Shown here: positions 1 through 64,000 of the stretch, in pieces
How positions within the stretch are numbered: the first letter of the stretch is position 1
How the letters are laid out: every line of letters begins with the position of its first letter
Source: Bacteroidota bacterium
GTDB lineage: Bacteria; Bacteroidota; Bacteroidia; Bacteroidales; WCHB1-69
DNA: 64,000 nt
NCBI GenBank assembly: GCA_022708105.1
Contig: JAKIZI010000006.1
Coordinates: 1 to 64,000, forward strand
Direction of reading: 5' to 3'
The notes under the pieces: model-generated
Databases searched by the model: none
What the model saw: the letters and a program-made list of their open reading frames with translations, nothing else
What the model was told of the DNA's origin: nothing
Translations under genes and position numbers: made by a program

Positions 1-704
1 TGAGGAATTGTCGTTATTTCCGGAATAGCTTTTTTCCACGTTGGGATTCCATTAACAACAGACAAATAAGCTCCTTCAGAACCTATTGCTAAGGTATCCC
101 ATCCTCTCCTTTGGTAAACCATAAGAGCTCCGTCGGCTGCTTGAAGAAAATGCTCATTCTGTTCTATGCTGTCTTGCAGATTCTGCCACCTATTAATAAG
201 TGGAATAATATCTTCATAAATTAAATAGTGTCTCACCGAATCCGAAATAGCAGGGGTATTAGTTAAATCATTATAATCACCACTAAAGCCGTTTTCCACT
301 CTTTTTGCATACAGCGCATAAGGAACACTTGTTATTCTATGGGATGAAATTTGAGCATAATCAAGATCTTCGGGTGTACGAAATGAAGTTTCAATGAAAT
401 AGGGAGATGCTGCCCAATCAATATTTCCCAAATTCCCATTTAACACAACTCCATTTCCAATCTCACAAGTCAATAATCCCATAATATTTGTCATCTGTTC
501 GTGAACTTCTTCATAGACACACGTTCCACTATAATCTCCTTGCAAAATTCTAATTTTCATTACAATAAGCTGATTAGATCGCAAATGACCTTCTGCATCT
601 CTCACTACCGCTTGATAAGACATTGTTTCGGGAACTTGTGCCGATGTTATCATCGAAAACAGACAGCATACCATCACTATCCCATTGAGTGTTAATTTCT
701 TCAT
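1..704 (-). CDS. Partial secreted MSYQAV-family surface protein (C-terminus beyond window)
   Basis: The frame is open from an ATG at 704 to the window edge, giving the first 234 residues; the C-terminal part is missing. An N-terminal signal peptide ends near the Ala-Gln at about residue 22. It is followed by PETMSYQAVVRDAEGH and, about 100 residues later, SVPYALYAKRVENG. The same block opens the secreted protein at 20088-21908, so the two are paralogues. This N-terminal block is common in Bacteroidota exported proteins, with unrelated C-terminal parts; its function is not known. An outer-surface location is inferred from the signal peptide only. A TATATTTG promoter element lies just upstream. 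Confidence 0.8.
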   Translation of the reverse strand, partial: MKKLTLNGIVMVCCLFSMITSAQVPETMSYQAVVRDAEGHLRSNQLIVMKIRILQGDYSGTCVYEEVHEQMTNIMGLLTCEIGNGVVLNGNLGNIDWAASPYFIETSFRTPEDLDYAQISSHRITSVPYALYAKRVENGFSGDYNDLTNTPAISDSVRHYLIYEDIIPLINRWQNLQDSIEQNEHFLQAADGALMVYQRRGWDTLAIGSEGAYLSVVNGIPTWKKAIPEITTIP

Positions 705-731
705 CGTTTGAATATTAATACCAATTAGGAT

Positions 732-740
732 GCAAATATA
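732..740 (-). promoter_or_regulatory. Promoter -7 element (TATATTTGC) for the partial surface protein
   Basis: On the minus strand the sequence reads TATATTTGC, matching the Bacteroidota -7 consensus TAnnTTTG. It lies 28 bases upstream of the start codon at 704. Confidence 0.5.
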
Positions 741-813
741 CAATATTTTCTTAAGAAAGACTTAATTTAATATTAAAAAAATAAAATAATAATTATATAT
801 ACTTGATTTTCTT

Positions 814-2961
814 TTACTTATTTTTCATCAATTCAAAATTCATCTGTTTCTTTAAAATATCCACTTCGGCCACTTTAATCATAATTGAATCGCCAATGCG
901 GATAGAATAACCTTTATGCAATCCTACAAGGGTATAATTATCTTCATCAATATAGTAAAAGTCATCATCTAATTTTCTCATCGGGATAAGTCCTTCACAT
1001 TTAGACTCTTTCAGTTCGGCATAGACACCCCATTTTGCGATACCGGTAACTGTGGCTTCAAATTGTTGGCCGATTTTATCTGCAAGATATTCTGCTTGTT
1101 TATATTTTATAGAACTTCTCTCAGCTTCTGTAGCTTTTTGTTCCATTTGTGAAGAATGTTTACAATAAGATTCATATTCTTCTTTATCAACGGAGGGTTT
1201 ATTATTAAGATACGCATCAAGAAGGCGATGTACCATCAGGTCGGGATAGCGTCGAATTGGGGAAGTAAAATGGGTATAAAAAGGAAAGGCCAATCCGTAA
1301 TGACCAATATTTTCCGTAGAATAGACTGCTCTGGCCATTAACCTGATTGTCAATTGGTTGATCATATTATATTCTGCCTTATTTTTAGTTTCGTCGAATA
1401 ATTGATTAAAAGAAGTTGCAAGGGCTTTACGTGAACCTGTTTTTATATCATAGCCCAATTTTTTGGCAAAAAGTTTAAATTTCTCCAATTTATCACTAAT
1501 AGGTTCATCATGAATACGATAGACAAATGTTTTGGGTTCGGGTTGTCGTTGGGTTTTCTTGCCAATTTTTTCCGCCACTTTTTTATTGGCGAGCAACATA
1601 AATTCTTCTATCAGGAAGTTCGCTTCTTTACTTTCTTTAAGATAGACGCCGACAGGTTTTCCTTTTTCATCGAGAATAAATTTAACTTCTTCGGTTTCAA
1701 AGTTAATAGCATGATTATCCATTCTTTGCTTACGTAAAATTTGGGCAAGTTGATGCGCCGGAAGAACATACTCGGCCATATTGCCTTCCTTTTTCTCAAT
1801 TACTTCTTGAGCTTCATCGTAAGTAAATCGGTAATCAGAGTGTATGACAGTTCTCCCGAACCACTCATGATGAACGTGTGCATTATCATCTAAATCGAAC
1901 ACGGCACTATAACACAATTTATCTTCATGAGGACGGAGGGAGCAAAGGTTATTGGAGAGAATTTCAGGGAACATCGGAATAACACGATCCACCAAATAGA
2001 CTGAAGTTCCACGTTCATAAGCTTCTTGATCAATTAAAGAGCCTCGTTTCACATAAAAAGAAACATCTGCAATATGTACTCCAACACGATGCAAACCATT
2101 ATCCAATTTTTCGTAAGATATTGCATCATCAAAATCTTTCGCATCAGCAGGATCTATCGTATATGTTGGTACACTTCTGAAATCACGTCTTTTATTAATT
2201 TCAGATTCAGGAATACGGGGATCAATATTGCTGGCTTCTCTTTCGACCTCATCTGAAAATTTAAGAGGAAAATTATATTCCACCAATATAGAATTCATTT
2301 CCACATTATTATCGCCGGGTTGGCCTAAAACATGGATAACTTTTCCGATAGGGCTTCTTGAATCCGGAGCCCATTCGATGATAGATACCACCACCTTTTC
2401 ACCATGCTTGGCTTCATTCAGATATCGGCCGGGAATTAAAATATCTTTACGATAAGAAGAGCTATCGGGGACAAAATAGGAAATTCCGTTATGTTGTTGG
2501 ATCACACCGACCAGCGGTTTCTCATTACGTTCAACCACTTCTACGATTTGTCCTTCGAGGCGTCTATCTTTGCGAGAGGCAAATAAAAGCACCTTTACCA
2601 CATCGCCATGAAGGGCATTTTGCAAATTTCCGTCGGCAATAAACACATCTTCACTATCTTTCTCATCTCTGATAACAAATGCCATTCCGTTTGAGCGGAC
2701 CGACAATTTTCCCACGATGTAGTTTCTTCCGGTAGTTTGGACTGTCAGATGTTTTGGATTCAATTTATATTTACCTCTTCCGGCCGTCTGGACGATATGA
2801 GCATTTACAAAATCATCCAGAATTTTTTTAACACTTTCCCGTCCTTTTTTATCAAAAATACCGACTTTAGCGGCTATTTGTTTGTAATTATACTTAACAT
2901 TGCCTCCTTCTGAGAGCACTTTAATAATCTCATTTCCTAAATTCAACTTCTGATTTTTCAT
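814..2961 (-). CDS. rnr: Ribonuclease R (RNase II/VacB family)
   Basis: A 715-residue 3'-5' exoribonuclease that degrades structured RNA in the cytoplasm. In order it shows an N-terminal winged-helix segment (about 1-70), cold-shock-type OB domains (about 75-230), the RNB catalytic domain (about 250-590) and a C-terminal S1 domain (about 635-710). The catalytic metal-binding motif is YTIDPADAKDFDDAIS, with Asp270, Asp273, Asp278 and Asp279. Length and order match family norms. The gene stands alone: a 188-base gap separates its start from the HAD gene upstream, and a TACTTTTG promoter element lies 54 bases before its ATG. Confidence 0.97.
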   Translation of the reverse strand: MKNQKLNLGNEIIKVLSEGGNVKYNYKQIAAKVGIFDKKGRESVKKILDDFVNAHIVQTAGRGKYKLNPKHLTVQTTGRNYIVGKLSVRSNGMAFVIRDEKDSEDVFIADGNLQNALHGDVVKVLLFASRKDRRLEGQIVEVVERNEKPLVGVIQQHNGISYFVPDSSSYRKDILIPGRYLNEAKHGEKVVVSIIEWAPDSRSPIGKVIHVLGQPGDNNVEMNSILVEYNFPLKFSDEVEREASNIDPRIPESEINKRRDFRSVPTYTIDPADAKDFDDAISYEKLDNGLHRVGVHIADVSFYVKRGSLIDQEAYERGTSVYLVDRVIPMFPEILSNNLCSLRPHEDKLCYSAVFDLDDNAHVHHEWFGRTVIHSDYRFTYDEAQEVIEKKEGNMAEYVLPAHQLAQILRKQRMDNHAINFETEEVKFILDEKGKPVGVYLKESKEANFLIEEFMLLANKKVAEKIGKKTQRQPEPKTFVYRIHDEPISDKLEKFKLFAKKLGYDIKTGSRKALATSFNQLFDETKNKAEYNMINQLTIRLMARAVYSTENIGHYGLAFPFYTHFTSPIRRYPDLMVHRLLDAYLNNKPSVDKEEYESYCKHSSQMEQKATEAERSSIKYKQAEYLADKIGQQFEATVTGIAKWGVYAELKESKCEGLIPMRKLDDDFYYIDEDNYTLVGLHKGYSIRIGDSIMIKVAEVDILKKQMNFELMKNK

Positions 2962-3014
2962 TCTATTTTAATTTATTTTTTAATTTGCATATTTATAAAG
3001 CCTCTTGAATCGTT

Positions 3015-3023
3015 GCAAAAGTA
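3015..3023 (-). promoter_or_regulatory. Promoter -7 element (TACTTTTGC) for rnr
   Basis: The minus-strand sequence TACTTTTGC matches TAnnTTTG and ends 54 bases before the rnr start. No convincing -33 TTTG at the usual 19-21 base spacing was found. Confidence 0.5.
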
Positions 3024-3149
3024 CAACATTTTCAGAAGTGTATATGTTTTTATACTTAATATTCGGTTTCTTTTTTTCAACAAAAAACATCTTACACAAT
3101 TAGGATTTGAATTCCATTGTGCATAAGAGATAATCTAATCATTAATCAT

Positions 3150-3794
3150 TTAGATATCGTGAAAAATTTCCTCTTTCAAGCGGCCTCTTTCAAATAGAGT
3201 TTCAACATCTTGATTCTTGGGCAACAGATAAGCATTCAATCCGGCGGCTCTTGCTCCCTCAACATGTCGGGTTGTATCATCAATAAAGAGGGTTTCCGAA
3301 GGATTAATTTTTTGTTCTTCCATAATATAAAAGAAGCTCTCTTTACTGGGCTTTTTCAGATGAATATGGTGTGAAAAGTATGATTTAATAAAGATAGTGG
3401 AAAATATATCAAATCCGTATTTCTCTTTAATATCGGGCATAAAACGTCTATAATTCAGTTCATTGGTATTGCTGAACAAAAAAATAGAATAATTCTTTTT
3501 CACTTGTTGCAACAGCTTCACTCTATGCTCGGGAATATCGATGAGAATGGCATTCCATGCAGTATCAATTTGTTCGTCGGACAATGGGATAGAGGTCAGA
3601 GAGCGGATATAACTGCGGAAATCTTCAACGGAGACTTTTCCTTCTTCAAAAAGGTCTATAAGATCGGTTTGTTTTTCTTGGGAGTATTTTTCTTCAAAAT
3701 CGGACATTCCGAAAGAGGCGAATGTAGTTGCAATATTATGATAATTGATATCATAAATCACGCCACCTAAATCGAAAATTATATTTTTTATCAT
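3150..3794 (-). CDS. HAD-superfamily phosphatase (subfamily IA, YihX-like)
   Basis: A 214-residue haloacid-dehalogenase-type hydrolase, probably a small-molecule phosphatase; the substrate cannot be told. Motif I is FDLGGV right after the start, motif II is the LFSNTN segment, motif III is the Lys in KKPSKESF, and motif IV is FIDDT. The DLGGV form of motif I fits the YihX-like group. I chose the ATG at 3794 because the catalytic Asp follows within ten residues, as in relatives; upstream starts (a TTG at 3845, ATGs at 3812 and 3809) would add an unmatched tail. It is monocistronic and divergent from htpG, whose control region abuts it. Confidence 0.9.
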   Translation of the reverse strand: MIKNIIFDLGGVIYDINYHNIATTFASFGMSDFEEKYSQEKQTDLIDLFEEGKVSVEDFRSYIRSLTSIPLSDEQIDTAWNAILIDIPEHRVKLLQQVKKNYSIFLFSNTNELNYRRFMPDIKEKYGFDIFSTIFIKSYFSHHIHLKKPSKESFFYIMEEQKINPSETLFIDDTTRHVEGARAAGLNAYLLPKNQDVETLFERGRLKEEIFHDI

Positions 3795-3821
3795 TCTATA
3801 ATAATTCATCATAAATCGGCT

Positions 3822-3830
3822 GCAAAAATA
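3822..3830 (-). promoter_or_regulatory. Promoter -7 element (TATTTTTGC) for the HAD gene
   Basis: The minus strand reads TATTTTTGC 27 bases before the HAD start. A second TATTTTTG sits immediately upstream at 3831-3838, so either could be the -7 element. Confidence 0.45.
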
Positions 3831-3856
3831 CAAAAATAAAAACAATTCTTCAATTA

Positions 3857-3896
3857 TGCCAAATTGTCAGTTATTATTTATGGCACAAATTTTGCA
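3857..3896 (+). promoter_or_regulatory. Inverted repeat plus sigma-54-like -24/-12 element before htpG
   Basis: TGCCA-AAT-TGTCA (3857-3869) is a near-perfect inverted repeat. Eleven bases later comes TGGCACAAATTTTGCA (3881-3896), in which GG and GC are exactly 10 bases apart, as in sigma-54 promoters (TGGCAC-N5-TTGC). htpG starts 43 bases downstream. The same two-part arrangement precedes grpE. Use of sigma-54 is inferred from the spacing and bases alone. Confidence 0.55.
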
Positions 3897-3938
3897 AAAA
3901 GAAAGCCGAATAATTGTCAAATTTTAAAACTAACTTAT

Positions 3939-5804
3939 ATGCAAAAAGGTAAAATTAATGTACAAACGGAAAATATATTTCCGGTAATTAAAAAATTTCT
4001 TTATTCCGAGCATGACATATTCATCAGGGAATTAGTGGCAAATGCTGTTGATGCAACCCAAAAATTGAAGACATTGGTAAACCTTGGAAGTGCTTCCGTT
4101 GATTTGGGAGATCTTACCATTGAAGTACAGGTTGACAAAGAGAAAAAGCAGATTCGGATTATTGACAGAGGGATAGGAATGACGGCAGAAGAGGTGGACA
4201 AATACATCAATCAGATTGCCTTTTCAAGTGCCGAGGAATTTCTATCGAAGTACAAAGGCACTGATTCTGCGAATATTATTGGGCATTTCGGATTGGGATT
4301 TTACTCTTCCTTCATGGTAGCATCGTCTGTTGAAATACTTACCAAATCTTATCTTGAAGAGATGCCTGCCGTAAAATGGAGTTGTGATGGTTCTCCGGAT
4401 TATGAAATGACTGCATGTGAAAAGATCGATCGAGGAACAGAGATTATCTTAAACATTGCAGAAGATGCAATAGAATTTTTGGATGAACACAAAATTGTGG
4501 GTTTATTGAAGAAATATTGCAGATTTTTACCTGTTCCCATTCGTTGTGGAAACGAAAAAATTTGGGAAAAACCTGAAGGGGAAGAACAAGAGAAAGAGGT
4601 TGAAAAACCAAGAATCATCAACAACACGAATCCTATTTGGAAGGAAGCTCCTAATAATTTAAAAGAAGAAGACTATCTAACATTTTATCGTGAGTTATAT
4701 CCCATGTCGTTTGAAGAGCCGTTGTTTCAGATACACCTCAACGTAGATTATCCTTTTACGTTAAATGGAATTTTATATTTTCCAAAAGTTAAAAACCAGT
4801 TTGAAATACAAAAAAATAAAGTACAACTATATTGCAATCAAGTTTTTATAACAGATCAATTGGAAGGAATCATTCCTGAATTTATGATGTTGTTACATGG
4901 GGTAATTGATTCCCCTGACATTCCTTTGAATGTTTCCCGTTCGTATTTGCAATCTGATTCTAATGTAAAAAAGATCTCTACGCACATTACCAAGAAAGTA
5001 GCAGAAAAATTGGAAGAAATGTTCAAGAACAATCGTGAAGATTTTGAAAAGAAATGGGATGATATCAAAATATTCATTCAATACGGATCGATTGCAGATG
5101 AGAAATTTTACGAACGAGCCAAAAACTTCTTTTTATTCAAAAACACGGAAGAAAAATATTTCACAATGGAAGAGTACCAAAATCACATTTCCGTGTTACA
5201 AAAAGACAAACATGACACATTAGTATATTTATATGCTTCTGATGTTGATGCACAGCACTTATATATTGGCACAGCGAAAGAAAAGGGATATGACATTTTA
5301 TTGATGGATGGACCTCTTGATACTCACTTTATCAACATGTTGGAACCGAAATTGGAAAAGAGCAAATTTGCACGTGTAGATGCCGACATCATAGATAAAT
5401 TAATTGAAAAAGATGAAATTCAGCCGGCCAAATTATCAGAAAAAGAGCAAGAAAAATTAAAGACTCTCTTTTCGGATATGACAGACAAAGAAAAATTCTC
5501 CATTCAGGTAGAAAATCTAAGCGAAACGGATTTACCTATTATGATTACGCAAAATGAATTCATGAGGCGTTTTCAGGACATGGAAAAAATTACCGGACAG
5601 CAAGGGATGTATGGAAGATTTGAGCATTACAATATCATTATCAATGCAAATCATGTGATTGCCGGAAAAATTCTTTCGGAGAAAAGCAAAAAGAAAAAAG
5701 AAGCCTTAACACAGCAATTGATAGATTTAGCACTATTATCGCAAAACATACTTTCCGGCGAAAAGTTGAGTGAATTTGTCAAACGAAGCATCGAATTATT
5801 ATAA
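3939..5804 (+). CDS. htpG: Molecular chaperone HtpG (Hsp90 family)
   Basis: A 621-residue cytoplasmic ATP-dependent chaperone. The GHKL ATPase domain is N-terminal: the helix with IRELVANAVDA carries the catalytic Glu and the Mg-binding Asn, DRGIGMT is the second motif, and GHFGLGFYSSFMV is the lid and glycine motif. Middle and C-terminal dimerisation regions follow. I chose the ATG at 3939 (MQKGKINVQTENI), which matches the usual Hsp90 N-terminus; the longer frame opening with TTG at 3864 would run through the -24/-12 promoter element. A strong terminator follows. The stress-type control region in front fits a heat-shock gene. Confidence 0.97.
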   Translation: MQKGKINVQTENIFPVIKKFLYSEHDIFIRELVANAVDATQKLKTLVNLGSASVDLGDLTIEVQVDKEKKQIRIIDRGIGMTAEEVDKYINQIAFSSAEEFLSKYKGTDSANIIGHFGLGFYSSFMVASSVEILTKSYLEEMPAVKWSCDGSPDYEMTACEKIDRGTEIILNIAEDAIEFLDEHKIVGLLKKYCRFLPVPIRCGNEKIWEKPEGEEQEKEVEKPRIINNTNPIWKEAPNNLKEEDYLTFYRELYPMSFEEPLFQIHLNVDYPFTLNGILYFPKVKNQFEIQKNKVQLYCNQVFITDQLEGIIPEFMMLLHGVIDSPDIPLNVSRSYLQSDSNVKKISTHITKKVAEKLEEMFKNNREDFEKKWDDIKIFIQYGSIADEKFYERAKNFFLFKNTEEKYFTMEEYQNHISVLQKDKHDTLVYLYASDVDAQHLYIGTAKEKGYDILLMDGPLDTHFINMLEPKLEKSKFARVDADIIDKLIEKDEIQPAKLSEKEQEKLKTLFSDMTDKEKFSIQVENLSETDLPIMITQNEFMRRFQDMEKITGQQGMYGRFEHYNIIINANHVIAGKILSEKSKKKKEALTQQLIDLALLSQNILSGEKLSEFVKRSIELL

Positions 5805-5826
5805 AAAAGAAAATTTGTATTGATTT

Positions 5827-5862
5827 AAAAGAGGATATTTGTTCAAAATATCCTCTTTTTTA
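5827..5862 (+). terminator. Rho-independent terminator after htpG
   Basis: AAAAGAGGATATTT and its reverse complement AAATATCCTCTTTT surround a 3-5 base loop, followed by a T run. It lies 23 bases after the htpG stop. Confidence 0.85.
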
Positions 5863-5924
5863 TAAATATTGTAAAGAAAAGATATAATTTCTTCATTAAA
5901 AAGCATTACTTTCAAATATATTGT

Positions 5925-5933
5925 TATTTTTGC
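5925..5933 (+). promoter_or_regulatory. Promoter -7 element (TATTTTTGC) for the T9SS cargo gene
   Basis: TATTTTTGC matches TAnnTTTG and lies 65 bases upstream of the ATG at 5999. Confidence 0.5.
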
Positions 5934-5998
5934 AAACAAAAAATAAGAAATAGTATTTTTTAAAAACATTCAATATTAACTAAATTTTATTATTCAGT

Positions 5999-8900
5999 AT
6001 GAAAAAAAATTATGTTCTTTTTTTAGTGTTATTTGCCATTTTATTTGGGGCAAATGCACAAAATTGTGATACGGTAAGGAGCCTCAATGCTTCTCTCCAT
6101 TCACCCAATTGGTATGACATTTCCTTAAGTTGGCAGGCACCGACATTAGCTCCTCCGCAAGGTGTTTTGACATGGTCTGCAGAGAGCAATAATGATGGTA
6201 TCGGAACCGGTAGCGCAGCTGATTTTGACATTGCCCATCGTTTTGAAACGTCAGACTTAACTTCATTTAACGGAAATAGCTTAACAACGGTCAGTTTCAT
6301 TCCATTAATTAATGAATGTACCTATTCCATAAGAGTATGGTTAGGCAACAACGGTTCAGGTCCTGACACTTTAATTATTGACCAATTGCTCAACAATGCC
6401 GATCTTACATTAAATGTCTGGAACGACATACAACTTTCCACTCCCATTGTGATTGATGCTTCTCAGGAGTTATGGATTGGAGTAAGATGCAATACCACTA
6501 CCGGATATCCTGCAGCATGCGATGCAGGTCCGCAAGTAGCCGGAAAAGGCAACATGATATATTTTCAGGGAGCATGGGATGAGTTGACCAATTTAGGAGC
6601 CAGTTTAACTTATAATTGGAACATCAAAGGAATCATTCCCCCGCAAGATCTTGGAAACGGAATTGTAACGGGATATAAGATTTTACGTAATTCTGTAGCC
6701 ATTGATACTGTGACAAATTTAAGTTATTTAGACCAAGTTTCGGGTGCAGGTTTATATACATACGACATTGCAGCATTATGGACAAGCGGTTGTACCGAAA
6801 CTTTCAATACGATACAAGTCAATATGGATCCTGACCCATGTGAAAGTGCGGTTACCGTATTTCCTTATTTGTGTTCATTTGACAGTGTTTTGCAAAACAA
6901 TTGTTGGTCTATCTACGATGTAAACAACGACGGATATACATTTTCAATTGACAATGTAAATGGCTATGCAATATACAGTTACAATAGTTCCGGCAGTGCC
7001 AATGATTGGTTGGAATCTCCCACATTTACTTTAACAGGAAATCAATACCTTGCATTTGACTACAGAGTAGCTAGCGCTTCATTTCCCGAAAAATTCTCCG
7101 TACTATTGGTTTCTGCAACAGACACCATTACATTGATGCCAACGACACAAGTTGCAAATACAACTGATATTAATCAAATTATTCCTTTAGCTGCGTATAC
7201 CGGAGATTATAAAATTGCTTTAGTTGCCGAGTCAGATGCGGATGAATATCGTTTATATTTCGACAATTTTATGATTAATGACATTCCTGCTCCCAGTATT
7301 GAAGCTAATATAGATACGGTTAATTTCGGACTTTGGGCTGTTGGTCAAACATCAGCTCCGGCGATGGTTGTTGTTACAGGATGGAGTTTAACCAATAATA
7401 TTACTGTTACAACGGCAGCTCCTTTCCAAGTATCTTTGGACGGAAACACTTATTCATCATCCACAATAATTCCGACAACATCCAATTTCTTCTATCGTGA
7501 TACGCTTTATTTCACTTATAATCCCACTGCTGCCGGTCAACATCAAAACAGCACCACTTTAACCAATCCTGAAGCAACACAATTAAATATTATTTTAATA
7601 GGAGAAGCTCTTGAATGTCAGGTTGTAACTACTTATCCATACGTATGTAATTTTAACCCACAGACTCCGGAAACTATTTGTTGGACGATTGAAGATATTG
7701 ACAATGATGGTCTCAACGGAGACGGTCAATTCTCCTATATGGCATATAGTGATGCCAATCCGGGGTGTGCCGTATATTTTGCAAGTGTTGATACGAACAT
7801 TGTCGATGCCAATGACTGGCTTATTTCACCTTCCTTTACGATTGGACGGAATATGTATGCATCCTTTGAATATTTGGTAAGTGAAATCATTGATTGGGAT
7901 TTATGGGCATACGTCCCCGTTCCGGAAACTTTTTCCGTATGGGTTATTCCTGATGGTTATACTTATGAAGACATTTCCACTCCAGTCATTGCTTCGCAAA
8001 CTGTTTCCAATGTTGACTTTGCAACTCAGTATCTTGATTTAACACCTTATACGGATCAAAGAATTCAAATTGCCATTAAAATCGAAACTCCAACTGCTAC
8101 AGGTGGATATTTTGTAATAGATAGTTTTAGGGTAGATACAATGCCTGATCCTTCTTTGACTGCCACTCCGGATTCTTTAAATTTCACAACTCCTGCCGGT
8201 TCGATTTCCATGACACAACAAGTATCTGTAGAGGGATTGAGTTTACTTGCCAACATCACGGCCATGACTCATCCTCCGTTTGAAATTTCCGCTGATGGAG
8301 TTTCTTTTGACACTACAGCAACTCTTACTTTCACTCAAATCTACACTAATGTTCCATTATATGTAAGATTTAATGCTACCGTACAAGGCACATTTACGAA
8401 TGAAATCACTTTAAGTTCTACAGGAGCTACTGACACTATTTATTTATCGGGAGAAGCTTTAGATTGTCCTGCTACGTCAGTTCCTTTTACTGAAGATTTC
8501 GAAAATGGTATTCCGGAATGTTGGCTTAATGTAGATCAAGATGGTGACGGACACGTTTGGGAAAGCAATGAACTTTCGGCACATCAAGGAACCGGAATGG
8601 CTGCATCTGCATCATACGACAATGATTTCGGAGCTTTACATCCTGAAAATTGGCTCATCACACCCGGAATTATTATTCCTGCTGCCGGAGCCAATATTAC
8701 TTGGTGGGTAGCCGCACAAGATCCCGCTTATGCAGCTGACTTCTATGAAGTTAAAGTATCCACTTCAGGATGGGATATCGCTAATTTCAACACCATATTT
8801 TCTGAAACACTAACCACAGACACATGGCAACAAAGATATGTAGACTTAGCTACTTATGCAAACCAGACCATCCATGTTGCATTTGTACACAAAAACAGCT

Positions 8901-9196
8901 ATGATGAGTATTGGATGAAAATTGATGACATCAACGTTACTGAAGGAGTAAGCATTGAAGAACAGAGCGTTGCCGGTCGTGTGGCTATTTATCCTAATCC
9001 AACCAATCAAGTATTGAATGTTTATGCTGAAAACTATCAAAAGGTGGACATTCTAAACTTCTTAGGACAGGTTGTTTACAGCAATCAAGTTACCGACACT
9101 CAATTCCAAATTAATGTTTCTGATCTTTCCTCCGGCGTATATTTCATTCGTCTATCGGGAGAGAACACTACTACAAAGAAATTTGTAAAAGAATAA
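5999..9196 (+). CDS. Large secreted T9SS cargo protein with repeated choice-of-anchor-J/cleaved-adhesin domains
   Basis: A 1065-residue exported protein. The signal peptide ends at about residue 20 (GANAQ). The rest is modular: a fibronectin-like segment interrupted by an insertion (about 25-275); three lectin-like choice-of-anchor-J (cleaved adhesin) domains at about 285-428, 545-710 and 825-980, each opening with a PF-x-x-x-F and C-W pattern and containing NDWL or ENWL; and two related Ig-like domains (about 432-540 and 715-822), each ending GEALxC. Residues about 990-1065 form a type A T9SS sorting domain, with YPNPTNQVLNV and a final Lys-Lys-Phe-Val-Lys-Glu. It is probably displayed on the cell surface or released. 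Adhesion is a guess from family membership. The gene has its own promoter and terminator. Confidence 0.9.
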   Translation: MKKNYVLFLVLFAILFGANAQNCDTVRSLNASLHSPNWYDISLSWQAPTLAPPQGVLTWSAESNNDGIGTGSAADFDIAHRFETSDLTSFNGNSLTTVSFIPLINECTYSIRVWLGNNGSGPDTLIIDQLLNNADLTLNVWNDIQLSTPIVIDASQELWIGVRCNTTTGYPAACDAGPQVAGKGNMIYFQGAWDELTNLGASLTYNWNIKGIIPPQDLGNGIVTGYKILRNSVAIDTVTNLSYLDQVSGAGLYTYDIAALWTSGCTETFNTIQVNMDPDPCESAVTVFPYLCSFDSVLQNNCWSIYDVNNDGYTFSIDNVNGYAIYSYNSSGSANDWLESPTFTLTGNQYLAFDYRVASASFPEKFSVLLVSATDTITLMPTTQVANTTDINQIIPLAAYTGDYKIALVAESDADEYRLYFDNFMINDIPAPSIEANIDTVNFGLWAVGQTSAPAMVVVTGWSLTNNITVTTAAPFQVSLDGNTYSSSTIIPTTSNFFYRDTLYFTYNPTAAGQHQNSTTLTNPEATQLNIILIGEALECQVVTTYPYVCNFNPQTPETICWTIEDIDNDGLNGDGQFSYMAYSDANPGCAVYFASVDTNIVDANDWLISPSFTIGRNMYASFEYLVSEIIDWDLWAYVPVPETFSVWVIPDGYTYEDISTPVIASQTVSNVDFATQYLDLTPYTDQRIQIAIKIETPTATGGYFVIDSFRVDTMPDPSLTATPDSLNFTTPAGSISMTQQVSVEGLSLLANITAMTHPPFEISADGVSFDTTATLTFTQIYTNVPLYVRFNATVQGTFTNEITLSSTGATDTIYLSGEALDCPATSVPFTEDFENGIPECWLNVDQDGDGHVWESNELSAHQGTGMAASASYDNDFGALHPENWLITPGIIIPAAGANITWWVAAQDPAYAADFYEVKVSTSGWDIANFNTIFSETLTTDTWQQRYVDLATYANQTIHVAFVHKNSYDEYWMKIDDINVTEGVSIEEQSVAGRVAIYPNPTNQVLNVYAENYQKVDILNFLGQVVYSNQVTDTQFQINVSDLSSGVYFIRLSGENTTTKKFVKE

Positions 9197-9217
9197 AATA
9201 GTAGTATTAAATACTTC

Positions 9218-9250
9218 AAAAGAGGTTGTCTTGATGGCAACCTCTTTTTT
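9218..9250 (+). terminator. Rho-independent terminator after the T9SS cargo gene
   Basis: AAAAGAGGTTG and CAACCTCTTTT form an 11-base stem with a 9-base loop and a T run, 22 bases after the stop codon. Confidence 0.85.
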
Positions 9251-9315
9251 TTTCACTTCAAAAAAAAGATTTCTCTATTTTCAGGCAGAGAAATCGGTCA
9301 CTTTCCAAAATATAT

Positions 9316-9324
9316 TATCTTTGC
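9316..9324 (+). promoter_or_regulatory. Promoter -7 element (TATCTTTGC) for the methyltransferase operon
   Basis: TATCTTTGC matches TAnnTTTG, 64 bases before the start at 9389. A small hairpin, CTGTC-TTTA-GACAG (9338-9351), lies in the leader. Confidence 0.55.
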
Positions 9325-9388
9325 ACTTAAAAAACACCTGTCTTTAGACAGATTAAGGATAGGTTAAATAGAAACATTTTATTTGAGC

Positions 9389-10198
9389 ATGATACAAAAA
9401 GGAGACATTTCGCATATTTTACGAAAATTAAGACTGATTTGGGTTACGGACTTTCTGAGGTATCACATACAAAAAATCAAAAATCGGCGAGCGAATAAAC
9501 ATTTTCGGAAGACACATCCGGAAGTGGCATTACCTCCTGATTATTTAATCTATGAATCGTTTCAGTTGCATTACAAAAAATACTACACGGAGAGTCGGGA
9601 AACAGCACAATGGTTAATCGGACATTTCGAAAAACACATTGAATTGGCGCAGAAAAATATTTTGGATTGGGGTTGCGGTCCCGGCCGGTTGATACGTCAT
9701 CTTCCTGCTTTAATCGGTCCCGGATGCAGTTATTACGGAACTGATTACAATCGTGCGAGTATTGAATGGTGTCGTACTCACATTCCGGATGTTCAGTTCA
9801 ACCTCAACCAATTAGAAGCCAAACTCCCCTATCCCGATGATTTTTTTGACGTCATTTATGGAATTTCGATATACACCCATTTGTCCGAAAAGATGCATTA
9901 CGAGTGGCATCGTGAGTTATCGAGGATATTAAAGCCTAATGGCATCATGTTTATGACCACTCAGGGAGATCCGTTTCGCGTAAAATTGACGGAGCCGGAA
10001 TCCGTGCGTTATCAACAAGGGCAATTGATTGTTCGGGGGCAGGTAAAAGAGGGGCATCGCACATACTCTGCTTTTCATCCGACCTCCTTTATGGAACAAT
10101 TATTCAGCAATATGAAAATCGAAGAACACATTGTGGGGCAACCCGAAAAGGGCAAATGGCTTCCTCAGGACATTTGGATAATCAGGAAAAACAAATAA
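9389..10198 (+). CDS. Class I SAM-dependent methyltransferase, substrate unknown
   Basis: A 269-residue protein with a central Rossmann-type methyltransferase domain. Motif I is ILDWGCGPGRLIRHL (SAM binding), motif II is the acidic YGTDYN, and the motif IV region is FDVIYGISIYTHLSE, followed by LKPNGIMFMTT. The N-terminal ~80 residues are basic and lack a known domain. I start at ATG 9389; a TTG two codons earlier is also in frame. The HAD gene begins 14 bases downstream, so the two are co-transcribed. Methyltransferases of this type often modify sugars or lipids, but nothing here identifies the acceptor. Confidence 0.85.
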   Translation: MIQKGDISHILRKLRLIWVTDFLRYHIQKIKNRRANKHFRKTHPEVALPPDYLIYESFQLHYKKYYTESRETAQWLIGHFEKHIELAQKNILDWGCGPGRLIRHLPALIGPGCSYYGTDYNRASIEWCRTHIPDVQFNLNQLEAKLPYPDDFFDVIYGISIYTHLSEKMHYEWHRELSRILKPNGIMFMTTQGDPFRVKLTEPESVRYQQGQLIVRGQVKEGHRTYSAFHPTSFMEQLFSNMKIEEHIVGQPEKGKWLPQDIWIIRKNK

Positions 10199-10212
10199 AG
10201 AGAACAACCAAC

Positions 10213-10917
10213 ATGAAAGATCACTTACAAGTAATCGGTTTTGATGCCGATGACACCCTTTGGCTCAACGAGAGTTACTATCAGGAAACCGGACAAAAAT
10301 TTTATCAATTGCTATCTCCCTATTTATCTTGTGAGGAGGCAGAAAAAGAGCTTTTTAAGACAGAGATGGGTAACATGGAGTTATACGGATACGGAGCTAA
10401 AGCCTACATCCTTTCCATCATTGAAACGGCATTGCGGGTAACGGAAAATCGTGTCGGGGCAAACATCATTTCCGAAATTATCACTTTGTGTAAGGAGTTG
10501 CTAAACAAACCTGTCGTTTTATTGGACGGCATTGCGGACATTTTGGAGCAACTGAGCCACAGCGACTATAGAGTCATCATGGTTACGAAAGGCGATTTAT
10601 TGGATCAGGAGCGAAAATTAAACAAGTCGAACATTGCCCAATACTTTCATCATATAGAGATTGTGAGTGACAAGAAAGAATCGGATTACATCAAATTACT
10701 GGAACGCCTATCGATAACGCCGGAGCATTTTTTGATGGTAGGAAACTCCTTAAAATCGGATGTATTACCGGTCATCAATATCGGAGGTTACGGGGTGCAC
10801 ATTCCCCACGAGATGACTTGGGCTCATGAGAAGACGGAGATGGAAGAGCGTCCCGACCGATTTTGGAAAATTGAGCATATTTCCGAATTGCGGAGCATTT
10901 TAGAGCTCAATAAATAA
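10213..10917 (+). CDS. HAD-superfamily hydrolase
   Basis: A 234-residue phosphatase-like protein. Motif I is FDADDTLW at residues 9-16, with the nucleophile and general-acid Asp pair. A threonine-containing segment (IMVTKGD) fits motif II, and GNSLKSDV fits motif IV. A helical cap lies between motifs I and II. I chose the ATG at 10213 because motif I follows directly; the longer frame starting at 10156 overlaps the methyltransferase gene and adds a tail unlike the family. It lies between the methyltransferase and an FG-GAP protein in one apparent operon. Substrate unknown. Confidence 0.88.
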   Translation: MKDHLQVIGFDADDTLWLNESYYQETGQKFYQLLSPYLSCEEAEKELFKTEMGNMELYGYGAKAYILSIIETALRVTENRVGANIISEIITLCKELLNKPVVLLDGIADILEQLSHSDYRVIMVTKGDLLDQERKLNKSNIAQYFHHIEIVSDKKESDYIKLLERLSITPEHFLMVGNSLKSDVLPVINIGGYGVHIPHEMTWAHEKTEMEERPDRFWKIEHISELRSILELNK

Positions 10918-10934
10918 TTCAGGATCCTTTATTT

Positions 10935-13166
10935 ATGAAAAAAATTGCATTTCTATTGGCATTATTCACTTATTCATTCCTCTTTTCTCAAGAGTACCAT
11001 GACTTTGGATTTGCGCGAAATTTTGACATTCCCGTATTTGGAAGCGGGGCAAGTGCGTTGGCAAACCCATGGGGCGGGGGCATTAATTCCATAAGAGCAT
11101 CGGAGATTGATCTGGATCTTGACGGGATTAAAGATCTATTTCTTTTTGAAAAGAACGGAAATCGGATACTTCCTTATCTCAATAACGGAATCGAAAACGA
11201 AATCAGTTATCGCTATGCACCTGAATACAAGCACTCCTTTCCTATATTGCATGATTGGGTTATTTTAAAAGACTACAACGGGGATGGTAAAGAGGACATT
11301 TTTACTTACGGATTGGCCGGTATCACTGTGTACAAAAATATTTCCGACAGTGCACTTCGATTTGAACTCATTACAACACAATTAGAATCCTATTACTACA
11401 ACAACTACACCAACATTTTTTCTTCGCCCGATGACTACTTAGTGATTGAAGACATAGACAACGACGGAGACGTAGATATATTGAATTTCATGGTATTGGG
11501 AAGATATATTCATTTTCAAAAAAATTATGCAATTGAGAACAGCGGTCATGCTGAAAATTTTGATTTCAGATTAGCAGATGAATGTTGGGGGAAATTTGCA
11601 GAAGGGGCCGATGATAACTCTATTGAATTAAACGTTGATTGTGGGAGTCGGGATCGAGATAAGACCCGTCACGTGGGTTCTACAATTTTGGCTTATGACT
11701 ACACAAAAGACGGAAAAAAAGACATTCTTATCGGAGATATTGACTATCCTGAAATCGTTTTTTTGGAAAACGGAGGCACGGTTGAAGAGGCATTGATGGT
11801 GAGTCAGACGACCTCCTTTCCGAATGCAATCCAGCCAATTCATCTATACTCCATGCCGGCAGTAACCTTTTATGACTTATCGAATGATGGTATTGACGAA
11901 ATCATTGTTTCGTCTGCAGATCCATCGCTTGTCAAATCCGAAAACCAAAATAGTGTTTGGTTGTATCAGTACAACAACACCAGTGAAACTTATGAATTGC
12001 AGACACGTTCCTTTTTACAGGAAGATATGATTGATGTGGGAAGCGGGGCCTACCCTGTTTTATTTGACTGGAACGGGGACGGGTTGGAAGATCTCTTCAT
12101 TGCGAATTACGGAGCTTATGACAGTTCTACATTCTACAACTACTATTTGGCCTCCTATTATTCTTCTTCAATTGCCTACTATGAAAACATCGGGCAAGAC
12201 ACAGCTCCGGAGTTTCGTTGGGTCACGGATGATTTCGGACAACTAAGAGATTCCGGGCACGAGGCATTATATCCTGTTTTCGGAGATTTTACGGGCGATG
12301 GCACTATTGACCTTTTGTGCGGGAATCGAAACGGGAATTTGCTTTTATTCAGGAATACCGGAGCCGACGGAGCCCTGCCTCAACTTGAAGAATCAGTCAT
12401 TTACGGAGACATTTCCGTGGAAGATTATAGCACACCCCAGTATTTCGATTTAGACAAGGATGGAAAAAAAGATTTACTCATTGGAAATCGGCGGGGGCAG
12501 ATTGCCTATTATCGGAATATTTCCACGGATTCCATTCCGACCTTTGAACTCATTACGGCACAATTGGGAGGGGTTGATGTGAGAGACTTCACCTTATCCT
12601 ATTTTGGCTATTCGGTTCCGTTCTTTTTTCGGACTTCAGATGACCTGACAGTTCTTTTTTGCGCCAATGAACAAGGAAAAATAGCATATTATAAAAATAT
12701 AGACCATAATCTTGACGGCACGTTTGAGCTTGTAGAAGATGCGATTTTTGAAGTTGAGGAAAACCGACGATATGACATTTCCGAGGGCATTCGTTCAGGA
12801 CTGAGTATTTATGACCTGAATCACGATCAATTTCCGGATCTTTTGGTCGGGAATTATGCCGGAGGCCTAAGTTTCTTTCAGGGAACCACCCCGCCGGATA
12901 TTCACATTTCAATTGAAAATTATGAATTTTCTTCATTCGAAATATATCCAAATCCTGCAAACGAGAAGATTGTTATTGATGGCCGAATAGAAAAAATAAA
13001 GAAAATTTGCATTTACTCTGTAACGGGAGAAAAAATCGCATCCATACACAATTGTGATGTACCGGTTATTCTTTCGACAGAGCATTTATCGGCAGGTTTT
13101 TACATTCTTCGCATCCAAGATCAAGATAACCGAGTACACACCGAAAAAATCATTATTGCACACTAA
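10935..13166 (+). CDS. Secreted FG-GAP/VCBS-repeat protein with T9SS sorting domain
   Basis: A 743-residue exported protein with a signal peptide (about 1-18, ending LFSQ). The body carries repeated Asp-rich FG-GAP/VCBS calcium-loop motifs, for example DLDLDGIKDLF, DYNGDGKEDIF, DIDNDGDVDIL, DWNGDGLEDLF and DLDKDGKKDLL, predicting a beta-propeller. The last ~75 residues form a T9SS type A sorting domain (EIYPNPANEKIVI near its start). It begins 17 bases after the HAD gene and is probably co-transcribed with it. A surface-exposed binding role is plausible; the ligand is unknown. Confidence 0.9.
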   Translation: MKKIAFLLALFTYSFLFSQEYHDFGFARNFDIPVFGSGASALANPWGGGINSIRASEIDLDLDGIKDLFLFEKNGNRILPYLNNGIENEISYRYAPEYKHSFPILHDWVILKDYNGDGKEDIFTYGLAGITVYKNISDSALRFELITTQLESYYYNNYTNIFSSPDDYLVIEDIDNDGDVDILNFMVLGRYIHFQKNYAIENSGHAENFDFRLADECWGKFAEGADDNSIELNVDCGSRDRDKTRHVGSTILAYDYTKDGKKDILIGDIDYPEIVFLENGGTVEEALMVSQTTSFPNAIQPIHLYSMPAVTFYDLSNDGIDEIIVSSADPSLVKSENQNSVWLYQYNNTSETYELQTRSFLQEDMIDVGSGAYPVLFDWNGDGLEDLFIANYGAYDSSTFYNYYLASYYSSSIAYYENIGQDTAPEFRWVTDDFGQLRDSGHEALYPVFGDFTGDGTIDLLCGNRNGNLLLFRNTGADGALPQLEESVIYGDISVEDYSTPQYFDLDKDGKKDLLIGNRRGQIAYYRNISTDSIPTFELITAQLGGVDVRDFTLSYFGYSVPFFFRTSDDLTVLFCANEQGKIAYYKNIDHNLDGTFELVEDAIFEVEENRRYDISEGIRSGLSIYDLNHDQFPDLLVGNYAGGLSFFQGTTPPDIHISIENYEFSSFEIYPNPANEKIVIDGRIEKIKKICIYSVTGEKIASIHNCDVPVILSTEHLSAGFYILRIQDQDNRVHTEKIIIAH

Positions 13167-13204
13167 AGCATCCTCCTCTTATAGACTTATATTGCTAATT
13201 TTTA

Positions 13205-13213
13205 TATTTTTGC
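13205..13213 (+). promoter_or_regulatory. Promoter -7 element (TATTTTTGC) for folD operon
   Basis: TATTTTTGC matches TAnnTTTG, 22 bases before the folD ATG. Confidence 0.5.
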
Positions 13214-13235
13214 ACCATCAATAAAAAAATAATCC

Positions 13236-14123
13236 ATGACACTATTAGATGGCAAACAAATTGCCAATGAGATTAAAACAGAAATTGCCACAGAAGTAAA
13301 ATCGTTGGTAGATAACGGACAAGATACACCACATCTGGCCGCTGTTATTGTAGGGGAAGATAATGCTGCAAAGACCTATATCAATTCGATAGAACGAACT
13401 TGCAAAGAAGTTGGATTTATCTCCTCCATATATCAATGTCCTGAAAAAGTAACGGAAGAAGAGTTACTGGGCATTCTTGATTTTTTGAATCAAGATAGCG
13501 AAGTGGACGGATATATCATTCAGATGCCGCTTCCGAAGCACTTGTCTTCCAAGCGCATCATTGAGCGGATAAATCCGGACAAAGATGTAGATTGCATGCA
13601 TCCGTCAAATATTGGAAAATTGGTTACAGGAGATACCTTATTCATTCCTGCAACACCATTGGGAACGATAGAATTGATCAAACGGAGTCACATTGAAACC
13701 GAAGGCAAGCATTGTGTTGTTTTGGGACGAAGTGCAATTGTGGGCAAACCGTTGGCTTTATTATTGGCCGAGAAATCAGCAACCGGGAATGCCACGGTTA
13801 CCATTTGTCACAGTAAAACAAAGAATTTGAAAGAAGTTTGTGCGCAGGCAGATATATTATTGGTTGCCATTGGGCAAGCTGAGATGATTGACGCGGAATA
13901 TGTCAAAGAGGGGGCAACCGTGATTGACATTGGCATTCATCGGGTAGACGATTCCACTCGTGAGAAGGGTTATCGGATTTGCGGAGATGTTCAATTCGAT
14001 GAAGTATCTAAGAAAGCCGCTTATATCACTCCTGTTCCCGGAGGAATTGGACAGATGACAATGGCTTCTTTATTATTAAACACATTCAAAGCGTACAAAC
14101 ATAAAAGAACTCAAACCACGTAA
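13236..14123 (+). CDS. folD: Bifunctional methylenetetrahydrofolate dehydrogenase/cyclohydrolase
   Basis: A 295-residue cytoplasmic enzyme interconverting 5,10-methylene-, methenyl- and 10-formyl-tetrahydrofolate with NADP. The family signatures are present: the segment with Lys-Thr-Tyr-Ile (catalytic Lys/Tyr), DGYIIQMPLPKHL, DKDVDCMHPSNIG, VVLGRSAIVGKP (dinucleotide binding) and TPVPGGIGQMT. Length is normal. It is the first gene of an operon with tadA, whose ATG follows one base after the folD stop. Confidence 0.98.
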   Translation: MTLLDGKQIANEIKTEIATEVKSLVDNGQDTPHLAAVIVGEDNAAKTYINSIERTCKEVGFISSIYQCPEKVTEEELLGILDFLNQDSEVDGYIIQMPLPKHLSSKRIIERINPDKDVDCMHPSNIGKLVTGDTLFIPATPLGTIELIKRSHIETEGKHCVVLGRSAIVGKPLALLLAEKSATGNATVTICHSKTKNLKEVCAQADILLVAIGQAEMIDAEYVKEGATVIDIGIHRVDDSTREKGYRICGDVQFDEVSKKAAYITPVPGGIGQMTMASLLLNTFKAYKHKRTQTT

Positions 14124-14124
14124 G

Positions 14125-14565
14125 ATGGAATTCTCTGATGAATATTTCATGCAAAAAGCATATAATGAAGCAGAAGAAGCGTTAATGGAAGGTGAAATTC
14201 CTATTGGAGCGATAGTGGTATTACAAGACAGGATCATTGGCCGTGGCCATAACTTAACGGAACGGCTGCAAGATGTAACGGCACATGCTGAAATCCAAGC
14301 CATTACAGCAGCAGCGAACACATTGGGCGCTAAATATTTAAAAGATTGCACATTGTATGTAACTTTGGAGCCCTGTGTGATGTGTGCGGGGGCCATCGCG
14401 TGGGCACAGTTTGGTCGTTTGGTTTACGGAGCATCAGATCCCAAAAAAGGATATACACAACTCAGTTCTCCTGTACTTCATCCAAAAACCATCGTAACAA
14501 AAGGGATTAAAGAACAAGAATGTTCCCAACTATTAATTGATTTTTTTTCCAATAAAAGAAAATGA
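14125..14565 (+). CDS. tadA: tRNA-specific adenosine deaminase
   Basis: A 146-residue zinc deaminase of the CDA fold that converts A34 to inosine in tRNA-Arg. The zinc and catalytic motifs are TAHAEIQAI (His and Glu) and EPCVMCAGAI (two Cys). Size and motifs fit TadA; related small nucleoside or guanine deaminases are harder to exclude by eye. It follows folD with no spacer and overlaps the next gene by 4 bases (ATGA), so the three genes are probably translated from one transcript. Confidence 0.88.
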   Translation: MEFSDEYFMQKAYNEAEEALMEGEIPIGAIVVLQDRIIGRGHNLTERLQDVTAHAEIQAITAAANTLGAKYLKDCTLYVTLEPCVMCAGAIAWAQFGRLVYGASDPKKGYTQLSSPVLHPKTIVTKGIKEQECSQLLIDFFSNKRK

Positions 14566-15296
14566 AAAAAACACTCTATCTTATATGCATATTACTCATT
14601 ACTGAAGTGAGTTATTCCCAGCAATTTTTAGGATCGGTTATCGCCGGAGCAAATATCTCGCAAGTAGATGGAGATGAAGTATATGGATTTCGAAAGGCGG
14701 GGATTCATGCCGGCGCGGCAGTATCATTACCTTTGGATAAGAAGCATCACTGGACGGCTACAATAGAACTCCTTTACAGTCAGAAAGGATCCTACCGAAA
14801 ATATTATGTTTCCAATATGTGCGACAGTTGTCCTCCTGACCTCAATATTAACAAAGAAATTCCATGCAATTCGAAAATTAAGTATAAATTACAGCTTGAT
14901 TATGTAGAAATTCCACTTACAGTGCATTATGAGGATTTTCGAACGGGATGGAGTATTGGAGCCGGTGCCGCATGGGGACGATTGGTTAATGTTAAGGAGA
15001 TTGAAAACGGATGGACCCGGACAACTTCCATTCGTTCAAAAGTTTATTCACGGAATGAATGGAGTATATTAGCGGATGTCAAAATCAGAATTTGGAAAGG
15101 ATTAAAGTTTGACATTCGGTATCAATACTCATTAGCCCCGATTCGTAAAAGAGATTTTTATGTCGGAACCCCAAAACAAGAGACAAGAAAACAATATAAT
15201 AATGTCATCACGTGCAGACTCATTTATGTTTTCAATGAAAAATTTCAAAAAAATGATAAGGGAAAGTGGGAAAAAACCATTAAGAGTAAGAAGTAA
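14562..15296 (+). CDS. Outer-membrane beta-barrel protein (porin-like, OMP_b-brl_2 type)
   Basis: A 244-residue protein with a signal peptide (about 1-19, ending SYSQ). It has alternating hydrophobic/polar strands typical of small Bacteroidota barrels. The N-terminal pattern GANISQVDGDEVYGFRKAG is characteristic of this group, and a Cys-rich loop (NMCDSCPPDL) lies near residue 87. It overlaps tadA by 4 bases. Its role is unknown. I considered PorT of the T9SS because of similar length, but saw no specific match. Confidence 0.8.
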   Translation: MKKTLYLICILLITEVSYSQQFLGSVIAGANISQVDGDEVYGFRKAGIHAGAAVSLPLDKKHHWTATIELLYSQKGSYRKYYVSNMCDSCPPDLNINKEIPCNSKIKYKLQLDYVEIPLTVHYEDFRTGWSIGAGAAWGRLVNVKEIENGWTRTTSIRSKVYSRNEWSILADVKIRIWKGLKFDIRYQYSLAPIRKRDFYVGTPKQETRKQYNNVITCRLIYVFNEKFQKNDKGKWEKTIKSKK

Positions 15297-15351
15297 AATT
15301 TTACTATGTTATCTATTCATTATCAAGAAAAAAAGTAAAATTGAAAAAGTA

Positions 15352-15383
15352 TTTGCAATATAAAAATAAAATTGTATATTTGC
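15352..15383 (+). promoter_or_regulatory. Promoter for rpmD-rplO-secY-map (TTTG-N19-TATATTTG)
   Basis: TTTG at 15352-15355 and TATATTTG at 15375-15382 are 19 bases apart, the classic Bacteroidota -33/-7 layout. The leader to rpmD is about 150 bases long, AT-rich, with no gene or clear structure seen. Confidence 0.7.
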
Positions 15384-15540
15384 CGACTTTTTTACGTGTA
15401 ATGAGAAGTAGATCATTTTGTGCTAAAAAATACATTATAAGTTTATAAATCAAATATATAAAGCCTTTAGAATTAAAAAATTGTTTTGATTAATAATTGA
15501 AAAATAATATAAAAAATTACCTTATCTTAAAACATACGTG

Positions 15541-15720
15541 ATGAAAAAAATTAAAGTAACGCAAGTTAGAAGTGCCATTGACAGACCTGAACGTCAGAAG
15601 AGATCTTTACAGGCCTTAGGTTTGAGAAAAATGCATCAAACTGTTGAACACACCGGCACCCCACAAATCTTGGGTATTGTTGAAAAAGTGAAGCATCTTG
15701 TTCAAGTAGAAGAAATTTAA
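15541..15720 (+). CDS. rpmD: 50S ribosomal protein L30 (uL30)
   Basis: A 59-residue ribosomal protein of normal bacterial L30 size. The start MKKIKVTQVRSAIDRP and the segment QKRSLQALGLRKMHQTVEH are diagnostic. I use the ATG at 15541; a GTG codon sits immediately before it. In most bacteria rpmD follows rpsE in the spc operon. Here the upstream neighbour is an unrelated barrel-protein gene and rpmD has its own promoter. Confidence 0.97.
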   Translation: MKKIKVTQVRSAIDRPERQKRSLQALGLRKMHQTVEHTGTPQILGIVEKVKHLVQVEEI

Positions 15721-15753
15721 GTTGAAAATTAAAATAAATTGGGAGAACAAACA

Positions 15754-16260
15754 ATGAATTTACAAAGTTTAAAACCTGCTTCAAATGCTACGAAGCAGTC
15801 AAAGAGAATAGGAAGAGGACAAGGATCCGGTAAAGGTGGAACTTCCACAAAAGGGCATAAGGGAGCTCAATCGAGATCAGGGTACAAACGTAAAATCGGA
15901 TTTGAAGGCGGACAGATGCCTATCTATCGTTTATTACCAAAGAGAGGATTTAAAAATATCAATCGAGTTGAGTATAGTGCAATCAACATCAGCACTTTGC
16001 AAGCACTTGCAGAAAAAACAAAAGCTACGGAAATTACTATCGAATTGATGCGTACGCATGGTTTATTGCAAAAGAAAGATTTGGTAAAAATATTAGGTAA
16101 AGGTGAATTAACTGCAAAGTTAATGGTAACAGCTCATGCATTTTCAAAAACAGCGATTGCGGCCATTGAAAAAGTCGGAGGGAGTGTAACTATTTTGAAT
16201 GCCCCCAAGGAAGAAGTTGCCCCCAAAGCGGCTGTCGAAGCCAATCATTCTGAAGAATAA
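15754..16260 (+). CDS. rplO: 50S ribosomal protein L15 (uL15)
   Basis: A 168-residue ribosomal protein. The glycine- and basic-rich N-terminal segment (RIGRGQGSGKGGTSTKGHKG) binds 23S rRNA, and GFEGGQMPIYRLLPKRGF is the family signature. Start ATG 15754 gives the usual MNLQSLKPA N-terminus; the frame opens five codons earlier with TTG. The C-terminal ~18 residues are an Ala/Glu-rich extension. It lies 33 bases after rpmD, the same order as in the spc operon. Confidence 0.98.
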   Translation: MNLQSLKPASNATKQSKRIGRGQGSGKGGTSTKGHKGAQSRSGYKRKIGFEGGQMPIYRLLPKRGFKNINRVEYSAINISTLQALAEKTKATEITIELMRTHGLLQKKDLVKILGKGELTAKLMVTAHAFSKTAIAAIEKVGGSVTILNAPKEEVAPKAAVEANHSEE

Positions 16261-16299
16261 CTCACATAAAAACAGTAGATTTTCAATCATAATACCCGT

Positions 16300-17655
16300 A
16301 TGAAAAAATTTATAGAAACTATAAAAAATATATTTAAAATAGAGGATTTACGCAAGCGGATTCTTTACACCTTAGGGATTATTTTAATATATCGTTTAGG
16401 ATCACACATTGTACTTCCCGGTATTAATCCCGGTTCTTTAACCGCCTTTTCAAAATCGGCTCAAGAAGGATTGCTTGGTTTATTAGATCTCTTCTCAGGA
16501 GGAGCATTTTCAAATGCTTCTATTTTTGCCTTGGGTATTATGCCATATATCTCCGCATCAATTGTGATTCAGTTGATGACTCTAGCAGTTCCATACTTTC
16601 AAAGACTTCAAAAAGAAGGTGAAAGCGGACGAAAAAAGATTAATCAAATTACCCGTTATTTAACTGTTGCAGTAGTTGCTATTCAAGCTCCTGCTTACAT
16701 TGCGAATATTCAAGGGCAATTTGCTTACGCTATTCATCCGAGTATGTACGGAGCTACCTTTTTAGGTTTCTCTGCTTTTGCATTAACTTCTTTCATATTG
16801 CTTATTGCCGGAACACTATTTATAATGTGGCTCGGGGAGCGTATCACAGACAAAGGTATTGGAAACGGAATTTCAATGATCATTATGATCGGGATTATTG
16901 CTCGATTCCCGTTTGCTTTACGTGCAGAATTTCTTTCAAGAATTACGGAAATGAATGGAGGTCCTATTATCTTTATCATTGAAATTCTCTTAATGATGTT
17001 GATCATAAGTCTTTGTGTCTTATTAGTACAAGGAACACGGCGAATTCCGATTCAATATGCAAAAAGAATTGTCGGAAACAAACAATACGGTGGTGTACGT
17101 AATTTTCTACCATTGAAAGTAAATGCTGCCGGCGTAATGCCTATTATTTTTGCACAAGCCATTATTATGCTTCCTTTATCATTTGTTTCTATTTCTCAAA
17201 CATCCGGTGGTGGTGGCTTTTGGAATAGTTTCATAGACTATAACGGGTTGGGCTATAATTTACTTTTCTTTATCCTTATCATTGCTTTTACCTATTTTTA
17301 TACTGCAATTACCATTAATCCAAATCAAATTGCAGAAGACTTAAAGAAAAACGGAGGATTTATTCCCGGTACCAAACCCGGAAAACAAACGGTACAACTT
17401 ATTGATACGATCATGTCAAGGATTACATTACCCGGTTCTATCTTTTTGGGTATTGTAGCAATTCTGCCGGCAATTGTAGGACAATTTGGGGTTAACCAAC
17501 AGTTTTCACAATTCTTTGGTGGCACCTCCCTTCTGATTATGGTAGGTGTTGTCTTAGACACTTTGCAACAAATTGAGAGTCATTTGTTGATGAGACATTA
17601 CGACGGATTAACAAAATCCGGAAGAATTAAAGGGCGGAGCGGAAACATGTACTAA
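16300..17655 (+). CDS. secY: Protein translocase subunit SecY
   Basis: A 451-residue inner-membrane channel subunit of the Sec translocon, with about ten transmembrane helices. Family landmarks include LGIILIYRLGSHIVLPGI (TM1), the plug region with LLDLFSGGAFSNASIFALGIMPYI, and the cytoplasmic loop with GGFIPGTKPGKQT. It sits between rplO and map with short gaps (39 and 4 bases), keeping the ancestral order. Confidence 0.98.
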   Translation: MKKFIETIKNIFKIEDLRKRILYTLGIILIYRLGSHIVLPGINPGSLTAFSKSAQEGLLGLLDLFSGGAFSNASIFALGIMPYISASIVIQLMTLAVPYFQRLQKEGESGRKKINQITRYLTVAVVAIQAPAYIANIQGQFAYAIHPSMYGATFLGFSAFALTSFILLIAGTLFIMWLGERITDKGIGNGISMIIMIGIIARFPFALRAEFLSRITEMNGGPIIFIIEILLMMLIISLCVLLVQGTRRIPIQYAKRIVGNKQYGGVRNFLPLKVNAAGVMPIIFAQAIIMLPLSFVSISQTSGGGGFWNSFIDYNGLGYNLLFFILIIAFTYFYTAITINPNQIAEDLKKNGGFIPGTKPGKQTVQLIDTIMSRITLPGSIFLGIVAILPAIVGQFGVNQQFSQFFGGTSLLIMVGVVLDTLQQIESHLLMRHYDGLTKSGRIKGRSGNMY

Positions 17656-17659
17656 TCAA

Positions 17660-18451
17660 ATGGGAATCTTTAACAAAATCTATCTCAAAACAACAGAAGA
17701 GGTTGAACTGATTAAAGAAAGCGCCCGGATTGTCGGACTAACTCTTGCTGAGGTAGCCAAACATATAAAACCGGGAGTTCCGTGCCAATATTTAGATAGA
17801 ATTGCAGAAGAATTTATAAGGGACCATCATGCGGTCCCTTCTTTTAAAGGTTATAACGGATATCCGGCCTCTTTGTGTATTTCGATTAATGATGTAGTCG
17901 TTCATGGAATCCCCCACTCCAACATCTTAAAAGAAGGAGATATTGTATCTGTTGATTGCGGAACATATAAGAATGGATATCATGGAGATTATGCATACAC
18001 ATTTGCTGTAGGAGAAATATCAAATGAAAAACAACTGCTGGTTGATCGTACCCGCGAATCCCTCTACAAAGGTATTGAAGCAGCCAAAAAAGGCAACCAT
18101 ATCGGAGATATCGGACATGCGATTCAATCCTATGTTGAATCATTTGGCTACGGAGTTGTAAGAGAATTGGTCGGACATGGTATCGGAAAAAATATGCATG
18201 AAAAACCGGATGTTCCTAATTTCGGAAAACCGGGCAAAGGTGAATTAATTGTTCCCGGAATGGTTTTTTGCATTGAACCTATGATTAATATGGGAACACA
18301 TCGCGTTAGCATGGATCGTGACCAATGGACAATTCGAACGCTCGACAGAAAACCATCTGCACATTTTGAACATCAACTTGCAGTTACCTCTACAGGAACA
18401 ATTCTTCTCTCAACATACGAGTACATAGAAGAGGTCTTACAAAAAAAATAG
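17660..18451 (+). CDS. map: Type I methionine aminopeptidase
   Basis: A 263-residue cytosolic metalloenzyme that removes N-terminal Met from nascent proteins. The metal ligands are visible: VDCGTYKNGYHGDYAYTF (two Asp), GHGIGKNMHEKP (His), CIEPMI (Glu) and FEHQLAVT (Glu). VVHGIPH carries the substrate His. It begins 4 bases after secY. In most genomes infA, rpmJ, rpsM, rpsK, rpsD, rpoA and rplQ follow; none is present here. Confidence 0.97.
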   Translation: MGIFNKIYLKTTEEVELIKESARIVGLTLAEVAKHIKPGVPCQYLDRIAEEFIRDHHAVPSFKGYNGYPASLCISINDVVVHGIPHSNILKEGDIVSVDCGTYKNGYHGDYAYTFAVGEISNEKQLLVDRTRESLYKGIEAAKKGNHIGDIGHAIQSYVESFGYGVVRELVGHGIGKNMHEKPDVPNFGKPGKGELIVPGMVFCIEPMINMGTHRVSMDRDQWTIRTLDRKPSAHFEHQLAVTSTGTILLSTYEYIEEVLQKK

Positions 18452-18514
18452 CGATTTCTTTTTCCGAATAATTTAATTTCTTTATATAATAATCACATTC
18501 TCAAGTGCGTTATT

Positions 18515-18533
18515 ATTGATATTATTCATCAAT
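18515..18533. repeat. Short inverted repeat before the small ORF
   Basis: ATTGAT-N7-ATCAAT ends 4 bases before the ATG at 18538. It could be an operator or a weak leader hairpin; nothing more can be said. Confidence 0.35.
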
Positions 18534-18537
18534 ATAT

Positions 18538-18696
18538 ATGCCTATGCAAAATAGTATTACTCCTTTAAAAAAAATTAAAACAACCCAAAAATTTCGCCCA
18601 CGAAGAAGAATTATACATAACCTGCTCAACTATTCTCAAGCAATCGAAATTATCCGTATCACCAATACTAAATCGGTAATTTGGATTAACAACTAA
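18538..18696 (+). CDS. Small basic protein, 52 residues, upstream of folC
   Basis: ATG to TAA encodes MPMQNSITPLKKIKTTQKF followed by RPRRRIIHNLLNYSQAIEI and a short tail. An internal ATG at 18544 could be the true start. It has no signal peptide and is strongly basic in the middle. The pattern of a P-x-x-x-x-I-x-x-[IL]-L-N-Y-S-x-A segment resembles short proteins I recall as common in Bacteroidales, with unknown function. Its stop is 4 bases before the folC ATG, which supports a real co-translated gene. There is also a purely fortuitous possibility, since it is short. Confidence 0.6.
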   Translation: MPMQNSITPLKKIKTTQKFRPRRRIIHNLLNYSQAIEIIRITNTKSVIWINN

Positions 18697-18700
18697 TCAA

Positions 18701-19999
18701 ATGTACCAACAAATACTCGAAGAAATTTACCATTGTTATCCGATGTATCACAAAATAGGTCAAAAAGCCTATAAGGAAGGAATGGAAAATATTGAATATT
18801 TGGTAAAAATATTCGGAAATCCTGAACGAAATTTTAAGACGGTTCATGTGGCCGGTAGTAATGGGAAAGGTTCTGTTTCCCATCTTTTAGCCTCTTTCTT
18901 TCAGGAAGCAGGATATCGTACCGGACTATTTACATCACCTCACTTGATTGATTTCAGAGAACGAATCAAAGTCAACGGAAATGAAATCAGTGAAGAAGAA
19001 GTTATTGACTTCTTTGAGTCCCATCGTACAAAAATGCAAGAAATTTCCCCATCGTTTTTTGAAATGACGGTGGCTCTTGCGTTTGATTATTTTCGAAAAA
19101 AAGAGGTTGATATTGCCATCATTGAAGTTGGATTAGGAGGACGATTAGATTCTACGAATTTTATCACCCCGGAACTTTCGGTTATTACCAATATATCTTT
19201 GGAACATACTGCTATGTTGGGCAATAGTATATCTGAAATTGCTTTCGAAAAAGCAGGTATCATCAAAGATGGTATTCCTGTGGTAATCGGAGAATACCAC
19301 GAAGAGAGTTTTCCGGTATTTTCTAAAATTGCTTCAGAAAAAAGAGCCCCAATATGCACAACAAAAGAGATTAATGTCAATCTGTTGCAAAATAAAAAGT
19401 TGGAAACTTTATACCAACCCATAGACATATATTACAAGAATAATTTGATTGGAGAAAATATCCATTGTCCGCTTTTAGGAACTTATCAACTAAAAAACAT
19501 TTCGACCTTCACGCGTGCCGCACTCTATTTATGTAAAAAATTTAATATTTCAACAAAATGTATCATATCGGGAATTGAAAAAGTAATCCAAAATGTTCAT
19601 TTCCAAGGACGATGGCAAATCTTGAATCAACAACCTATGACTATTTGTGATGTGGGGCATAATCTTGCCTGTTTTCAAGAAATCACAACACAAATTCAAG
19701 AACTCAATTATGCCCACACTCATTTTATTATTGGCTTTGTCAATGATAAAGATATTGACTCCATCCTCTATATTTTACCAAGACAACATACGACCTACTA
19801 TATTTGTCAAGCAGATATTGAAAGAGCTCTGAATATCACTCAACTTCATGACTTAATGAAAAAGGCAGAATTAGATACAATAACGGGGAGCAGTGTACAT
19901 GATGTATATCAATTAGCCTTAAAGAATGCAAAACCGGAAGATTTGATTTTTATCAGCGGAAGTACATTTGTTGTGGGTGAATTATTGAAAAATATGTAA
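18701..19999 (+). CDS. folC: Folylpolyglutamate synthase / dihydrofolate synthase
   Basis: A 432-residue Mur-ligase-family enzyme that adds glutamate to dihydropteroate and folates. The ATP-binding loop is HVAGSNGKGSVSHL (about residues 49-62); GLFTSPHLIDFRERIKVNG and EVGLGGRLDSTN are FolC signatures; CDVGHN lies in the C-terminal domain. It follows the 52-residue ORF by 4 bases. Together with folD at 13.2 kb it belongs to one-carbon metabolism, but the two are separate units. Confidence 0.96.
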   Translation: MYQQILEEIYHCYPMYHKIGQKAYKEGMENIEYLVKIFGNPERNFKTVHVAGSNGKGSVSHLLASFFQEAGYRTGLFTSPHLIDFRERIKVNGNEISEEEVIDFFESHRTKMQEISPSFFEMTVALAFDYFRKKEVDIAIIEVGLGGRLDSTNFITPELSVITNISLEHTAMLGNSISEIAFEKAGIIKDGIPVVIGEYHEESFPVFSKIASEKRAPICTTKEINVNLLQNKKLETLYQPIDIYYKNNLIGENIHCPLLGTYQLKNISTFTRAALYLCKKFNISTKCIISGIEKVIQNVHFQGRWQILNQQPMTICDVGHNLACFQEITTQIQELNYAHTHFIIGFVNDKDIDSILYILPRQHTTYYICQADIERALNITQLHDLMKKAELDTITGSSVHDVYQLALKNAKPEDLIFISGSTFVVGELLKNM

Positions 20000-20025
20000 T
20001 TATCAAGGTATATGAAAAATAATGT

Positions 20026-20034
20026 TATTTTTGC
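20026..20034 (+). promoter_or_regulatory. Promoter -7 element (TATTTTTGC) for the 606-residue surface protein
   Basis: TATTTTTGC matches TAnnTTTG, 53 bases before the ATG at 20088. Confidence 0.5.
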
Positions 20035-20087
20035 AATCTTAAATTGCTGATAATAGCATTATACAAATAAAGATTGAGGCTCTATAT

Positions 20088-21908
20088 ATGAAAAGAATAT
20101 TGTTATTTATTTTTTTACTGACCGGTTTTTATATTATTTCTGCACAAGTACCTCAGAAGATGTCTTATCAGGCCGTGATTCGAAATTCTTCTAATCAATT
20201 GGTAGCCAACCAAACAATAGGAGTTGAAATTTCCATTATGCAATATTCACCCAACGGATTACCTGTATATATTGAAACCCACACGCCAACAACCAATGCA
20301 AACGGATTAATCAGCATTGAAATCGGAACCGGAACTCCTTGTGTCGGATGTTCTTTCCAATACATAGATTGGTCAGCCGGTCCCTATTATCTCAAAATGG
20401 GAACTGACCTTCGCGGAGGACAAAATTACAATGTCTCAGGCAGTCAGCAAATATTAAGTATTCCTTATGCTTTATATGCAAAAGAAGCGGAAAGCGTTGA
20501 TTTTCAAAATATCACAAACCGCCCGACAGGCCAAAATGGCGGGGATATTTTATATTGGAATGCTAATTCACAAACTTGGGATGTTTTACCGGTCGGCCTC
20601 CCCGGACAATATTTGATTGTGGGTAACAATGGCACATTGGCGTGGAATACGATGTATGTCGACAGCAGTCAGTTTGATCATGTGGTCCCCACGGTCAGGA
20701 CACATCCGGTAACCGATGTTCATGCATTCTACGGTATCGGAAATGGAGAAATAACCGATGTGGGACAATCCGGGATTATTGCGGCAGGAATATGCTGGAG
20801 CTTAAATCCCCACCCGCTCGTTGGAGGCAATCATACGGCTTCGGTTATTGGATTTGGCCATTTCTCGGGAATGATGGGAGATTCAATGGAAGGATATTCC
20901 AAATTATTGCCGGATACCGTTTATTATGTTAGAGCTTACGCGACCAATACGCAGGGGACAGGCTACGGAGAGCAGGTTACATTCCGAACCCGTGATGGAA
21001 TTATTACTCTCTCCACAGAAGATATTGCCAACTTAAACTGTACTACTTTGTGCTCCAATATTGCAGGAATTGACATTCACACGGCAGGAGGTGCCAGGAT
21101 TACCGATTGCGGAATTGTATATTCAAATAAAACACATTTTGGCACTTCTTATCGTCCGGTTCCTGCGTCCCATACAACCACCAATACAATTACCGGAACT
21201 TACTACTTTATTTCCGGCGGACAAGTGGACACTATCGCCTATTACCAAGCACTTTCGAATCTATTTTATCCACAATCCGAATATGAAGTATATGCATTTG
21301 CCAAAAACAGAACTGCCACGTGTACATACTACGGAGATAAAAAAACATTCAAAACCCCCTATCGTGTAGGAGATTATTTTAATCGTGTCGTAAATGGAGA
21401 ATTGGTTCAGGGAATTATATTTGAAGTAACTCCCGACCAACAGCACGGAAAGATGATTATGTTGGATGAAGTCCCCCTGAAATGGAGAACTACCCATAAT
21501 TACACCGCTGAAGGAACTACTAATTTAACCAACGGGATGGCCAATGAAAACATTATCTTAAATGCTTATGGAAGCGGAATTTCAAACTATCCTGCATTTA
21601 ACTATTGTTACACCAAACATTCGGATCATTTGTGGTATTTGCCTGCGCTTCATGAACTCAGATCCATTCATACGAATTTTGCCAATATCAATGCGATATT
21701 GACTACTTACGGAACTCCTATTTCGTATAGCAGTGACAGTAGAACCAATCGCTATTGGACTTCCACGGAGCCCACGGGGCCGCTTGCCCCGACCAATGCC
21801 TATTCGTACAAATTTTATTATAGTACGGAGGCCCCAACGGATAAAGTAAATGCCAATGAGGGCAATCCTACATACAACGTATTTGTTCGGTGTATTAGAA
21901 CATTTTAA
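20088..21908 (+). CDS. Secreted MSYQAV-family surface protein with DUF1566-like C-terminus
   Basis: A 606-residue exported protein; the signal peptide ends near Ala-Gln at 19-20. Residues about 21-135 repeat the block found in the partial gene at 1-704 (PQKMSYQAVIRNSSN, later SIPYALYAKEAES). Two fibronectin-like repeats follow; the first has GICWSLNPHP and YYVRAYATNTQGTGYG. The last ~190 residues resemble the DUF1566/Fib_succ-type domain: LWYLPALHELRS, RYWTSTE and a terminal VRCIRTF. No T9SS sorting domain is seen, so anchoring is unclear. It converges with murF, whose stop is 19 bases away, with no terminator visible between. Confidence 0.85.
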   Translation: MKRILLFIFLLTGFYIISAQVPQKMSYQAVIRNSSNQLVANQTIGVEISIMQYSPNGLPVYIETHTPTTNANGLISIEIGTGTPCVGCSFQYIDWSAGPYYLKMGTDLRGGQNYNVSGSQQILSIPYALYAKEAESVDFQNITNRPTGQNGGDILYWNANSQTWDVLPVGLPGQYLIVGNNGTLAWNTMYVDSSQFDHVVPTVRTHPVTDVHAFYGIGNGEITDVGQSGIIAAGICWSLNPHPLVGGNHTASVIGFGHFSGMMGDSMEGYSKLLPDTVYYVRAYATNTQGTGYGEQVTFRTRDGIITLSTEDIANLNCTTLCSNIAGIDIHTAGGARITDCGIVYSNKTHFGTSYRPVPASHTTTNTITGTYYFISGGQVDTIAYYQALSNLFYPQSEYEVYAFAKNRTATCTYYGDKKTFKTPYRVGDYFNRVVNGELVQGIIFEVTPDQQHGKMIMLDEVPLKWRTTHNYTAEGTTNLTNGMANENIILNAYGSGISNYPAFNYCYTKHSDHLWYLPALHELRSIHTNFANINAILTTYGTPISYSSDSRTNRYWTSTEPTGPLAPTNAYSYKFYYSTEAPTDKVNANEGNPTYNVFVRCIRTF

Positions 21909-21927
21909 TAAAAAAATTCGAAAATAA

Positions 21928-23205
21928 TCAGATCTGTATCTTTTCTAAATGAACCCCTCTTGAACCTTTGATAAGGATTAACTTCTCCGTTATCGGATTT
22001 TTTTGTAAATAATCATTCATAGCTTCTACATTGTCGAAAGATAATTTAGGATGATGTTTACAAAATTCGGGGCCGACAAAAATAGTGTCAATATGAAGAT
22101 GCTCACACCGATGAATAATTTTCTCATGTTCTGTTGAACTTACCTCTCCAAGTTCTCTCATTTCTCCCAAAATTGCAAGTTTATTGGGATGGGCAAGTTC
22201 CGCCAAGTTCGTAAGTGCCACTTCCATACTCGAAGGATTCGCATTGTAGAAGTCTGCAATAATCATATTGGAACCTTGTTGCATAATTTGCGAGCGATTA
22301 TTCTTAGGCGTATATTCCTCAATGGCAGAGACAATGTCATTTTCAGAAACTTTGAAATAGCTTCCTATCGCTACGGCAGCCAAAATATTATTCATATTAT
22401 ATCTGCCGGTGAGATGGGTTTGAATCTTTTTTTTATGAAAAATAAACGAGAGAAAAGGGGAAAGAAGCTTTTCCTCTTTGGGATATTCAATCTCAAAAAT
22501 CTTTTCGCCGTAGTATATCAATGATTCATATCCTTGCGTAATCTTACACAATAATTCATCCTGAGCATTCACAAAAAAAGTTCCTTGATGGGCTCTCACA
22601 GAATCGAAAAGAGCTCTTTTGGCAATCACGATATTTTCAAAAGAACCGAATCCTTCAATATGAGCGGTGCCAATATTGGTAATCAATCCATAATTGGGGA
22701 GTGCCAACCGGCACAATTGGGCGATTTCGTCGATATGATTGGCGCCCATTTCCACCACGGCCACCTCATCGGTATCGCGAATAGATAAAAGTGTTAAGGG
22801 TACCCCAATGTGATTATTCAAATTTCCCTTGGTATAAGCTACTTTATATTTTTTTTGCAGCACCGCTACAATCAATTCTTTGGTCGTTGTTTTGCCATTG
22901 GTCCCCGTAATTCCAATCACCGGAATTGAGTATTGACGGCGATGAAAAAGGCTTAATTGCTGCAAGACAGAAAGCGCATCATCCACGCAAATACATTGGG
23001 GATGATTTTGCAAATTGTAATTCTCTGTAACCACGAAGGCAGCACCTTTCTCAATGGCCGTCATGGCAAATACATTTCCGTCAAAACTTTCGCCTTTTAA
23101 ACAGAAGAAAATCGAATTGGGGATTATTTCACGAGTATCCGTACAGATATTCGGAAACTGTAGGTACAACTCATAAATACTTTTTAGTCTATCTTCCTTT
23201 ATCAT
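21928..23205 (-). CDS. murF: UDP-N-acetylmuramoyl-tripeptide--D-alanyl-D-alanine ligase
   Basis: A 425-residue cytoplasmic Mur ligase that adds D-Ala-D-Ala to the UDP-MurNAc-tripeptide in peptidoglycan synthesis. It shows an N-terminal substrate domain (TDTREIIPNSIFFCLKGESFDGN), the ATP loop GITGTNGKTTTKE, GNLNNHIGVPLTLL, VVEMGANHIDEI, and the C-terminal domain with YNANPSSMEVAL and LGEMRELG. The gene starts 30 bases after rng and is probably in its transcript. This is far from a dcw cluster, so it is a dispersed murF, as is common in Bacteroidota. Confidence 0.96.
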   Translation of the reverse strand: MIKEDRLKSIYELYLQFPNICTDTREIIPNSIFFCLKGESFDGNVFAMTAIEKGAAFVVTENYNLQNHPQCICVDDALSVLQQLSLFHRRQYSIPVIGITGTNGKTTTKELIVAVLQKKYKVAYTKGNLNNHIGVPLTLLSIRDTDEVAVVEMGANHIDEIAQLCRLALPNYGLITNIGTAHIEGFGSFENIVIAKRALFDSVRAHQGTFFVNAQDELLCKITQGYESLIYYGEKIFEIEYPKEEKLLSPFLSFIFHKKKIQTHLTGRYNMNNILAAVAIGSYFKVSENDIVSAIEEYTPKNNRSQIMQQGSNMIIADFYNANPSSMEVALTNLAELAHPNKLAILGEMRELGEVSSTEHEKIIHRCEHLHIDTIFVGPEFCKHHPKLSFDNVEAMNDYLQKNPITEKLILIKGSRGVHLEKIQI

Positions 23206-23235
23206 TGTAAAACAAACTATATAGAATTTCGACGC

Positions 23236-24825
23236 TTATATTGATTCTGTTTTCTCTATTTTGTTACTCCAAAGGATGATTTCATCCATATTGCGATTAA
23301 AGACACGATATTCCAATAATTGATATCCCTGTTTGGATTGCAAAACAATATTTCGTTTAAATTTAAGAATCCATTTCAGACGTTTTGACAAAAGACCTTT
23401 CGTCAAATATGCATAAATATAAGGATGAACCGCAATCGTAATTTTAGTTTCAAGTTGTTTTTTAAATAGAAATTCAAGCATATTTTCCAATTCTTCTTCA
23501 ATAAGAATACTGGGTTGAATTTTTCCCGTACCGCGACATGAGGGACATTGCTCCAATATTTCAATTGTGGTTGCCTGTCTGACACGTTGTCTGGTAATTT
23601 CAATAAGACCGAATTTACTTGGGGGCAAAATAGTATGTTTGGCCCGGTCATTGGCCATATATTCTGTCATCTTTTGATGCAAAATTTTCCTATTCGTTAA
23701 TTTGTCCAGATCTATAAAATCTATGACAATAAGTCCACCCATATCCCGGAGCCGGAGTTGTCTCGCAATTTCGGCTGCAGCTTCCAGATTCACCTCGAGG
23801 GCATTTTGTTCTTTATCTTGTTTTTTCATACGATTGCCGCTATTCACATCTATCACGTGCATCGCTTCCGTATGTTCAATAATCAGATATACGCCATTCT
23901 TAAGAGTCACCACTTTCCCAAACAACCCTTTAATTTGTTTTGCAATATTAAAATGTTCAAAAATAGGTTGTGGGTCTTTATATAATTTTACGATATCCGA
24001 TTTTCGGGTTTCGGCAGAGAAAGAACTGATGTAATTTTTTACTTCTTGATAAAGGAACGGGGAGTCAATATATATTGAATTAAAAGTTTCGTTAACCAAA
24101 TCGCGAATCAGAACAGAGGTTTTATCCAGTTCATCTGCAATTTTCGCAGGTGATTTTGCAAAAGGAAGTCTATTTACTGCATTATTCCATTTAGCAAGGA
24201 GTTGATTCAAGTCAGACGAAATATCTTCTACATTCTTATCTTTAGCGACGGTTCTGATAATCACGCCGAAATTTTTAGGCTTTATCCCTTGAATAATTTT
24301 CTTAAGGCGAGTACGTTCCTGACTATTTTTTATTTTTTGAGAAATAGAAATTTTATCTCCGAAAGGAACAAGGACGACATAACGACCGGCCATAGAAATT
24401 TCGGTGGTAATGCGGGGCCCTTTTGTAGAGATAGATTCTTTGGCAATTTGCACCAAAATTTGTTGACCGCCGGTAAGTACATCACTAATTTTCCCTGATT
24501 TTTCCACGATAGGTTCATTTGGAAAATTAGAGATACTCTTCTTTTTCTTTTCAATAGCCTGTGTTACAAAATTATTTAATGTTCTTGCTTTTGTTCCCAA
24601 ATCCAAATAGTGCAGAAAAGCATCCTTTTCTGCACCAATGTCAACAAACGCAGCATTTAATCCTGAATTAAGTCGGCGAACTTTTCCGAGATATATATCA
24701 CCAACGGAAAATTGGTCTGAGGATTTTTCACGATGAAGTTCTACCAATTTTTTATCTTCGAGAAATGCGATCTGGACTTCGTGTTGTTTGGCAGTAATAA
24801 TTAATTCTTTGGTAATTTCACTCAT
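23236..24825 (-). CDS. rng: Ribonuclease E/G family endonuclease
   Basis: A 529-residue single-strand endoribonuclease for rRNA/mRNA processing. An N-terminal S1 domain (about 35-130, with VGDIYLGKVRRLNSGLNAAFVDIGAE) precedes the catalytic region. HVIDVNSG and DMGGLIVIDFIDL carry the metal-binding Asp residues; CPSCRGTG is the zinc-link motif; a short C-terminal domain follows. The long RNase E scaffold tail is absent, so this is RNase G-like. murF lies directly downstream. No clear TAnnTTTG element was found upstream; it could be read from the small ribosomal-protein gene or HU. Confidence 0.95.
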   Translation of the reverse strand: MSEITKELIITAKQHEVQIAFLEDKKLVELHREKSSDQFSVGDIYLGKVRRLNSGLNAAFVDIGAEKDAFLHYLDLGTKARTLNNFVTQAIEKKKKSISNFPNEPIVEKSGKISDVLTGGQQILVQIAKESISTKGPRITTEISMAGRYVVLVPFGDKISISQKIKNSQERTRLKKIIQGIKPKNFGVIIRTVAKDKNVEDISSDLNQLLAKWNNAVNRLPFAKSPAKIADELDKTSVLIRDLVNETFNSIYIDSPFLYQEVKNYISSFSAETRKSDIVKLYKDPQPIFEHFNIAKQIKGLFGKVVTLKNGVYLIIEHTEAMHVIDVNSGNRMKKQDKEQNALEVNLEAAAEIARQLRLRDMGGLIVIDFIDLDKLTNRKILHQKMTEYMANDRAKHTILPPSKFGLIEITRQRVRQATTIEILEQCPSCRGTGKIQPSILIEEELENMLEFLFKKQLETKITIAVHPYIYAYLTKGLLSKRLKWILKFKRNIVLQSKQGYQLLEYRVFNRNMDEIILWSNKIEKTESI

Positions 24826-24928
24826 AAAAAAGCATAATTTTCAATAAAATAAAAAAACCAAATAATTATGAATAAAACTTTCATATTTATTTAGTTTTTT
24901 CATGACGTCTGATAAATAGTGAAGCGTT

Positions 24929-25018
24929 TTATTTCTTCTTATGTCTGTTTTTTCTTAGACGTTTTTTTCTTTTGTGCGTAGACATCTTGTGTCTTTTTCT
25001 TTTTTTACCACTTGGCAT
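24929..25018 (-). CDS. 29-residue ribosomal protein of the bS22/AURKAIP1-COX24 type
   Basis: ATG at 25018 to TAA at 24929 encodes 29 residues, MPSGKKRKRHKMSTHKRKK followed by RLRKNRHKKK. It is almost all Lys/Arg/His. This matches the short AURKAIP1/COX24-domain protein annotated in many Bacteroidota, related to mycobacterial bS22 and mitochondrial mS38 of the small ribosomal subunit. It lies between HU (21 bases upstream) and rng (103 bases downstream), all on the same strand, so it is probably co-transcribed with HU. Confidence 0.85.
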   Translation of the reverse strand: MPSGKKRKRHKMSTHKRKKRLRKNRHKKK

Positions 25019-25039
25019 CTTCAAAAAATTTTAAAAGAG

Positions 25040-25321
25040 TTATTTTATTTTTTTAACAGCATTTACAAAAGTTTTGCAAGGTTTGAATGCCGGAATCTTA
25101 TGAGCCGGAATCACAATTGTTTGGTTCTTTGAGATATTTCTTGCAGTTTTTTCTGCTCTTTCTTTCACGATGAAACTACCAAACCCTCTAAGATATACAT
25201 TATCATTTTTCGAGAGAGATCCTTTAACAGTATTCATAAAGGCTTCTACAACCGTTTGAACAGCATTTTTATCAAATCCTGTTTTCGTTGCAATTTCATT
25301 TACGATTTCAGCTTTTGTCAT
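25040..25321 (-). CDS. hup: HU-family DNA-binding protein
   Basis: A 93-residue nucleoid protein. The N-terminal helices (MTKAEIVNEIATKTGF) form the dimer body, GFGSFIVKERAEKTARN is the signature strand region, and TIVIPAHKIPAFKPC is the DNA-binding beta-arm with its proline. Size is that of HU/IHF. It diverges from grpE across a 251-base control region containing a palindrome that could serve both sides. The bS22-like ORF follows by 21 bases. Confidence 0.95.
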   Translation of the reverse strand: MTKAEIVNEIATKTGFDKNAVQTVVEAFMNTVKGSLSKNDNVYLRGFGSFIVKERAEKTARNISKNQTIVIPAHKIPAFKPCKTFVNAVKKIK

Positions 25322-25388
25322 AACATTATAATTTTATGGTTTAACATTCTTTTCTTTTTCGAATATTTCATTTTTTGAAAAAGGTTTT

Positions 25389-25397
25389 GCAAAAATA
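25389..25397 (-). promoter_or_regulatory. Promoter -7 element (TATTTTTGC) for HU
   Basis: The minus strand reads TATTTTTGC 67 bases before the HU start, matching TAnnTTTG. Confidence 0.5.
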
Positions 25398-25466
25398 CAC
25401 TTTTATTTAATTCAAAATCTACATTTTACAAAAATTTCTTTCTTTTTTTGACTTAAAATATTTCTC

Positions 25467-25507
25467 TGCCATTTTGACAGCAATAAAAAGATTGGCAACA
25501 TCTTTGT
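25467..25507 (+). promoter_or_regulatory. Inverted repeat plus -24/-12-like element before grpE
   Basis: TGCCA-TTT-TGACA (25467-25479) is an imperfect inverted repeat of the same TGNCA-N3-TGNCA form as before htpG. Thirteen bases later comes TTGGCAACATCTTTGT, in which GG and the -12 G are 10 bases apart; the -12 reads GT in place of GC, so the match is weaker than at htpG. grpE starts 65 bases downstream. Confidence 0.5.
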
Positions 25508-25572
25508 ACGCTATCCCTGAGAAACGTTACCATAACATGTAAATACAAATATTTAAATATAAATCATTAATC

Positions 25573-26220
25573 ATGGAAAAAAAGAGAAATCAAGAAGAGG
25601 ATGAAGAAGTAGATCACACTAATAATCAAGATATTAACCATAAAGAAACTTCTATTCCTCCGACGGAAAATGATTCTAAAACTACAAATAATTGTTCGGA
25701 AGAAGAGGAAAATATGAAAGAAAAAAGTACTTTTTTCGGCAAAAAAAATACAAAAGAAGCTAAATTAAAAGAAAAAATCGCTCAATTAGAAATCGAAAAA
25801 GAAGAACTTAATGAACGATATTTACGTCTTTTTTCTGAATTTGATAATTATAAAAAACGTACTGCAAAAGAAAAATTGGATTTGTTAGCGACTGCTTCAG
25901 AGACTGTTATTTCTTATTTACTTCCGGTAATTGATGATTTTGAGAGAGCCATTCAAGCAAATCAGAAGGTGGAAAATATAGATTCACTCAAAGAGGGTTT
26001 TGAAATAATCTATAAAAAAACATTACAAATATTAAAACAGTTCAATGTAGAAGAAATTCCTGCTATAAATGAACCTTTTAATACAGATTTACATGAGGCG
26101 GTAACCCACTTTCCGGCAACGAACGAAGAGGATAAAGGTAAAATTATGGAGGTCTTATCAAAAGGATATAAAATACACAATAAAGTGATTCGATTTTCAA
26201 AGGTGGTTGTAGCAAATTAA
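25573..26220 (+). CDS. grpE: Nucleotide exchange factor GrpE
   Basis: A 215-residue DnaK co-chaperone that promotes ADP release. Residues 1-75 are acidic and low-complexity, a long coiled coil follows (about 60-110, [25 protein letters not shown]), and the C-terminal beta domain has [20 protein letters not shown]. It is the first gene of a grpE-dnaJ pair, with dnaJ 10 bases downstream. dnaK is not in the window. The upstream element shared with htpG suggests stress control. Confidence 0.97.
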
Positions 26221-26230
26221 AAAAACTAAC

Positions 26231-27385
26231 ATGACAAAAAGAGATTACTACGAAATACTTGGTGTTGAAAAAAACGCCTCTGCGGAAGAGATAAAAAAAG
26301 CTTACCGAAAAAAAGCAATGGAATATCATCCCGATAGAAATCCGGGAAATAAAGAAGCAGAAGAAAAATTTAAGGAAGCGGCAGAGGCATATGACGTATT
26401 GAGCAACTCTGACAAAAAAGCACGCTATGATCGGTTTGGTCATGCCGGAATGAATGGCGGTGGTGGAGCCGGAGGATATGGCAATGTAGATTTTGATTTA
26501 AATACTATTTTTGAAAGATTCGGGGATTTATTCGGTGGTATGGGCGGATTTGATTTTGGCGGATTTTCCTCTGGTCGCCCCCAGAAAAGAGTCAGAAAAG
26601 GAACCAATATTCGAGTTAAAGTTAAGCTGACCTTAGAAGAAATTTCAAAAAACACAGAGAAAAAACTTAAAATTCAAAAATATATTCCTTGTGACGTATG
26701 TGAAGGAAGCGGCGCCAAAAATAAAAGCGATCTCACTACTTGTCCTACTTGTCAGGGAACCGGACAAGTCATTCACAAACAACAAAGCATTTTCGGAATT
26801 ATGCAGACTGCCGGTGTTTGCCCTGATTGTCAGGGAAGTGGCGAAATAATCAAAAATAAATGTCCTCATTGTAGCGGCAATGGCATAGTGAAAGGAGAAG
26901 AAGTAGTCGTAGTAAACATTCCTGCCGGTGTTGCCGCCGGAATGCAATTAAATCTTAGCGGCAAAGGAAATGCGGCTCCTAATGGAGGAGTTAACGGAGA
27001 TTTATTGATTGTAATCGATGAAATTGAACACGATATTTTTGAAAGAGACGGGAATAATTTGTATATCAATTACTATATTTCATTTCCGCAAGCAGCCCTT
27101 GGCGCAACGGTAGAGATTCCTATTCTGGAAGGAATGGCCAAAGTAAAAATTGCTCCCGGGACACAAAGCGGACAAATTTTAAGACTTCAAGGCAAAGGAT
27201 TACCCGAACTCCACAATCGCAGAACGGGTGATTTGATTGTGAATGTGAATGTGTGGACCCCGAAAAATTTAACGAAAGAGGAACGCAAAGCAATAGAACA
27301 ATTTGCAGAATCCGATAATTTCGTTCCACGTCCGGGTAAAAACGACAAGAGTTTTTTCAGTAAAGTAAAACAATTCTTTAACTAA
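26231..27385 (+). CDS. dnaJ: Chaperone protein DnaJ
   Basis: A 384-residue type I Hsp40. The J domain (1-70) has the HPD tripeptide in YHPDRNPGN; a Gly/Phe-rich stretch follows (about 75-115). Four zinc-binding CxxCxGxG repeats are [24 protein letters not shown] and CPHCSGNG; substrate-binding C-terminal domains complete it. It is co-transcribed with grpE. It ends only 3 bases from the convergent lpdA stop, and no terminator is visible in between. Confidence 0.98.
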
Positions 27386-27388
27386 AAC

Positions 27389-28783
27389 TTATAAATGGAT
27401 CACTTCGCCGTATGCGGCAGCAGTGGCTTCCATAATCGTCTCAGAGAGTGTCGGATGCGGATGTACCGATTTTAAAACATCATGTCCTGAAGCTTTCTTT
27501 GTTCTGGCAACTACCACTCCGGCAATCATTTCGGTAACATTGTCCCCTATCAGGTGACAGCCGAGCCACGCTCCGGTCTGCTTGTCAAAAATCACTTTTG
27601 CCATACCATCTCGGTTTCCGGATGCTGTAGCCTTTCCTGAAGCTGTAAATGGAAATTTTCCGACCAAAATTTCTTTTCCTTGCGCCAAAGCAGCCTTTTC
27701 CGTTAATCCTACCGATGCAATTTCGGGAGAGGTATAGGTACAACCCGGAATATTTCCGTAATCCATAGGCTGAACTTCTAATCCTGCAATCTTTTCCACA
27801 CAAATTATAGCTTCTCTGGAAGCCACATGTGCCAACGCCGGGCCATGTACAATATCTCCTATCGCATATATTCCTTCACAATTTGTTCGATAAAATTCAT
27901 CTACCACAATTTTATTTTTCTCCACCGCAATGCCAGATTCTTCCAATCCGATATTTTCAATATTGGGTGCTATACCGACTGCCGAAAGGACAATTTCAGT
28001 TTCAACACAAATCTCATTTCCCTTACCATCTTTGATATGGACGATGCATTTTTCTTCATTCTTTTCCACATTTTCCACTGTAGAAGAGGTCATCACTTTA
28101 ATTCCGATTTTCCGGAAAGCACGTTCTAAATGTCTGGATATTTCTTCATCTTCCACCGGCACTAAATTGGGCATAAATTCCACCAAAACAACCTGAACTC
28201 CCATAGACGCATAAAAATAGGCAAATTCACTTCCGATAGCTCCGGAGCCAACAACTACCATCGAAGCCGGCAATTTTTCCAATGTCAATGCTTCTCTGTA
28301 TCCGATTATTTTTTTCCCATCCTGTTTGATGTGTGGCAACTCTCGGGAACGTGCACCCGTAGCAAGTATTATGTGTGCTGCCTCATAAATATCTTTGTTT
28401 CCCTCATTATTTGTAACTTCTACTTGATTTTTTTTCAAAATCTTCCCAAATCCGTTAATGACGTCAATTTTATTTTTTTTCATCAAAAATTGCACTCCAC
28501 TACTCATTTGGGCTGCAATAGATCTGCTTCGATTTACGATGGCAGTAAAGTCAGGGGTTGCCTCTCCCATTACTTTTACCCCATATTGTTCGGCTTGTTT
28601 CACATATTTCAACACTTGCGCTGATTTAAGCAATGCTTTAGTCGGAATACATCCCCAATTTAAGCAAATTCCACCTAATTCACTTCGTTCAATAACCGCA
28701 ACTTTAAATCCGAGTTGACTGGAACGAATAGCAGCCACATAGCCACCGGGACCGCTTCCAATTACAATTACATCATATTTCAT
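27389..28783 (-). CDS. lpdA: Dihydrolipoyl dehydrogenase (E3)
   Basis: A 464-residue FAD-dependent oxidoreductase that reoxidises dihydrolipoamide in 2-oxo acid dehydrogenase or glycine-cleavage complexes. The FAD loop GSGPGGYVAAIR is at the N-terminus; the redox pair is Cys40/Cys45 in GGICLNWGCIP; the NAD loop is VVGSGAIGSEFAYF; the C-terminal catalytic His lies in VHPHPTLSE. No E1 or E2 gene is nearby, so the partner complex cannot be told. It has its own divergent promoter towards the TonB-like gene. Confidence 0.97.
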   Translation of the reverse strand: MKYDVIVIGSGPGGYVAAIRSSQLGFKVAVIERSELGGICLNWGCIPTKALLKSAQVLKYVKQAEQYGVKVMGEATPDFTAIVNRSRSIAAQMSSGVQFLMKKNKIDVINGFGKILKKNQVEVTNNEGNKDIYEAAHIILATGARSRELPHIKQDGKKIIGYREALTLEKLPASMVVVGSGAIGSEFAYFYASMGVQVVLVEFMPNLVPVEDEEISRHLERAFRKIGIKVMTSSTVENVEKNEEKCIVHIKDGKGNEICVETEIVLSAVGIAPNIENIGLEESGIAVEKNKIVVDEFYRTNCEGIYAIGDIVHGPALAHVASREAIICVEKIAGLEVQPMDYGNIPGCTYTSPEIASVGLTEKAALAQGKEILVGKFPFTASGKATASGNRDGMAKVIFDKQTGAWLGCHLIGDNVTEMIAGVVVARTKKASGHDVLKSVHPHPTLSETIMEATAAAYGEVIHL

Positions 28784-28865
28784 ATCATTTAAATTTAAAT
28801 TATTTCACTTAAGCTGAGCAACATCTATAATAACTTCATCGTCTTACTTTTAACTCAATTTCGCG

Positions 28866-28874
28866 GCAAACATA
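28866..28874 (-). promoter_or_regulatory. Promoter -7 element (TATGTTTGC) for lpdA
   Basis: The minus strand reads TATGTTTGC 82 bases before the lpdA ATG, matching TAnnTTTG. Confidence 0.45.
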
Positions 28875-28926
28875 AGCAAAAAATTATTTTCTCTGAAATT
28901 TATATTCACTTCAATATAATTTTTAT

Positions 28927-28935
28927 TATTTTTGC
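28927..28935 (+). promoter_or_regulatory. Promoter -7 element (TATTTTTGC) for the TonB-like gene
   Basis: TATTTTTGC matches TAnnTTTG, 43 bases before the ATG at 28979. Confidence 0.5.
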
Positions 28936-28978
28936 ATCGTTGTAAATATATACAATATTTTGTAATAAATTATTAGCC

Positions 28979-29665
28979 ATGATCGAAAAGAAATCATCCA
29001 AAGGGGATCTTGAAAGCAAAAAAAGGACTTTTATCCTTATCGGATTAGTCGTAGTTTTGGCACTTGTGTATGCCGGATTCGAGCTATTCGCAACACAAGA
29101 TCGAGACGACTTCGTTTATGAAGCCGAAGAAGAGGCCATTATCATTGAAGATAATGTAATTGCCACGGATAAAACTCCGCCCCCTCCTCCTGAACCACCT
29201 CAGCAACAACAACAAGACGTTGTTCTTAAAATTGTAAGCGACCAAGTGAAGGTTACAACAAATATTTCCTTTGCGGTTGATTTTAATGAAGATGAGGAAC
29301 TTGAAGATTATGGTAAGATTGAGATTATAGAAGAACCTATTGACGACACTCCGCCCGTGCGTTTTGCCCAACAAATGCCGGAATTTATCGGAGGAATAGA
29401 ATCATTATACGAATTTCTGCAAAAGAATTTGGAATATCCTCAATCCGCTCGTGAAAATAATATTCAAGGAACCGTTTTGATAGAATTTGTTGTTGAAAGA
29501 GACGGAAGCGTTTCCAACGTAAGAGTTGCCGCTCCACTCTTCCCTGCATGCGACCAAGAAGCTGCTCGCGTTGTGCAAAAATTACCAAAATGGAAACCCG
29601 GTATGCATAATAATAAACCGGTTCGTGTTTATTACAACCTACCTATCAAATTTACTTTCAACTAA
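28979..29665 (+). CDS. TonB-family energy transducer
   Basis: A 228-residue protein anchored in the inner membrane by one helix (about 17-37, TFILIGLVVVLALVYAGFEL). A Pro-rich periplasmic stretch (PPPPPEPPQQQQQ, about 66-78) follows, then the C-terminal TonB domain (about 145-228, with YPQSARENNIQGTVLIEFVVERDGSV and KWKPGMHNNKPVRVYYNLPI). Such proteins couple the proton-motive force, with ExbB/ExbD, to outer-membrane transporters; no exbBD or TonB-dependent receptor is adjacent. It is a single-gene unit with promoter and terminator. Confidence 0.93.
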   Translation: MIEKKSSKGDLESKKRTFILIGLVVVLALVYAGFELFATQDRDDFVYEAEEEAIIIEDNVIATDKTPPPPPEPPQQQQQDVVLKIVSDQVKVTTNISFAVDFNEDEELEDYGKIEIIEEPIDDTPPVRFAQQMPEFIGGIESLYEFLQKNLEYPQSARENNIQGTVLIEFVVERDGSVSNVRVAAPLFPACDQEAARVVQKLPKWKPGMHNNKPVRVYYNLPIKFTFN

Positions 29666-29684
29666 AATATTCATTTTTTTGAAT

Positions 29685-29718
29685 AAAAAAGGGAGTGTTC
29701 ACAAACATTCCCTTTTTT
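29685..29718 (+). terminator. Rho-independent terminator after the TonB-like gene
   Basis: AAAAAAGGGAGTGTT pairs with AACATTCCCTTTTTT (one G-T pair) around a short loop, with flanking A and T runs. It could act in both directions. Confidence 0.8.
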
Positions 29719-29788
29719 ATTCTTCTCTTTTTATCTTAAATTAATTTAAAAATAATTTTAAATTAATGTTAATTAATTCATTTTTTTT

Positions 29789-29796
29789 TATATTTG
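29789..29796 (+). promoter_or_regulatory. Promoter -7 element (TATATTTG) for the outer-membrane pair
   Basis: TATATTTG matches TAnnTTTG, 25 bases before the ATG at 29822. Confidence 0.45.
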
Positions 29797-29821
29797 TATT
29801 TAGAATTACAAATATGATAAA

Positions 29822-30640
29822 ATGAACACTTCCCTTACTCTATTGGCAATTTTATTATTAATAACACCTCTTCTGAATGGTCAAAAAGAGAAACAATCTC
29901 CGGAGAGTACTCTTCTTCAACATCAACTCCACGACCTCTATCAATTGGAAGATAATCAAACCAATTTTTCAGGAACTCTTTTTTTAAGCAAATCCTATCT
30001 TCGATGTTCTGCAAATAATCGTTTTCTTTTAAAGGAACTCATGACTAAAGAAATCAGTGCAGTTGCAATTTATCATCAAAATGCATTTCAATTAATAGTC
30101 GAACATTTTGGTTTTCGTGAATATGGAGAACTTCAAATTGGAATGGGATACGGACGTTTATTTGGGAAAAAATTCGCTATAGGAATGCAATTTCAATATC
30201 TTTTCAATCATGCCAGCCGACACCCTTCCATCCACTCGATTACTTTTGATATTTCAGCTTCGTATAAAATAAATAACCGTATTTGTATGGGATTCTCGAT
30301 CTATAATCCCGCCCGTTTGAAACGAGGAATATCAGGTAAAGAGAATCCGTATTTGCCTTTGATTTTCAGAATAGATTTTTATTATGAGATGAATAAAAAA
30401 TTATTTCTATATTCAAATATAGAAAAAGAACTATTCACATACTTTCGTATTTGTTGCGGAAGTTCATACTCTATTGGAAAAAATATTTCTCTTTTGGTTG
30501 GTTTTTGTCTCCCTAATCCCGAATTATACGGCGGAATTCGATTAATGTGGAAATATATTCATTTAGATATATGCTCTGCTTTTGACTTCAAAATTGGTTT
30601 TTCTCCTTCCCTATCTCTTATAATTCCATTTTCTTTATGA
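29822..30640 (+). CDS. Unrecognised exported protein, probable outer-membrane beta-barrel
   Basis: A 272-residue protein that I do not recognise. The N-terminus (residues about 1-20, ending LLNGQ) looks like a signal peptide. The rest shows alternating aromatic/hydrophobic strands with short turns, for example GELQIGMGYGRLFGKKFAIGMQFQYLF, as in barrel proteins, and ends with hydrophobic SLSLIIPFSL, a typical last strand. Its stop overlaps the next gene's start by 4 bases (ATGA), so it almost certainly works with the helix-hairpin-helix barrel protein. Confidence 0.65.
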   Translation: MNTSLTLLAILLLITPLLNGQKEKQSPESTLLQHQLHDLYQLEDNQTNFSGTLFLSKSYLRCSANNRFLLKELMTKEISAVAIYHQNAFQLIVEHFGFREYGELQIGMGYGRLFGKKFAIGMQFQYLFNHASRHPSIHSITFDISASYKINNRICMGFSIYNPARLKRGISGKENPYLPLIFRIDFYYEMNKKLFLYSNIEKELFTYFRICCGSSYSIGKNISLLVGFCLPNPELYGGIRLMWKYIHLDICSAFDFKIGFSPSLSLIIPFSL

Positions 30641-32682
30641 AAAAATTACTCTTCCTTATTATTTCTATTCCGATTTTTGTTGCAGCGCAAACCGATAGTT
30701 TATTGAAAAAATATGAAAGTTTAAATCAAAATATTTATGAAAGTCTGGAGAATTATATTGAAAATCAGGATGATGAAGTTGATATATCCGAAGAAATTCC
30801 GGAATATCTTTTAACTTCAGAAGATAAAATTGATATTAATAATTTACCGCCGGAGATTGGTTTTTCTGTATTAAAATTAACTGATTATCAATACTATCAA
30901 TTACAATTATATATTGATAATTATGGGGAACTCGTATCTCTTTATGAATTATATGCGATTGAAGGATTTTCACGTAACGATGTAGACAGAATAATCCCCC
31001 ATTTAATTTTATCTCCGGTTAAAAAAGAGAGACGAAGTGCCAAAGAATTTATGAAGTTAACAAAACACCGACTCGTATTGCGATATGATCAAGTTCTGGA
31101 AAAACAAGCAGGATATTTGGAAAATACAAATAATAAATACCTTGGGACTCCCATGCGCTTACTCTTTCGGTATCAAGCAAACCATCCTTTTTTTTCAATA
31201 GGAATTTCAGGAGAAAAAGATGCGGGAGAAGAATTTTTCAAAGGAAGGCAAAAACGAGGATTTGATTTTTACGCTTTTCATATTTGTATTAAAGAGATTG
31301 GAATAGTAAAAAAAATTGTTTTAGGAGATTATAGATTAAATTACGGACAAGGATTGGTTTTAGGAAGCGGATTCGGTACGGGGAAAGGAAGCGGAGCTGC
31401 TCAAATCCGAAAATTTTCAACGGGAATAAGCGCTGTAACTCCCTTAAATGAAAGTCAGTTTTTTCGTGGCGGAGCAATTGAATTGGGAAATGCTACGTAC
31501 AAAGGAGCATTATTTTACGGATACCGATTTTACGACGGAACTCTTGATTCGATTGACAATAAAGAAATTTTCAGAAATAGTTTAACGGTTAATGGGTATC
31601 ATAGAACTGAGAAAGAAATTTTAAAACGACATTCTCTGTTTAGTCGCAACTACGGATTTAATTTTCAACTCAATAAAAGACTTTTTCGCATTGGAATTAC
31701 TGCTTTCAAAACCGATTATTCAAAACCGGTGTCACATTCTCAAGCACTATATAAAAAATACGATTTTAAGGGAATGAGCAGCTATAATTTAGAGATTGAC
31801 CACCAAATTATTTTAGCTAAAAGTATTCTTTTCGGAGAAATAGCCATGAGTAAGGGTTTTAATTTGGCCATATTGGAAGGTTTAATTACAGAAGTGGATC
31901 CTCGCTGTAAACTTGCCATATTATTAAGATATTATGATAAAAAATATATTGCCTTTGAAAGTGCTGCGTTTGGTGGAACAAAACCGAATAAGAACGAACT
32001 CGGACTATACTTGGCTTCTGATATCATTCTCGGTCGAAAAACAGAATTGACTGCTTATTGTGATATCTATCATAATCCGTGGCTGAAATATCAGATCGAT
32101 TTTCCTTCTTTCGGGTATGAAGTTGGCTTGAAAACGACTTCTTCGATATCAAAAAATAGTAAAATCATTTTTCGATATCAATTCAAAAAAAATGAAAAGA
32201 ATTATGGGTCAGATTATTATAATATTATCCGAACGAATCATAAGCATCAATTCAGGGCTGCAATTACCTCTATAATATTCAATATCATCACATTAAAAAC
32301 AGAAGTCGATTATATATTAACCACGAATACAATCAATTCATCTATTGGAAACGGACTTTTGCTTATTCAAGATATTGATTTAGAAATCAGTAAAATCGGT
32401 ATGAAAATTAAAGGAAGGTTTGCTCTATTTGACACAGATAGTTACGAAGAACGCATCTATGCTTATGAAAAAGACCTATTATTTACTTTTAGCAGTAATG
32501 CTTATTTCGGAAAGGGATGTCGCGGATATTTAATTTTCCAATATGATTATCAATTCTTTAAATTACAGATCAGATTTTCTCAAACGTTTTACGCCAACCG
32601 AAAAACTATTGGAAGTGGTCTGAATGAAATAGTAGGTTCGCGCAAAAGTGATTTAAAGGCACTGCTCTATTTCACATTTTAG
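30637..32682 (+). CDS. Helix-hairpin-helix domain fused to an outer-membrane beta-barrel
   Basis: A 681-residue exported protein; the signal peptide ends near AAQ at 16-18. Residues about 60-125 resemble tandem ComEA-like helix-hairpin-helix motifs (EDKIDINNLPPE, then YGELVSLYELYAIEGFSRNDVDRIIPHL). The remaining ~550 residues are a long run of amphipathic strands ending in ALLYFTF, a typical barrel C-terminus. ComEA HHH domains bind double-stranded DNA in the periplasm during uptake; here the domain is covalently joined to a barrel. DNA handling is inference: HHH motifs can also bind protein. The preceding overlapping gene is probably its partner. Confidence 0.75.
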   Translation: MKKLLFLIISIPIFVAAQTDSLLKKYESLNQNIYESLENYIENQDDEVDISEEIPEYLLTSEDKIDINNLPPEIGFSVLKLTDYQYYQLQLYIDNYGELVSLYELYAIEGFSRNDVDRIIPHLILSPVKKERRSAKEFMKLTKHRLVLRYDQVLEKQAGYLENTNNKYLGTPMRLLFRYQANHPFFSIGISGEKDAGEEFFKGRQKRGFDFYAFHICIKEIGIVKKIVLGDYRLNYGQGLVLGSGFGTGKGSGAAQIRKFSTGISAVTPLNESQFFRGGAIELGNATYKGALFYGYRFYDGTLDSIDNKEIFRNSLTVNGYHRTEKEILKRHSLFSRNYGFNFQLNKRLFRIGITAFKTDYSKPVSHSQALYKKYDFKGMSSYNLEIDHQIILAKSILFGEIAMSKGFNLAILEGLITEVDPRCKLAILLRYYDKKYIAFESAAFGGTKPNKNELGLYLASDIILGRKTELTAYCDIYHNPWLKYQIDFPSFGYEVGLKTTSSISKNSKIIFRYQFKKNEKNYGSDYYNIIRTNHKHQFRAAITSIIFNIITLKTEVDYILTTNTINSSIGNGLLLIQDIDLEISKIGMKIKGRFALFDTDSYEERIYAYEKDLLFTFSSNAYFGKGCRGYLIFQYDYQFFKLQIRFSQTFYANRKTIGSGLNEIVGSRKSDLKALLYFTF

Positions 32683-32687
32683 TATAA

Positions 32688-32717
32688 TATTTTGAGGAAA
32701 AAATCGTTATTTTGAGG
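32688..32717 (+). repeat. Two direct repeats of TATTTTGAGG, 20 bases apart
   Basis: TATTTTGAGG occurs at 32688-32697 and again at 32708-32717, a spacing of two helical turns, 46 bases before the dipeptidase gene. It could be a pair of operator half-sites. The repeats are not a TAnnTTTG promoter match (one T short). Confidence 0.4.
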
Positions 32718-32762
32718 CCTTTATAGTTATTTTTTATCAACAAAAGACCAACAATAGCGATT

Positions 32763-34352
32763 ATGAAAAAAACAACAATTTTTACACTTTTTCTATTATT
32801 ATATATATGGGGATACAGCCAACCTGAAGTCTCCGGAGATTGGATGGAATGCACTTCCGTAACTATTGGGAAAAAAGCATCTGCAGATGGTTCTGTCATG
32901 ACCTCCCACACAGATGACAGTCATCGGACACGCACAGATATTTCAGTAGTTCCGGCACAAGATCATGCAAAAGGAAGTACACAAAAAATATATAAAAGAG
33001 TGAATGCCAAACAAGAGCCCGGAAAAATGGCAAGATATGAAATGATTGAAGTGGGTGAAATTCCCCAAGTAGCACACACCTATCAATTTTTGAATTCCGC
33101 CTATCCTTGCTTAAATGAAAAACAATTGGCCATCGGAGAATCAACTTTTGGGGGTCGGCCGGAATTACGCTCCGACAGTGGATTAATTGATTGTTCTTCC
33201 TTGTGTATGCTTATATTGCAACGATGTTCTACTGCACGGCAAGCCATCCAAGTGAGCGGAGAACTCTTAAAAAAATATGGGTGGAATGATTCTGGAGAGT
33301 GTTTGACCATTGCCGACAAAAATGAAGTTTGGCACTTGGAGATTGTAGGACCCGGGAAAGGGAAAATCGGTGCTGTTTGGGCAGCACAACGTGTTCCTGA
33401 TGAGCATATTGCGGTAAACGCCAACGCATCAACCATACTTGAAATCGATACAAAAAATAAAGATTATTTCATGTATTCTGATAATGTTTTTTCGGTAGCC
33501 GAAGAAAACGGTTGGTATGATAAAACAAAAGGCACATTTAGATTTGCATACGCCTATGCTCCTGAAAGCAGAGCGATGCTTGCTTGCAGACGAAGAGAAT
33601 GGCGGGTTTTTGACTTATTGGCTCCCTCACTTAAGTTAGATCCAAATTCAGAAAACTATCCATTTTCTGTAAAACCGGACTCATTAGTATCATTAGATGA
33701 TATGGTTCGTATTTTCAAAGATTACTATGAAGGCACTGAATTTGATATGCGGAAAAATCTTACGGTAACGGACAAAAACGGAAAAACCGTAATTTCTCCC
33801 TTGGCAAATCCGTTTATGAAAGCAGACGAATTGAAATTACATAAAATAAACGGAGGGTGGCACTGGCGTGGAGAACGGTCAATTGCGGTTCATTTTACCG
33901 TTTACGCGACCATCATTCAATGTCGCGACTTCCTTCCTGATGAAGTAGGCGGATTATGTTGGTTTGCTTTAGACAATGTCGCCTCATCTGTTTATATTCC
34001 TATTTATGGCTCTGTTACAGATCTTCCGGAAACATATAAAACCTGCGGACGCTTAACCGGCTTCAGTCCCAAATCTGCCTGGTGGGCGTTTAACCGATTG
34101 GGAACGATAACCGCCAAAAGATGGGGCGATATGCATCAAATCGTGGATGAAGTTTGGAACCCCATGCAACATTCTTTCTTTGCCAACCAACCTACTATTG
34201 AAAATAAAGCCCTTAATTTGATGGAGAAAGAAGGGGAAAATGCTGCTGTTGAATTCTTAACCCGCTATACCAATAATTGTGGACAAGATGCCGTTTCAAA
34301 AGCTTGGGAAACCGGAGATTATCTATGGACAACCTTTGATGGTCTATGGTAA
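32763..34352 (+). CDS. Secreted dipeptidase, peptidase family C69
   Basis: A 529-residue N-terminal-nucleophile hydrolase related to PepD, cleaving dipeptides. A hydrophobic leader (about 1-19, ending GYSQ) suggests export. The probable nucleophile is Cys30 in MECTSVTIGKKASADGS, followed by the family TSHTDDS segment. Further landmarks are GESTFGG, WHLEIVGPGKGKIGAVWAAQRVPD and, near the end, NNCGQDAVSKAW. The size matches exported Bacteroidota members. It stands alone, between the HHH-barrel gene and the ctp-dnaG-cysS operon, with no clear terminator on either side. Confidence 0.9.
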   Translation: MKKTTIFTLFLLLYIWGYSQPEVSGDWMECTSVTIGKKASADGSVMTSHTDDSHRTRTDISVVPAQDHAKGSTQKIYKRVNAKQEPGKMARYEMIEVGEIPQVAHTYQFLNSAYPCLNEKQLAIGESTFGGRPELRSDSGLIDCSSLCMLILQRCSTARQAIQVSGELLKKYGWNDSGECLTIADKNEVWHLEIVGPGKGKIGAVWAAQRVPDEHIAVNANASTILEIDTKNKDYFMYSDNVFSVAEENGWYDKTKGTFRFAYAYAPESRAMLACRRREWRVFDLLAPSLKLDPNSENYPFSVKPDSLVSLDDMVRIFKDYYEGTEFDMRKNLTVTDKNGKTVISPLANPFMKADELKLHKINGGWHWRGERSIAVHFTVYATIIQCRDFLPDEVGGLCWFALDNVASSVYIPIYGSVTDLPETYKTCGRLTGFSPKSAWWAFNRLGTITAKRWGDMHQIVDEVWNPMQHSFFANQPTIENKALNLMEKEGENAAVEFLTRYTNNCGQDAVSKAWETGDYLWTTFDGLW

Positions 34353-34387
34353 GAGTTTTTTAGCCTTTTATATAAAGAAATTTATTG

Positions 34388-34395
34388 TATTTTTG
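34388..34395 (+). promoter_or_regulatory. Promoter -7 element (TATTTTTG) for the ctp-dnaG-cysS operon
   Basis: TATTTTTG matches TAnnTTTG but leaves a 138-base AT-rich leader to the ATG at 34534; a nearer promoter may exist. Confidence 0.35.
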
Positions 34396-34533
34396 AAATT
34401 CAAAAAAAATATAAATCATTTTTCAAAATATATAAATAATCAAACAAATAGAGAATAATGAAATTTTGAAGAACTCCTGATTGATTCTTTAAGATTTCAT
34501 TACTAACAGAAAACATTATTAAATAGAAATTAT

Positions 34534-36303
34534 ATGAACTATAACAAACTTCACAAAAGAATTTTTATCTCATTCATCATTGTAACATTTGGATTTACCA
34601 ATTTATCATGGGCTCAGAGTCCTTCATATACGCTCCACAACAATAAAATGAATCAATTTTTAAAACAGTTGAATGATCGATATGTTGATACTGTAAACTT
34701 TGATGATTTGGTTGAAAAAGGAGTTGTTGAAATGTTAAAAGAGCTGGATCCACACTCCATTTATATTCCAAAAGAAGATGTTCAGCAAACCAACGAGCCT
34801 TTGCAAGGTTCTTTTGAGGGGATTGGAGTAACTTTCCAACTCATTATGGATACCATCAATGTAATGGAAGTGGTTGTAAACGGACCTTCCGAAAAAGTTG
34901 GAATATTACCCGGAGATAAAATTTTGACTGTTGATAGTTTGACTGCACACGGAAAGCAAATCAATAATAAATGGGTACAATCGCATCTTCGTGGCAAAAA
35001 AGGCACGAAAGTGGCAGTTGCCATCAAAAGAGGATCTAAAATATTAAATTTCACCATTACTCGAGATAAAATCCCCATGAACAGCATTAATATTGCATTT
35101 ATGGTAGACAAGGAAATAGGATATATCAGATTAGAACGATTTTCTCAAACCTCTCCGGAGGAATTCAAGGAAGCCATTGCAAAATTGAAGAAAGAGGGCA
35201 TGAAAAATCTCATCTTCGACTTGCGAGGTAATGGGGGCGGTTATTTAGATGTCGCTTTTAAAATTACAGATGAGTTTATTTCCAAAGATTTGATGATTGT
35301 GTATACCGATAATTTCAGAAAAACCGGACAAGAATTTCGTGCCACAGAAATCGGTGATTTCGAAAACGGAAAACTTATCATCTTAGTAGATGAGGGCTCT
35401 GCTTCTGCCAGCGAAATTGTCTCCGGAGCCATTCAAGATTGGGATCGCGGCATCATTATGGGACGTAGAACATTTGGGAAAGGACTCGTTCAAAAGCCCC
35501 TCTATCTTCCTGACCACTCTATGCTCCGACTTACCATTTCCCATTATTACACCCCTACAGGCAGATGTATCCAAAAACCATATAAAGACGGATTAGATAG
35601 TTATTATAACGAACTGTCAAACAGATACAAACACGGAGAATACTTAACCGCAGACAGCATCTCTTTTCCTGACTCTCTCAAATATACAACTCCAAGAGGA
35701 CGAATTGTGTACGGAGGCGGCGGCATCATGCCCGATATTTTTATCCCCATTGATACAAGCAAGTATTCTTCTCTTTTTAATGAAATGATTAGAAAAGGTA
35801 TTTTTGGAGAATACACAATGAATTATATGGAAAAACATCGTGAAGAGTTGAAAGAAAAATATCCTTCCATCAAATCTTTTAAAAATAATTTTATTGTGGA
35901 TAAAATCCTCTATAATGAGCTTATTGCATACGCAAAAAATAAAGGAATCTCAGATAGTGTTTCTTTTGATTTTGCCCAAAGGGTTAAAAATTTCACCCAA
36001 AGTGAAAAGAAAAAGTTAGATTCATTGTATGCAACACCGGATGCTTTTGATGAAAATAAAGAACAATTTTATGAATTACTTTCCGAATATCTTAAAAAAT
36101 CATACGAAGAGTCTATGAAACTTCGCAACCTTGATAAAGCGCCCGATTTCATAAAAGAATATCTAAAATTTGAAATGGCACGCACTTTGTATGGTTTCGG
36201 ACAAGCATACGAGATTTTCTTGATGAGTGATGATGCTTTCCAACAAGCTTATCATGTAATCCGAAATGATGATTTTTTCAAAAAATTAAAAGTGGATCGA
36301 TAG
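34534..36303 (+). CDS. C-terminal processing peptidase, S41 family
   Basis: A 589-residue periplasmic serine protease with a signal peptide (about 1-27, ending SWAQ). After a helical N-terminal segment comes a PDZ domain (about 95-185, with GSFEGIGVTF and ILPGDKILTVD). The catalytic core follows: FDLRGNGGGYLDV, the SASASE motif at 289-294 with the nucleophile Ser, and Lys316 in RTFGKGLVQ. The ~200-residue C-terminal helical part is typical of Bacteroidota members. Its TAG stop directly abuts the dnaG ATG with no spacer, so the two are co-translated. Confidence 0.95.
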   Translation: MNYNKLHKRIFISFIIVTFGFTNLSWAQSPSYTLHNNKMNQFLKQLNDRYVDTVNFDDLVEKGVVEMLKELDPHSIYIPKEDVQQTNEPLQGSFEGIGVTFQLIMDTINVMEVVVNGPSEKVGILPGDKILTVDSLTAHGKQINNKWVQSHLRGKKGTKVAVAIKRGSKILNFTITRDKIPMNSINIAFMVDKEIGYIRLERFSQTSPEEFKEAIAKLKKEGMKNLIFDLRGNGGGYLDVAFKITDEFISKDLMIVYTDNFRKTGQEFRATEIGDFENGKLIILVDEGSASASEIVSGAIQDWDRGIIMGRRTFGKGLVQKPLYLPDHSMLRLTISHYYTPTGRCIQKPYKDGLDSYYNELSNRYKHGEYLTADSISFPDSLKYTTPRGRIVYGGGGIMPDIFIPIDTSKYSSLFNEMIRKGIFGEYTMNYMEKHREELKEKYPSIKSFKNNFIVDKILYNELIAYAKNKGISDSVSFDFAQRVKNFTQSEKKKLDSLYATPDAFDENKEQFYELLSEYLKKSYEESMKLRNLDKAPDFIKEYLKFEMARTLYGFGQAYEIFLMSDDAFQQAYHVIRNDDFFKKLKVDR

Positions 36304-38277
36304 ATGATTTCAAAACAGACCATTGATGAGATTCTGTTGGCATCAAAAATTGAAGATGTCGTAGGAGATTTTGTCGCACTTAAAAAAAGAGGACAAAATT
36401 GGGTTGGTCTTTGCCCTTTCCATGATGATAAAAATCCATCAATGTATGTCAGTCCTCGCTTGGGAATTTTTAAATGTTTCGTCTGCGACAGTGGCGGAAA
36501 TGCGGTTCATTTTTTAATGGAACATGAGAAAATTTCTTATCCCGAAGCTCTTCGTTATTTGGCAAAAAAATACAATATTCATATAGAAGAAGAGGAAGCT
36601 AAAACAGATGAAGAACTTGCACAACAAAGTGAAAATGAGAGTTTATTTGCCTTAAATAATTATGCGGAAAAATATTTTATAGATCAATTATTCAATACTG
36701 AAGATGGTCGCAATATTGCTCTTTCCTATTTCAAAGAACGAGGGTTTAAAGAAAGCACCATCGAACGTTTTAAATTGGGATATAATCCTGACGGATGGGA
36801 TCATTTCACTCAAGATGCCCTTAAAAACGGCTATCAAATGAAACATCTTCTCAAAACAGGATTGACCAAAAAGACAGAAAGTGATAAATATTTTGATTTT
36901 TACCGAGGAAGGGTCATATTTCCTATCCATAATCATTTAGGAAAAACAGTCGGTTTCGGAGGACGTATCCTAAAAAAAGATGATAAAACGGCCAAATATT
37001 TCAACTCTCCTGAAAGTGAGATTTACCATAAAAGTAATATTTTGTATGGTTTTTATTATGCAAAAAAAGCAATAAGAACCAAGGATAATGTATATTTAGT
37101 TGAAGGTTATACGGATGTGCTGTCACTCTTCCAAGCCGGAATTGAAAATGTAGTTGCTTCCTCCGGAACTGCCCTTACGGAAGGACAAATTAAAATCATC
37201 TTATCCCAAACGCAAAATATTACTGTCCTCTACGACGGAGATAAAGCAGGTATAAAAGCTGCTCTACGGGGAATTGACCTATTAATTCCTGCAGGATTAA
37301 ATGTTAAAGTTGTCCTATTGCCCGAAGGAGAAGACCCTGACTCTTTTTCCAAAAAACATCGGGATTCCGAATTACTCGAATATCTTGAAGAAAATTCCGT
37401 TAATTTTTTACTGTTTAAGGCACAACTTTTATCAAAAGAAGCCGGCAAAGATCCTGTAAAACGGGCTGAAATGGTTACGGAAATCGTGAACAATATTGCA
37501 GAAATAAGAGATAATATAACCCGTTCTTTCTATATTAAAGAATGTGCTTCTCTTTTTAACCTTGAAGAAGAAATTCTCAATGTACAACTTCGGAAAGTGG
37601 TTTGGAAAAAAATGCACCAAAAAGAGAAAGAACCCTCTATACAATCTACTCCCTCCACCACTCAATCACTTCCCCAAAAGAAACCGCAATTTACAGAAAA
37701 TCAACTCAATATCATTGAAAAGAATATCATATTGCTTATTCTTAAATATGGGATGTACCAAATTAACGTTGAGCAAACCATCTATGAAGGGACACAGATT
37801 GTCCCGATGAGAATAGATCAATACATTTTTGATGAATTTCACGAAGAGGAGATTCAATTCAGTCAAAGCATTCTTCAAGAAATATATGAAGAATATGCCT
37901 TTATTGCCTCTCATGCAAAAGATCAGGATGAAATTAAACGTTATTTTTCTCAACATGAGAATAAAGAGATTCAACAATTTGTAATTCCCTATTTTCTTAA
38001 TCCTGATCCTGAATTCAGTCAGGAGTGGGAAAAACGTTTTGAAGTATTTACATACAATAGTTTGAATAATATTGAGAAATTAAATGCTGAAATTGTGGAT
38101 CATATCAATATGTTTAAGCTCAGGATCCTTGAAAATTATAAAAAATTATTATTAAAAGAACTTCAAGAAAATAAAGATGATGAGGAAATTATTTCAATCA
38201 TATTAAAAAAATTTACAGTTGTCGAACAACGAAGAAATGAATTGGCTATCTTACTTAGAGCCGTTATTACCAAATAA
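36304..38277 (+). CDS. dnaG: DNA primase
   Basis: A 657-residue primase that makes RNA primers at the replication fork. The CHC2 zinc finger has Cys37, His40, Cys58 and Cys61 (GLCPFHDDKNPS, FKCFVCDSGG). The RNA-polymerase domain contains YFDFYRGRVIFPIHN and VGFGGRIL. The TOPRIM core has LVEGYTDVLSLFQAG and LYDGDKAGIKAALRG plus EGEDPDSF. The C-terminal ~200 residues form the DnaB-interacting helical region, here with an insert rich in Ser, Thr, Pro and Gln near 445-465. rpsU and rpoD, common neighbours elsewhere, are absent. Confidence 0.97.
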   Translation: MISKQTIDEILLASKIEDVVGDFVALKKRGQNWVGLCPFHDDKNPSMYVSPRLGIFKCFVCDSGGNAVHFLMEHEKISYPEALRYLAKKYNIHIEEEEAKTDEELAQQSENESLFALNNYAEKYFIDQLFNTEDGRNIALSYFKERGFKESTIERFKLGYNPDGWDHFTQDALKNGYQMKHLLKTGLTKKTESDKYFDFYRGRVIFPIHNHLGKTVGFGGRILKKDDKTAKYFNSPESEIYHKSNILYGFYYAKKAIRTKDNVYLVEGYTDVLSLFQAGIENVVASSGTALTEGQIKIILSQTQNITVLYDGDKAGIKAALRGIDLLIPAGLNVKVVLLPEGEDPDSFSKKHRDSELLEYLEENSVNFLLFKAQLLSKEAGKDPVKRAEMVTEIVNNIAEIRDNITRSFYIKECASLFNLEEEILNVQLRKVVWKKMHQKEKEPSIQSTPSTTQSLPQKKPQFTENQLNIIEKNIILLILKYGMYQINVEQTIYEGTQIVPMRIDQYIFDEFHEEEIQFSQSILQEIYEEYAFIASHAKDQDEIKRYFSQHENKEIQQFVIPYFLNPDPEFSQEWEKRFEVFTYNSLNNIEKLNAEIVDHINMFKLRILENYKKLLLKELQENKDDEEIISIILKKFTVVEQRRNELAILLRAVITK

Positions 38278-38303
38278 ACTGAAAGAAAAAATAATTTAAG
38301 TCC

Positions 38304-39779
38304 ATGAAAGAAAAACTATTTGTATACAATACGCTCACGAAAAAGAAAGAATTATTTATTCCGTTGCACGAAGGTCGGGTAGGTTTATATGTTTGTGGCC
38401 CTACTGTATACGGAGAACCCCATTTGGGACATGCGCGTCCTGCAGTTACCTTTGACTTGATTTTCCGTTATTTACAGCATCTTGGGTATAAAGTACGTTA
38501 TGTAAGAAACATTACCGATGTTGGCCATTTAGAAAATGACGCCGACGAAGGAGAAGATAAAATTGCCAAAAAAGCCCGCTTGGAACAATTGGAACCAATG
38601 GAAATTGCCCAGTTTTATATTGATAGTTACCATATGGCTATGGATGCGCTCAATGTAAAACGCCCTTCGATCGAACCACGAGCTTCCGGTCATATTATCG
38701 AACAAATCGAAATGGTGGAAAAAATTATCGAAAAAGGATATGCGTATGTATCTAACGGCTCTGTCTATTTCGATGTGGTTAAATTTGACGCTGATTTCGG
38801 ATATGGAAAACTATCGGGCAGAGTTTTGGACGAACTGTTAGCCAATACAAGAACTTTAGACGGACAAGACGAAAAACGAAATGCAGCAGATTTTGCTTTA
38901 TGGAAAAAAGCTGCTCCGGAGCACATCATGAAATGGAATTCTCCATGGAGTTTAGGATTTCCAGGGTGGCATATCGAATGTACCGCAATGAGTACTAAAT
39001 ATTTAGGAGAACAATTCGATATTCATGGCGGTGGAATGGATTTGCTCTTCCCCCATCATGAATCGGAAATTTGTCAGAGTACTGCCGCCAATGGAATTGA
39101 GTCGGTTAAATATTGGATGCACAACAACATGATTACCATCAATGGGCAAAAAATGGGAAAATCTTTGGGAAATTTCATAACACTGAATGAATTTTTCAAT
39201 GGCTCTCATGCTTTATTAGATCGAAAGTATGCACCTATGACCATTCGTTTTTTTGTACTTCAGGCTCATTATCGCGGAACACTTGACTTTTCAAATGAAG
39301 CTTTAATCGCTGCTGAAAAAGGTCTTTCTAAATTATATGCTGCAGCTGAAACCTTACAAAAACTTTCTCCGAGAACAACCTCAACGGAAAATATTCAAGC
39401 ATGGATTGACCGATGCCACGAAGCAATGAATGATGACTTTAACAGCCCGAAACTAATTGCGGAAATCTTTGATGCTACAAGGATAATTAACTCAATACAA
39501 CAAGGAAACAGCTCTCTGACCGAATCGGATCTTGAACTATTGAAAGAGAATTTCAATCTTTTCTTTTATGATATTTTAGGAATGAAAAGAGAAAATCAAA
39601 CATCCGAAAGTTTAGGAACAACCGAAGAATTGATGAATGTTATTTTGGATATACGTCAAAATGCTAAAACCAATAAAAATTGGGAAATAGCTGATGCTAT
39701 TCGTAATAAATTAAACGAAATAGGCATTGTAATCAAAGATACAAAAGAGGGCGCTATTTGGGAGAAAATAACACGTTAG
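38304..39779 (+). CDS. cysS: Cysteine--tRNA ligase
   Basis: A 491-residue class I aminoacyl-tRNA synthetase. The HIGH motif is HLGH in [16 protein letters not shown], whose Cys is a zinc ligand; further zinc ligands lie in HIECTAMS and HHESEICQS. The KMSKS loop reads KMGKSLGNF, with Gly in place of Ser. Length is normal. It follows dnaG by 26 bases. Its TAG stop shares bases with the stop codon of the convergent gene on the other strand (39776-39779). Confidence 0.97.
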
Positions 39780-40222
39780 CGAGGCAACAGAACTTCATCG
39801 AACACAATTTTAATTACTTCAAATTGTTCATTCATCAATAGTAAAGCTGCTTTTTCAACTATTGCCTGTCTTTTTTTGGTATTATATTGTATCAGCAATC
39901 TCCATTCAATCTCCTCTCCGGGCTTCAAATTGGCTGTAATTTTTTCGACAATTTTCTCTTTTTTGACAAGGCCTTTTTCCCTTTTCACCCACTCCAATTT
40001 GCTTACAAGTTTTTCTTGTCTGTACGTAATTGCTCTTTGTTCTATTCCGTTTTTGAAATAGAACGTAACAATCGCTTTGCGCGGATTATCTGATGCTTGT
40101 TCCACAATTCTTTCGTACTGATACAATAAGTTTCCCGCGGCGTCCGTAATACTGTCTTTTTGTGCCCACGATGAGGATATAGCCCATAAGACAATCATAA
40201 GAAATCCAAGCAACTTTTTCAT
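39776..40222 (-). CDS. Exported protein of unknown function, 148 residues
   Basis: I do not recognise a family. The N-terminus [21 protein letters not shown] is a clear signal peptide, which is why I chose the ATG at 40222 over the frame's earlier start at 40249 (inside the upstream gene). The mature part is Lys/Glu-rich, with several short beta-prone stretches ([40 protein letters not shown]). It begins one base after the stop of the glycosyltransferase gene and is probably co-transcribed with it, hinting at an envelope role. Confidence 0.7.
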
Positions 40223-40223
40223 A

Positions 40224-41231
40224 TTAAAACTTATTGATCCATTCTGCAACTTCGAGTGTTGAAATGTGATTCATACAATTGAAATGCTTTTTGGGGCATT
40301 TTTCATAGCCCAATTTAGAGCAGGGACGACACGGAAGTGTACACACTTCAAAAATTCTGAATTTATCTTCCTGTTGCGGCATATAGGGGTACATTCCGAA
40401 TTCAGGAACGGTATTTCCCCAGAGCGAAGCTATAGGAATTTGAAGCGCTGCGGCAATATGCATCATCCCGGTATCGCCTGTTAAAAGACAATCTGCTTGT
40501 TTCAAAATCGAAGCCGACTGAAAAATCGTAAACTTACCACACCCGTTATAAGCTTTATCGCCAAGTTGCGAAACAATATCATCTCCCATTGAAATTACAT
40601 CTTTTCCGCCCAATAACATCACCGGTTTATATAATATTCTGGCAATATCCACAATTTTATGAACCGGAATCCGCTTGGTCCCGTGTAAACTCCCTAAGGC
40701 AACTGCTACAAATCCATTTTCAAAAACTGCCGGCAAGTCTTCTTCATCAAATTCCTTATTCTCAGGAATATAAAAATCAAGACCGCCGCCATCATGAACC
40801 ACATTAAGTTTTTTCACCGCTTCAAAATAACGATCCACTATATGAATGTTGGGTAAGAAATTGATTTTAAAATTGACAAAAATCCATTTTAGAATATTGT
40901 GTTTTGAAAACGTGCCTGCAGGAACATGCAGCGCTGATACAATTCGCTTTGAACGATAATTCTTTTGCAAATCTACAATAAAATCGAAATGTTCTTCTCG
41001 CAAAGCTTGCTGTGTTGCTTTCAAATTACCTGAATAAGCATGAATTTTGGAAATATGCGGATTGTATTCCAACAATGACGCATATTCGCGTTTGACCAAA
41101 AAATGAATTTCCACATGGGGAATTTGTGCTTTTATCGCTCTGATTACAGGGGTTGTTAATACGATATCCCCGATAGCACTAAATCTTATAATTAATATTT
41201 TCCTTCGCGACGGAGGTTGACAATCATCCAT
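40224..41231 (-). CDS. Glycosyltransferase family 9 (ADP-heptose:LPS heptosyltransferase-like)
   Basis: A 335-residue GT-B enzyme. The N-terminal pattern ILIIRFSAIGDIVLTTPVIRAIK, the internal VDLQKNYRSKR and the C-terminal donor-site pattern LLTGDTGMMHIAAALQIP are characteristic of WaaF/WaaC-type heptosyltransferases that extend the LPS inner core on the cytoplasmic face. A Cys-rich segment near the C-terminus (CTLPCRPCSKLGYEKCPKKHFNC) is notable and may bind metal. It lies 12 bases after the acyltransferase gene; both are envelope-lipid enzymes. Confidence 0.88.
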   Translation of the reverse strand: MDDCQPPSRRKILIIRFSAIGDIVLTTPVIRAIKAQIPHVEIHFLVKREYASLLEYNPHISKIHAYSGNLKATQQALREEHFDFIVDLQKNYRSKRIVSALHVPAGTFSKHNILKWIFVNFKINFLPNIHIVDRYFEAVKKLNVVHDGGGLDFYIPENKEFDEEDLPAVFENGFVAVALGSLHGTKRIPVHKIVDIARILYKPVMLLGGKDVISMGDDIVSQLGDKAYNGCGKFTIFQSASILKQADCLLTGDTGMMHIAAALQIPIASLWGNTVPEFGMYPYMPQQEDKFRIFEVCTLPCRPCSKLGYEKCPKKHFNCMNHISTLEVAEWINKF

Positions 41232-41243
41232 TTTTAAATTAAT

Positions 41244-42401
41244 TTACCAATTATTATCATCTGTTATTGATATATCTTTCCCAAATGAAATCCGAACCGG
41301 ATTTGCATAAATCCTGAGCAAATAATCCTGCATGGTGGAGGGTGAAACATCATCCACAATGCTTTGTTTCTTTATATATTCAAGAAAATGTATTTTCTCT
41401 TCCGGAGTATATTGATTGCCAAAATCTTCCCGTTTTTCCAATAAATCATAGGCAATAAAATTATTGGGATATAATTTATAATGAGAATGAATTTGCTTAT
41501 CTATTAGTCTGCATACTTCTCCTATTTTATCATTCGGACGTAAATCCGGATTTATCGAATCTATTTCCTCTACAATCGGATTTCCAACCGTAAGATTAAC
41601 CTTTCCTTTATAACCGAAAATTCCTTGTTTCATACTGGCAAAATCTTCTCCCGGCGATTTAACGTACTCTGCGTTTTCTGATAATGCCAACTCCCTTGCT
41701 TTTAATTGATCACAAGATTCATATTGATAAGATATAGAAACAGGAACGATTTTCAATGCTTTAATTCCTGCTAATATATCATGTTTCGAATAATCAGCCA
41801 ACATTTTCACCAATCCCTGTTGTGTTTTATCAATTCCGTTTTTGGTTCTGCCATTTCCTTGTGCAATCCATACAGAATCTTTTTCTTCATACAAACTATA
41901 ATGAATATATTCCGAAAGCAAATGGGAATTGAGCAGTTTCTCTTTTATTGAACCGTTCCGTTTCACAATAAACATTTTATTAATCTTAAAAAAGACTTCC
42001 AACGCGGACGAAGAGATTAAATTATCGCCAAACGCAATTTTTGTAGTATGAAAATCACTATTCAACAAATATTGTTGCAGGAATGCAGAATCCAATACAA
42101 TATCTCTATGGTTCCCAATAAAAAGGTAAGACTCATCAGGCGATAAATTTTCCAGACCGGAACAAGTGATACCATCTGTAGAATGCTCAATAACGAAGTT
42201 TACAAATCTTTTTATGATGTAATATTGAAAAGCATATACAGAATCGACCTGATGAAAATCATTAATAATCTCATTATAAGAGTTTTGATCTGAAAAGTAT
42301 TTTATGGCAGATAAAAAATAGGGGTCCTCAAGTAAGCTGCAAATCGCAAACTTAGCTTCCCGTTCATTATACGGACGTATCGATAAAAAAGGATCTTCCA
42401 T
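41244..42401 (-). CDS. Glycerol-phosphate/lysophospholipid acyltransferase-like protein (PlsC superfamily)
   Basis: A 385-residue protein with the acyltransferase block FIGNHRDIVLDSAFL (residues about 94-108). It reads NHRDIVLD in place of the classical NHx4D spacing, a variant I associate with a large-size LPLAT subgroup. IAQGNGRTKNG and the later IVPVSISYQYE fit motifs III and IV. No transmembrane helix is obvious. The C-terminal ~120 residues are helical and unassigned. It leads an operon with the heptosyltransferase-like gene and the 148-residue exported protein, consistent with envelope lipid synthesis. Exact substrate unknown. Confidence 0.85.
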   Translation of the reverse strand: MEDPFLSIRPYNEREAKFAICSLLEDPYFLSAIKYFSDQNSYNEIINDFHQVDSVYAFQYYIIKRFVNFVIEHSTDGITCSGLENLSPDESYLFIGNHRDIVLDSAFLQQYLLNSDFHTTKIAFGDNLISSSALEVFFKINKMFIVKRNGSIKEKLLNSHLLSEYIHYSLYEEKDSVWIAQGNGRTKNGIDKTQQGLVKMLADYSKHDILAGIKALKIVPVSISYQYESCDQLKARELALSENAEYVKSPGEDFASMKQGIFGYKGKVNLTVGNPIVEEIDSINPDLRPNDKIGEVCRLIDKQIHSHYKLYPNNFIAYDLLEKREDFGNQYTPEEKIHFLEYIKKQSIVDDVSPSTMQDYLLRIYANPVRISFGKDISITDDNNW

Positions 42402-42417
42402 TCAAATCAATTTGGAT

Positions 42418-42426
42418 GCAAAATTA
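42418..42426 (-). promoter_or_regulatory. Promoter -7 element (TAATTTTGC) for the acyltransferase operon
   Basis: The minus strand reads TAATTTTGC 16 bases before the start at 42401, matching TAnnTTTG. Confidence 0.45.
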
Positions 42427-42454
42427 TACTTTTTTTTTGAATTAAACAGCCTTT

Positions 42455-42760
42455 TTATTCAATATTCAAAATGTTCAGAAACCCGGTGATTTTAAAAATC
42501 TCTTTAATTGTTGGTGAAACATTCGAAACAGAGAACTTCTGTTTATTGGCTTTTCCTTTTTTTAACATCATGAGAAAAAGCCGCAATCCCGAACTGCTGA
42601 TATACTGCAATTCTCTACAATCCATTACCACGGGAAGGTTCCCAACTTCCGCAATTTCGGACATTTTCTTTTCGGCTTCCATAGAAGCAGCGGTATCTAA
42701 TCTGCCAAAAAGATGAATTACAACTCTGTCTTGTTCGTGTATTACCTTTATTACATCCAT
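42455..42760 (-). CDS. STAS-domain anti-sigma-factor antagonist-like protein (orphan)
   Basis: A 101-residue single STAS domain (SpoIIAA/RsbV fold). The regulatory-serine loop is QYISSSGLRLFL; Ser56 aligns with the residue phosphorylated in SpoIIAA. It is clearly paralogous to the STAS protein at 54444-54758: both share GRLDTA, ISSSGLRLFL and an I-x-x-I-F-x-x-TGF C-terminus. Unlike that copy it has no phosphatase or kinase gene beside it; it lies between recA and the acyltransferase operon, same strand. It may be controlled by the SpoIIE protein at 54.8 kb or another elsewhere. Confidence 0.92.
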   Translation of the reverse strand: MDVIKVIHEQDRVVIHLFGRLDTAASMEAEKKMSEIAEVGNLPVVMDCRELQYISSSGLRLFLMMLKKGKANKQKFSVSNVSPTIKEIFKITGFLNILNIE

Positions 42761-42813
42761 TATGATTTATATTTTAATTTAAAAGGCGAATGGCTTTTTC
42801 TGCTATCATTCCG

Positions 42814-43812
42814 TTATTGTATGGCTGCCCTGACTTTTGCTTCCAGTTCGTCACACAATTCGGGATTATCCATCAATAATTGTTTTACGGTATCACGACC
42901 TTGCCCCAATTTTGTATCCCCGTAAGAGAACCATGAACCTGATTTTTTTATCACATTCTTCTCAACTCCTAAATCAATTATTTCACCTACTTTAGAAATT
43001 CCTTCTCCAAACAAGATATCAAACTCTGCAAAACGGAAAGGTGGCGCCACTTTATTCTTCACCACTTTTACTTTAACTCTATTGCCGGAAGTTACATCTC
43101 CATCCTTGAGTTGCGATTGGCGGCGAATATCCAAACGAACAGATGAATAAAACTTCAGTGCATTCCCTCCGGTTGTCGTTTCAGGATTGCCGAAAATTAC
43201 TCCGATTTTATCACGGAGCTGGTTAATAAAAACACAGCAGCATCCTGTTTTACTAATTGTTCCTGTCAATTTACGCAATGCCTGAGACATCAATCGGGCT
43301 TGAAGTCCCATCTTGGAATCTCCCATATCTCCTTCGATTTCACTCTTGGGTGTCAATGCTGCAACCGAGTCAATCACAATAATATCAATAGCTCCGGAAC
43401 GAATCAAATTGTCGGCAATCTCCAAAGCTTGTTCCCCGTTATCCGGCTGTGAAACCAATAATTCACTCGTGTTTACCCCTAATTTTTCCGCATAAAAACG
43501 GTCAAACGCATGCTCTGCATCAATAAATGCCGCAATGCCGCCCGCCTTCTGTGCTTCTGCAATGGCATGAATAGCCAAAGTCGTCTTCCCCGAAGACTCC
43601 GGTCCGTAAATTTCAATTACCCTACCCTTCGGAAATCCCCCTACTCCTAATGCAGCATCCAATCCTATGGATCCGGTTGAAATAACTTCTATATTGTCTA
43701 TCGGCGTATCGCCAAGTCGCATAATTGCCCCTTTTCCAAAAGTCTTTTCGAGTTTCTCCAATGTGGAATTGAGTACTTTCAGTTTCTCTACATTCTGTTT
43801 TTCTTTTTCCAT
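42814..43812 (-). CDS. recA: Recombinase RecA
   Basis: A 332-residue DNA strand-exchange ATPase for homologous recombination and SOS induction. Walker A is GPESSGKTT (70-78), with [23 protein letters not shown] and the Walker B region [18 protein letters not shown], then [16 protein letters not shown] and the C-terminal domain. The C-terminus is fairly short. The orphan STAS gene follows by 53 bases. No LexA-type SOS box was recognised upstream. Confidence 0.98.
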
Positions 43813-43841
43813 AATGACTTTTTTTAAAATTTAATAATGGA

Positions 43842-43849
43842 CAAAAATA
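43842..43849 (-). promoter_or_regulatory. Promoter -7 element (TATTTTTG) for recA
   Basis: The minus strand reads TATTTTTG 29 bases before the recA ATG. Confidence 0.45.
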
Positions 43850-43989
43850 CTATTTTTTTTTTGATTTTTTAATCTAAATATATAATAAAATGTAAAAAAA
43901 ATGTTATTTTAATTTAAACATTATCTCTCTAAGGAATTTAGATTTATTTTATTTTTTATCTGAGCTTTAAGCCTAAGCATCTCACACGT

Positions 43990-44036
43990 GGGACGGAAAA
44001 ATCTTTGCCTCTTAGCGCCTTTGCGGTATTTTTTTT
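43990..44036. repeat. CTTAGCGCCTTTGCGG-type intergenic element
   Basis: The recA-nqrA gap contains ATCTTTGCCTCTTAGCGCCT followed by TTGCGG and a T run. A reworded version lies on the minus strand near 58391-58425. Short CTTTGCG/CTTAGCG strings like this recur between genes in many Bacteroidota; their origin is not known to me. Confidence 0.35.
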
Positions 44037-44051
44037 GTGTGTTTAACATGG

Positions 44052-44085
44052 ATTGGATTTATACTATTACTTTTTGTATCTTTGC
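44052..44085 (+). promoter_or_regulatory. Promoter for nqrAB (ATTG-N21-TATCTTTG)
   Basis: ATTG at 44052-44055 and TATCTTTG at 44077-44084 are 21 bases apart, within the Bacteroidota -33/-7 range. nqrA starts 17 bases later. Confidence 0.65.
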
Positions 44086-44101
44086 GCGTTATTAATTCAA
44101 T

Positions 44102-45439
44102 ATGCAATCTAAAATAACTATTAAACGAGGAATTAATATCCGATTGGCCGGAAAAGCAGAAATGACCTTACGTTCATTTGAGTCTGATTTTCATGCTATT
44201 ATACCAACCGATTTTCTATTTTTATCTCCAAAATTACTTATTAAAGAAGGGGATTCCGTTAAAATCGGAACTCCGCTTTTTTGCGACAAAGAGCAGGAAT
44301 CTATACGCCTGGTTGCCCCTGTCAGCGGAATTATTACTGAAATACGAAGAGGCGAAAAACGGAGAATTGAAGCCATAATTATACAAAACAATAAGCTGTA
44401 TGAAGCAGAAGAAATTCAGATTTCCGCAGAGCCGAAGCGGGAAGAAATTGTAGATACTTTACTTCGTAGCGGATTGTGGCCCATGATTCGCCGGCGTCCT
44501 TTCGACTCTATTGCCAATCCCCGGGAAAAACCCCGGGACATATTTATTTCCGGCTTCGACTCGGCTCCGTTAGCCACTGATTTTCGCTTTATTATTCAAG
44601 ACAAACAAAAAGAATTTCAGAAAGGATTATCGATTATCCGACAACTGACCGAAGGAAAAATTTATTTATCTCTGTCTTACGGAGAAGACTATTCCATCTT
44701 TGAAAATATAGAACATATTGAATTGCGATATATTAAAGGACCTCATCCTGCGGGAAACATCGGCACTCAGATTCATCACATCGCCCCAATTAAAAAAGGG
44801 GAAGTTGTGTGGCATCTTGATCCGTGGCAAGTTACTCGAATCGGGCATCTCTTTTTACATCAACAAATAGAATTTACAAAACGTATTCCCCTTTGCGGAA
44901 GCGAAATACAAAAACCACAATATTTGGAAATTCGGGATGGAGCATCCATTGGAAAGGTTATTCGGGAAACGATACGGCAAGAGCATGTACGCATCATCAG
45001 CGGGAATATTCTTACTGGCCAAAAAATCACTTCGGAAGGATTTGTGGGGTTTTACGACCGACAAGTTACCGTCATTGCAGAAGGTGGCCAACGAGAACTT
45101 TTAGGGTGGTTGCTGCCCGGAATAAATAAATGGAGTTTCTCACATACTTTTCTCTCTTTTCTGTTTCCAAAAAAAGAGTATAAGCCCAATACATCGCTAC
45201 AAGGAGGAAGAAGAACTCTGATGATGAACGATGTGTACGACCATGTTTTTCCTTTTGACATCCTACCCGTAGAACTCTATAAAGCATGCCGGATTAAAGA
45301 TGCAGCATTAATGGAAAAACTGGGACTCTATGAAATTACCCCGGAAGATGTGGCCTTGTGTGAACTGATATGCCCCTCAAAAATCGAGTGGCAACAAGTA
45401 ATTCGTGAAGGATTGGAACAATTATACAAAGAACGCTAA
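44102..45439 (+). CDS. nqrA: Na+-translocating NADH:quinone reductase subunit A
   Basis: A 445-residue peripheral subunit of the sodium-pumping NADH:ubiquinone/menaquinone oxidoreductase. Recognisable NqrA blocks are KRGINIRLAGKAE at the start, KGPHPAGNIGTQIHHIAPI, ISGNILTG, a YDHVFPFDILPVELYKA segment and the C-terminal ALCELICPSKIEW. RnfC was considered but lacks these and carries ferredoxin-type Cys motifs that are absent here. nqrB follows by 30 bases; nqrC-F do not follow. Confidence 0.93.
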   Translation: MQSKITIKRGINIRLAGKAEMTLRSFESDFHAIIPTDFLFLSPKLLIKEGDSVKIGTPLFCDKEQESIRLVAPVSGIITEIRRGEKRRIEAIIIQNNKLYEAEEIQISAEPKREEIVDTLLRSGLWPMIRRRPFDSIANPREKPRDIFISGFDSAPLATDFRFIIQDKQKEFQKGLSIIRQLTEGKIYLSLSYGEDYSIFENIEHIELRYIKGPHPAGNIGTQIHHIAPIKKGEVVWHLDPWQVTRIGHLFLHQQIEFTKRIPLCGSEIQKPQYLEIRDGASIGKVIRETIRQEHVRIISGNILTGQKITSEGFVGFYDRQVTVIAEGGQRELLGWLLPGINKWSFSHTFLSFLFPKKEYKPNTSLQGGRRTLMMNDVYDHVFPFDILPVELYKACRIKDAALMEKLGLYEITPEDVALCELICPSKIEWQQVIREGLEQLYKER

Positions 45440-45469
45440 CTCTTATATTCAATCAATGCGTCAAAACTC

Positions 45470-46606
45470 ATGAAGAAATTAGAAAAGTGGAGTGAACAAA
45501 TCGGAAAATTATTTGAAAAAGGGAAACCCTTACATCCCTTCCATGCTCTTTTCGATGCGCTCGATACTTTTCTCTTAACTCCGAAAGAGGTCACGGGACG
45601 AGGATGTCATATCCGCGATGCCGTAGATATGAAACGTACGATGATTACAGTGATGATTGCCTTGTTTCCGCCACTTTTGGTGGGGCTATGGAATATCGGC
45701 TATCAACATTTTCTTTCAATGGGCATGACCGTTTCTCTTTGGGAGGCTTTTTTCTTCGGTTTTCTTAAATGGCTCCCGCTCGTCATTACGGTTTATGTCA
45801 GTGGATTGACCGTTGAGATTATTTTTGCGCAACGACGGGGACATCAAGTTGCAGAAGGTTTTTTTGTGACCGGATTTCTCATTCCCATGATTCTTCCACC
45901 CGATATTCCATTATGGATTGTGGCGTTAGCCACCATCTTTGCTGTCATTTTCGGGAAAGAGGTGTTTGGAGGAACCGGATATAATTTTCTAAATCCTGCT
46001 TTGTTGGCGCGTGCTTTTATATTCTTTGCTTACCCTACCGTTATTTCGGGAGATCAGGTGTGGATTGCCGAAAAAGCCGACTCCTACTCCGGCGCCACTC
46101 CTTTGGCAGAAGCAATGATCGGCAATATCGCCCAACTGCCTTCCATCGCTGAATTGTGTATCGGGAATATCCCCGGCTCTATCGGAGAAACTTCTAAAAT
46201 TGCCATTTTGATTGGCGCATTATTGCTCGTGTTTACTCGTGTGGCTAATCTTAAAATCATGCTTTCCGTGATTGCCGGAGGACTGACCATGGGCTTTATT
46301 TTCAATCTGATCGGCACGCTTCCCATTATGGAGATTCCCGCATACCAACAACTGCTCATGGGTGGTTTTCTTTTCGGAACTGTATATATGGCCACCGACC
46401 CCGTGACCGGTCCTCATACTTCTCAAGGAAAAATCCTTTATGGCTTTTTGATCGGCATCTTTGCCATTCTTATCCGTGTTGCCAATAAAGGGTACCCTGA
46501 AGGAATGATGTTGGCAATTTTGCTGATGAACATTTTCGCTCCTCTGATCGACTATTGTGTAATTCAGCTAAATATCCGCAAACGGTTGCGCCGGAACCAC
46601 GCATAG
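45470..46606 (+). CDS. nqrB: Na+-translocating NADH:quinone reductase subunit B
   Basis: A 378-residue integral membrane subunit. The covalent FMN site SGATPLA (residues about 204-210) is present, with FMN expected on the Thr. The segments GKEVFGGTGYNFLNPALLARAF and YMATDPVTGPHTSQGKILYG are NqrB/RnfD signatures; the N-terminal cytoplasmic stretch (about 1-55) and the nqrA neighbour favour NqrB over RnfD. About eight to nine helices are visible. The gene looks intact. It should be followed by nqrC, but a non-coding stretch with a dispersed repeat begins 14 bases downstream. Confidence 0.94.
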   Translation: MKKLEKWSEQIGKLFEKGKPLHPFHALFDALDTFLLTPKEVTGRGCHIRDAVDMKRTMITVMIALFPPLLVGLWNIGYQHFLSMGMTVSLWEAFFFGFLKWLPLVITVYVSGLTVEIIFAQRRGHQVAEGFFVTGFLIPMILPPDIPLWIVALATIFAVIFGKEVFGGTGYNFLNPALLARAFIFFAYPTVISGDQVWIAEKADSYSGATPLAEAMIGNIAQLPSIAELCIGNIPGSIGETSKIAILIGALLLVFTRVANLKIMLSVIAGGLTMGFIFNLIGTLPIMEIPAYQQLLMGGFLFGTVYMATDPVTGPHTSQGKILYGFLIGIFAILIRVANKGYPEGMMLAILLMNIFAPLIDYCVIQLNIRKRLRRNHA

Positions 46607-46897
46607 AATCTATTCTTTATTATTGATGTCCGGGAAAAATAAGTACCGAGAAAAACAATGTTCGACCTTGAGGAAGGCTTGCAACCAAAAGTTCTTAAAA
46701 GAAATTATCGAAATTTTATTTATTTCTCTTGATACAAAAGTACCCAAAAATCAAGGTAAAAAGAATGCCGCTCGCTCTGCCGCCTCTGCTTTTTAACGGA
46801 TAACGATAATAGAAAAACTAACACCGATTAAACAGAAACTCTATTTACGGTAAAATTTCCGTAAACAGTATTGATGGCAGCGAACAAGCGATTCCGC
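46607..46897. other. Non-coding region where nqrC would be expected
   Basis: No plausible gene in six frames. It holds repeat copy 1 (46621-46668), an inverted repeat CTTGAT-N16-ATCAAG (46728-46755) in a stretch resembling dispersed Bacteroidota intergenic elements, and a palindrome TTACGG-N8-CCGTAA (46845-46864) that may help end transcription of the convergent rlmI gene. Confidence 0.55.
46621..46668 (+). repeat. Dispersed intergenic repeat, copy 1
   Basis: A 48-base sequence with the core CCGGGAAAAATAAGTACCG matches 40 positions by eye with copy 2 at 50990-51036, in the same orientation; a partial third copy lies at 58238-58266. All are non-coding. It starts 14 bases after the nqrB stop. 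Confidence 0.65.
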
Positions 46898-48082
46898 CTA
46901 TTCCACGTACAACAATAATCCTTTAAGATAACTTCCTTCGGGATGAAAAACACTGATCGGGTGGTCCATGGCATGCTGCAGGTGTTTGACAATTTTGACT
47001 TTTTTATGTTCTATGGCGGCTGCGGAGAAAATAATGGTTTGAAATTCCTCCTGAGAAATCGCCTGAGAACAAGAAAAGGTGAACAAAAAACCTCCGGACT
47101 TAATTTTTTCCAACGCCCTGCGATTGATGGTCCGATACCCCTTAATCCCTTGTTCCTTCACCTTATGATGTTTGGCAAACGCCGGAGGATCCAAAATGAT
47201 TACATCGTAAAAATCGGGCTTCATCTCCTCCATCAAATCAAATACATTGTCGGCAAATGATTGATGTACATCCGGCTTCGGAGCGCACATCGCGATATTT
47301 TGATCCGTGAATTCAATCGCTTTTTTGGAGATATCCACCGAATGAACCAACGAAGCTCCGCCTTCTACCGCATAGGATGAAAAACCTCCGGTGTAACAAA
47401 ACAGATTCAATACGCGCTTTCCCTTGGCAAATTGTCTCACCAAATCACGATTTTCTCGTTGATCTATAAAAAAACCCGTCTTCTGGCCTTTGATAATGTC
47501 AATATAAAAAAGAATTCCGTTTTCCTTAACAAGCACTTCGTCAAAAGTCCCAAACAACAATTCGTCTTTCGGCGAAAAGGACTTTAATTCGGGCAAAGTT
47601 GCTTCACTTTTATTATAAATGGACTTTATCTCTCCGGGAAAGAGTTCAAGCAATAGCGAAACCACCGTTTCTTTAAGCAAATACATACCATAAGAATGAA
47701 ATTGAAGCACCACGTTTCCATCAAACCAATCCGCAATTAACCCGGGCAATTCATCTCCCTCGCCGTTAATCAAACGAAACATGGTCGTTTTCTCATTGTG
47801 CAACAATGAAATGTCCCGACGATAGGCGATTGCTTTCAGTATTTTTTGTTTCCAGAAATCGGCATCCGGCAATACTTGTTCAAAACTGAATACCCGAACA
47901 CAAATGGAGCTATTAAAATAATGACCTGTAGCCAAATAATGATGATTATAATCCACTACTTCCACCATATCGCCGTCAGCAATGCCCGCTTCTTTCTTTA
48001 ATACGGCTCCCGAAAACACCCAAGGATGAAAACGTTGTAATGATTTTTCTTTCCCTTTCTGAAGGATAATTTTTTTCAACAT
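46898..48082 (-). CDS. rlmI: 23S rRNA cytosine-5 methyltransferase RlmI-like
   Basis: A 394-residue SAM-dependent RNA methyltransferase. An N-terminal PUA domain (about 1-80, HPWVFSGAVLKKEAG) and a linker domain precede the Rossmann core: VLNLFCYTGGFSSYAVEGGA (motif I), VHSVDISKKAIEFTDQN, and ILDPPAFAKHHK (motif IV); FTFSCSQAIS follows. The architecture matches the RlmI/RlmK family that modifies 23S rRNA, so other targets in the family are possible. It is 8 bases after the UDP-glucuronate decarboxylase gene and co-transcribed with it. Confidence 0.9.
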   Translation of the reverse strand: MLKKIILQKGKEKSLQRFHPWVFSGAVLKKEAGIADGDMVEVVDYNHHYLATGHYFNSSICVRVFSFEQVLPDADFWKQKILKAIAYRRDISLLHNEKTTMFRLINGEGDELPGLIADWFDGNVVLQFHSYGMYLLKETVVSLLLELFPGEIKSIYNKSEATLPELKSFSPKDELLFGTFDEVLVKENGILFYIDIIKGQKTGFFIDQRENRDLVRQFAKGKRVLNLFCYTGGFSSYAVEGGASLVHSVDISKKAIEFTDQNIAMCAPKPDVHQSFADNVFDLMEEMKPDFYDVIILDPPAFAKHHKVKEQGIKGYRTINRRALEKIKSGGFLFTFSCSQAISQEEFQTIIFSAAAIEHKKVKIVKHLQHAMDHPISVFHPEGSYLKGLLLYVE

Positions 48083-48090
48083 ATCTATAG

Positions 48091-49029
48091 TTATTGAGAA
48101 AGTTCCCGGTCAAAGTACGCAATGGTTTGGAGCAGTCCCTCTTTCAGGGGCACGGTGGGAGCCCAGTTCAATATCTGTTTGGCTTTGTCGATGACCGGCT
48201 GCCGTTGCATCGGGTCATCTTCGACAAGAGGAAGATAGACAATTTTGGAACGTGAGCCCACCAGACTGATAATCAATTCGGCCAACTGCCTGATGGTGAA
48301 CTCATCCGGATTTCCTACGTTGATGGGGCCAATCACCTCATCTCCGGTATTCATCATGGCAATCATGGCTTTGATCATATCGTCGCAATAGCAGAAACTT
48401 CTTGTTTGGTCTCCACTTCCGTAAATGGTAATATCTTCATTTTTAAGTGCCTGAACAATAAAATTGGAAATTACCCGTCCATCGTTGGGGTGCATACGCG
48501 GACCATACGTATTAAAAATCCGAATTACCTTAATTCGTACATTGTTCTGTCGGTGATAATCAAAACAGAGTGTCTCGGCACACCGCTTACCCTCATCATA
48601 ACAAGAACGCACTCCGATGGGATTCACGTTGCCCCAGTATTCTTCATGCTGCGGATGAACTGTCGGGTCGCCGTAAACTTCACTGGTCGAAGCTTGCAAC
48701 ATTTTCGCCCGAATCCTTTTCGCCAGTCCCAACATATTAATCGTACCCATAACCGAAGTCTTTACCGTCTTGATGGGATTGTATTGATAATGTATCGGAG
48801 AGGCCGGACAGGCCAAATTATAAATCTCATCCAACTCAATATAAAAAGGAGCCGTGATGTCATGACGAATCAGCTCAAAATAGGGATGGTCGAGCAGATG
48901 AACAATATTACTCTTACGACCTGTGAAATAATTATCGAGACAGATCACTTCATTACCCTCATTAAGAAGCTTTTCACATAAATGAGAACCTAAAAAACCG
49001 GCGCCTCCGGTTACCAGAATTTTCTTCAT
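48091..49029 (-). CDS. UDP-glucuronate decarboxylase (UDP-xylose synthase-like), SDR family
   Basis: A 312-residue extended short-chain dehydrogenase. The NAD loop is [40 protein letters not shown] and the catalytic CYDEGKR (Tyr-x3-Lys) are typical of UDP-glucuronate decarboxylases. [10 protein letters not shown] and [12 protein letters not shown] follow the pattern of the group. I chose the ATG at 49029, where the Rossmann motif begins, over a frame start at 49083 lying upstream of the promoter element. The product UDP-xylose would feed polysaccharide synthesis; no other sugar genes are adjacent. Confidence 0.92.
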
Positions 49030-49071
49030 GGTATTGATTTCAATTAATTTAACGTTTTCTGAAAGAGAAAA

Positions 49072-49080
49072 GCAAAGATA
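49072..49080 (-). promoter_or_regulatory. Promoter -7 element (TATCTTTGC) for the UDP-glucuronate decarboxylase-rlmI operon
   Basis: The minus strand reads TATCTTTGC 42 bases before the ATG at 49029. Confidence 0.55.
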
Positions 49081-49141
49081 CAAAATTATATTATTGTCAA
49101 AACATCTTTTTTAACCCCGTTGATGCATAATAAAACAGAGC

Positions 49142-49172
49142 ATTGTTTGCACTTCATTTTTTTGTATTTTTG
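49142..49172 (+). promoter_or_regulatory. Promoter for lpxH-era (ATTG-N19-TATTTTTG)
   Basis: ATTG (49142-49145) and TATTTTTG (49165-49172) are 19 bases apart; lpxH starts 24 bases later. Confidence 0.6.
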
Positions 49173-49196
49173 TCGAAATTTAAGTTGAAGAAAAAC

Positions 49197-49973
49197 ATGA
49201 CTTACTTTCAAAACCCCATCTCAATCAACGGCATTTGCTACTTTGCATCGGATTTTCATTTAGGGGCACCGGCGAACAAAACAAAGAATGAAGAGCGAGA
49301 ACTTCGTATTATTCAATGGTTAGACAATATTCAACAAGATGCCACACATCTTTTTTTGTTGGGTGATATTTTCGATTTTTGGTTCGAGTACCGCGATGTG
49401 GTGCCTCGTGGCTACTACCGATTATTTGCAAAGTTCGCTGAACTGCGTCAACGACAAATTACGGTGTACTATTTCACCGGAAATCATGATATGTGGGTGA
49501 AGGACTATTTTGAAAAGGAGTTCGGCTTCACCATTTTCCGGCAACAGCAGGCCTTCATCATCAATGGCAAACATTGTCTGGTTGGCCACGGCGACGGGTT
49601 AGGGCCGAAGGATTACGGTTATAAATTCATCAAAGCACTCTTTGCGTTCCGTCCGAATATTGCGTTTTTCGGAGCCCTTCATCCGCGTTGTGCCTTTTCG
49701 ATTGCCCGCTTCTTCTCCGCACAGAGCCGCTCCATGACCTCCGCACAGGAAGAGTTTTTTATGGGCAACGACAAAGAGTTTCTTGTTCGCTTTGCGCTTT
49801 CCGTCTTAGAAAATGAAAAGATTGACTACTTTATATACGGGCACCGGCACCTGCCTCTCCAAATCCCGCTCGTGGAAGGAGCCGTTTACCTCAACACCGG
49901 CGACTGGCTTACCCATGACTCTTACCTCAAAATGGCCACCCCGGAACCTGTTCTTTTTAATAAAATTTCCTAA
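49197..49973 (+). CDS. lpxH: UDP-2,3-diacylglucosamine diphosphatase
   Basis: A 258-residue calcineurin-type metallophosphoesterase that makes lipid X in lipid A synthesis. The metal motifs are in order: SDFHLG, GDIFDFW, GNHD, GHGDGLG and YGHRHLP. The FWFEYRDVVPRGYYR segment fits LpxH of Bacteroidota. I chose the ATG at 49197 because the upstream part of the frame overlaps the promoter. It is followed 42 bases later by era. Together with the heptosyltransferase-like gene it indicates an LPS-bearing outer membrane. Confidence 0.93.
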   Translation: MTYFQNPISINGICYFASDFHLGAPANKTKNEERELRIIQWLDNIQQDATHLFLLGDIFDFWFEYRDVVPRGYYRLFAKFAELRQRQITVYYFTGNHDMWVKDYFEKEFGFTIFRQQQAFIINGKHCLVGHGDGLGPKDYGYKFIKALFAFRPNIAFFGALHPRCAFSIARFFSAQSRSMTSAQEEFFMGNDKEFLVRFALSVLENEKIDYFIYGHRHLPLQIPLVEGAVYLNTGDWLTHDSYLKMATPEPVLFNKIS

Positions 49974-50015
49974 AGCAAGACCATTCTTCGTCCCGTCATA
50001 TTAAATATTGCAGCT

Positions 50016-50897
50016 ATGAATGAACCTATACACCGTGCCGGATTTGTGAATATTATAGGAAATCCGAATGTAGGCAAAAGCACCTTAATGAATGAACTCG
50101 TGGGAGAAAAAATCTCCATCATTACAGCTAAAGCCCAAACCACGCGACACCGGATTAAGGGCATCGTCAATGGCGATGATTTCCAGATTGTCTATTCCGA
50201 CCTTCCGGGCATTCTCACCCCTGCCTACAAAATGCAAAGTAAGATGATGGATTTCGTACAAGAATCTCTTAGCGATGCCGATGTCATCCTCTACCTCATC
50301 GAGTGCGGCGAAACCAAGTACAACGAAGATATCATTCACACGCTTCAATATATTGATATTCCGACTATTTTAATAATCAATAAAATAGACAAAGCCACAA
50401 CAGAACAGGTTGCGGCTGCCTCAATCTATTGGCAGACACTGTTGCCCAAGGCCGAAATTGTCCCGATATCCGCCCTGATGAAGGTCAATATCCAACACCT
50501 TATGGAACTCATTGTGCAACTGCTGCCCGAATGTCCGCCCTATTTTCCAAAAGATGATCTGACCGACCGTCCTCTACGCTTTTTCGTTTCGGAGATTATT
50601 CGCGAGAAAGTCCTTCTACTCTATCAAAAAGAGATTCCTTACAGTGTGGAAGTTGTCGTGGACAGTTTTAAAGAGGAGGAAAACATCATCAATATCGGGG
50701 TTACGCTGTATGTGGAACGCGACACCCAAAAGGGAATTATCCTCGGTCGGCAAGGTGCGGCCATCAAACAGTTAGGGAGTGAAGCCCGCAAAGATATCGA
50801 AGCATTTCTCGATAAACATATCTTCCTCGACATCTCCGTAAAAGTGCTCAAAGATTGGCGAAACAACGATGCGGTAATGAGACGCTTCGGTTATTAA
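50016..50897 (+). CDS. era: GTPase Era
   Basis: A 293-residue ribosome-assembly GTPase that binds the 3' end of 16S rRNA. G1 is GNPNVGKST (16-24); an effector-region Thr lies in KAQTTRHRI; G3 is SDLPG; G4 is NKID; G5 is ISA. The C-terminal KH domain carries GRQGAAIKQLGSEARKDIE. It shares a transcript with lpxH. A 163-base non-coding gap with repeat copy 2 separates it from the convergent ABC ATPase gene. Confidence 0.97.
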   Translation: MNEPIHRAGFVNIIGNPNVGKSTLMNELVGEKISIITAKAQTTRHRIKGIVNGDDFQIVYSDLPGILTPAYKMQSKMMDFVQESLSDADVILYLIECGETKYNEDIIHTLQYIDIPTILIINKIDKATTEQVAAASIYWQTLLPKAEIVPISALMKVNIQHLMELIVQLLPECPPYFPKDDLTDRPLRFFVSEIIREKVLLLYQKEIPYSVEVVVDSFKEEENIINIGVTLYVERDTQKGIILGRQGAAIKQLGSEARKDIEAFLDKHIFLDISVKVLKDWRNNDAVMRRFGY

Positions 50898-50989
50898 AGA
50901 AAACTGTTTACCATTGACAAACTTGGTCTGGCCTATTTTCTCCATTTAAAAGGTTGGTCGGAAAAAAAGATACAAACTTCTACCTGAAT

Positions 50990-51036
50990 TATTGGTATCC
51001 GAGAAAAATAAGTACCGGGAAAATAATGTACAACCT
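50990..51036 (+). repeat. Dispersed intergenic repeat, copy 2
   Basis: A 47-base sequence with the core GAGAAAAATAAGTACCGG, matching copy 1 (46621-46668) in the same orientation with about seven substitutions and one gap by eye. It lies between era and the ABC ATPase gene. Confidence 0.65.
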
Positions 51037-51060
51037 CGTCAAAAACAAAATGTATACCCT

Positions 51061-52176
51061 CTATTTCAAGGTCATTGTAACCATAACCTTTCCGTCGGAA
51101 AGAGTTTCCTCTAATTGTTCGGTAATTCCCGATAAGATGATTCTGCTAAGGCCGTCTGTTTCTTCCACCGGATTGAGAATTGTCCCGAGGGCTTCGTCTG
51201 CCGCAAACGAGAGCGATATGGCACGTGTTTGTTCCGCAAACGACAACATAATTTCAATACCTCCATGATCCCGAATAATGCGGTTTCTCTCGGCTGCATT
51301 GCCCTCCACAAAACACAACTGTAAAGTCTCTTCCACCGCCAGATTGAGATTGTTTATCTCCTTCGGTCCAAAAAAATGTTTATTGGCGAAATTTTCGATG
51401 CCGGCACGTAAATCATAAAAATCATACAGATTATCGGCAATATGATAACTAAAATTGCGAATTCTTCGAATAAACGAGATGGTCTTTTCTTTTTGAGGAT
51501 GATCAAAAATCTGCTCCGGTGTTCCTTCTTCATAGATGATTCCCTCATCCATATACAACACCCGCGTAGAGACATCACGGGCAAATTTCATCTCATGAGT
51601 TACAATGGCCATAGTCATCCCGTTGGAAGCCAATCGTCTGATTACGCCCAGTACTTCACTCACCATTGTGGGATCTAATGCCGAGGTAGGTTCATCAAAG
51701 AGAATAATTTCCGGTTCCATCGAAAGACAACGGGCAATGGCCACTCGCTGCTGCTGACCTCCGGAAAGCTCATCCGGAAAAGCATCTTCCTTAGCAGCCA
51801 GGCCCACCAATTGTAACAACTCGCGCGCTTTCGCCACTGCCTCTTTTTTGTCCTTATTTAATAACTTAATCGGACCAATCGTCAGATTGTCGATTACCGA
51901 CAAATGCTCAAACAAATTGAAGTTCTGAAAAACCATTCCCATCTTTTGTCGCAAGTGATTCAAATCGTTCTTGGTGTCCATAATGTCCACCTCATCGATA
52001 AAAATCTTTCCTCCGGAGGGTTTTTCCAAAAGATTAAGACAACGCAGAAAAGTACTTTTTCCTGTGCCCGAAGGACCAATAATGGAGATAATTTCCCCTT
52101 TTTTAATTTCTATATTAATCTCTTTTAGTACCGTTAACTCTCCAAATTTTTTTGAGAGTTGTTCAACCTTTATCAT
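51061..52176 (-). CDS. Polar amino acid ABC transporter ATPase with C-terminal RsbW-like pseudo-kinase domain
   Basis: A 371-residue protein. Residues 1-240 are a complete GlnQ/HisP-type ATPase: Walker [10 protein letters not shown] (34-42), Q-loop Gln84, signature LSGGQ (137-141), Walker B IILFDEP (157-163) and switch His194. Family members normally end near residue 245; here about 130 extra residues follow. That extension contains [13 protein letters not shown], which lines up with KLNLALEEAVSNV of the kinase domain in the neighbouring SpoIIE protein. Leu287 replaces the Mg-ATP Asn, and the DxG and GGLG boxes are not kept. It probably keeps the fold without kinase activity. It is the last gene of the five-gene operon. 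Confidence 0.9.
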
Positions 52177-52197
52177 GCGTCATTTCTTTTTAATCGG

Positions 52198-54447
52198 TTA
52201 TTTTGTTCTTTTTGCACGTTTGGGAGCTGTCCGTAGTTGAATGCGCTCAATCAGGTAGGTAAGCAACCATGCCAATAAAAAATAGATAATGGCAATCATG
52301 ATTAACGGAAAAAACGCATCAAATGTACGGCTTCGTATGATATCACCCGCCTTAGTCAAATCCTGCACCGCAATGTAGCCTACAATGGCCGTCATCTTGA
52401 CCAATGCAATAAATTCGCCTTTGTACACGGGCAATACGCGCTGCACCGCCTGAGGAAGAATTATATTCAGGAATGTTTTCACTTTACTGAAACCCATAGC
52501 AATTCCGGCTTCCCACTGCCCCCGCCCGATGCTCTCAATCGAGCTTCGGAACATCTCGGAAACATAAGCCGCAAAATTCAAAGCAAATGTGATCACAGCA
52601 ACCCCTAATCCGCTGATATTTAAAGGCGAAAGAATAACATAAAACATCAGCATCAACAAGACAACCTGCGGAATTCCCCGCAACAAGTCGATATATATTT
52701 TCGCAATAAGTTGCAATCCCTTGGAGCGGCTCATTCTCATCATACATACAATCCCTCCCAGAAAAGTTCCCAACAAGGCGGCAAATAAAGATATGAGAAA
52801 AGTCACCTTCAACCCCGACCACAACAATAAATAGCGTTTTTCCAGAATAATATTGTTATAAAAACTCTCTTTGGTCCGCTCAATAAATGATTTGGAGTTC
52901 GCTTGCATTTGATTGTCATTCTTGTAAGTAACCAACACCTGAGGATTAACGAAATAGCCGTCGGAGAAGTTGACCACTTTTCGCCGTTCTTCGGTAGCCG
53001 TCATATTTGAAATGACCAGATCGGCTTTACCTGATTCGAGTGCCGCAATAAGCGCAGAGAATTTCATATCGTAATACTGTACCGGTCGTCCCAATTTATA
53101 GGCAATTCTCTCTATTAGCTCACAGTCCAGACCGACGATAGTATTATTCGAAATAAAACACATCGGTTCACGATTGGCAGCAATGGCAACCACAAGAGGT
53201 TTTCCTGAAGTTACTTTAGGAATCTCCGTTAACTCATACGCAGACCCATCAGGTCGTACCCACCGCTTGATAATGGAATCTAAAGTCCCATCCTGTTTAA
53301 ACTCCGCCAACACCTTATTGACCTCATCCAATAGTGCCGTTTGATTTTTAGAAAATGCAATTGCCGCATATTCATCCGTAAATTCTTTCGGCAGCACCAC
53401 CAAATCTTTATTCTTATTAGCAACCTTCAGGGCTGTTGTATATGCCGTAATGACATAATCCAATTTGTGGGCTTGCAGCGAGGCAACGGCATCCATAATA
53501 TCATCAAAACATTGAACCGTAGCCTTGGGAAAATGTTCCCTGATGTACATCTCTCCGGTAGTTCCGGTCATCGCTCCCACCACCGCATGAGATAAATCAT
53601 TCCCATTCCGGGGATTATCTTCTTTTTTTGTGACAACGAATTCTTTCTTTTTATGCTTTTCCACTCCGTAATCCTTGATAACAGCTGCAATGCCGCCATG
53701 ATAATAAGGCTCTGTAAACAAAACACTTTTTGCCCGTTCTTCGGTAATCGTCATACACGCGCCAATGATATCCACTTTTGCTGAGAGCAAAGAAGATATC
53801 AGGGCTCCGAAATCCATATTCACGACTTCCAATTTTTTCCCCAATGCTTGAGCCAACAAGGCGGCAAATTCGACATCAAACCCGACAATTTCTCTCTTTT
53901 CGTCAAAAAATGAAAAAGGCTCTGTGAGGGCACTGGTTCCGAAAGTCAACACGCCATTGGTTCCATCCAAGATTATTTCCGGCATGGGCGCGGGTTTTCC
54001 CTTGGTAGGGAACCATCTTTTCATCATATCGTCATATCGCCCGTCGGAACGTAATGCCGCCAACAAAGAATCGGCCACCCGTTTCAGTAAAACATCATCC
54101 GGTCGAACAGCCATTCCGTAGCTATCTTCGGTAATCAGCTCCGGCAAAAGTTTCAATCCCGGATTCTTGGCCATGATATTTTTTAGAATGGGTTCATCGT
54201 AAGCCGCGGCCTTTTCGATGCCTTTTTGGACTGCGATACAAGCATCCAGTGGTGAATTGTAATAGACACACTCCGCCTCGGGAAGTTTTTGCCATACCAA
54301 TTGGTCGGCAATCGTTCCGGTAACAACTGCAATCCTTGCTTGCTTCAATTCTTCTAAATCAGTTACTTCTTCAATCTTTGTTTTATTACAAGAAATAAGA
54401 AGAATAGAAAATATGCAAACGGATAAAAAAAGAGTTATTTTTCTCAT
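52198..54447 (-). CDS. Lipoprotein fusion: four SBP_bac_3 lobes plus amino acid ABC permease
   Basis: A 749-residue protein. A lipobox (LLISC, Cys20) follows a short leader. Periplasmic segments resemble half-domains of family 3 solute-binding proteins in the order lobe II (about 25-146), lobe I (165-257), lobe II (283-397), lobe I (416-508). Lobe I landmarks are IVGFDVEFAALLAQALGK and IVGLDCELIERIAYKLGR, each followed by MTITEER or MTATEER. Residues about 540-735 are a HisM/GlnP-type permease with EAGIAMGFSKVKTFLNIILP as the ATPase-docking loop. The ATPase gene follows by 21 bases. The ATG overlaps the STAS stop (ATGA). Confidence 0.88.
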   Translation of the reverse strand: MRKITLFLSVCIFSILLISCNKTKIEEVTDLEELKQARIAVVTGTIADQLVWQKLPEAECVYYNSPLDACIAVQKGIEKAAAYDEPILKNIMAKNPGLKLLPELITEDSYGMAVRPDDVLLKRVADSLLAALRSDGRYDDMMKRWFPTKGKPAPMPEIILDGTNGVLTFGTSALTEPFSFFDEKREIVGFDVEFAALLAQALGKKLEVVNMDFGALISSLLSAKVDIIGACMTITEERAKSVLFTEPYYHGGIAAVIKDYGVEKHKKKEFVVTKKEDNPRNGNDLSHAVVGAMTGTTGEMYIREHFPKATVQCFDDIMDAVASLQAHKLDYVITAYTTALKVANKNKDLVVLPKEFTDEYAAIAFSKNQTALLDEVNKVLAEFKQDGTLDSIIKRWVRPDGSAYELTEIPKVTSGKPLVVAIAANREPMCFISNNTIVGLDCELIERIAYKLGRPVQYYDMKFSALIAALESGKADLVISNMTATEERRKVVNFSDGYFVNPQVLVTYKNDNQMQANSKSFIERTKESFYNNIILEKRYLLLWSGLKVTFLISLFAALLGTFLGGIVCMMRMSRSKGLQLIAKIYIDLLRGIPQVVLLMLMFYVILSPLNISGLGVAVITFALNFAAYVSEMFRSSIESIGRGQWEAGIAMGFSKVKTFLNIILPQAVQRVLPVYKGEFIALVKMTAIVGYIAVQDLTKAGDIIRSRTFDAFFPLIMIAIIYFLLAWLLTYLIERIQLRTAPKRAKRTK

Positions 54448-54758
54448 ACATTTGATTGTTCAAAAGTAAAAAGCGATGAAAATCCGGTCATATCGAAAAT
54501 GCTCTTGATTTCAGCACTCATATCTCGAATAGATAATTTCCCCCCTTTTGCCAATGCACTTTTTTGCAACACCAAAAAAAGACGCAATCCAGAACTGCTG
54601 ATATAGGTAAAATCGGCGCAATCCAAAATCACATGTTGCATAGTACCCTCCAATATCGGGGCAATAGCCTTTTCAAATTCTCCTGCCGTAGCGGTATCCA
54701 ATCGACCTGCAATTTTCACTAAAGTACATCCTTCAATAATTTCAATCTTAACTTCCAT
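54444..54758 (-). CDS. STAS-domain phospho-switch protein (anti-sigma-factor antagonist-like)
   Basis: A 104-residue SpoIIAA/RsbV-like protein. The regulatory loop is TYISSSGLRLFL, with Ser55 at the SpoIIAA phosphoserine position. It lies 28 bases after the SpoIIE phosphatase-kinase gene and overlaps the permease fusion by 4 bases. In known systems unphosphorylated STAS proteins bind RsbW-type kinases and free a sigma factor; here no sigma factor is encoded nearby and the next two genes are a transporter. A paralogue lies at 42455-42760. Confidence 0.94.
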   Translation of the reverse strand: MEVKIEIIEGCTLVKIAGRLDTATAGEFEKAIAPILEGTMQHVILDCADFTYISSSGLRLFLVLQKSALAKGGKLSIRDMSAEIKSIFDMTGFSSLFTFEQSNV

Positions 54759-54786
54759 AATTGTTTTAATTTAATCGTATTTTAAT

Positions 54787-57126
54787 TTAGATTTTCTTTT
54801 TCATCGTAAAAATATTAATATCATGAATTCGGCTATAAGTAACCTCATTCATAATCTGTTTGATCAAATAGATGCCTAACCCACCTATAGGACGTTCTTC
54901 TGCAGATAATTCCAAATTTGGGTTTTCCGAGAGTGTAGGATCAAACGGGATTCCGGAGTCCGTAACTGTAAAGATTAAATCGCTCCCTTTCAGCGAAACA
55001 GAAACAACGATTTTTTTTCCGGGTTCTTTGGGATAGGCATACAAGATCACATTGGAAACGGCTTCCTCCAAGGCTAAATTCAATTTCAGAACCAATGCAT
55101 CTTCCAATCCCAAGTCATGTCCTACCCCTTCGATAAATTCGTACAGTATCGGAATTTGTTGAATTTCATTAATTAAGGTAATGCTTTTTTCATATTTTTC
55201 TTGGCCCCCCACAAAAGTAATGGCCAACATGGTCATATCGTCCGATTGGGGAGCATGGGCAACATGATGCGTCACATCTTCGAGTACCCCTTCAATCAAC
55301 AATTGGGGCGTAGCAAACTCTTTTTCGGAGAGAAACGCAAGTAATCGTTCTTCTCCGTATAAAACCTGTTCGCCGTTTTCTGCTTCCGTTATGCCGTCTG
55401 TATAGAGAAATAATGTACTGCCCGCATTGAGTTGATAGGATTGTTGTTTAAATTCAAAATCCTCATATAAACCAAGCGGCAAATTGGGAATAACCGAAAA
55501 ATAGGAACTTGTTTTCTCGATTAATAAGGGAGGATTATGTCCTGCATTACAATATTCGAGCATGCCTGTCCGTAAATCCAACAACCCTAAGAAAAGGGTT
55601 ACAAACATATTTGATTCATTATTTTCCGACAACGACCGATTAAGTCCGGCCATAATTTCGGCAGCTGTATTATAATGCAAGGAAACGGTTCGAAACAAAC
55701 TACGGGTTACGGCCATGAGTAGAGATGCCGGAATTCCCTTTCCGGAAACATCTCCAATAATAAAATACAATTTTTCTTCATGAATAAAATAATCGTACAA
55801 ATCTCCGCCGACCTCTTTTGCCGGGATAAGTACCGCAAATTGTTCAATCTCTTTTCTTGAAGGAAACGGGGGGAACGTTTTGGGAATCATCCCCATCTGA
55901 ATTTCCCGTGCAATTCTTAATTCACTTTCTATTTTTTCTTTGGCACTTGTTGTATCTTTTAATGTTTGAATATAATGGACTAAATTATGTTGCATATATT
56001 CAAAAGCATCGTGTAACTCCCGCATTTCATCTTGAGTATGAATATCGGGCAAGATAATATTAAAATTTCCTTTGGCTACATCTCGTGCCGAAGTCGCAAA
56101 ATGATGCAACGGCGATAACTGGCGGGTAATAATTCTGGCAATAATAACTGTCAATAATCCCAATCCAATGATGATGACAATGAGTAAAATAATGGAAATC
56201 GAACGCAATGGCAAATACATTTCCGATTTGGGAAACAGAACGGCCAATGTCCAATTGCTCGAAGGTAACGGGGCATAATACATTACACGCTCAATTCCGT
56301 CCAACGTACTGCTCACGAAACCACTTTTGTTACGTTGCATATCCCGACCGATTTCTCTCAATTCTGGGTTATTTTTTTCTTTGGCATAACTAAAAATGGT
56401 TTGATTCATTATCAACTCCTTATTCGGGTGCGTCACAAAAGTACCGTTGCGCGAAAGTACCGATGCATAGCCTGTTTCTAGTATTTTTAACGAAGAAACC
56501 ATCTCCGTAAAGCGGTCTAAAGGCAAATCCATGGTCAATATGGCAACGATTATTTCTTTCCCGTTAGAATCCAAATATACCGGAACCGAATAGGTCGTCA
56601 TTAATGCATTTCCGCCCCCCTCATCATAATAGGGTTCTGACCAATATGGCTGCTGAATGCTCATGGGAATCTGGTACCAATCCATGACAAAATACTCATA
56701 ATTCTCATTTCCCAATTGAATGCTCCGAATAGAATCCCCATCCCGATAGGAATAGGGCGAAAAATAAAGTCCTTTGTCTTTAAAATAGTTCGGGGTAAAA
56801 GCAATTGCCGAGCCAATAATCTCCGGATTCTGTGCAACAATTTGACGCGTCAGGTCCATAAAGGTGTCCGGATGATTAATCATTCTGGTTATCATCCATT
56901 TATAATTGTCTGCAATCTTCATAATCGGCGCCAATATAGCTTCCGTTTGCATCACGGTATTTTCGGTCAATATCTCGGCATTTCGATAGGTCATCTCTTC
57001 TATCCGGTGTTTCGAAAAGAAATAGAACCCTGACAACGACAACACAAATAATAAAATACAAAGGGTCAAGACATAAGTAACAATTCTTGCCGATAATGAT
57101 TGCTTAAATTTATTCACAATACTCAT
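54787..57126 (-). CDS. Membrane Cache-HAMP-SpoIIE phosphatase with C-terminal RsbW-type kinase domain
   Basis: A 779-residue bifunctional sensor. TM1 (about 15-37) and TM2 (about 309-331) bound a periplasmic double-Cache sensor (about 40-305). HAMP (about 330-385) and a coiled segment lead to the SpoIIE/PP2C domain (about 410-640): GGDLYDYF, GDVSGKGIPASLL, TDGITEA and QSDDMT supply the metal-binding Asp residues. Residues about 650-779 are a GHKL kinase domain with an intact N box (Glu687, Glu688, Asn692), DSG (723-725) and GGLGIYL (748-754). It should both dephosphorylate and phosphorylate a STAS partner, encoded next. Its start overlaps the upstream binding-protein stop by 4 bases. Confidence 0.95.
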   Translation of the reverse strand: MSIVNKFKQSLSARIVTYVLTLCILLFVLSLSGFYFFSKHRIEEMTYRNAEILTENTVMQTEAILAPIMKIADNYKWMITRMINHPDTFMDLTRQIVAQNPEIIGSAIAFTPNYFKDKGLYFSPYSYRDGDSIRSIQLGNENYEYFVMDWYQIPMSIQQPYWSEPYYDEGGGNALMTTYSVPVYLDSNGKEIIVAILTMDLPLDRFTEMVSSLKILETGYASVLSRNGTFVTHPNKELIMNQTIFSYAKEKNNPELREIGRDMQRNKSGFVSSTLDGIERVMYYAPLPSSNWTLAVLFPKSEMYLPLRSISIILLIVIIIGLGLLTVIIARIITRQLSPLHHFATSARDVAKGNFNIILPDIHTQDEMRELHDAFEYMQHNLVHYIQTLKDTTSAKEKIESELRIAREIQMGMIPKTFPPFPSRKEIEQFAVLIPAKEVGGDLYDYFIHEEKLYFIIGDVSGKGIPASLLMAVTRSLFRTVSLHYNTAAEIMAGLNRSLSENNESNMFVTLFLGLLDLRTGMLEYCNAGHNPPLLIEKTSSYFSVIPNLPLGLYEDFEFKQQSYQLNAGSTLFLYTDGITEAENGEQVLYGEERLLAFLSEKEFATPQLLIEGVLEDVTHHVAHAPQSDDMTMLAITFVGGQEKYEKSITLINEIQQIPILYEFIEGVGHDLGLEDALVLKLNLALEEAVSNVILYAYPKEPGKKIVVSVSLKGSDLIFTVTDSGIPFDPTLSENPNLELSAEERPIGGLGIYLIKQIMNEVTYSRIHDINIFTMKKKI

Positions 57127-58103
57127 TGGTCATCGTTTTTGAATGATAATACGGGTTTAAAAAATTCGGAATAGGGCGTTATTGATTTCAAAAAGCCATT
57201 GGACAACAACTTTTTTGCAGCTTTTTCGTAAGTTATTTCCGATAAATAACCTTTATTACCTTTTTCCAAAGGAGGTTTCATTAATTCCAATACTTTTTCC
57301 AACATCCACTGCTGATGAGCATAATTCGTAGGAATATGATTTTTTTTCATCACTTCCAAAACAATTTCTATCGTTTCTTCCGGGTGGGTTTCTGCATATT
57401 CCCAACCCTTAAGAGAGGCTTCCGCAAACTTGCGAAGATCTTGTTTTCTCGTATTATAGGTATTTTTTAAACAATAGAGTCCATCTTCGGGCATGTTACA
57501 TCCGTGACGTGAAAAGAAAAAAGTGTTGAGTTCTTCGGAATTATACCCTGCATTAATAATCTGATCATATTCATTGTACCACATAACCGTCATGGCATCC
57601 ACTCCATCAAGCATAAACATATTGATTGATGAAAGAATGGGCACCCATGTAACCTTTATATTAAGAGAATTTACCAACGACTTGGGAATTTCATCGAATC
57701 CACTCTTCCAAATACCAATTTTCTTTCCACTAAGTTCTTGAATCGTTTTAATATTTTTAGATTTCTTAGTTACAAAAAGCAGGGCTGAATTTTGGGACAT
57801 CTGGGCAATATTAACCATTTCGGCTCCGTTTCCAACGGTCGTCATGGCAGTTACCAAAAATAGGGAAATTACATCCACTTTTCCGCTCAACAGACTTTCA
57901 GTGGGCATTATTGAAGCCGAAGGATGAACTATTTTAACCTTAATTCCGGCTTCTTCATAAAATCCTTTTTCTTGTGCCACATAATAACCTGCAAATTGTG
58001 CTTGCGGTAACCAATGGGGCATAAAAACCACCTCCGGCATCTGGGCAGATAAGGAGCCACAGCTAAATAAAATGACGAAGAGACGCACTATTCTGCTTGT
58101 CAT
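57123..58103 (-). CDS. Periplasmic NMT1/SsuA-like substrate-binding protein
   Basis: A 326-residue exported protein with a signal peptide (about 1-20, ending SLSAQ). The pattern FMPHWLPQAQFAGYYVAQEKGFYEEAGIKVKI and GKVDVISLFLV belong to the NMT1/THI5 and nitrate/sulfonate/taurine binding-protein family. No cognate SsuBC/TauBC permease or ATPase of that family is present, and no TPP riboswitch precedes the gene, so thiamine-precursor transport is not supported. It is translationally coupled to the Cache-SpoIIE gene, suggesting it delivers a ligand signal to that sensor. It opens the operon. Confidence 0.9.
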   Translation of the reverse strand: MTSRIVRLFVILFSCGSLSAQMPEVVFMPHWLPQAQFAGYYVAQEKGFYEEAGIKVKIVHPSASIMPTESLLSGKVDVISLFLVTAMTTVGNGAEMVNIAQMSQNSALLFVTKKSKNIKTIQELSGKKIGIWKSGFDEIPKSLVNSLNIKVTWVPILSSINMFMLDGVDAMTVMWYNEYDQIINAGYNSEELNTFFFSRHGCNMPEDGLYCLKNTYNTRKQDLRKFAEASLKGWEYAETHPEETIEIVLEVMKKNHIPTNYAHQQWMLEKVLELMKPPLEKGNKGYLSEITYEKAAKKLLSNGFLKSITPYSEFFKPVLSFKNDDQ

Positions 58104-58128
58104 AACCTCTATATTTATTTTTTATTAA

Positions 58129-58161
58129 CAAAAATACACTCTATTGAGAAATATTGGCAAA
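58129..58161 (-). promoter_or_regulatory. Promoter of the partner-switching transport operon (TTTG-N21-TATTTTTG)
   Basis: On the minus strand TTTG (58161-58158) and TATTTTTG (58136-58129) are 21 bases apart. The first gene starts 25 bases downstream. This is the only promoter-like element found for the five genes, whose gaps are -4, 28, -4 and 21 bases. Confidence 0.65.
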
Positions 58162-58237
58162 TTTAAAAGAAAAATTTATCTATAAATATTTTATTCAAAA
58201 AAAAAAAATGAAAGAGACTTCAAGTATTCCTTATTAC

Positions 58238-58266
58238 TATTGTCCGATAAAAAAAATAGAAGTACG
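58238..58266 (+). repeat. Dispersed intergenic repeat, partial copy 3
   Basis: TATTG-TCCG, an A-rich run and TAGAAGTACG repeat the first part of copies 1 and 2 in the same order, with small insertions; similarity stops after AAGTAC. Confidence 0.4.
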
Positions 58267-58423
58267 TGGTTTACTAAAAAATTCACTACGAGATAAATAG
58301 AAATTTTCAGCCGTACAATAATCCATCTTTTTTAAGATATTTTGAAATGTATGGAAAAATCTCCGATTAATGGAAAAAGAGCAGGTTTCATCGTAAAGGA
58401 GCAAAGGAGCAGAGCCGCTAAAA

Positions 58424-58462
58424 GAAAAAAAACAGCGGATAAAAATATAACCCGCTGTTTAA
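58424..58462 (-). terminator. Rho-independent terminator after rplY
   Basis: On the minus strand AAACAGCGG and CCGCTGTTT form a stem around a loop of about 13 bases followed by eight T's, 27 bases after the rplY stop. Confidence 0.85.
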
Positions 58463-58488
58463 TATTAAAAAAATAAGATCTTTTATTA

Positions 58489-59058
58489 TTATGCTTCTTC
58501 TTGGGTTTGTTCCACATTACGTGTAGAAACAACTGAAACAAGAAGTTTTCCCGGATGTTCCATAATCGTCAGATGGTTTATCTGTAAATCTGAAACTTTA
58601 AGCGAATCATTAATTTCCAAATTAGATATATCAACACTTACGTGTTCGGGAATAAATTGGAGTTCTCCCTTAACTTTAATTTTTCTAACTTTCTTTGATA
58701 ATTTTCCACCGCGAAGAACACCGGGAGAAGTTCCGGTGATTAATACCGGAATGTCAATAATAATAGGTTTTCCATCAATAACTTCCAAGAAATCAACGTG
58801 TAACAATTTATCGGTAATCGGATGAAATTGGCTATCTTGAACAATGGCATTCATTTTTGTGCCGGCAATGTCCAATTCAACATATTTTACTTCCGGGGTA
58901 TATAGCAAATCTTTAAATTGCTTTTCAGGAACCACAAATTGATATTGTTGAGCACCACCATAAGCAACACAAGGAACCATTCCTTTGGCTCTTTGTTCTT
59001 TTGCATCTCTTTTCCCTACGTTCTCTCTTAGAGAACCGCTAATAGATACTGATTTCAT
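58489..59058 (-). CDS. rplY: 50S ribosomal protein L25/general stress protein Ctc (bL25)
   Basis: A 189-residue 5S-rRNA-binding protein of the longer CTC type. The N-terminal L25 domain begins MKSVSISGSLRENVGKRDAK and contains GMVPCVAYGG; the C-terminal beta domain (about 95-180) has VDFLEVIDGKPIIIDIPV and GVLRGGKLSKKVRKIKV. It is monocistronic, divergent from hisS, with its own promoter and a strong terminator. Confidence 0.96.
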   Translation of the reverse strand: MKSVSISGSLRENVGKRDAKEQRAKGMVPCVAYGGAQQYQFVVPEKQFKDLLYTPEVKYVELDIAGTKMNAIVQDSQFHPITDKLLHVDFLEVIDGKPIIIDIPVLITGTSPGVLRGGKLSKKVRKIKVKGELQFIPEHVSVDISNLEINDSLKVSDLQINHLTIMEHPGKLLVSVVSTRNVEQTQEEA

Positions 59059-59097
59059 TTTATTTTTTTATTTAATTTATAATGATTTAAAAAGTTT

Positions 59098-59106
59098 GCA
59101 AAGATA
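59098..59106 (-). promoter_or_regulatory. Promoter -7 element (TATCTTTGC) for rplY
   Basis: The minus strand reads TATCTTTGC 39 bases before the rplY ATG. Confidence 0.55.
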
Positions 59107-59144
59107 GTAAAAAAAGAGATAAGAAATACATTAAAAATAAATCC

Positions 59145-59153
59145 TATCTTTGC
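59145..59153 (+). promoter_or_regulatory. Promoter -7 element (TATCTTTGC) for hisS
   Basis: TATCTTTGC matches TAnnTTTG, 19 bases before the hisS ATG and divergent from the rplY promoter. Confidence 0.55.
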
Positions 59154-59172
59154 AGTTTGAAAATAAAAAATT

Positions 59173-60531
59173 ATGTCAGTCGTAAAACCTTCTATACCAA
59201 AAGGAACGCGCGATTTCACTCCTTTGGAGATGATTCGACGCAACTATATTATGAATACCATACGGTCTATTTTTGAAAAATATGCCTATTTACCCATCGA
59301 AACACCATCCATGGAAAATCTTTCTACTCTTATGGGAAAATATGGAGAAGAGGGAGACCGATTAATTTTTAAGATATTAAATTCCGGAGATTTTTTGTCG
59401 GGAGTTGATTTGAAAAATAAAACCGCAATTCAAGCCGCTTCATTAATTTGTGAAAAAGGGCTCCGATATGATTTGACAGTTCCTTTTGCCCGCTTTGTCG
59501 TGCAACATCGCAACGATCTAACTTTTCCTTTTAAACGATATCAGATGCAGCCGGTGTGGAGAGCCGACAGACCACAAAAAGGCAGATACAGAGAATTTTA
59601 TCAATGCGATATTGATGTTATCGGCAGTAACTCTTTATTAAATGAAGCAGAGTTAATCCAAATAACCGATGAAATTTTTTCCACTTTTGGAATTGACATC
59701 ACTATTAAAGTAAATAATAGAAAAATATTGGCCGGAATTGCCGAAATTATTTCCGAACCGGATAAGATTACGACGATTTGTACTGCTATCGACAAATTGG
59801 ATAAAATAGGAAAAGAACAGGTGTGCCGGGAATTGGAAGATAACGGTTTATCTTCTTTGGCCATAACCCAACTCAACCCATTCTTTGAACTAAAAGGGAG
59901 TAGTGAAGAACAATTGCAATTATTGTCTGATACATTTAAAAATTGTGAAATCGGGAAAAAAGGAGTTGAAGAAATTCGTTCCATGTTAGCGTATGTAAGC
60001 ATGCTTCCGATTCGTTCCAAAGTCGAACTTGATGTAACCTTAGCAAGAGGTTTGAACTATTATACCGGAGCTATCTTTGAAGTAAAGGCCAACGGGGTTT
60101 CGATTGGCAGTATCTCCGGAGGTGGCCGTTATGATGACCTTACGGGCATTTTTGGACTTAAAAATATGTCTGGCGTAGGTATTTCCTACGGAGCAGAACG
60201 AATTTACGATGTATTGCAGGAATTGGATCGTTTCCCAAAAGAGATTGCTTCTCCGGTAAAAGTTTTATTCCTCAATTTCGGAAAAGAAGAAGAACTTTAT
60301 GCGTTGGATGCATTGCAAAAAGTTCGTGCTTCGGGTATTTCATGCGAAATATATCCCGATAATGTCAAAATCGGGAAGCAATTGAATTATGCTAATGATA
60401 AATCAATTCCTTTTGTGGTCATGGCAGGTGCAGACGAAATAAAAGAGCACATTTTTACATTGAAAAATATGTGCTCCGGGGAGCAGCAAAAAATATCCGT
60501 TGAGGAAATTATTGCCGCCGTTAAGAGTTAG
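59173..60531 (+). CDS. hisS: Histidine--tRNA ligase
   Basis: A 452-residue class II aminoacyl-tRNA synthetase. Motif 1 begins near [16 protein letters not shown] and [20 protein letters not shown], the motif 2 region [29 protein letters not shown], the HisA signature [15 protein letters not shown], and motif 3 with [13 protein letters not shown] and [11 protein letters not shown] are all present; a C-terminal anticodon-binding domain follows. It converges on the flavoprotein gene, whose stop is 13 bases away, without a visible terminator. Confidence 0.98.
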
Positions 60532-60544
60532 AATTTATTCCTTT

Positions 60545-61747
60545 TTAGCAACCGGAAACTATAAGTGCGAAATTTTTCCCGTACGTTTTAATGCGTTCAA
60601 AATCCTTTTCCTGAGGTCTGAATTTCAGGAAAAGTGAATTTCCCCAATAGTTTAATTTAAGATTTTCAATATTCCCAATCAACTGTTTTTCAGCTTCTCC
60701 GCTCCAGCCGTAAGAACCAAAACAACCAGCGAGTTTATCTTTATCCCGAATAGGAGTCATGTGTGCAAATACCTGATAGAGTTGGGGCAACATGTTTTGA
60801 TTAATAGTAGGGCTTCCTAAAAGATATGCTGAAGCCTTGTCTATTTTATCCGCAAGCGTCCCTATATCCATCTTTTCAATATCGCAAAGGTCAATTTCTA
60901 CACCCTGCACTTCGGCCGCTCCTTCCGCAATCTTTTCGGCAATGGTTTTGGTAAATCCGTATGCCGACACGTATGCAATCAAAATGCGATTTTTAACCGG
61001 ATATTGAGCAATATATTCCTGACATAGTTTTTCGGTTTTATCAATAATCTCTTGACAACCTTCGGTAATAAGCGGACCATGCCCGGTACAAATTGCTTCA
61101 ATTTCCAAAGGACGAATACGTTCAATTGCTTGTAAGAAAAATTTACTGAACGGTTTTAAAATCACATCAAAATAGTATTGATAGGCATCATCATAATTAC
61201 CCACTTTATTAATATACATATCATCGTGACAGAAATGGGCTCCGAAAGAATCACAGGTAAAAAGCACTTTGTCTTCTTTAAGATAGGTGTAGATAGAATC
61301 CGGCCAATGCAAATTCGGGGCAGAAATCACCTCAATGGTTTTATTTCCTAAATCAATAATATCGCCGCCTCTGACCGCTTGCTGTGGAAATTCCTCTCCT
61401 ATTTGGTCTTTTAAAAACCGAAGCGCAGAAGTTGAACCGAGAATTTTGGCATTTGGAGCAATTTTCAATAACTTGCGTAAACCACCGGCATGGTCAGGCT
61501 CCGTATGATTCACAATGATGTATTCAATCTCCGAAGGATCGCAAAGCTTCCGTAATTTTTCCTCATAAACATCCCAGAATTTCTCCTTTACCGTTTCAAC
61601 AATCGTCTTTTTTTCAGCATTAATAAAATAAGAATTGTAAGTTGTTCCGTATTTGGTTTCCATTACAATATCAAACGTTGTGATTTCCTTGTCTAATACC
61701 CCAATCCACTCAACGGAATCTGTAATTTTTAAAATCTGTTTATCCAT
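60545..61747 (-). CDS. A-type flavoprotein (flavodiiron protein, FprA family)
   Basis: A 400-residue cytoplasmic enzyme that reduces O2 to water and/or NO to N2O, protecting anaerobes. The N-terminal metallo-beta-lactamase domain carries the diiron ligands His81, Glu83, Asp85 and His86 (HTEPDH), His147, Asp166 and His223 (GHGP). The C-terminal flavodoxin domain starts near residue 255 (ILIAYVSAYGFTKTIAEKIAEG). No rubredoxin domain is fused. A perfect 9-base inverted repeat lies in the upstream region (61797-61860). Confidence 0.95.
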   Translation of the reverse strand: MDKQILKITDSVEWIGVLDKEITTFDIVMETKYGTTYNSYFINAEKKTIVETVKEKFWDVYEEKLRKLCDPSEIEYIIVNHTEPDHAGGLRKLLKIAPNAKILGSTSALRFLKDQIGEEFPQQAVRGGDIIDLGNKTIEVISAPNLHWPDSIYTYLKEDKVLFTCDSFGAHFCHDDMYINKVGNYDDAYQYYFDVILKPFSKFFLQAIERIRPLEIEAICTGHGPLITEGCQEIIDKTEKLCQEYIAQYPVKNRILIAYVSAYGFTKTIAEKIAEGAAEVQGVEIDLCDIEKMDIGTLADKIDKASAYLLGSPTINQNMLPQLYQVFAHMTPIRDKDKLAGCFGSYGWSGEAEKQLIGNIENLKLNYWGNSLFLKFRPQEKDFERIKTYGKNFALIVSGC

Positions 61748-61796
61748 AGTTTTAATTTTTATAGTAACATAACAATAATGATGAAAAAAATGTTTA

Positions 61797-61860
61797 GAAT
61801 CTCAATATTTTTTCTTTTTATCAGATAATAGCTTCTTTCAAACATTCCTTTTTGAGATTC
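61797..61860. repeat. Widely spaced 9-base inverted repeat upstream of the flavoprotein gene
   Basis: GAATCTCAA (61797-61805) and TTGAGATTC (61852-61860) are exact reverse complements, 46 bases apart, beginning 49 bases before the flavoprotein start. It could be a looping regulator site or chance. Confidence 0.3.
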
Positions 61861-61958
61861 ACACATAGGGAAAACGAAAGAAATTTAAGATTAGTATATT
61901 TTTAATGATTTAATAAACAAACAAATACAAACTTTTCTTCAAAAAAAAGAGCAAATAA

Positions 61959-61990
61959 TTGAGAAATTGGGATTTTTTTTGTACTTTTGC
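61959..61990 (+). promoter_or_regulatory. Promoter for the initiator tRNA (TTG-N20-TACTTTTG)
   Basis: TTG (61959-61961) and TACTTTTG (61982-61989) are 20 bases apart; the tRNA begins 15 bases after the -7 element. Confidence 0.6.
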
Positions 61991-62004
61991 AATCTAATAA
62001 ATAG

Positions 62005-62079
62005 TGCGGGGTAGAGCAGTGGCAGCTCGTCGGGCTCATAACCCGGAGGTCGGAGGTTCGAATCCCCCCCCCGCTACCA
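62005..62079 (+). tRNA. Initiator tRNA-fMet (CAT)
   Basis: A 75-base cloverleaf with encoded CCA. D stem is GAGC/GCTC; the anticodon stem-loop TCGGG-CTCATAA-CCCGG has the three consecutive G-C pairs and CAT anticodon of initiators; the 1-72 pair is a T-T mismatch, as expected for an initiator. The T arm is GGAGG-TTCGAAT-CCCCC, leaving an A51-C63 mismatch inside a run of nine C's, so a base-call or homopolymer error there is possible. A terminator follows. Confidence 0.95.
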
Positions 62080-62082
62080 AGC

Positions 62083-62114
62083 AAAAATGTCCTCTTTTGG
62101 GGGACATTTTTTTA
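62083..62114 (+). terminator. Rho-independent terminator after tRNA-fMet
   Basis: AAAATGTCC and GGACATTTT form a stem with a 9-base loop and a long T run, 4 bases after the tRNA. Confidence 0.85.
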
Positions 62115-62130
62115 TTTTTAAATACTTATA

Positions 62131-62166
62131 AAAAAAATGCCGGTTAATAAGTCGGCATTTTTTTAT
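62131..62166 (-). terminator. Terminator of the decarboxylase operon, probably bidirectional
   Basis: AAAAAAATGCCG and CGGCATTTTTTT form a 12-base stem around a 10-base loop, with A and T runs on both sides, 24 bases beyond the stop of the beta-subunit gene. Confidence 0.8.
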
Positions 62167-62189
62167 AATACGTTTTAGACCATATAGTT

Positions 62190-63335
62190 CTAATATAAGA
62201 AACTAAGCAGAATACCTGCAGCAACTGCACTTCCAATAACTCCAGCCACATTGGGTCCCATGGCATGCATCAGCAGGTAATTCGTTTTGTCATATTTTAA
62301 TCCTTCGACTTGAGAAACACGAGCTGAATCGGGCACTGCAGATACTCCTGAATTCCCGATGAGCGGATTAATTTTATTCCCGGGTTTCAAAAATAGGTTA
62401 AATATTTTCACAAAGAAAACACCTGCAGCAGTAGCAAAAACAAAAGAAGCTGCTCCAAGTCCGAAAATAAGAACAGATTCAACGCGTAAGAAAGTATTGG
62501 CTTGCGTTGAACAACCCACGGTCAAACCGATCAGGATGGTTACAATATCAATAAGCGGACCACCGGCGGTATTGGCCAAACGTTTGGTAACTGTACTTTC
62601 TTTCAAAAGGTTTCCAAAAAAAAGCATCCCAAGCAAGGGCAAACCGGAAGGCACCAAGAAAGCGGTCAATAAAATACATAGAATTGGAAATAATATTTTT
62701 TCTTTTTGAGTAATAGCTCGTGGGGGACGCATTCGAATAACTCTTTCTTTTTTAGTAGTCAATAGTCTCATAATAGGAGGCTGAATAACCGGAACTAACG
62801 CCATATATGAATAGGCAGAAATGGCAATGGCTCCCATCATGCTGGGCGCAAGTTTCGAAGATAAGAAAATGGCAGTAGGTCCGTCAGCACCACCGATAAT
62901 ACCGATTGCTCCGGCTTCCATTGGGGTAAATCCAATAAGAAGTGCAATGATATAAGCGGCAAAAATCCCGAATTGAGCTGCTGCTCCAATCAAAATCAAC
63001 TTAGGATTAGAAATCAGGGCCGAAAAGTCTGTCATAGCGCCAATTCCTAAAAATATCAAAGGAGGATAAACTCCTTGAATAACTCCAAAATAGAGGTAAT
63101 TAAGTACAGAACCTTGTTCATATACGCCAATCTGTAATCCGTCAACAAAAGGGATATTTCCCACAATAATTCCAAATCCGATTGGAATCAATAGCATCGG
63201 TTCATATTCTTTCACAATAGCCAAAGTGATAAATATTAAACCTATAACAATCAGAATAACATTCCCAAGTTCAGCATTCGCAAAACCCGTATAATTAAGG
63301 AATTCTAAAAGTCCGTTTTTAAAAAAATCTAACAT
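62190..63335 (-). CDS. Sodium ion-translocating decarboxylase, beta subunit (OadB/GcdB/MmdB family)
   Basis: A 381-residue integral membrane subunit with about ten hydrophobic segments that couples biotin decarboxylation to Na+ export. Family landmarks are FLGIGAMTDFSALISNPKLILIGAAAQFGIF, GAIGIIGGADGPTAIFLSSKLAP, the polar GNSGVSAVPDSARV segment and MHAMGPNVAGVIGSAVAAG near the C-terminus. It is last in an operon behind the biotin carrier and an OadG-like gene. The substrate (methylmalonyl-CoA, glutaconyl-CoA or oxaloacetate) depends on the alpha subunit outside the window; methylmalonyl-CoA is commonest in Bacteroidales. Confidence 0.95.
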   Translation of the reverse strand: MLDFFKNGLLEFLNYTGFANAELGNVILIVIGLIFITLAIVKEYEPMLLIPIGFGIIVGNIPFVDGLQIGVYEQGSVLNYLYFGVIQGVYPPLIFLGIGAMTDFSALISNPKLILIGAAAQFGIFAAYIIALLIGFTPMEAGAIGIIGGADGPTAIFLSSKLAPSMMGAIAISAYSYMALVPVIQPPIMRLLTTKKERVIRMRPPRAITQKEKILFPILCILLTAFLVPSGLPLLGMLFFGNLLKESTVTKRLANTAGGPLIDIVTILIGLTVGCSTQANTFLRVESVLIFGLGAASFVFATAAGVFFVKIFNLFLKPGNKINPLIGNSGVSAVPDSARVSQVEGLKYDKTNYLLMHAMGPNVAGVIGSAVAAGILLSFLY

Positions 63336-63365
63336 GTTTTTGTAAATTTAAAAAGTTATACAAGA

Positions 63366-63818
63366 TTATCCGATAATCACCAGCACATCCCCTTCCATAA
63401 CGGAATCATTACGCTGAACGCGAACTTCTTTCACTACGCCTTCCTTATCGGCATCAATATTGTTTTCCATTTTCATAGCTTCAAGTAAAACAACATGTTG
63501 TCCCGCTTTCACTTGATCTCCAACTTTGACGAATACATCCAACACTACTCCCGGAAGGGGCGATTTAATGACACTTCCTCCTGTCGGAGCTGCTTGTGCC
63601 TGAGGAATATGAGCCATTACCGGAGTTGGTTTTGGCGTCATAGGTTGAACCACTTTTGCAGCCGGTTTAGGTTGCGTTTTCGCTATAGGAGGAAGTTCCA
63701 TTTCCAATTCAACCGTATAAGGAGTTCCGTTTACTTCAACCTCAACACTATTTTCTTCTATATCGGCAATATCTACCGAATATTTATTTCCATTGATAAC
63801 AAATTTGTAATTTTTCAT
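63366..63818 (-). CDS. Biotin carrier subunit of the Na+-translocating decarboxylase
   Basis: A 150-residue protein with a small beta N-terminal segment, an Ala/Pro/Lys-rich flexible linker (about 42-80) and a C-terminal biotinyl domain (about 82-150). The biotinylated Lys is Lys116 in EAMKMEN. It carries CO2 from the cytoplasmic carboxyltransferase to the membrane beta subunit, encoded 30 bases downstream. Confidence 0.95.
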   Translation of the reverse strand: MKNYKFVINGNKYSVDIADIEENSVEVEVNGTPYTVELEMELPPIAKTQPKPAAKVVQPMTPKPTPVMAHIPQAQAAPTGGSVIKSPLPGVVLDVFVKVGDQVKAGQHVVLLEAMKMENNIDADKEGVVKEVRVQRNDSVMEGDVLVIIG

Positions 63819-63862
63819 ATATGATTTTATAATTATAATGATTAATATCTTAAGTAAATATC

Positions 63863-64000
63863 TTATTTTTTACGATATACTCTTTTCATGATCAAATGCT
63901 TTTGTGACCATGGGGAATAACGAATAACAGGAGGTTCTATCGTAATAACTTCACTCTCTTCATCATGACTACTATTTAAATAGAGATGAACTGCCAAACT
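63863..64000 (-). CDS. Partial OadG-family small membrane subunit (C-terminal 45 residues)
   Basis: The frame is open from the window edge to a TAA at 63863 and ends AVHLYLNSSHDEESEVITIE, then PPVIRYSPWSQKHLI and a basic tail. The HDEES and YSPWS patterns are typical of the C-terminus of OadG-like gamma/delta subunits in Bacteroidota decarboxylase operons; the N-terminal membrane helix lies outside. The position just before the biotin carrier gene agrees. Confidence 0.8.
   Translation of the reverse strand, partial: SLAVHLYLNSSHDEESEVITIEPPVIRYSPWSQKHLIMKRVYRKK

Follow-up and report, generated by a model that had tools for sequence, protein, structure and literature searches.

A degenerate RsbW-like domain on the ATPase of an amino-acid importer encoded with a SpoIIE-STAS switch

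The ATPase of a bacterial amino-acid importer carries a C-terminal domain that is, by profile comparison and structure modelling, of RsbW/SpoIIAB-type GHKL fold and ancestry, and that its sequence motifs mark as a pseudo-kinase throughout the family. The gene lies in the window, the 64,000-nucleotide stretch analysed here (contig JAKIZI010000006.1 of assembly GCA_022708105.1, a Bacteroidota bacterium of the Bacteroidales lineage WCHB1-69), in one operon with the genes for a SpoIIE-type phosphatase and a STAS protein. We know of no target for many SpoIIE-STAS switches in bacteria without SigB or SigF, and an apparently dead RsbW domain in a transporter ATPase is a concrete candidate target for such switches. 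We consider it fairly probable that this domain is where the STAS protein of the operon docks on the importer ATPase, and that STAS thereby gates transport. Amino-acid uptake would then probably be under the on-off control of a circuit best known for regulating genes.

Results

The operon is read from the minus strand in the order SpoIIE-type sensor, STAS protein, SBP-permease fusion and ABC ATPase, and comprises the following genes and domains.

54787..57126, minus strand: membrane sensor with dCache, HAMP and SpoIIE (PP2C) phosphatase domains and, at the C terminus, an intact kinase domain of RsbW type (Pfam)
54790..55179, minus strand: the RsbW-type kinase domain within the SpoIIE protein, intact, with N, G1 and G2 boxes and lid Arg present
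54444..54758, minus strand: STAS anti-anti-sigma-type protein; YISSSGLR motif, phosphoserine region Ser54-Ser56
52198..54447, minus strand: SBP/permease fusion, amino-acid importer core; three SBP_bac_3 stretches, then BPD_transp_1 (Pfam)
51061..52176, minus strand: ABC ATPase, 371 aa; residues 1-240 GlnQ/PAAT-type nucleotide-binding domain (ABC_tran in Pfam), then the predicted C-terminal GHKL pseudo-kinase domain
51064..51456, minus strand: C-terminal domain of predicted RsbW/SpoIIAB fold, residues 241-371, ATP motifs lost

Spacings are 28 bp between SpoIIE and STAS, a 4-bp overlap (-4) between STAS and the SBP-permease fusion, and 21 bp from the fusion to the ATPase. Pfam E values are 4e-52 for SpoIIE, 1.2e-20 for STAS and 4.5e-21 for HATPase_c_2, and the operon holds all components of partner switching: the SpoIIE phosphatase, a STAS protein with an acceptor serine region and an RsbW-type kinase with intact boxes. 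In the SBP-permease gene (52198-54447) the substrate-binding domains form three stretches ahead of the permease, and the same repetition is seen in Synergistaceae-type open frames of up to about 2000 aa (L062 3-6005, L079 642-6005).

Across residues 1-239 the ATPase aligns end to end with GlnQ- and TcyN-type ATPases (NCBIfam E 1.5e-88 and 4e-92), the specific equivalog cut-offs not being reached (296 bits vs 379 for GlnQ, 308 vs 406 for TcyN). Walker A lies at residue 34, LSGGQ at 137 and the H-loop VTH at 192, and Walker B reads IILFDEP on direct inspection. Because the Walker, LSGGQ and H-loop motifs are present, the ABC ATPase part looks active; together with the adjacent SBP_bac_3 and BPD_transp_1 domains they assign the protein to the polar amino-acid importers.

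Residues 241-371 are a real conserved domain that ordinary GlnQ proteins lack. This had been claimed in the initial annotation, and both the GlnQ and the TcyN match indeed end at residue 239. The extension is present in 74 of 86 compared ATPase loci, while the similar ATPases of the other 12 stop at about residue 240. It has no significant family match in Pfam, HATPase_c_2 scoring below threshold (E 0.052, 14.0 bits vs a cut-off of 27.4), and an ARM_ARMC5 match (E 0.04) was dismissed as chance, being found in one member only. The loci that bear it belong to Bacteroidota, Clostridia, Treponema, Akkermansia-type and Oligosphaera bacteria, Chloroflexi, Synergistaceae, Coriobacteria and Riflebacteria; Acetobacterium dehalogenans is one carrier that has been cultured. 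No stop interrupts it, and in the closest relatives (L002, L003, L007) its identity is 48-55% vs 81-86% for the ATPase part; dN/dS comparisons with the three nearest relatives gave no usable signal, as synonymous sites are saturated. The most conserved positions are D252 (71/73), F/Y263 (aromatic in 73/73), C264, K266 (K/R in 72/73), Y/H313, S314 and E315. The motifs [Y/H]-S-E (residues 313-315) and F-C-x-K (263-266) are conserved in the pseudo-kinase and not in active kinases, and possibly form a contact with the ATPase or a dimer surface.

In the first locus set, 60 fused permeases went with an extended ATPase and 12/12 unfused ones with an ATPase lacking the extension, the remainder being cut by locus ends or without a permease frame. 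A rule that the extension always accompanies an SBP-permease fusion was nevertheless dropped, given that one locus of the window's family (L118 1389-6425) has an unfused permease and an extended ABC ATPase. There, two SpoIIE phosphatases flank these genes and an intact RsbW kinase follows; no substrate-binding protein was identified on this 6.6-kb contig. In a further locus, L049, a gene that joins a STAS domain to an APH-type phosphotransferase (3-1121) is immediately followed by two SBP-permease fusions and an extended ATPase.

Neither a sequence-only PDB search with the window domain or its profiles, which gave nothing meaningful, nor NCBIfam, which has no model for this C-terminal domain, assigned the extension, and the domain is therefore too divergent for a single-step search. 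Single-sequence searches of 68 homologous domains gave a HATPase_c_2 match in 13 (best E 8e-4). In a profile-profile comparison (hhalign) of these 68 domains with 10 intact RsbW-type kinases from the window and the same loci, the two families aligned over 113 columns with a probability of 96.8% and E 2e-10, vs 0.1-0.8% for five column-shuffled controls and one reversed control; similarity over this alignment is 15%. Iterated HMMs built from the window's own kinase domain reach the ATPase extensions, and vice versa.

The AlphaFold2 model of residues 241-371 (pLDDT 95.7, pTM 0.89) has the order strand-helix-helix-strand-strand-helix-strand-strand plus a short helix specific to the window. The best ten Foldseek matches are all SpoIIAB, RsbW and UsfX chains. 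In VIA-align the eleven best entries belong to the RsbW/SpoIIAB/UsfX/SiaB class (Z 13.4-11.3), led by UsfX 8ih8 (Z 13.4, 2.5 A, 116 residues) and including RsbW 6m37 (12.5) and SpoIIAB 1tid (12.2); LvrC follows at Z 10.2 and ordinary histidine kinases from 7.4. The shorter and most eroded Prevotella-type version, 18% identical to that of the window, keeps the modelled fold (pLDDT 95.3, Z 11.8 to UsfX). The HMM-HMM comparison with its controls and the fold rule out a chance resemblance of the kind that reading by eye can produce. The initial annotation had called the extension a degenerate RsbW-like GHKL domain and proposed HMM-HMM comparison and a fold search as checks; both gave a GHKL match, the ATP motifs are lost, the fold is not an unrelated one, and the relatives are without intact N, G1 and G2 boxes.

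The positions at which the ATP-binding motifs would lie were mapped in a joint alignment of 73 ATPase-borne domains and 10 companion kinases.

51316..51318, minus strand: Leu287 where 10/10 companion kinases have the N-box Asn
51193..51201, minus strand: Ala326-Asp327-Glu328 at the G1-box DxG position
51145..51156, minus strand: Asp341-Gly342-Leu343-Ser344 at the G2-box GGLG position; the preceding ATP lid is largely deleted

Leu287 in place of the N-box Asn and the degenerate GGLG box are as first described; the loss of DxG held up as well, with its position corrected from Phe-Ala-Ala to Ala326-Asp327-Glu328, two residues off. All 10 companion kinases keep the Asn, Asp, Gly, lid Arg and GGLG. 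Among the ATPase-borne domains the G1-box Asp and the lid Arg are absent in 73/73, an Asn is found at or beside the N-box position in only seven of the 73, and the ATP lid is shortened in every one, to 4-13 residues vs 21 in the companion kinases. An active kinase fused to the ATPase was rejected, given that the motifs are lost in all 73 domains. By these motifs the extension is a family-wide pseudo-kinase, with Ser/Thr kinase activity on STAS predicted to be absent.

The domain architecture is rare among Bacteroidia, the window itself being the only strong match in 296 evenly sampled genomes. It occurs in many phyla and, among the genomes examined, only in those that encode SpoIIE. Within the window's family, an ATPase with the domain is present in 32 of 104 genomes, all 32 with a strong SpoIIE match, compared with SpoIIE in 30 of the 72 genomes without one (Fisher 7e-10, among the matches listed and with shared ancestry ignored). 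A genus-mate (G001, 96% complete) has neither the domain-bearing ATPase nor SpoIIE. SpoIIE and STAS were each found in 46/46 carrier genomes outside the family. Counting matches listed, and with genes treated as randomly placed and shared ancestry ignored, 34 of 48 copies in the window's family have a SpoIIE gene within 10 kb vs about 1.2 expected, and 15 of 70 in the other 46 genomes vs 1.9 expected.

A STAS, PP2C or separate RsbW gene was found near none of 12 ATPases without the domain vs 14 of 74 with it, and in nine cases a stand-alone intact RsbW kinase shares the locus with the extended ATPase. One relative (L117) keeps the exact four-gene order, a STAS frame filling the gap between SpoIIE and the SBP-permease fusion. 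No SigB/F/G-type sigma factor exceeded the curated TIGR02980 cut-off in any of the 104 genomes of the window's family, and the classical output therefore appears to be missing there. One Riflebacteria genome (G125, that of L029) has 31 SpoIIE matches, several arranged as convergent pairs that abut exactly (for example G125:C9:88927-89508 with 89509-90090) and are either biological or an assembly artefact.

RsbW-like domains are also found on other transporters. MATE transporters with a C-terminal RsbW-like domain lie beside SpoIIE genes in five loci (L110 1367-3142, L112 2-1834, L113 620-2395, L114 934-2694, L019 2-892) and occur in further carrier loci (L034 8799-10811, L037 9504-11465, L051 3050-4849). 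In several of the MATE-borne domains the N-box Asn and some of the DxG box are retained, and degeneration is therefore graded. On profile matches only, RsbW-like domains are assigned to the C terminus of an EamA-type transporter between STAS and Cache-SpoIIE-kinase genes in Synergistaceae (L111 1884-3701) and, in degenerate form near an extended ABC ATPase, to the N terminus of an SDF Na+/dicarboxylate symporter (L023 7047-8687) and the C terminus of a xanthine/uracil permease (L010 3-728). These domains on MATE, EamA, SDF and xanthine/uracil-type transporters suggest a broader theme. Tentatively, RsbW-like domains, dead or half-dead, may be a portable module that places unrelated transporters under direct post-translational SpoIIE-STAS control across many phyla, with transport among the commonest non-transcriptional outputs of such switches.

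Discussion

SpoIIAB and RsbW bind dephosphorylated STAS and then phosphorylate it. The docking model takes up this cycle with the transporter as output in place of a sigma factor. The membrane sensor SpoIIE, given its signal by the Cache domain, would dephosphorylate STAS, which would then bind the GHKL domain on the ATPase. Binding would persist because this domain is predicted neither to bind ATP nor to phosphorylate STAS, and STAS would be held until an active kinase removes it; rephosphorylation by the sensor's kinase domain, or by a separate RsbW in relatives, would be the reset. Bound STAS would alter how the two ATPase subunits are arranged or paired, and with that the transport rate. 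In other importers, C-terminal domains at this place favour or hinder the pairing of the ATPase subunits (PMC7367683).

The initial annotation had proposed a pseudo-kinase kept as a STAS docking domain. The pseudo-kinase part stood, and from the shared operon, the genome co-occurrence and the clustering with SpoIIE, STAS and RsbW genes we infer docking. The modelled fold, the homology, the motif loss, the gene order and the co-occurrence are shown here; in the model, STAS binding would depend on phosphorylation and would raise or lower transport. Counting against docking, most copies in genomes of other families lie some way from SpoIIE (15/70 within 10 kb, though 1.9 expected). Arg20, known to bind STAS in SpoIIAB, has no evident conserved counterpart in the ATPase-borne domain, and the family-specific conserved residues may serve contact with the ATPase instead of STAS.

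We think it unlikely that information flows in reverse, with the ATPase holding or releasing STAS according to transport activity, the importer acting as a nutrient sensor and STAS acting elsewhere. MalK, which acts on MalT, is a model for such transporter-to-regulator signalling, and the shared operon and the co-occurrence data fit; the sensor has a periplasmic Cache domain of its own, to which transport could usefully add a second input, and the targets of STAS proteins are often unknown (PMC8256260). However, a separate output gene is not seen in the operon, and no SigB/F/G match reaches the cut-off in the 104 family genomes.

A structural or small-molecule regulatory domain, serving ATPase pairing or substrate feedback without STAS contact while the switch genes regulate something else, is improbable. 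Its position would be like that of MetN NIL or MalK TOBE, it is common for ABC ATPases to have a regulatory C-terminal domain below their dimer (PMC7367683), the conserved residues are family-specific, and outside the window's family many copies lie away from SpoIIE genes. The fold, however, is specifically that of STAS-binding kinases as modelled, SpoIIE is present in every carrier genome examined and clustering is far above chance. Least probable, and in our judgement very much so, is that the pseudo-kinase pairs with an active RsbW or SpoIIE kinase domain and controls its activity, or is a STAS decoy, and so is not the direct target. GHKL anti-sigma kinases are homodimers, and this dimer-forming family has active kinases in the same operons, but 15% similarity to the companion kinases is more divergence than expected of heterodimer partners.

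In the docking model nutrient uptake could be controlled rapidly at the post-translational level, and the domain is a bacterial pseudo-kinase conserved across large evolutionary distances. Work on MlaFB led to the suggestion that other members of the ABC family may be controlled in this way (PMC7367683), a suggestion on which an ATPase-borne RsbW-like domain bears.

Our literature search, with most subscription literature outside its reach, found no description of a transporter-fused RsbW domain, and we found no described precedent for the ABC ATPase-RsbW fusion. With the SpoIIAB/RsbW/UsfX/SiaB kinases (HATPase_c_2, PF13581) the domain shares modelled fold, profile homology and occurrence with SpoIIE phosphatase and STAS genes; unlike them it has lost the Asn, Asp, glycine box and ATP lid, is fused to an ABC ATPase and falls below the Pfam cut-off. 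MetN (NIL/ACT-like) and MalK (TOBE) also have an extra C-terminal domain on an importer ATPase, placed to affect ATPase pairing, but those domains are unrelated in fold and take their signals from small molecules or from other proteins, EIIA-Glc among them. The analogy first drawn with the ACT domain of MetN thus holds for position and not for fold, with no NIL/ACT family match and no NIL match in the ATPase (Pfam scan, E up to 1). GlnPQ importers likewise have substrate-binding domains fused to the permease and a GlnQ-type ATPase, whereas ordinary GlnQ is without the extension, its profile ending at residue 239 here.

The nearest known systems are MlaFB and SiaABCD. In MlaFB, too, a STAS protein is encoded with an ABC ATPase that it is thought to regulate: MlaB binds MlaF, and a phosphomimetic change weakens binding (PMC7367683). 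MlaB, however, makes direct contact with the nucleotide-binding domain, and MlaF has a short tail, whereas the ATPase here has its own RsbW-like domain and the operon a phosphatase and a kinase; its STAS protein is not MlaB-type (NF033618, 19 bits vs a cut-off of 90). SiaABCD of Pseudomonas aeruginosa is likewise a PP2C, kinase and STAS module with a non-sigma output, in which SiaC, a STAS protein, binds an enzyme and activates it (PMC8457831). There STAS itself binds the output, a diguanylate cyclase, whereas here the output is likely a transporter with a pseudo-kinase.

Follow-up and report, generated by a model that had tools for sequence, protein, structure and literature searches.

A single gene in a Bacteroidota bacterium of the order Bacteroidales poses a question of topology: in a protein whose binding lobes read II-I-II-I ahead of a permease, when the rule of family 3 is lobe I and then lobe II, which lobes pair to form a receptor, and how many receptors does the chain hold? 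The gene lies at 52198-54447 on the minus strand of the window, by which we mean the whole stretch of 64,000 nucleotides analysed (contig JAKIZI010000006.1, assembly GCA_022708105.1), and is a single intact open frame encoding 749 amino acids (P0001). We provide evidence that the lobes form two complete, tandem, circularly permuted family 3 receptors, II1-I2 and II3-I4, and that neither outer lobe is a remnant. P0001 is very probably the membrane subunit of an amino-acid-type (PAAT-like) ABC importer that carries both of them. The features of the gene and its neighbors are collected in Table 1.

Table 1. Features of the receptor-permease gene and of the adjoining genes, in window coordinates
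Feature	Position	Strand	Support
ABC ATPase with a C-terminal degenerate RsbW-like GHKL domain of about 133 aa (51064-51462)	51061..52176	-	Pfam, NCBIfam, hhalign
Permease domain, BPD_transp_1, amino-acid type (P0001 527-733)	52249..52869	-	PF00528, TIGR01726, own model 334 bits
Lobe I, receptor 2 (P0001 418-506)	52930..53196	-	Lobe I model 102 bits
II-to-I linker, receptor 2, 20 aa	53197..53256	-	Linker-length survey
Lobe II, receptor 2 (P0001 286-397)	53257..53592	-	Lobe II model 116 bits
Flexible connector, receptor 1 to receptor 2, at the hinge position of a canonical receptor	53593..53679	-	pLDDT <50, variable length
Lobe I, receptor 1 (P0001 167-256), ending at the canonical hinge position	53680..53949	-	Lobe I model 115 bits
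II-to-I linker, receptor 1, 20 aa	53950..54009	-	Gap lengths, MP motif; ordered in model
Lobe II, receptor 1 (P0001 34-146)	54010..54348	-	Lobe II model 126 bits; pLDDT mostly >90
Lipoprotein signal peptide and lipobox (...ILLISC20; LISC, Cys20)	54388..54447	-	Translation, eye, simple pattern scan
STAS, anti-sigma-antagonist-like protein	54444..54758	-	PF01740, TIGR00377 over cut-off
dCache-HAMP-SpoIIE phosphatase-HATPase_c_2 sensor protein	54787..57126	-	Pfam
NMT1/THI5-like binding protein	57123..58103	-	Pfam

Profile libraries readily recognize the parts of P0001. Five Pfam families match it, PF10613 among them, with SBP_bac_3 (PF00497) at 2.9e-65 and 218.4 bits against a cut-off of 26.4 and BPD_transp_1 (PF00528) at 1.4e-18; NCBIfam TIGR01096 matches three separate stretches, and the permease is of the HEQRo or amino-acid type (TIGR01726, 64.1 bits against a cut-off of 42.2). 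Lobe models seeded from P0001 itself and iterated over the 1,409 ORFs that the fetched loci contain returned the order II-I-II-I-permease at 102-126 bits per lobe, far beyond chance, with each unit reading II-I, the reverse of the family order. The order that an earlier note had read from the sequence is therefore real and intact by Pfam, NCBIfam, the lobe models, and homologues, and its claims of a lipid anchor (a lipoprotein signal whose lipobox at Cys20 was found by eye and by pattern scan) and of fusion to the channel (permease at 527-733, 334 bits, TIGR01726) hold as well. L028, a full-length homologue with 73% identity, has the same lobe order and no frameshift, and the complete chromosome of Candidatus Formimonas warabiya (NZ_CP017634) encodes an 812-aa protein in the order of P0001, which shows that the layout is not an assembly artefact. 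The best single SBP_bac_3 stretch that Pfam finds, 167-397 (window 53257-53949, minus strand), runs from lobe I2 to lobe II3; the library thus takes a tandem permuted protein for one canonical receptor and hides the permutation. That same stretch favors a different reading of the protein, in which I2-II3 is a canonical receptor and the outer II1 and I4 pair across the chain, an arrangement that is topologically possible.

Homologues help to choose between these pairings. Matches were found in 18 of 60 relative genomes and include a four-lobe relative 45% identical to P0001, II-I-permease proteins of about 500 aa, and single-chain proteins of roughly 880-980 aa with the layout permease, TM helix, II, I, TM helix, ABC ATPase, tail (TM helices by eye). 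The single-chain importers at L020, L021, L022, and L023 lie in four genomes that belong to the same family as the window. A scan of genome contigs gave 70 loci, 68 of them with at least one II-I arrangement; because the loci were found with patterns taken from permuted proteins, they give no estimate of how frequent permutation is within family 3. By record title, which may be wrong for metagenome bins, the permuted loci fall in eleven phyla (Bacteroidota, Chlorobiota, Pseudomonadota, Bacillota, Thermodesulfobacteriota, Spirochaetota, Ignavibacteriota, Myxococcota, Lentisphaerota, Acidobacteriota, and Fidelibacterota), with two loci unplaced.

With copies removed, 104 distinct ORFs carried lobe matches. 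Stand-alone II-I proteins, which stop 3-8 residues past lobe I, account for 48/104, and permease fusions with one (II-I-T), two ((II-I)2-T), three ((II-I)3-T), and four ((II-I)4-T) units for 9, 14, 14, and 3, respectively. The order T-II-I occurs in four ORFs, II-I-II-I without a permease in one, and II-I-II-T in one, and the remaining 10 comprise 7 I-II, 1 II-II, 1 II-T, and 1 II; six of the seven "canonical" I-II ORFs are only distantly related, and their I-to-II gaps are long (55-128 aa). A Lentisphaeria bin holds a II-I-II-I protein of 532 aa with no permease (L094:5237-6832). In a ten-genome check, several genomes had canonical I-II receptors alongside permuted ones. With canonical relatives so close at hand, the progression from free receptors to fusions of one, two, three, and four units opens the evolution and use of circular permutation in importers to direct tests. 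In a close relative, the locus L029:3173-10125 is the same operon as window 51061-58103 (64% in the best segment) with three receptor units rather than two, which indicates that unit number changes fast. A plasmid search with the stand-alone II-I module gave no match at 1e-20, and a viral structure search gave weak, poorly fitting matches only.

A lone II-I protein permits only one intramolecular pairing, and unit 1 of P0001 is 57% identical to one such protein, the stand-alone Chlorobium II-I lipoprotein P0006 (119 bits on PF00497), over residues 13-265 of 266; unit 2 is 31% identical to it. The gap from lobe II to lobe I is 20 aa with a standard deviation of 1.2 (n = 146), lies between 18 and 24 aa in 146/146 linkers, and carries an MP motif in 113 of them. 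The gap from lobe I to lobe II in permuted proteins is 21 aa with a standard deviation of 4.8 and a range of 16-36 (n = 53 junctions), and that of the clear canonical receptor L095 is 12 aa. Lobe alignments were built without the II-II, II-T, II, and II-I-II-T ORFs (4/104), and tree correlations also without L094. In the 14 two-unit proteins, lobe trees correlate within units at r = 0.914 and 0.938, at 0.435 across the equally close I2-II3 junction, and at 0.364 for the outer pair; leave-one-out gives a within minimum of 0.896, an across maximum of 0.503, and an outer maximum of 0.468. The 14 three-unit proteins give 0.934, 0.879, and 0.912 within units, 0.652 and 0.764 across junctions, and 0.411 for the outer pair, and their leave-one-out across maximum (0.865) exceeds the within-unit minimum (0.84), so that the contrast is clean only in the two-unit proteins. 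What these correlations identify are units of inheritance, from which we infer the units of folding.

Predicted structure points to the same pairs. An AlphaFold2 model was computed from 51 multi-unit rows; stand-alone rows were excluded and so cannot have biased it. Its pLDDT is 90.6, falling under 50 only at 244-259, which is the I2-II3 connector (P0001 264-279), and at 494-500, the C-terminal tail, and its pTM of 0.55 is what would be expected of two units with no defined position relative to each other. A single-sequence AlphaFold run of P0001 reached a pLDDT of 36.4 and was set aside. With pairing judged from alignment ranges and pLDDT, model 12-243 (unit 1) and model 258-494 (unit 2) each fit bilobed PDB proteins at 3.2-4.3 Å, the best bilobed fit for unit 1 being OpuAC (4.1 Å, 204 residues, Z 12.3); unit 2 fits 4ote at 3.5 Å over 176 residues. 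The I2-II3 stretch (model 141-339) superposes on canonical receptors at about 14-16 Å rmsd, and on the canonical arginine-binding protein at 16 Å, where single lobes fit at 1.2-2.7 Å. When the permuted profile was set against PDB receptors, its two halves matched in swapped order; among the 60 PDB sequences listed of 467 matched, no single receptor was collinear with it, and the only collinear matches were the tandem proteins 6h30 and 4q0c. P0006 is itself collinear with 6h30 only via lobe II of SBD1 bridged to lobe I of SBD2.

These data support the earlier note's count of two receptors per subunit, with II1-I2 and II3-I4 as the pairs; in the structural check that it proposed, each of these contiguous pairs fitted bilobed proteins. 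A canonical I2-II3 core enclosed by an II1-I4 pair is highly improbable, given an outer correlation far under that of same-unit pairs, a connector that is disordered and variable in length precisely where such a core would need a hinge crossing, the poor superposition of I2-II3 on a canonical receptor, and the existence of free single-unit II-I proteins.

The conservation of binding residues bears on whether both receptors work. We take the roles of the carboxylate-binding Arg, the alpha-amino-site Asp, and the GT/GS motif to be those of glutamine-binding protein. On this assumption, the Arg (in the ITEER motif) is kept in 145/145 permuted lobes I, and the Gly of GT/GS and the Asp are kept in 143/145 and 110/145 permuted lobes II. 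The Asp is distributed unevenly by class of unit: 44/48 stand-alone, 26/32 first, 15/20 middle, and 22/32 last units keep it, as do 2/9 single fused units and 1/4 single-chain forms. Unit 1 of P0001 keeps Arg, Gly-Thr, and Asp, and unit 2 keeps Arg and Gly-Thr and has Ala at the alpha-amino Asp position, so unit 2 may bind another ligand or bind weakly. Judged from these residues, the ligands are most likely amino acids or their analogues, with the last unit diverged.

Circular permutations are generally attributed to duplication followed by loss of the ends, and this, together with the missing Asp of unit 2, could be taken to mean that the first lobe II and the last lobe I are what is left of a triple receptor that broke up, with only I2-II3 functional. 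We consider such decay highly improbable as well. The four lobes are conserved across phyla with the ligand Arg invariant, both outer lobes are ordered in the model, and stand-alone II-I proteins exist. The remnants that the earlier note had offered as an alternative are thus disfavored: all four lobes are predicted to be folded, and the homologue alignment that it proposed shows ligand residues mostly kept in both sites, the exception in P0001 being the Asp-to-Ala change of unit 2. P0001 is better read as carrying two whole permuted receptors.

The importer GlnPQ has a separate ATPase, as in the window operon. Its Lactococcus lactis form fuses a tandem of receptors, SBD1-SBD2, to the permease (PMC8025302), and that tandem (6h30) is the top Foldseek match. 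GlnPQ and P0001 are alike in setting two tandem family 3 receptors on an amino-acid-type permease and differ in that the GlnPQ receptors are canonical I-II, whereas the units of P0001 are II-I, follow a lipoprotein signal, and vary in copy number from 1 to 4 among relatives. Natural permutation is known from other bilobed receptors. TpMglB-2 (Tp0684) of Treponema pallidum, of "Type Ic / Cluster Bc," is a lipid-anchored natural circular permutation shown to bind ligand and change shape (PMC4990184). Its fold, however, is a sugar-binding one of Type I with the cut placed within a lobe, it is not of family 3, and the passages of PMC4990184 describe no tandem copies or permease fusion; none of the five Pfam families that match P0001 is a Type I sugar-binding family. 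The glycine-betaine binding proteins OpuAC and ProX are likewise related by circular permutation (PMC2395249, CPSARST). OpuAC, although the best bilobed fit to unit 1, is of another ligand class and family, and its family, PF04069, is absent from the same five matches.

Permuted binding proteins in other families and fused tandem receptors are thus known already (PMC4990184, PMC2395249, PMC8025302). In the literature searched, mainly listings with passages of PMC4990184, PMC2395249, PMC2861598, and PMC8025302, we found no natural circular permutation of family 3, and in the same listings no family 3 permuted module, tandem fusions of it, or single-chain importers. P0001 belongs to a family of amino-acid-type receptors with swapped halves, spread over eleven phyla by record title, that a profile library takes for canonical.

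The cut that produced the permutation lies where the chain first crosses the hinge, and the conserved 20-residue proline-rich linker connects what were once the N and C termini. In the receptor tree, unit 1 of P0001 falls among free-standing receptors, so that P0001 looks as if a once free receptor had been joined to a receptor-permease. The stand-alone II-I proteins L089 and L091-L093, from gut Bacillota and Spirochaetota, group with the canonical L095, and a constraint uniting all permuted rows is not rejected (p-AU 0.194 over 57 rows, kept of 68 after 11 long or divergent ones were dropped). A second, independent permutation in the L089, L091-L093 group is possible on this topology. The receptors of that group stand next to ATPases without a tail, among them the short ones of L089, L092, and L093.

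In the importer that we propose, each unit would close on an amino-acid-like ligand and dock on the permease, a permease homodimer would bring four receptors to each transporter, and the adjacent ATPase would hydrolyze ATP to drive uptake. The lipid at the N terminus would anchor the receptors, whose C terminus is joined to the permease, and both attachments would exit at the hinge. In fusions of canonical receptors the ends exit from lobe I. Ionotropic glutamate receptors, to which the PF10613 match of P0001 points, join their membrane part to the same fold at the same hinge (lobe I end, lobe II start); they differ in holding an ion channel between the lobes and in being no ABC importer, and the relation is compared at the binding fold only.

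That likeness invites a bolder proposal, in which the permutation is a coupling device that would let lobe closure act directly on the membrane part. Both receptor ends would have moved to the hinge, where glutamate-receptor channels join their pore, and the single-chain form, gated by a STAS partner switch, would be the extreme case, with receptor, pore, and motor in one chain (permease-TM-II-I-TM-ATPase-RsbW-like tail). The 20-39 residues that separate lobe I from the permease model and the low-confidence tail of the (truncated) model argue against stiff coupling, and we regard the proposal as doubtful.

The neighboring genes suggest how such an importer could be regulated. The stop codon of the upstream STAS gene overlaps the start codon of the receptor-permease gene, and the adjoining ATPase is GlnQ-like over residues 1-239 (NF007027, E 1.5e-88, 296.2 bits and so under the equivalog cut-off of 379). 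Its tail resembles RsbW-like domains (hhalign 98.0%, E 1.6e-13, 105 columns), and HATPase_c_2 is found in 14 of 27 members, a similarity of RsbW/SpoIIAB type. N47, D78, and G80 are invariant in the HATPase comparison set A5; the ATP-binding N-box Asn and DxG Asp are absent by eye at the aligned places of the tail set A3. A tail of at least 110 aa occurs in 52 of the 60 ATPase ORFs examined, one of the 52 (L050) being an unrelated ATPase, and the eight tail-less ORFs divide into truncated or incomplete (L023, L026, L047), unrelated (L031), and short ones (L072, L089, L092, L093). The tail type at window 51064-51462 (minus strand) is common to most permuted-receptor importers found.

More tentatively than for the receptor assignment, it is reasonable to suggest a partner switch in which the STAS protein would act on the importer by way of the RsbW-like tail of the ATPase. 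More broadly, single-chain importers and the ATPase tail suggest that partner-switch signaling and nutrient uptake are linked. The literature searched, mainly listings, yielded no description of that link and no ABC importer under the control of a STAS/RsbW switch, and a term search in PMC12667903 gave no match. The gene order with STAS, dCache-SpoIIE-HATPase, and NMT1 genes, together with the tail, could mean instead that the permuted receptors fold as described in a protein that is mainly a sensor feeding the STAS/SpoIIE module and not an importer. This is unlikely, since the permease and ATPase match importer models and since in 53/68 permuted loci the fetched flanks, several of which are short, show no gene of the STAS, phosphatase, HATPase, or NMT1 kinds. 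STAS, SpoIIE-phosphatase, or HATPase genes occur in the flanks of the other 15/68, and five of these 15 have NMT1, STAS, SpoIIE-phosphatase, and HATPase together. As an importer operon, window 51061-58103 (minus strand) is a possible case of a partner switch acting on uptake, and its STAS protein carries an ISSSGL motif, found by eye, around the likely phospho-Ser.
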